Assembly (NCBI GenBank): GCA_011772595.1 | Contig: WVZH01000201.1 | Span: 996 to 13,820, forward strand | DNA length: 12,825 nucleotides | Reading direction: 5' to 3' | DNA from: Anaerolineales bacterium | GTDB lineage: Bacteria > Chloroflexota > Anaerolineae > Anaerolineales > E44-bin32 | In this document: one piece after another, positions 1 through 12,825 of the stretch | Layout of the letters: every line of letters begins with the position of its first letter | Numbering within the stretch: position 1 is the first letter of the stretch | Notes under the pieces: model-generated | Databases searched by the model: none | Seen by the model: only the letters and a program-made list of their open reading frames with translations | Told to the model about the DNA's origin: nothing | Program-made: the position numbers and the translations under genes

Positions 1-239
1 TCCCCATAGGCGGCCAACTCGAGCACGTTGACGGCTAATTTGTCGAGGGCGTCTTTATCACTCGAAGCCGCAAACCCCAATCTGCCATCCTTGACGGCAC
101 GCACAGCCGTACCCCCCATCTCCTCAACCTTACTTGACTTGAACCGATTGGCTGAAAACTCGACGATTGTCGCTTCATGAACCAGGTCTACAACCTCGAC
201 CTGCTCAGCCTGTGACTGCAACGCTTTCAGGAGATCCAT
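1..239 (-). CDS. tldE: TldE/PmbA-family protein, N-terminal part (runs off window start)
   Basis: The frame opens at an ATG at 239 (MDLLKALQSQ...) and stays open to base 1, so only about 79 N-terminal residues are visible. The segment has the typical opening of the PmbA/TldE/TldD fold: a helix, a strand with FSANRFKSSKVEE, then GGTAVRAVKDGRLGFAAS, the family's conserved strand-turn region. TldE is the non-catalytic partner of TldD in a heterodimeric protease known for RiPP leader trimming (microcin B17) and CcdA degradation. A GGAGG Shine-Dalgarno lies 9 nt before the ATG, inside the 27-bp gap after tldD, so the two genes form one operon. The family call rests on N-terminal similarity and on following tldD; the C-terminal half is not in the window. 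Confidence 0.88.
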   Translation of the reverse strand, partial: MDLLKALQSQAEQVEVVDLVHEATIVEFSANRFKSSKVEEMGGTAVRAVKDGRLGFAASSDKDALDKLAVNVLELAAYG

Positions 240-266
240 GGTAGCATCCCTCCAACCTCATTCCCC

Positions 267-1637
267 TTACTTCCCACCGATGACGACATTCTGGATGCGG
301 ATGTGCGGGGCTCCCAGGCCGACCGGGAGAGGGATTTGTCCCCCTTTGCCACAGCCTCCGCCCAGGTTCATCCACGTGAAGTCATCCCCCACAGCGTCGA
401 TGTTCATCAAGGTGGTGAACAGGTTGCCTGCCAGAATGACATCCTTCACCATCTCTGCAAGTTCCCCGTCGCGGATCATATAGGCATGCCCCGAGCTGAA
501 GGAAAAGCTTTCCAATGCCGTTTGACCGCCATAGGCATCGCAAGCATAGACGCCGTGCTGAACATCCTTGATCATATCGCTGAATGACGTCGTCCCCACC
601 TCGATTGCAGTGTTGGTCATGCGCACGATGGGCGCATGTCGATAACTGATCGCACGCGCATTTCCGCTTGGGGTTTCCTCCATTTTGGCAGCCGTTTCAC
701 GTGAGTGCAGCCGGCCCACCAATATGCCATCCTTGATCAGGTCGTTGCGTCGTGTGGGTGTTCCTTCGTCGTCATACTTATGGGTTCCCCGGTTGCCTGG
801 AATTGTGCCATCATCGAACACGTTGAGAATCGGCTTGGCAAACTGGCGACCCAATACCATCATTTCACGTGCTTTTGGATTTTCGTAAACAAAATCTGAC
901 TCGGAAAGGTGGCCAAATGCTTCATGGATGAACACACTCGCCAACCTGGGATCCACAACGACTGGATATTGGCCGCCCACGACACTTTCGGCCGTTAACA
1001 ACTCCACGGCAAGGCGGGCCGCCTTTTCAGCCAGATGCTCCTGCCCCTCGACAAACTCAAATCCGCGCGGTCCCGCACGCGATTCACGAGCTTGCTGCAC
1101 GTCATCCCGATCTCGCGCCATCGCGGTCAGGGTGATGAGAACGGATGGGCGTTCTTCCTCGATAAACATCCCTTCCGATGTGGCAAAAGTGATCCGGCTG
1201 AAACTGTCCAGGTATTGACTATTCGTATCTACGATCTTATCGCTGTACTCCAAGAGGATCTTGTTGTAGCCTTCGATCAACGCCTTTTTATCGGCGATCG
1301 AGATCCCCCGGAAATCGCGCTTCAATGCCGCGTGAATGGTGTCCTCCATAATGGGAATGGGCGCCAACTCGATCGGCTCCTCGCTCTGCGAAGCCATGGC
1401 GCACTGATAAGCCTGGTCGACTTTCGCCGACAGGTCATCGAGGTTATTGAAAGAGGCTACACCCCACCCATTCTTATGGCATAAACAGCGGACCAGACCT
1501 CCTTGATCGATGACTGCGCTTGCCGCTTCCAGATCACTTCCCCGATAGGAGATGCGCGTGGACACATTCTGTTCGATACGGATCTCAGTGTAATCCGCCT
1601 TGCTCTGACGCAGCGCTTTCTGAACTTTGTCCCTCAT
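267..1637 (-). CDS. tldD: Metalloprotease TldD
   Basis: Catalytic subunit of the TldD/TldE protease, about 456 residues, a normal length for the family. The zinc motif HExxxH is present as HEAFGH (residues 238-243). The C-terminal family motif NLGGGCGKGGQ carries the conserved cysteine (residue 429), a metal ligand in characterised TldD. Both blocks are intact, so it should be active. I chose the ATG at 1637 because AAGGGGTGAG lies just upstream and the product then begins MRDKVQKALRQSKADYTEIR, where family similarity starts. An upstream in-frame ATG at 1751 would add 38 unconserved residues. It stops with TAA and is followed 27 bp later by the partner tldE. No RiPP precursor or modification gene is visible nearby, so the substrate is unknown. 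Confidence 0.95.
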   Translation of the reverse strand: MRDKVQKALRQSKADYTEIRIEQNVSTRISYRGSDLEAASAVIDQGGLVRCLCHKNGWGVASFNNLDDLSAKVDQAYQCAMASQSEEPIELAPIPIMEDTIHAALKRDFRGISIADKKALIEGYNKILLEYSDKIVDTNSQYLDSFSRITFATSEGMFIEEERPSVLITLTAMARDRDDVQQARESRAGPRGFEFVEGQEHLAEKAARLAVELLTAESVVGGQYPVVVDPRLASVFIHEAFGHLSESDFVYENPKAREMMVLGRQFAKPILNVFDDGTIPGNRGTHKYDDEGTPTRRNDLIKDGILVGRLHSRETAAKMEETPSGNARAISYRHAPIVRMTNTAIEVGTTSFSDMIKDVQHGVYACDAYGGQTALESFSFSSGHAYMIRDGELAEMVKDVILAGNLFTTLMNIDAVGDDFTWMNLGGGCGKGGQIPLPVGLGAPHIRIQNVVIGGK

Positions 1638-2166
1638 GGACTCACCCCTTGTATGATTCTCAGCCCTCTTTAAATACGACAAACCCGCGGCGATGGTTCT
1701 AAGACCTTGTGCGCCATCCACGCGATTCAACCGCACGATGTGGAGATGCAAATGACTCTACGTGACAGTATCGAGGATACACCAACCTAGGGTAGATCCG
1801 AACCAAGTACAGAGTCCTTGTCCGCCCGAGAAGGTGTGGCGGTCGGTTGGGACTCCACGCTCGACTGGCAAGCCGTGAGACCAACGACCAGTACAAGGAA
1901 AAGCGTTCTATGAAGCTACTCCCGGTCATCTAGAGGTTCCCATACTCAAAAGTGATGTATAAACCCGATCGCGCTAGGATTTAGGATCCTATGCCAGTGT
2001 AAGCATACCTGAGTTCAGACACCCATCTTTTGGATCTGAAAACAAGCAAGCCATCGGGCCCTTAATGCCTCAAACTCTCGGGTTCCCATGGTACATATAG
2101 CATGAGACCGAGAGTTGAGGCTTGCGTCCCCTTGCTGTCTTTATGAGAATGGTGGCTACACGTCCC
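1638..2166. other. Non-coding spacer between the XRE gene and tldD
   Basis: This 529-base stretch separates the end of the DUF2975/XRE unit from tldD. Frames open here on either strand give low-complexity translations without family motifs, and I do not support any as a gene. I see no tRNA. It holds one long imperfect hairpin (2067-2121, listed separately), a 10-bp palindrome TAGGATCCTA at 1982-1991, a weak 6-bp inverted repeat (TTCAGA 2014-2019 / TCTGAA 2035-2040), and the 9-mer GGTTCCCAT twice (1935-1943 and 2081-2089). A tldD promoter must lie here or upstream, but I found no convincing -35/-10 pair. Confidence 0.6.
2067..2121. repeat. Long imperfect inverted repeat (hairpin)
   Basis: The left arm GCCTCAAACTCTCGG (2067-2081) pairs with CCGAGAGTTGAGGC (2108-2121): 14 pairs with one bulged A at 2074. 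Inside it, CATG 2087-2090 can pair with CATG 2101-2104 around a 10-nt loop, separated from the main stem by a short internal loop. It lies about 45 bp past the XRE stop. Neither side carries a T-tract, so it is not a standard intrinsic terminator. A REP-like element or an RNA-stabilising structure is possible. Confidence 0.65.
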
Positions 2167-2385
2167 TCACGACTCGTCCTCTTCCGGTACGTACTCGAGT
2201 AAATCGCCCGGCTGACAATCGAGCTCCCTGCAGATGGCTTCCAGGGTCGAAAAACGCATCGCCCGGGCTTTGTTCGTCTTCAGGATCGATAGATTGGGCA
2301 GGGTGATGTCGATCGCCTCAGCGAGCTCGGAGAGCTTCATCCCGCGTCTCACCAGCATTAAGTCCAGGTTCACTTTGATGGACAT
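2167..2385 (-). CDS. YozG-like XRE-family transcriptional regulator
   Basis: A 72-residue Cro/C1-type helix-turn-helix protein. The HTH spans about residues 17-40 (KLSELAEAIDIT, then LPNLSILKTNKARAMRFST), followed by the characteristic end LEAICRELDCQPGDLLEY, typical of the small YozG-like regulators. The sequence is nearly all DNA-binding domain, with no ligand domain. It starts 7 bp after the DUF2975 gene ends; the GAGGGTG ribosome site overlaps that gene's TGA, so translation is probably coupled. DUF2975 membrane proteins and YozG-like regulators commonly occur as neighbours, which supports both calls. The likely target is the TTATCG array in its own operon's promoter (inference). Confidence 0.92.
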   Translation of the reverse strand: MSIKVNLDLMLVRRGMKLSELAEAIDITLPNLSILKTNKARAMRFSTLEAICRELDCQPGDLLEYVPEEDES

Positions 2386-2392
2386 GGCACCC

Positions 2393-3037
2393 TCATATTG
2401 TCAGTGCTTTATCACGCTCGAGCTCCAGACCATAACTCCAGATGTGGGCCAGGATCAGGATCAGCAACGATACTAAGATAATCTCGGCATTGAGCGTGGG
2501 ACCCGGGTTGAGCGCCGGCAGCGCCACTGGCAGCCGGTTCAAGACCTCTGAGGCCGCGATATACTGGACCAACGGGTTTAAGAAGCCGACCAGCAGCACC
2601 ACATAACCGAGCCGCCGTAGGCGAGGTCCATTCTCGGCGGCGAAGGGATTCCCGTCGAGGGTGGCCTGCACCACGGCTCGAAGCAAATAGAACACGTAAG
2701 CCAGCCCGATCCCGCTGATCAGCTTGGCCGCGTTGGCCATCAGGACCAGGATGAAGTTGGTCGTCTCCAGACGCAGGGTGCCCTCGGCTTCCTCCACGAA
2801 TGCCGCTCGGATCTCGTCTTTGGCCGGGCTGGAGAACGAAACCTCGAACTGCGGTTCTTCACCCACACCGATCGTCACCGGTACCGTGGCCGTCCCTATG
2901 TTCCCACCCTTGCCGATGATCAAGGGCGAGAGCGCGGTCCACAGCACCAATGCCATGATGGCGAAGATCAAGAGACCGAAGAGGAAGTCGAGCAGCCCCT
3001 TCACAAATCGAATTAGACGTAGGTTTTTCGTAGACAT
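2393..3037 (-). CDS. DUF2975-family membrane protein
   Basis: About 214 residues with four predicted membrane segments: near residues 12-35 (FVKGLLDFLFGLLIFAIMAL), 95-120 (FILVLMANAAKLISGIGLAY), 143-165 (YVVLLVGFLNPLVQYIA) and a C-terminal one (AEIILVSLLILILAHIW). Between the first two is an outside-facing, strand-rich stretch of about 60 residues. The family hallmark NPFAAENGPRLRRLG lies before the third segment. Function is unknown; these proteins usually sit beside a YozG-like regulator, as here, and may modulate it or sense the membrane. I prefer the ATG at 3037 because GGAGAG ends 6 nt before it; the ATG at 3043 touches GGAGAG directly, leaving no spacer. Confidence 0.9.
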   Translation of the reverse strand: MSTKNLRLIRFVKGLLDFLFGLLIFAIMALVLWTALSPLIIGKGGNIGTATVPVTIGVGEEPQFEVSFSSPAKDEIRAAFVEEAEGTLRLETTNFILVLMANAAKLISGIGLAYVFYLLRAVVQATLDGNPFAAENGPRLRRLGYVVLLVGFLNPLVQYIAASEVLNRLPVALPALNPGPTLNAEIILVSLLILILAHIWSYGLELERDKALTI

Positions 3038-3055
3038 AGACATCTCTCCATAGGA

Positions 3056-3118
3056 TTATCGTTTAACAATCATAGATTATCGTTTATCGATATATTTTTA
3101 TCGTATTACAATATATTT
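3056..3118. promoter_or_regulatory. Heptamer-phased TTATCG operator-like array
   Basis: TTATCG occurs at 3056, 3077, 3084 and 3098, always offset by multiples of 7 bp (21, 7, 14). Reading from 3056 in blocks of seven gives TTATCGT, TTAACAA, TCATAGA, TTATCGT, TTATCGA, TATATTT, TTATCGT, ATTACAA, TATATTT. The palindrome TATCGATA (3085-3092) lies within it. The array overlaps the -10 region and 5' leader of the DUF2975/XRE operon, where an autorepressor would bind. Binding by the XRE protein is inferred. Confidence 0.6.
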
Positions 3119-3123
3119 GTCAA
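3095..3123 (-). promoter_or_regulatory. Promoter of the DUF2975-XRE operon
   Basis: On the minus strand a perfect TTGACA (-35, 3118-3123) is followed after 17 nt by TAAAAA (-10, 3095-3100, 4 of 6 consensus positions). The surroundings are very AT-rich. The TTATCG array covers the -10 and the start region, so a bound regulator would block RNA polymerase. Confidence 0.65.
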
Positions 3124-3183
3124 GACCCAATTTCGGGGCAACGGACCGACGTGAGAAGGCTTAAACTTTCATCTTTCACTTGA

Positions 3184-3213
3184 CAAAGAATAAAGCCCCC
3201 GCTTTTGGGGGGC
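3184..3213 (-). terminator. Intrinsic terminator of the ABC exporter operon
   Basis: On the minus strand GCCCCC (3213-3208) pairs with GGGGGC (3200-3195) around a short A-rich loop, followed by TTTATTCTTT. It lies about 75 bp past the last permease stop and ends the transcript upstream of the DUF2975 promoter. Confidence 0.85.
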
Positions 3214-3286
3214 GCATGATTCATTTGCGGTAATTCAAGAAAAGAGGATCCTATCCTTGATCTGCGTGATTTGGTTATCCCATCTG

Positions 3287-4387
3287 TCACCGATCCATCC
3301 TGCGCACCCGCCAGACAACCAACAAGAGCAAGACCAACGCCAAACCAAACAACACGCCCAGGTTGAATAAGAGCGCCCCTACATTGATGGCGTTTGAGAA
3401 GGACATACTGAAGAGCTTACGCATCGCCAAGGAGGGTAACCAGGGTAGCAGCGCCTGAACCGCTGAAGGCAATCCCGTCAAGGTCGCCATCGAAATCAAC
3501 ATCGGCACCAACAGCAGCATCAACACCACTGCCATGACCATATTCATGTTTGTCGGCTGCTCGAACAGCACTCCAAAGAGCAGTCCCAACGCTACAGTGA
3601 ATAGTGCCGCGTCTAACAGCGCCAGTAGTGCCAACCATCCTGTCGCCAACAAGCGGTTGTTTAATACGTATACAACCGCCCCGGCCACCAAACAGTAAAA
3701 CATCCCCGCCAGCGCCTTGCCGAGAACAATCTGGGAATAGCTCGCCGGAGAGACGAGCATTGCCTCTATCGTGCGCCTCTCCTTCTCCTCGATCATCAGC
3801 AGCGGAACCAGCGCCATCCCTATTGTCATGACAGATGCCACCAGCGCGATGCTGATCATCAAGGGATGGCCCCCAGCATCTGGGGCAGGATAAACCTCGT
3901 TACCGGCAGAATTGAGAACCACCTCTCGACCCAGGATAGCGCTCAGTTCACGCCTGAAGAACGCCATCAATTCCTCCGCTTCGGAGCCTCTCATCGCATG
4001 GGAATAATAAGCCTCGATCTCCAGTGGCCCTTGGCTCTCTATCACAGCGGCGAGATTCTCCGGTAGCAGCAGGCCGATGGTGCCTGCCACGACCCCCCCT
4101 ACTTGCTCCAACATGGTCTCTTCCGAGGGCATCTCAATAAGGCGATAACCCTCTCCGCGCCCATATTGCTCCACGAAAGCTGATCCCGAAGCGTCGTACA
4201 CCAAAGCACGCTTCTCCGGCCGGAATTTCATCACCAACGGTAGAATCTGGCCGGAGAGCACGATCATAGCTACTCCCAGGATAATGGAAATCGTCACGCG
4301 ATTCTTGATCGCATCCACGATGTCCTTGCCGGCGATGGCCAGGACGATGCGCATCCGATCACGCATTTTAGTTTCTTTTCTCATCAT
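3287..4387 (-). CDS. ABC-2 type transporter permease (third of three)
   Basis: About 366 residues. Topology is that of the NatB/ABC-2 export permeases: a short cytoplasmic N-terminus with AGKDIVDAIKNR, a first membrane segment (about residues 30-50), a large external domain of about 120 residues, then five more hydrophobic segments. The cytoplasmic coupling motif EEKERRTIEAMLVSPAS follows the second segment and would contact the ATPase. It is the last gene of the operon, starting just after the previous permease's TAG and ending before a strong terminator. In-frame ATGs lie at 4396, 4387 and 4384; GAGG touches the first but is 9 nt from the second, so I use 4387. It is clearly paralogous to the two permeases before it. 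The substrate cannot be read from sequence. Confidence 0.9.
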   Translation of the reverse strand: MMRKETKMRDRMRIVLAIAGKDIVDAIKNRVTISIILGVAMIVLSGQILPLVMKFRPEKRALVYDASGSAFVEQYGRGEGYRLIEMPSEETMLEQVGGVVAGTIGLLLPENLAAVIESQGPLEIEAYYSHAMRGSEAEELMAFFRRELSAILGREVVLNSAGNEVYPAPDAGGHPLMISIALVASVMTIGMALVPLLMIEEKERRTIEAMLVSPASYSQIVLGKALAGMFYCLVAGAVVYVLNNRLLATGWLALLALLDAALFTVALGLLFGVLFEQPTNMNMVMAVVLMLLLVPMLISMATLTGLPSAVQALLPWLPSLAMRKLFSMSFSNAINVGALLFNLGVLFGLALVLLLLVVWRVRRMDR

Positions 4388-4399
4388 ATCATCCATCCT

Positions 4400-5482
4400 C
4401 TACCGCTCTTGCCGCCGCACCAACCAAGCATCCAAGCCGAAGAAGAATGCGCCCCAAACGATCATGATGAGCAGCGAGAGAAAATACACACCCAAGTCTA
4501 CACTGGCGGTGATGGATTGCGCTGCGGCGTTCCCCATCGCCACCGTCGGCGTCCATCGCAAGACGTCTTTGATCGCCCCAGGTATCGGCTCAAACATCCC
4601 CAGGATCATCGAGATGATCAGCGGCTGGAATGCAATGAAGCCCCACAAGCTCACCTGCTTGACCTCCTTCAATAGGATGCCCATGAGCAAGCCCAGGGAT
4701 ACATAGAAGAAAGCTCCCGCAAACAGCGCCACAAGCATCGCCCACCAATGAAGCACAAACTGCCCGTAAGCAATCAGCACCACAATCGCTGCGATGATGC
4801 TGTACGCACCACCCACCAAACCTTTGGCGATCAGCGTCTCGGTCATCGTCGCCGGGGATACCTGCAATGCATCGATCGTGCGAGCCTCCTTCTCCTCGAG
4901 GATGAGTTGTGGTGTGTACAGCATCGCCATCAAACCCATAACGATGAGTAAACCCAGCGCGATGCTGAAGGCATGCGCACCATCCGCTTGGGTGATTCTC
5001 TCCCGACCGACGCGCAGCTCGATGGGTTCATCGGTAATCCTGCTCAGCTCCGTTTCAACTTCGCTTTTCATAGAGACCTCATCCTCTACATTCACCCAAT
5101 GATCGATGATCGCTTCCAGGACGATACCCTCATGCGCACGGATCTGCTGATCGAAGTCCGTCGGCAGGACGAGCCCGATGGTGCGCACATCTTCGATCCC
5201 CACCTCACGCAGCATTTCCTCGTAGGACTCCACAGATCGCAGCCGCAAGGCTTCGCTCTTCTGGAGTTCTCTGGAGACGGGCGATTGGCCGGCATCATAC
5301 AGGATAACTCTCGCCGGTCGATCCGCGTTCCCCAATACAGGCAGAAACCGATAAAGCAGAACCAGGAATACAACCGTGAAGATGTTGGTCAGCAGCTTGC
5401 GATTCTTCAAGCTGTCCACAAAATCTTTAGCCACGATGGCCCAGACCAAACGCGCCCTCGAAATAACAACAGAATTAGACAC
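4400..5482 (-). CDS. ABC-2 type transporter permease (second of three)
   Basis: About 360 residues with the same plan as its neighbours: N-terminal AIVAKDFVDSLKNRKLL, one membrane segment, an external domain of about 130 residues, then five hydrophobic segments. The coupling motif is EEKEARTIDALQVSPATMTE. I place the start at a GTG at 5482, because a perfect AAGGAGG (5488-5494) sits 5 nt before it; an ATG at 5500 would put that ribosome site inside the gene. The AAGGAGG overlaps the TAA of the preceding permease, which points to coupled translation and matched subunit amounts. It ends in TAG, immediately before the third permease. ABC-2 permeases work as dimers, so a heterodimer with a neighbour is plausible. 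Confidence 0.9.
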   Translation of the reverse strand: MSNSVVISRARLVWAIVAKDFVDSLKNRKLLTNIFTVVFLVLLYRFLPVLGNADRPARVILYDAGQSPVSRELQKSEALRLRSVESYEEMLREVGIEDVRTIGLVLPTDFDQQIRAHEGIVLEAIIDHWVNVEDEVSMKSEVETELSRITDEPIELRVGRERITQADGAHAFSIALGLLIVMGLMAMLYTPQLILEEKEARTIDALQVSPATMTETLIAKGLVGGAYSIIAAIVVLIAYGQFVLHWWAMLVALFAGAFFYVSLGLLMGILLKEVKQVSLWGFIAFQPLIISMILGMFEPIPGAIKDVLRWTPTVAMGNAAAQSITASVDLGVYFLSLLIMIVWGAFFFGLDAWLVRRQER

Positions 5483-5487
5483 TCCTA

Positions 5488-5494
5488 CCTCCTT
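5488..5494 (-). promoter_or_regulatory. Ribosome binding site deciding a GTG start
   Basis: AAGGAGG on the minus strand, a perfect anti-16S match, with 5 nt to the GTG at 5482. It overlaps the TAA stop (5493-5495) of the upstream permease gene. Confidence 0.8.
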
Positions 5495-6584
5495 ATGCAT
5501 GATGGTCCTCCCTCTTGCGGAGGACGACTTGAATCACTGCGTGACAAACCAAAGCCCATCCAAGGACCTTCACGAGCTCCAAACCAAGTGTTGGAAGCGC
5601 AACCTGATCCGTGAAGGAAAGCCGTGAGAGATTCAAGATCGCAACGGACGGCGCCCATTGCAAGATCACCATGACTTCATCTATCAACAATCCTTCCATC
5701 AGAGAGAGAAAGGCAGGCAAAAGAACAAAGATTGTGAGTACGAATCCCCACAGGGTCATTTGCTGTTTTTGATCCAACACACTCCCCAGGAGCAACCCAA
5801 CGGCGACGAAGAAGAAGGAGCCACTCACAAGCGCAAGAATGGCTAGCCACCAATGGTTGACAAGCACGGCATGTACCACGAGGGCAATCGCCCCTCCAAG
5901 AAGTGCGAATATACTCCCTGCAATTGCTTTCGCGATCATCATCTCTGTGAAAGTTGCCGGAGAGACCATTAGTGCATCGATCGTACGAGTTTGCTTCTCA
6001 TCTATCATCATGTGAGGTACGATGAGCATGCTACCTATGGCAGCTGCGAAAACCACGGAGACCCCGCCCAGGAAAGCATAACCGCGTGAGTCCATCTGTG
6101 TATGAACGGTATGCCCCTCCAAGCTGATGGACAGTGTCTGACCGACGGAATTGCTGAGTTCCCTCTCAAAGAAAGCCACTACCTGGTCGACATCCCTCTT
6201 GAATGCCCAATGGACGACATAGCCATCCAGCATGATGCCACCACGTTCAACCATCTGATCGAAGTCTGCAGGCAGGACCAATCCCAGTATGGCAAAGTCT
6301 TTGTCTGCGATATAACGCTCCATACTTTCCTGAGTTTCCGCCCGGATGAGATCAAAATCCTGGTTTCCTTCCCATCGAACGACCCACTGCGAGCGGCCCT
6401 GATCATAAACAGCCAGACGAGGGAGGACATCTTTACTTTCAAATTCCGGCAGGAAGCGATAGACAACCACCAAAAACAAGACTGTCAAGAATTGGCTCAG
6501 GATCGTTCGATTCTTGAAAGCGTCCAAGAAATCCTTCGAAGCGATGGCCCAAATCACCCTGAGTCTCTCATTGAACGTTTTCAT
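5493..6584 (-). CDS. ABC-2 type transporter permease (first of three)
   Basis: About 363 residues. N-terminal AIASKDFLDAFKNRTIL is followed by a membrane segment (FLTVLFLVVVYRFLP), an external domain of about 120 residues, and five further hydrophobic segments. The coupling motif is DEKQTRTIDALMVSPATFTE, shared with the other two permeases. It starts at an ATG at 6584 with GAGGG 7 nt upstream; the codon just before is an in-frame GTG that could also be used. It follows the small tryptophan-rich gene by about 34 bp and leads directly into the second permease. The three permeases share the motif order and spacing, which indicates tandem duplication of an ancestral gene followed by strong divergence. 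Confidence 0.9.
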   Translation of the reverse strand: MKTFNERLRVIWAIASKDFLDAFKNRTILSQFLTVLFLVVVYRFLPEFESKDVLPRLAVYDQGRSQWVVRWEGNQDFDLIRAETQESMERYIADKDFAILGLVLPADFDQMVERGGIMLDGYVVHWAFKRDVDQVVAFFERELSNSVGQTLSISLEGHTVHTQMDSRGYAFLGGVSVVFAAAIGSMLIVPHMMIDEKQTRTIDALMVSPATFTEMMIAKAIAGSIFALLGGAIALVVHAVLVNHWWLAILALVSGSFFFVAVGLLLGSVLDQKQQMTLWGFVLTIFVLLPAFLSLMEGLLIDEVMVILQWAPSVAILNLSRLSFTDQVALPTLGLELVKVLGWALVCHAVIQVVLRKREDHHA

Positions 6585-6618
6585 CACCTTTCCCTCTCAA
6601 ACGTCACCCCGAGTAGTA

Positions 6619-7143
6619 TCAAATCACGGACGTTACGGCGACCACCACGGCTACATCTTCCGTATGCATGTAGGCCAGATACCATCCCGCCAAGCTCAAG
6701 ACAGCCAGATCGCGAACCTCCAGGGTGGCCTCGCCGTAGCGGATCTTCCCCATGCGCCTGAACCAATGTAGCCAGAGCTCGATCTCAAAGACCACCCGCC
6801 CTTGTCCATCACTCAGCGTCCATTCATCACAAAAATATCTCGTCTTCTGCCATCGGTACTTGCGACCATCTTGCAGCTGAAGTACACCATCCTTGAACCA
6901 ATCATAGTGCAGTGTGGCATAAATGTTCTCACTGCGACCATAGACCTCCACTGTGTCTCGGAAGAAACCGGATCGGTCAAAGGTCCACCGGTCTCCACCC
7001 CACACACCCACCGCGTAATCCGACAGGCACTTTGGCCAGTCCAGTGTTGCAATCCGCTGGCCCTCCGCCCACATTTCGAACGCACGTACACCAAAACCGA
7101 GCTGCCGTACTTCAATTGACTTCTGTATAGCATTACGTTCCAT
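6619..7143 (-). CDS. Conserved-looking hypothetical protein, tryptophan/tyrosine-rich
   Basis: A 174-residue protein I cannot assign to a characterised family. It has many short strand-like segments rich in W, Y and R (WTFDRSGFFRDTVEVYGRS, LQLQDGRKYRWQKTRYF) and ends in a hydrophobic helix (LAVLSLAGWYLAYMHTEDVAVVVAV). Strands followed by one buried hydrophobic C-terminal helix resemble the tubby/LURP-one/scramblase-like fold, a guess from pattern only. The same helix could instead anchor it to the membrane. It has no signal peptide. I use the ATG at 7143 because GAGGTG lies 4 nt before it; a longer start at 7248 would overlap the ATPase gene. It lies between the ATPase and the permeases, so it is probably an accessory part of the exporter. 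Confidence 0.8.
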   Translation of the reverse strand: MERNAIQKSIEVRQLGFGVRAFEMWAEGQRIATLDWPKCLSDYAVGVWGGDRWTFDRSGFFRDTVEVYGRSENIYATLHYDWFKDGVLQLQDGRKYRWQKTRYFCDEWTLSDGQGRVVFEIELWLHWFRRMGKIRYGEATLEVRDLAVLSLAGWYLAYMHTEDVAVVVAVTSVI

Positions 7144-7183
7144 CTCACACCTCATGAACCCAAGTTTCGATTTTCTACCATGC

Positions 7184-7918
7184 TCAGTACAAATCGTTCC
7201 CGGTGAGCTTGATGAAGACATCCTCCAAGGTGGCTTGATCGTTCTCACCGTGGGTCGCTTTTAGATACTCTGGTGTATCGATCGCGACGATCTCACCCCG
7301 ATGGATGATCGCCACCCGATCGCTCAATCGATCGGCTTCCTCCATGTAGTGCGTGGTCAGGAAGACCGTCACCCCACCTTCAGCCAGATCGGCGATGATG
7401 GAACGGATCTCGCGCGCCACCCCAGGATCCAATCCACGAGTTGGCTCGTCGAGGAAGAGCACCTTGGGCTCGTGCAGCAACGCCCTGGCGATGAGCAACC
7501 GCTGTTTCATGCCGTTGGAGTATTTCTTGATCCGCTCTTTCGCACGATCCTGGAGTCCAACCTGCGCCAACACCTCGTCGATGCGACTTCTCTTCACGCC
7601 ATACAGTCGAGCCGAGAAGCGTAGATTGTCGAGGGCAGACAGCCGCTCATAAAGATTTTGATATTCGAACACGACGCCGATCTGTGGCATAAGGTTCAAC
7701 CGTTCCTGTACCACGTCAAACCCGACGACATGCGCCGAACCTGATGTGGGTCGAAGCTGGCCTGTGAGCACTTTGATCGTGGTTGACTTTCCTGCTCCAT
7801 TGGGACCGAGAAAGCCGAAGACCTCAGCGTAGTCCACGTCGAAGGTGATGCCTTGGACAGCTTTCACGCCGTTGTAGTACCTGTGCAGTTCGTTGACTTC
7901 AATCGCTTTCATCCTCAT
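7184..7918 (-). CDS. ABC transporter ATP-binding protein (NatA/CcmA type)
   Basis: About 244 residues and fully equipped: Walker A GPNGAGKST (residues 38-46), signature YSNGMKQR (133-140), Walker B LFLDEP with catalytic glutamate (154-159), D-loop RGLD, and switch histidine in TTH (190). The Q-loop region reads VVFEYQNLYERLS, with E where glutamine is usual. It should energise the three ABC-2 permeases downstream; it is the only intact ATPase in the window. Possible starts are ATGs at 7918 and 7912; GAGG lies 3 and 9 nt before them respectively, and the protein differs by only two residues. The short C-terminus (LEDVFIKLTGNDLY) is typical of drug/bacteriocin export ATPases. It forms an operon with the hypothetical and permease genes. 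Confidence 0.96.
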   Translation of the reverse strand: MRMKAIEVNELHRYYNGVKAVQGITFDVDYAEVFGFLGPNGAGKSTTIKVLTGQLRPTSGSAHVVGFDVVQERLNLMPQIGVVFEYQNLYERLSALDNLRFSARLYGVKRSRIDEVLAQVGLQDRAKERIKKYSNGMKQRLLIARALLHEPKVLFLDEPTRGLDPGVAREIRSIIADLAEGGVTVFLTTHYMEEADRLSDRVAIIHRGEIVAIDTPEYLKATHGENDQATLEDVFIKLTGNDLY

Positions 7919-7986
7919 TTTCCTCAAATTATCTTCATCGAGCACTCTGAACCGTTTGCTTGAAGCATCCTTTATGAGCTGCCAAC

Positions 7987-8015
7987 ACGATACTTTAACT
8001 GCAAGGGCATTGCAA
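7987..8015 (-). promoter_or_regulatory. Possible promoter of the ABC exporter operon
   Basis: On the minus strand TTGCAA (8010-8015) and TATCGT (7987-7992) are spaced 17 nt apart; each matches the consensus at 4 of 6 positions. It lies between a terminator-like hairpin and the ATPase start, where a promoter is expected. The match is modest. Confidence 0.35.
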
Positions 8016-8036
8016 TAAAAAGGCGCCGAACGGCGT
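8015..8036 (-). terminator. Second terminator-like hairpin after the ABC-LytTR gene
   Basis: On the minus strand CGCC (8035-8032) and GGCG (8027-8024) form a tight stem with a GTTC loop, followed by CCTTTTTATT. It would stop transcription from the upstream regulator before the exporter operon. Confidence 0.55.
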
Positions 8037-8102
8037 GGTTTCGAGGCTGAATGGAGAATGCAGGGGGTTTAACGGAGAAAAAAATCGGACCGTTTTCTCT
8101 AC

Positions 8103-8135
8103 AAAAAAGCCCCTTCAGGACAAACCTGGCCGGGA
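8103..8135 (-). terminator. First terminator after the ABC-LytTR gene
   Basis: On the minus strand CCC, then CAGG, loop TTTGT, CCTG, then GGGG form a stem with a small internal loop, followed by CTTTTTTGT. It begins about 36 bp past the ABC-LytTR stop codon. Confidence 0.6.
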
Positions 8136-8170
8136 GTATCCGTCATACCGATTGTGGCCCTAGCCTTGTC

Positions 8171-9166
8171 TCAATAGTCCAGCAGGTCTTTCAACTCGGC
8201 TGCAGAAGTTTTACTCAAGGGGATAAGGGTCGAGTCGGGGTCGTCCAATCTCAAACTGAAGCTGTTGCGGGTGAAGGGAATGACCTCGGTCACGTGCTGC
8301 AAGTTGACGAGGTAGCCCCGGTGAGCCCGGAAGAAACCGCTGCGGGCCAGACGCCCCTCCAGGTCGGAAAGGGTGAATTGAGTCGGAAGCGTTTCTCCGT
8401 CTGTGGTATGCAGCGCGGCACGGCCCTCTTCGGCGTCAGCGTAATATATATCACTAGGATTCAATAACGCCACCCGTCCCTCCAGTTTCACCGGGATTTT
8501 GAAGGGAAAGCGCTCCTCTTGTTCTTCGCCTGGTCGGGAGGTGGCAGTAATCCGGCCTTCATGGAGAACGTGAATCACATCGCAAATCGGTTCGAGGAGT
8601 GTGTCGTCGTCATCTAGGATGAGGATCGCCGCACCGGCATCGGCCCGCGATCGAATTAACCCCGAGAGCACGTTGATAGAAGACCCGTCGCAGCGGGCGA
8701 AGGGATCCACAAGAAGGAGAACTGCAGGATCGTGCAAGATCGCCCGACCGAACGCCAAACGCCGGGCCAGTCCGGAAGCCAGCTTGTTCATTTTGGCCTT
8801 GCCGTGGTCACCGAGTCCCACGCGCTCGAGTACTTCCTGTGCTTTGGACTTTGGCAGACCGTACAGCCTGGCGTGGAACTGAAGATTGCTGAGTGGAGAG
8901 CGTTGCTGGTAGAGACCGTCCTCGGCGAAGAGCACACCCACCTGACGGCTGTATGGATCGCGATCCGCGATGGGATCCAATCCTGATACCCGCACTGTGC
9001 CCGCAGATGGCCTGGCACGGCCGGTCAGTAGCTCAATCAGTTCGGATACGCCACTGCCCACGGGCCCGATCAGGGCAACCACCTCGCCGGCCCGAACGAC
9101 AAGCTCCGAGATATCGACCGCTGTGCGCTGATCTGTGATTTTCTGCAAATTCTTCAATTCAATCAT
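8171..9166 (-). CDS. Degenerate ABC ATPase domain fused to a LytTR DNA-binding domain
   Basis: 331 residues in two parts. Residues 1-215 are recognisably an ABC ATPase aligning along its length with the neighbouring intact one, but every catalytic motif is damaged. Walker A is GPVGSGVSE (34-42), with the lysine replaced by V40. The signature is LASGL. Walker B is LLLVDP, with aspartate replaced by V153 and glutamate by D154. The switch histidine is replaced in a DDDD run (185-188). Residues about 226-328 are a LytTR domain, with the usual strand pattern and the FFRAHRGYLVNLQHVTEV block. It therefore should not hydrolyse ATP and should bind DNA. I start at the ATG at 9166 (MIELKNLQKI), where ABC similarity begins; its ribosome site is weak (GGA, 7 nt). 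It probably regulates the adjacent exporter operon. Confidence 0.92.
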   Translation of the reverse strand: MIELKNLQKITDQRTAVDISELVVRAGEVVALIGPVGSGVSELIELLTGRARPSAGTVRVSGLDPIADRDPYSRQVGVLFAEDGLYQQRSPLSNLQFHARLYGLPKSKAQEVLERVGLGDHGKAKMNKLASGLARRLAFGRAILHDPAVLLLVDPFARCDGSSINVLSGLIRSRADAGAAILILDDDDTLLEPICDVIHVLHEGRITATSRPGEEQEERFPFKIPVKLEGRVALLNPSDIYYADAEEGRAALHTTDGETLPTQFTLSDLEGRLARSGFFRAHRGYLVNLQHVTEVIPFTRNSFSLRLDDPDSTLIPLSKTSAAELKDLLDY

Positions 9167-9191
9167 AGCTGATTCCGTCTGGAACGGATAA

Positions 9192-9203
9192 GCACGATCG
9201 TGC
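9192..9203. promoter_or_regulatory. 12-bp palindrome, possible operator
   Basis: GCACGATCGTGC is a perfect palindrome lying between the extended -10 and the start codon of the ABC-LytTR gene, roughly +8 to +20 of the expected transcript. LytTR proteins normally bind direct repeats, so the binder, if any, may be different. A palindrome of this length is expected a few times by chance in a window this size. Confidence 0.35.
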
Positions 9204-9217
9204 GCTCCCAACGATCC

Positions 9218-9227
9218 ATGATAGCAC
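9218..9227 (-). promoter_or_regulatory. Extended -10 promoter of the ABC-LytTR gene
   Basis: On the minus strand the sequence reads TGCTATCAT: an extended -10 (TGn) plus TATCAT, 5 of 6 to consensus at 9218-9223. The best -35 candidate, TTCACT (9239-9244), is poorly spaced at 15 nt, but extended -10 promoters tolerate this. The leader would be about 45 nt. Confidence 0.45.
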
Positions 9228-9233
9228 AATTAC

Positions 9234-9262
9234 TTGACAGTGAACTGCCCGGGTAATATACG
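9234..9262 (+). promoter_or_regulatory. Promoter-like pair on the plus strand
   Basis: A perfect TTGACA (9234-9239) is followed after exactly 17 nt by TATACG (9257-9262). It points into the spacer and then antisense to the DUF4157 gene. No plus-strand gene follows, so a small or antisense RNA is the only product it could have. It lies divergently beside the ABC-LytTR promoter. Confidence 0.4.
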
Positions 9263-9333
9263 TCGGTCCCCGGTCTGATCGCAATTGGAATATTCAGATT
9301 TTCAATTTGAGTCCTTATGGGATGTGTTCAATC

Positions 9334-9353
9334 AGAAGAAATGAAATTCTTCT
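9334..9353. repeat. Short inverted repeat
   Basis: AGAAGAA (9334-9340) and TTCTTCT (9347-9353) form a 7-bp stem with a 6-nt loop in the AT-rich part of the spacer. Function is unknown. Confidence 0.4.
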
Positions 9354-9394
9354 TACATTTACAGAATCTTACCGGATCCAAGGAGCCCCTCATC

Positions 9395-9441
9395 TTTGAC
9401 AAGGTGCTGTAAAAACCAGGGATGAAACAGCCTTGGTCAAA
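9395..9441. repeat. Imperfect inverted repeat (hairpin) in the spacer
   Basis: The left arm TTTGACAAGGTGCTGT (9395-9410) pairs with ACAGCCTTGGTCAAA (9427-9441): about 14-15 pairs with two small bulges and a 16-nt loop. No T-tract follows on either strand. It could be an RNA structure of a plus-strand transcript from 9262, or a factor-assisted 3' end for the DUF4157 mRNA. Confidence 0.6.
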
Positions 9442-9569
9442 TAATTCTTCATACGGAGGGATCGAACGTTACTTCCTATCAACCGCCCGCATGGCTCCCC
9501 CGTTTGCCATATGCTTCTCTATCACACACGGAAAACATACCAACCTGAATTAATAAGCCTTGCTCTTAG

Positions 9570-10982
9570 TTACAGTCTGAACTTAGTCACTACCCGTCGG
9601 TTCCGAGGTTCATACCTTTCAGTGGGGATAAGCAACTCCCTTTCTCCTTTGCTATTTGTAAAGATCGTGCTCGACGGGATGCAATAATTTTGAAGACCTG
9701 AACGTACCCTTTCAGCACGTCTCCAGCCAAGGCTTTCGTTGTATTCGACCGAACCTGGGGCGTCCGCATGGCCGGTTACCAGCGCCTCACCACGTTTGTG
9801 ACCCTTTTGCAATGATAGGACCTTCATCGATATCTCAGGGAGGTTCTTAAGATGGGTCGTTGTCAGGACTGCGCTATTAATTTGAAAATGATCGAGTGTA
9901 CAGTTCAAATGTGGCGGCAGCGGATAGGGAGACGGCTTTTCGTAATACCAACCGTCTTTTAGCTTAAAAACCGCCCTTCCACTGTCGTCCCTGGGAGAGC
10001 AAACATTAGATTTGGACGAATCTTCAACCTTATAATGGAACGACTCCCCTTGCCGCGTCGACTTAAAAAGCCCACGTTCCGGGTGTCCATGTTCCGCGGC
10101 AATCTCATTCTCGGTCTTGATGGTCTTATCATGCCCGGGTCGATTACCCTTGTCTCCCACATAACCTTGATTTAGTCTGCCGTGACCACACAACTCATGC
10201 GCCAAGATTCTCCACTTTGGCGCATAAATAGGTTCCCCTGAGGGTTTGAATGCGCCGAACTCGATTGCGTTGCCCGTGCCAGCTGCCATATGAATAAATG
10301 GGTGCGTCCCCGGGATTGTGTGTGGACCCACAGAAGGATAAGGTACCTTTACGACCAAATTATCACAGCCATACAAGCCATAATACCTGGGATTATTCGA
10401 TACGGTATGTACGTGGATGTTATAAGTCCGATTGGGATCATTCACCGTGTCACATATACATTCACACCCTAGGGGAGTATTTGGATCCTTGGCAGGTTCG
10501 GGAGGACAGTTCCCAACAATCGACCTTCCCGAAGCAATAAAAGTTCCTCCATCGCACAGGAAATTGAAATAGCCTGCGATCTCTCCAGCCGCAGACGCGG
10601 GATGGACGTTCACAAGTCTCCGAATCTCGTCTCTGCCCGTAGCATTCTCACGCTGCTGGACGATGTGCGTCAACTCGTGGGCCAACAATCGCTTTCCTGG
10701 GAATGTTGCGGGTCGGTATTTCCCATGATTGAAGTAAATGCTATTCCCATGGGTGAATGCTTGTGCATTGAGTCCCGCGCACATCTGGATCGCGTCGCCG
10801 CACGTGTGTACCCTCACGTCGCTGAAATCTGTTCCGAAGCGCGGCTCGAAGTAATCGCGCGTCGTTGTGGAAAGTGACTTGCCAGGACATCGGTTGGCGT
10901 GGATGCTGGCTTGAGAAAGCACCCTCTGCTGGGATTGGCCCTCCATAGGTTTTGGCCGAACGTATTCTTGCTCCTCTTCCAC
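9570..10982 (-). CDS. DUF4157 (eCIS-core) / HExxxH peptidase-like / OmpA-like protein, downstream part
   Basis: About 470 residues in three parts. Residues 33-110 are a DUF4157 domain (PGKSLSTTTRDYFEPRFG, then DFSDVRVHT) ending in the zinc motif HELTH followed by IVQQ (102-110). A central domain of unknown family holds a second metal-type motif, HELCGH (262-267), with ENEIAAEHG downstream as possible further ligands, and several cysteines (CECIC 173-177). Residues about 370-470 resemble an OmpA C-terminal peptidoglycan-binding domain (VTGHADAPGSVEYNESLGWRRAERVRSGL, R-NRRVVTKF). DUF4157 marks proteins linked to extracellular contractile injection systems. The coordinates begin at a GTG with no good ribosome site. 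The same frame stays open upstream to an in-frame TGA at 11085, beyond which the natural N-terminus lies, so this piece is probably not a complete gene. Confidence 0.85.
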   Translation of the reverse strand: MEEEQEYVRPKPMEGQSQQRVLSQASIHANRCPGKSLSTTTRDYFEPRFGTDFSDVRVHTCGDAIQMCAGLNAQAFTHGNSIYFNHGKYRPATFPGKRLLAHELTHIVQQRENATGRDEIRRLVNVHPASAAGEIAGYFNFLCDGGTFIASGRSIVGNCPPEPAKDPNTPLGCECICDTVNDPNRTYNIHVHTVSNNPRYYGLYGCDNLVVKVPYPSVGPHTIPGTHPFIHMAAGTGNAIEFGAFKPSGEPIYAPKWRILAHELCGHGRLNQGYVGDKGNRPGHDKTIKTENEIAAEHGHPERGLFKSTRQGESFHYKVEDSSKSNVCSPRDDSGRAVFKLKDGWYYEKPSPYPLPPHLNCTLDHFQINSAVLTTTHLKNLPEISMKVLSLQKGHKRGEALVTGHADAPGSVEYNESLGWRRAERVRSGLQNYCIPSSTIFTNSKGERELLIPTERYEPRNRRVVTKFRL

Positions 10983-11084
10983 TTCCGGTTCATCCTGGCG
11001 TTGGACCGGTGAGGTGCTATGCTCAGCGAGTGGTTGGGCTTGAACGACTTCTTCTTCCGGACACGCGGAATCGCCTTCCTCCGC

Positions 11085-11375
11085 TCAGGTGGGCTGCCGC
11101 TGGATCCCAGGTACTGACATGCGCAGCACGCGACCGGCGATTCTGTCGGCCTCCTGCTCGTAACGATCGCCGGGCTTGTTAACCTTGAGCTTGGTTTGCA
11201 CAAGTAAACAACGAGGACAGTCGCCGCCACAGCTACATACAGGCTTGCGCTGGATCATCAAGGAAGGTATCGAACTGACTGGCCGGGAATGAATCCGCAA
11301 TGACGCAGTCCCCCCATGGCGGACGGTTATGCGCCTGGTTGGTTCCAAGCGTAATACTCGACCTGTCGTCTTCAT
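11085..11375 (-). CDS. N-terminal fragment of the DUF4157 protein
   Basis: Ninety-six residues that end at TGA (11085-11087). It carries the short cysteine cluster VCSCGGDCPRC (residues 46-56) and then TKLKVNKPGDRYEQEADRIAGRV, the segment that normally leads a DUF4157 protein, followed by the linker start GIQRQPT. On its own it lacks the DUF4157 core. I use the ATG at 11375, preceded by a G-rich stretch (GGGGATGGGGGC); a GTG at 11405 is also in frame. The frame continues past the stop into the downstream piece without any shift, so this is the first part of one gene and not an independent gene. It lies about 96 bp after the toxin-like gene, probably in the same transcript. Confidence 0.7.
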   Translation of the reverse strand: MKTTGRVLRLEPTRRITVRHGGTASLRIHSRPVSSIPSLMIQRKPVCSCGGDCPRCLLVQTKLKVNKPGDRYEQEADRIAGRVLRMSVPGIQRQPT

Positions 11376-11471
11376 GCCCCCATCCCCCGTACCTACATCA
11401 TACACGCGGTTCGAGCTGGAGAGAAATCTTCAGACAAACCAACACAGAAGAACCTGCAATGGAAAGACCAA

Positions 11472-12825
11472 TCATTCGAATGGTATGAGCAATATTCCCT
11501 CTTGTGGTATGAGTGACGCACAGGCAGCACAAGCTGGACGGGAAGGAATGATTGCGATAATCTCGACATCTGCATTTGCGTTTTGGAACTCTATCAGGAG
11601 TTGTTCTGCATCCTCGGGTCGTGCTGCCGCCGCAGCCTCTTGCCTGCCTTTCGTACGCACCCTGGGTTCAGCCATGACGCGTGTCACACGAAGCTCATCC
11701 GCTTGAGCGTTCAGTACTGTTCCGATCCTGCCACCACGTGTTCCGGAGAATTTGTTGCGATTTGTGGCGAATAAAAAGCGCGGTTTCCCCTCCACCTTGG
11801 CAAATGCAACTGCGATCGTACTGTTCCTTCCCGCCCGGCCTGGTATTACCGTACGTAGCCCTTCCATTATTTCTCGCATTCTGTTGACATCATCCGCTGA
11901 AATCAGACCCCTCCGGATGGCATCCGTAAGCGGATCGACGGCCCCAGCGATGCCGCGCCCTCCTGGCGTAAAATCGCACTTCGAACATTTAATAAAGCCC
12001 GTGGCCTCCTCCGGATCAATCCTGTGCCACTTTCCGGTGGCTTCATCAAAGAATCTATAACTTTTACCCGCTTCACCAGCCTCGGTCACAAGCCAGATAC
12101 CGCGAGTAGCCTTCTCTTGAGCTTTCGCGCCACGACCTAGCTTACTTTTGAGTCGGTATGCTCCACGACCAATGAAAGCGACCGCACTTTGACCGCCACT
12201 CTTCACTGCAGTCACCACTTGCGATTGCAAAACTCTCGTTGCTAAGCGTGTTTTGGCCGCCTTCTTACCGGCAACCAAAGCGCCTCCGGGTGCAACAGCA
12301 AGCGCAGCGCCCTTCCAATCTCCTTGCGCCACTGATACGCCCGCTTCAGCAATGTCGACGAGAATCCCGAACGGCATGAAGGACATTAGGATCTCTGTCA
12401 TGATCATACCCATGATCGCGGATCCAAGCGCGTTCTGAGCCGCTTTGATGATTTGCCCCAGAATCACGTCCTCCGAGAAATCTGTAAGTCTCTGCTTATA
12501 GATTCGTCTACCCGGACGTTCAATAAAAAATACGCCGTAACCATTTGACCACAACAACTGTCTGCTCTTTTTCTTGGAAACATCAAAAATATCACCAACA
12601 CGAGCATTACCCAAAGAAAATCCACCAACTCGCCGAATCTCAACTATCTTGCTATCTTGTCTTGAGGCAACCTGAAAAAACTCTTCCACTGAGACTGGAA
12701 CCGGTCGAGAGACACCGGGCACAACGTAAAAAGTGCCACTGATGTCAACCGGCTCTTCAGGTTTGGCCCGTTCCTTCCATTCGGCAACAAACGGATGATA
12801 TCTCTCCTTAAGTACTCGTTTCCAG
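11472..12825 (-). CDS. Deaminase-like toxin/effector, C-terminal part (runs off window end)
   Basis: The frame is open from the window edge to TGA at 11472, giving 450 visible residues; an in-frame GTG at 12722 is not a credible start, because coding-like sequence (KERYHPFVAEWKERAKPEEP) continues upstream of it. Visible parts: a strand-rich region (1-115); a hydrophobic helical stretch with many Gly and Ala (about 120-184) that could insert into membranes; a basic linker; a CSKC pair (280-283); and a final domain of about 118 residues. That domain has the cytidine-deaminase-like order: a strand (TIAVAFAKVEGKPRFLFATN), a helix opening with DAEQ (405-408), and a strand then PACAAC (430-435). 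The usual zinc-binding histidine or cysteine before AE is aspartate here. Large proteins with toxin tails beside DUF4157 genes fit injected effectors. No immunity gene is recognisable. Confidence 0.8.
   Translation of the reverse strand, partial: WKRVLKERYHPFVAEWKERAKPEEPVDISGTFYVVPGVSRPVPVSVEEFFQVASRQDSKIVEIRRVGGFSLGNARVGDIFDVSKKKSRQLLWSNGYGVFFIERPGRRIYKQRLTDFSEDVILGQIIKAAQNALGSAIMGMIMTEILMSFMPFGILVDIAEAGVSVAQGDWKGAALAVAPGGALVAGKKAAKTRLATRVLQSQVVTAVKSGGQSAVAFIGRGAYRLKSKLGRGAKAQEKATRGIWLVTEAGEAGKSYRFFDEATGKWHRIDPEEATGFIKCSKCDFTPGGRGIAGAVDPLTDAIRRGLISADDVNRMREIMEGLRTVIPGRAGRNSTIAVAFAKVEGKPRFLFATNRNKFSGTRGGRIGTVLNAQADELRVTRVMAEPRVRTKGRQEAAAAARPEDAEQLLIEFQNANADVEIIAIIPSRPACAACASLIPQEGILLIPFE

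Follow-up and report, generated by a model that had tools for sequence, protein, structure and literature searches.

The window analysed here is a stretch of 12,825 nucleotides from an Anaerolineales bacterium (contig WVZH01000201.1, positions 996 to 13,820). Its minus strand carries a gene for an ABC-domain/LytTR fusion protein, a gap with a candidate operator array and a promoter-like block, and an ABC-2 exporter operon that encodes its own live ATPase, or NBD (Table 1). Judged by its sequence, the fusion product is an intact two-domain protein whose ABC half is a pseudo-ATPase. The motifs of this half read GPVGSGVSE (Walker A), KLASGLARRL (signature), LLLVDP (Walker B) and LILDDDD (switch); the Walker A Lys, the Walker B Asp, the LSGGQ signature and the switch His are all off consensus (none of the four is canonical), and the protein does not qualify as a catalytically active ABC ATPase. 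This confirms the sequence-only reading, which had called the ABC half degenerate in Walker A (V40), Walker B, the signature and the switch His. The complete ABC domain fold is nonetheless present, and purifying selection acts on this half. The claim that the LytTR half is intact was also borne out, since its match to PF04397 reached 74.5 bits against a curated cut-off of 22.6, and a comparison of homologues indicated that it is the better conserved half. Among the NCBIfam profiles, the best 25 of 171 rows were general ABC families, all under their own cut-offs. The ABC-LytTR architecture is already known from databases, in PIRSF036612/IPR012046, which we take to be the family with the same two-domain layout and which is an architecture entry only; a literature search by these two names gave no paper.

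Table 1. Features of the fusion gene, the candidate operator and the exporter operon (window coordinates)
Feature	Position	Strand	Basis or remark
ABC pseudo-ATPase/LytTR fusion regulator	8171..9166	minus	331 aa; ORF, Pfam, AlphaFold, homologues
Pseudo-ABC (NBD-like) half	8522..9166	minus	residues 1-215
LytTR DNA-binding domain, intact	8180..8476	minus	residues 231-329; Pfam
Candidate operator repeat 1, TCCGTTAAACC	8066..8076	minus	repeat matrix
Candidate operator repeat 2, TCCATTCAGCC	8045..8055	minus	21 bp after repeat 1
Candidate operator repeat 3, GCCGTTCGGCG	8024..8034	minus	21 bp after repeat 2; shares bases with a short palindrome that precedes a T run
-35-like TTGCAA, exporter operon promoter	8010..8015	minus	TTGCA at the same place in many aligned loci
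-10-like TATCGT	7987..7992	minus	17-bp spacer to the -35; 42 bp from the start of repeat 3 to the start of the box
Live ABC-2 ATPase (NBD), motifs intact	7184..7912	minus	242 aa; Pfam, motif reading
Small exporter-operon gene	6619..7143	minus	174 aa; no Pfam family above cut-off; NBD-adjacent homologues in L002, L022, L027
ABC-2 permease (ABC2_membrane_3)	5493..6587	minus	Pfam
ABC-2 permease (ABC2_membrane_3)	4400..5500	minus	Pfam
ABC-2 permease (ABC2_membrane_3)	3287..4396	minus	Pfam

The extent of motif loss was assessed in the best 120 of 3587 scored matches, a set that includes the window protein (the 3587 also contain ordinary ABC ATPases). The switch His is missing in all 120 proteins and the Walker B Asp in 119 (P0084 is the sole keeper), while the position after this Asp is acidic in 118. 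Walker A has its Lys in 106 of the 120, and the Lys-to-Val change of the window is an outlier. The signature Ser is gone in 86, with Pro in its place in 69; the signature Gly is present in 110, and Ser and Gly occur together in 28, with P0089 reading LSGGL. These homologues have in addition a new motif, P-F-A-R-C-D, of which Cys159 and Asp160 are found in 120/120. Ktedonobacterial fusions retain the Lys, and often the Walker B Asp, without the switch His, and those of Thermogemmatispora retain the Walker A Lys together with the Walker B Asp-Glu. In an alignment of 121 Bacilli proteins, among them the partial record P0187, which lacks LytTR, no protein retains the first Gly of Walker A, so that the P-loop is lost; the Walker B Asp is changed to Glu in 120, the D-loop Asp is present in 120, and the switch His is absent. 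Across 35 Bacilli loci the Walker A Lys and the switch His are missing throughout and the Walker B Asp is found in 3; the signature of one of these fusions (L119) is near-normal, LSNGE.

A fusion homologue with every motif intact would have spoken against the sequence-only reading; none was found in the best 120 matches, the 121 Bacilli proteins, the 35 Bacilli loci or the 49 Chloroflexota rows of the motif table (window included, L045 entered twice, L047 missing). As a family trait, motif loss stood for the switch His, which no readable row has, and did not hold in the same way for the other motifs, whose loss is graded, as the Thermogemmatispora fusions and the 28 of 120 proteins with signature Ser and Gly illustrate. 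On these alignments, the state common to all fusions is the lack of the switch His, and the other losses and their extent are lineage-dependent. This bears on the possibility that the pseudo-NBD senses nucleotide (the ATP/ADP level) through a remnant P-loop, a reading in line with the 106 of 120 Chloroflexota homologues that have the Walker A Lys and the 118 whose catalytic position is acidic. The window protein has Val40, however, and the Bacilli fusions, whose first P-loop Gly is gone in 121/121, keep the same gene layout and a related operator. Because the Bacilli branch is without a P-loop, nucleotide sensing is unlikely as a general mechanism, and we regard this explanation as very improbable.

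The surroundings of the gene were examined through a genome scan, which found 110 relatives; 80 loci were kept, and 48 of them, all Chloroflexota by title, encode the fusion whole or partly (broken or contig-cut in L006, L016, L031 and L044-L047). The fusion adjoins an ABC-2 exporter operon in 43 of these 48 loci, with an NBD gene in reach in 41 and permeases only in 2 (L006 and L030). The Ktedonobacteria-like fusions of L033, L038 and L040 have no such NBD operon next door, and L045 and L046 are fragments. Most Anaerolineae loci have, on one strand, the fusion, then the gap, the NBD and the permeases; a permease precedes the NBD in L028, L029 and L043, and in Ktedonobacteria the operon is divergent from the fusion. 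The operons have a single live NBD gene, together with between one and four genes for permeases. Matches to the fusion were also found in 38 of 398 Bacilli genomes (E up to 1e-40), and in 3 of 398 genomes drawn from the whole phylum. A live NBD lies directly downstream of the fusion in 34 of the 35 Bacilli loci (the exception is L108; L100 repeats L099, the one duplicate pair), and annotated Priestia plasmids have the order fusion, NBD, permease. These figures answer the question of how often ABC-LytTR fusions adjoin ABC-2 operons, and they indicate that a dead ABC domain joined to a DNA-binding one and located next to an operon with a live ATPase, as the sequence-only reading had described it, is an arrangement conserved in Chloroflexota and Bacilli.

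Among 201 Chloroflexota genomes, the fusion was found in 12 (E up to 1e-45) and a close NBD in 13 (E up to 1e-72), with 10 genomes common to both; G084, one of the three NBD-only genomes, turned out to carry a diverged fusion. The adjacent NBD was the fusion's best other ABC match in 8 of the 8 genomes scanned. A search of viral contigs gave no fusion, and none was recognised in the best 5 of 371 phage records. On plasmid unnamed3 of Priestia megaterium DSM 32 (L085:4222-5327) the fusion is annotated as two ORFs, the ABC and LytTR parts, and on the related plasmid pPmT-2 (L087) as one ORF. The Priestia fusion in L087:1-6101 has as neighbours a lantibiotic cluster of mersacidin type and the gene of a site-2 protease, which may be a lead on the cargo of the exporter.

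The ATPase next to the fusion has kept its motifs. They are intact in 34 of 34 Bacilli neighbours, and in 43 Chloroflexota NBD rows we counted the Lys in 43, the Asp in 42, the Glu in 41 and the His in 39; the departing rows are two that are not fusion-adjacent (L002_863 and L022_3357) and two that are truncated (L018 and L047). Within the window, the DNA from the fusion gene to the operon promoter contains no minus-strand ORF of at least 60 aa. In the closest relative (L001:2090-2545), two small ORFs of 57 and 76 aa, with hydrophobic stretches by eye, are located between the conserved promoter block and the NBD gene.

The gap between the fusion and the NBD contains the candidate operator. An unguided motif search in 28 fusion-NBD gaps retrieved a 24-bp element with a score of 731, compared with 285-300 in three shuffles, and an anchored alignment resolved direct repeats of an 11-bp unit, kCCATTCAnCC, with a period of 21 bp. 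When a matrix of this unit was applied to 36 NBD-upstream regions, 47 pairs spaced at 20-22 bp were counted in 25 regions. In 200 dinucleotide shuffles the mean was 0.05 pairs, and no shuffle had more than 1. The Chloroflexota regions counted here also supplied the training set of the matrix, and the one held-out test is that of the Bacilli. The commonest spacings were 21 (38), 42 (18), 41 (10), 20 (9) and 63 bp (6). Under a criterion that tolerates one missing unit, the array is present in 38 of 44 Chloroflexota regions and absent from 6; this set omits L033, L038 and L040 (no NBD operon in reach) and the fragments L045 and L046, and the region limits were chosen manually for some loci, namely those with an over-called ORF start (L017, L020) or a different gene order. 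In 19 of the 38 arrays, the distance from the start of the last repeat to that of a TAT[AG]NT box is exactly 42 bp, and in one it is 41 bp. The array is oriented towards the NBD operon, with zero pairs on the reverse strand. As sequence, it has the features of a LytTR target site: the direct repeats are short, recur at about two turns of the helix and lie close to a promoter.

Across L001-L048, 42 pairs fall in NBD-upstream regions and 8 elsewhere; six of these 8 (L006 twice, L028, L029, L030 and L043) precede an ABC-2 operon in another gene order, one (L020) is in a gap with an over-called NBD start, and that of L018 is unexplained. The sequence-only reading had named the DNA on both sides of the fusion gene as candidate targets. 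The side between the fusion and the ATPase gene does carry a LytTR-like array; the DNA before the fusion does not, with 0 repeat pairs in 29 upstream regions and 10 sites against 11.2 expected. Autoregulation of the fusion was tentatively set aside, given that no repeat pair lies in these upstream regions. A known RNA element in the conserved gap was rejected, as the window gave no Rfam match at gathering score. The palindrome followed by a T stretch has in the window a stem of just 4 bp, which is no better than shuffles, and it is absent from the terminator scan; in other loci, where it is longer, it may be the terminator of the fusion transcript.

The Chloroflexota matrix, unchanged, was applied to 33 distinct Bacilli gaps as the held-out test. 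It found 45 sites in 29 regions, compared with a mean of 3.9 sites (maximum 10) in a mean of 3.6 regions (maximum 9) for shuffled sequences, and 12 pairs in 7 regions, for which the shuffle maximum was 1. At the strict array criterion 12 of the 33 gaps pass, and the other 21 have fewer or weaker sites. In the genome sample, the array was present at 10 of 11 fusion-adjacent NBDs, although most of these genomes overlap the training regions of the matrix, and at 0 of 3 NBDs without a fusion in reach (for one, L161, 336 bp upstream are readable and the contig end is nearby); L151 is without the array. A weak array at the NBD of L160 led to the divergent fusion of G084, which the first search had missed.

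The two-repeat pattern was also searched for by itself. In 7 genomes, 4 of 5 matches were in the fusion-NBD gap, and in the 12 fusion genomes 7 of 9 were beside the fusion; in the 201 Chloroflexota genomes at least 95 match, among the matches listed, and the control columns were filled too, for which reason we rejected the pattern alone as a specific genome-wide marker. In a genome without a detected fusion (G041:C63:26583-26780), about ten CCGTTCGCC units follow one another with a 21-bp period, and this run may be a coding tandem repeat.

The array is known as sequence and the fusion is its candidate binder, which leaves room for the idea that another regulator binds it and that the fusion is an accidental or decaying neighbour. 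Against this idea stand the layout kept in two phyla, the purifying selection on the ABC half, the absence of the array from all three sampled NBDs without a fusion in reach, and the 21-bp spacing, which fits the LytTR sites described in PMC11347149. We consider it the most improbable of the explanations weighed here. According to the same source, most LytTR sites located upstream of a -35 are those of activators, and for this reason activation is, by analogy, the likelier sign of control at the exporter promoter.

The relation of the sensor half to its partner was evaluated by a segment comparison, in which 39 Chloroflexota and 33 Bacilli fusions were set against the NBD of their own locus and against 20 further Chloroflexota NBDs, chosen among the fusion's better ABC matches. 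In residues 76-127, which comprise the Q-loop, the helical subdomain and the X-loop, the own-NBD excess was +0.14 in Chloroflexota, versus +0.01 elsewhere, and +0.09 in Bacilli, versus +0.02 elsewhere; differences of this size were reached by 5 of 212 circular shifts in Chloroflexota and 17 of 212 in Bacilli, and the signature segment of the Bacilli showed an own-NBD excess too (+0.14). In ABC transporters the Q-loop/helical subdomain/X-loop segment, whose limits are approximate, faces the membrane domains. The excess is suggestive of a kept docking surface, and the docking signal in this comparison is modest. Since the likeness to the own partner lies mainly in the subdomain that faces the membrane domains, docking on the transporter is favoured over a heterodimer of the catalytic type.

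The operon could be controlled as proposed by a pseudo-NBD that makes no contact with the transporter and serves as a dimerisation or assembly module or as a sensor of a small ligand. The repeats need two or three subunits and the LytTR domain is the better conserved half, both of which agree with such a role; on the other hand, it leaves unexplained the frequent pairing with one NBD type and the own-NBD likeness in the membrane-facing subdomain. We judge this explanation unlikely, although it deserves attention. Alternatively, the pseudo-NBD could belong to the exporter itself as a structural subunit and supply half of an asymmetric NBD pair in which one site is degenerate, as happens in heterodimeric ABC exporters. 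The operons, with a single live NBD gene next to one to four permeases, and the signature Ser and Gly of 28/120 fusions would lend themselves to such a role. In known degenerate-site exporters, one composite site stays canonical. In the window protein, the signature (LASGL), the Walker motifs and the switch His are all changed, so that both composite sites would be affected; moreover, the fusion bears a DNA-binding domain, and the operon has its own promoter-like block after the fusion. A structural role thus seems to us highly improbable. The fused NBDs with degenerate sites of RbsA and NupO, as described in PMC11466899, have also lost Walker or signature residues; they are transporter subunits, whereas the fusion carries a DNA-binding domain.

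In the tree, the pseudo-NBDs of both phyla group together, apart from 48 live NBD rows (99/95); the branches of three Bacilli rows are very long. This tree would suit a single old fusion and differing decay thereafter, although long branches could mimic such a grouping. A recent duplication of the neighbouring NBD, which its place as the fusion's best other ABC match had suggested, was rejected because the tree sets the pseudo-NBDs apart from the live ones, with the reservation that long-branch attraction is possible. Within Chloroflexota, the fusion and partner clades share their main groups, as expected for genes that were inherited jointly.

Taken as a whole, we think it probable, at somewhat better than even chances, that the fusion is a dedicated transcription regulator of the adjacent ABC-2 exporter operon, with the pseudo-NBD as a sensor that docks on the exporter; a transporter-coupled LytTR regulator of the adjacent operon is the most likely description of the locus. 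The LytTR half is matched in sequence by the three direct repeats, which lie directly upstream of the -35-like box of the exporter, in register with its promoter, and which, being 21 bp apart, fall on one face of the helix. The N-terminal pseudo-NBD, with its catalytic residues lost and its fold kept, would act as the sensor, docking on a permease or on the live NBD through the membrane-domain-facing subdomain that it has in common with the live NBD. The state or occupancy of the transporter would then set the amount of regulator that is free for DNA, and with it the drive of the operon, following the logic of MalK holding MalT. Docking might turn the regulator off, which is more likely, or on. 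We also propose, more tentatively and as a possibility that we would put well short of even, a class of decoy-NBD transcription factors, in which a dead relative of the NBD sits in the permease seat of the live ATPase, reads the conformation or occupancy of the exporter and passes it to the promoter through the 21-bp array, and which was kept in Chloroflexota and Bacilli after differing motif losses.

RcoM senses via a haem domain. The fusion resembles CoxC and RcoM, as described in PMC11347149, in that its LytTR domain is C-terminal and that the target -35 has three direct repeats nearby, spaced by about two turns of the helix; CoxC differs in that it senses through a membrane MHYT domain, in place of a pseudo-NBD, and in that its sites overlap the -35 and repress, whereas the array at the fusion locus ends upstream of the -35. 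In E. coli, according to PMC10427625, an ABC subunit of a transporter, MalK, likewise controls a transcription factor by transport activity, but there the NBD, MalK, is live and the regulator, MalT, is a STAND ATPase, whereas the fusion regulator itself has the NBD fold; by analogy, MalK-MalT is a working likeness and not a homology. The LRS systems, as described in PMC6193735, share a LytTR regulator that is genetically coupled to a membrane partner, and some are linked to ABC transporter genes. These systems combine a membrane inhibitor partner with autoregulation, whereas the fusion neighbours an exporter operon and showed no array before its own gene, and the window locus offers no candidate of 60 aa or more for a cotranscribed dedicated membrane inhibitor ahead of the operon promoter.

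Among the matches listed by the literature search, none was a study of ABC-LytTR proteins. Within the reach of that search, three findings read from sequence would be new: the putative operator, the loss of different motifs in different lineages, and the likeness to the partner in one part of the sensor half. If the proposed coupling is right, the exporter would report its own state to its own promoter through a dead twin of its ATPase, with no need for a kinase, a binding protein or a second messenger, and pseudo-NBDs would gain a signalling role in transcription. The operator makes the idea testable, as a DNA site, a target promoter and a surface for mutation can be named in two phyla, of which one includes Bacilli that are tractable in the laboratory, among them Priestia megaterium.

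Other genes in the window were noted in passing. The gene at 267-1634 encodes a TldD/PmbA-type metallopeptidase. At 2167-3043, a small HTH_26 regulator gene immediately follows the gene of a membrane protein whose DUF2975 match is below cut-off; by sequence this is another regulator/membrane-protein pair. The 416-aa protein of 11472-12722, with no Pfam match up to E 1, has a C-terminal Cys-x-x-Cys by eye. The protein encoded at 9570-10982 combines an eCIS_core (DUF4157) domain with a C-terminal OmpA domain (Pfam), and the ORF at 11085-11405 ends in an EQEADRIA stretch that, by eye, has a look similar to that protein.
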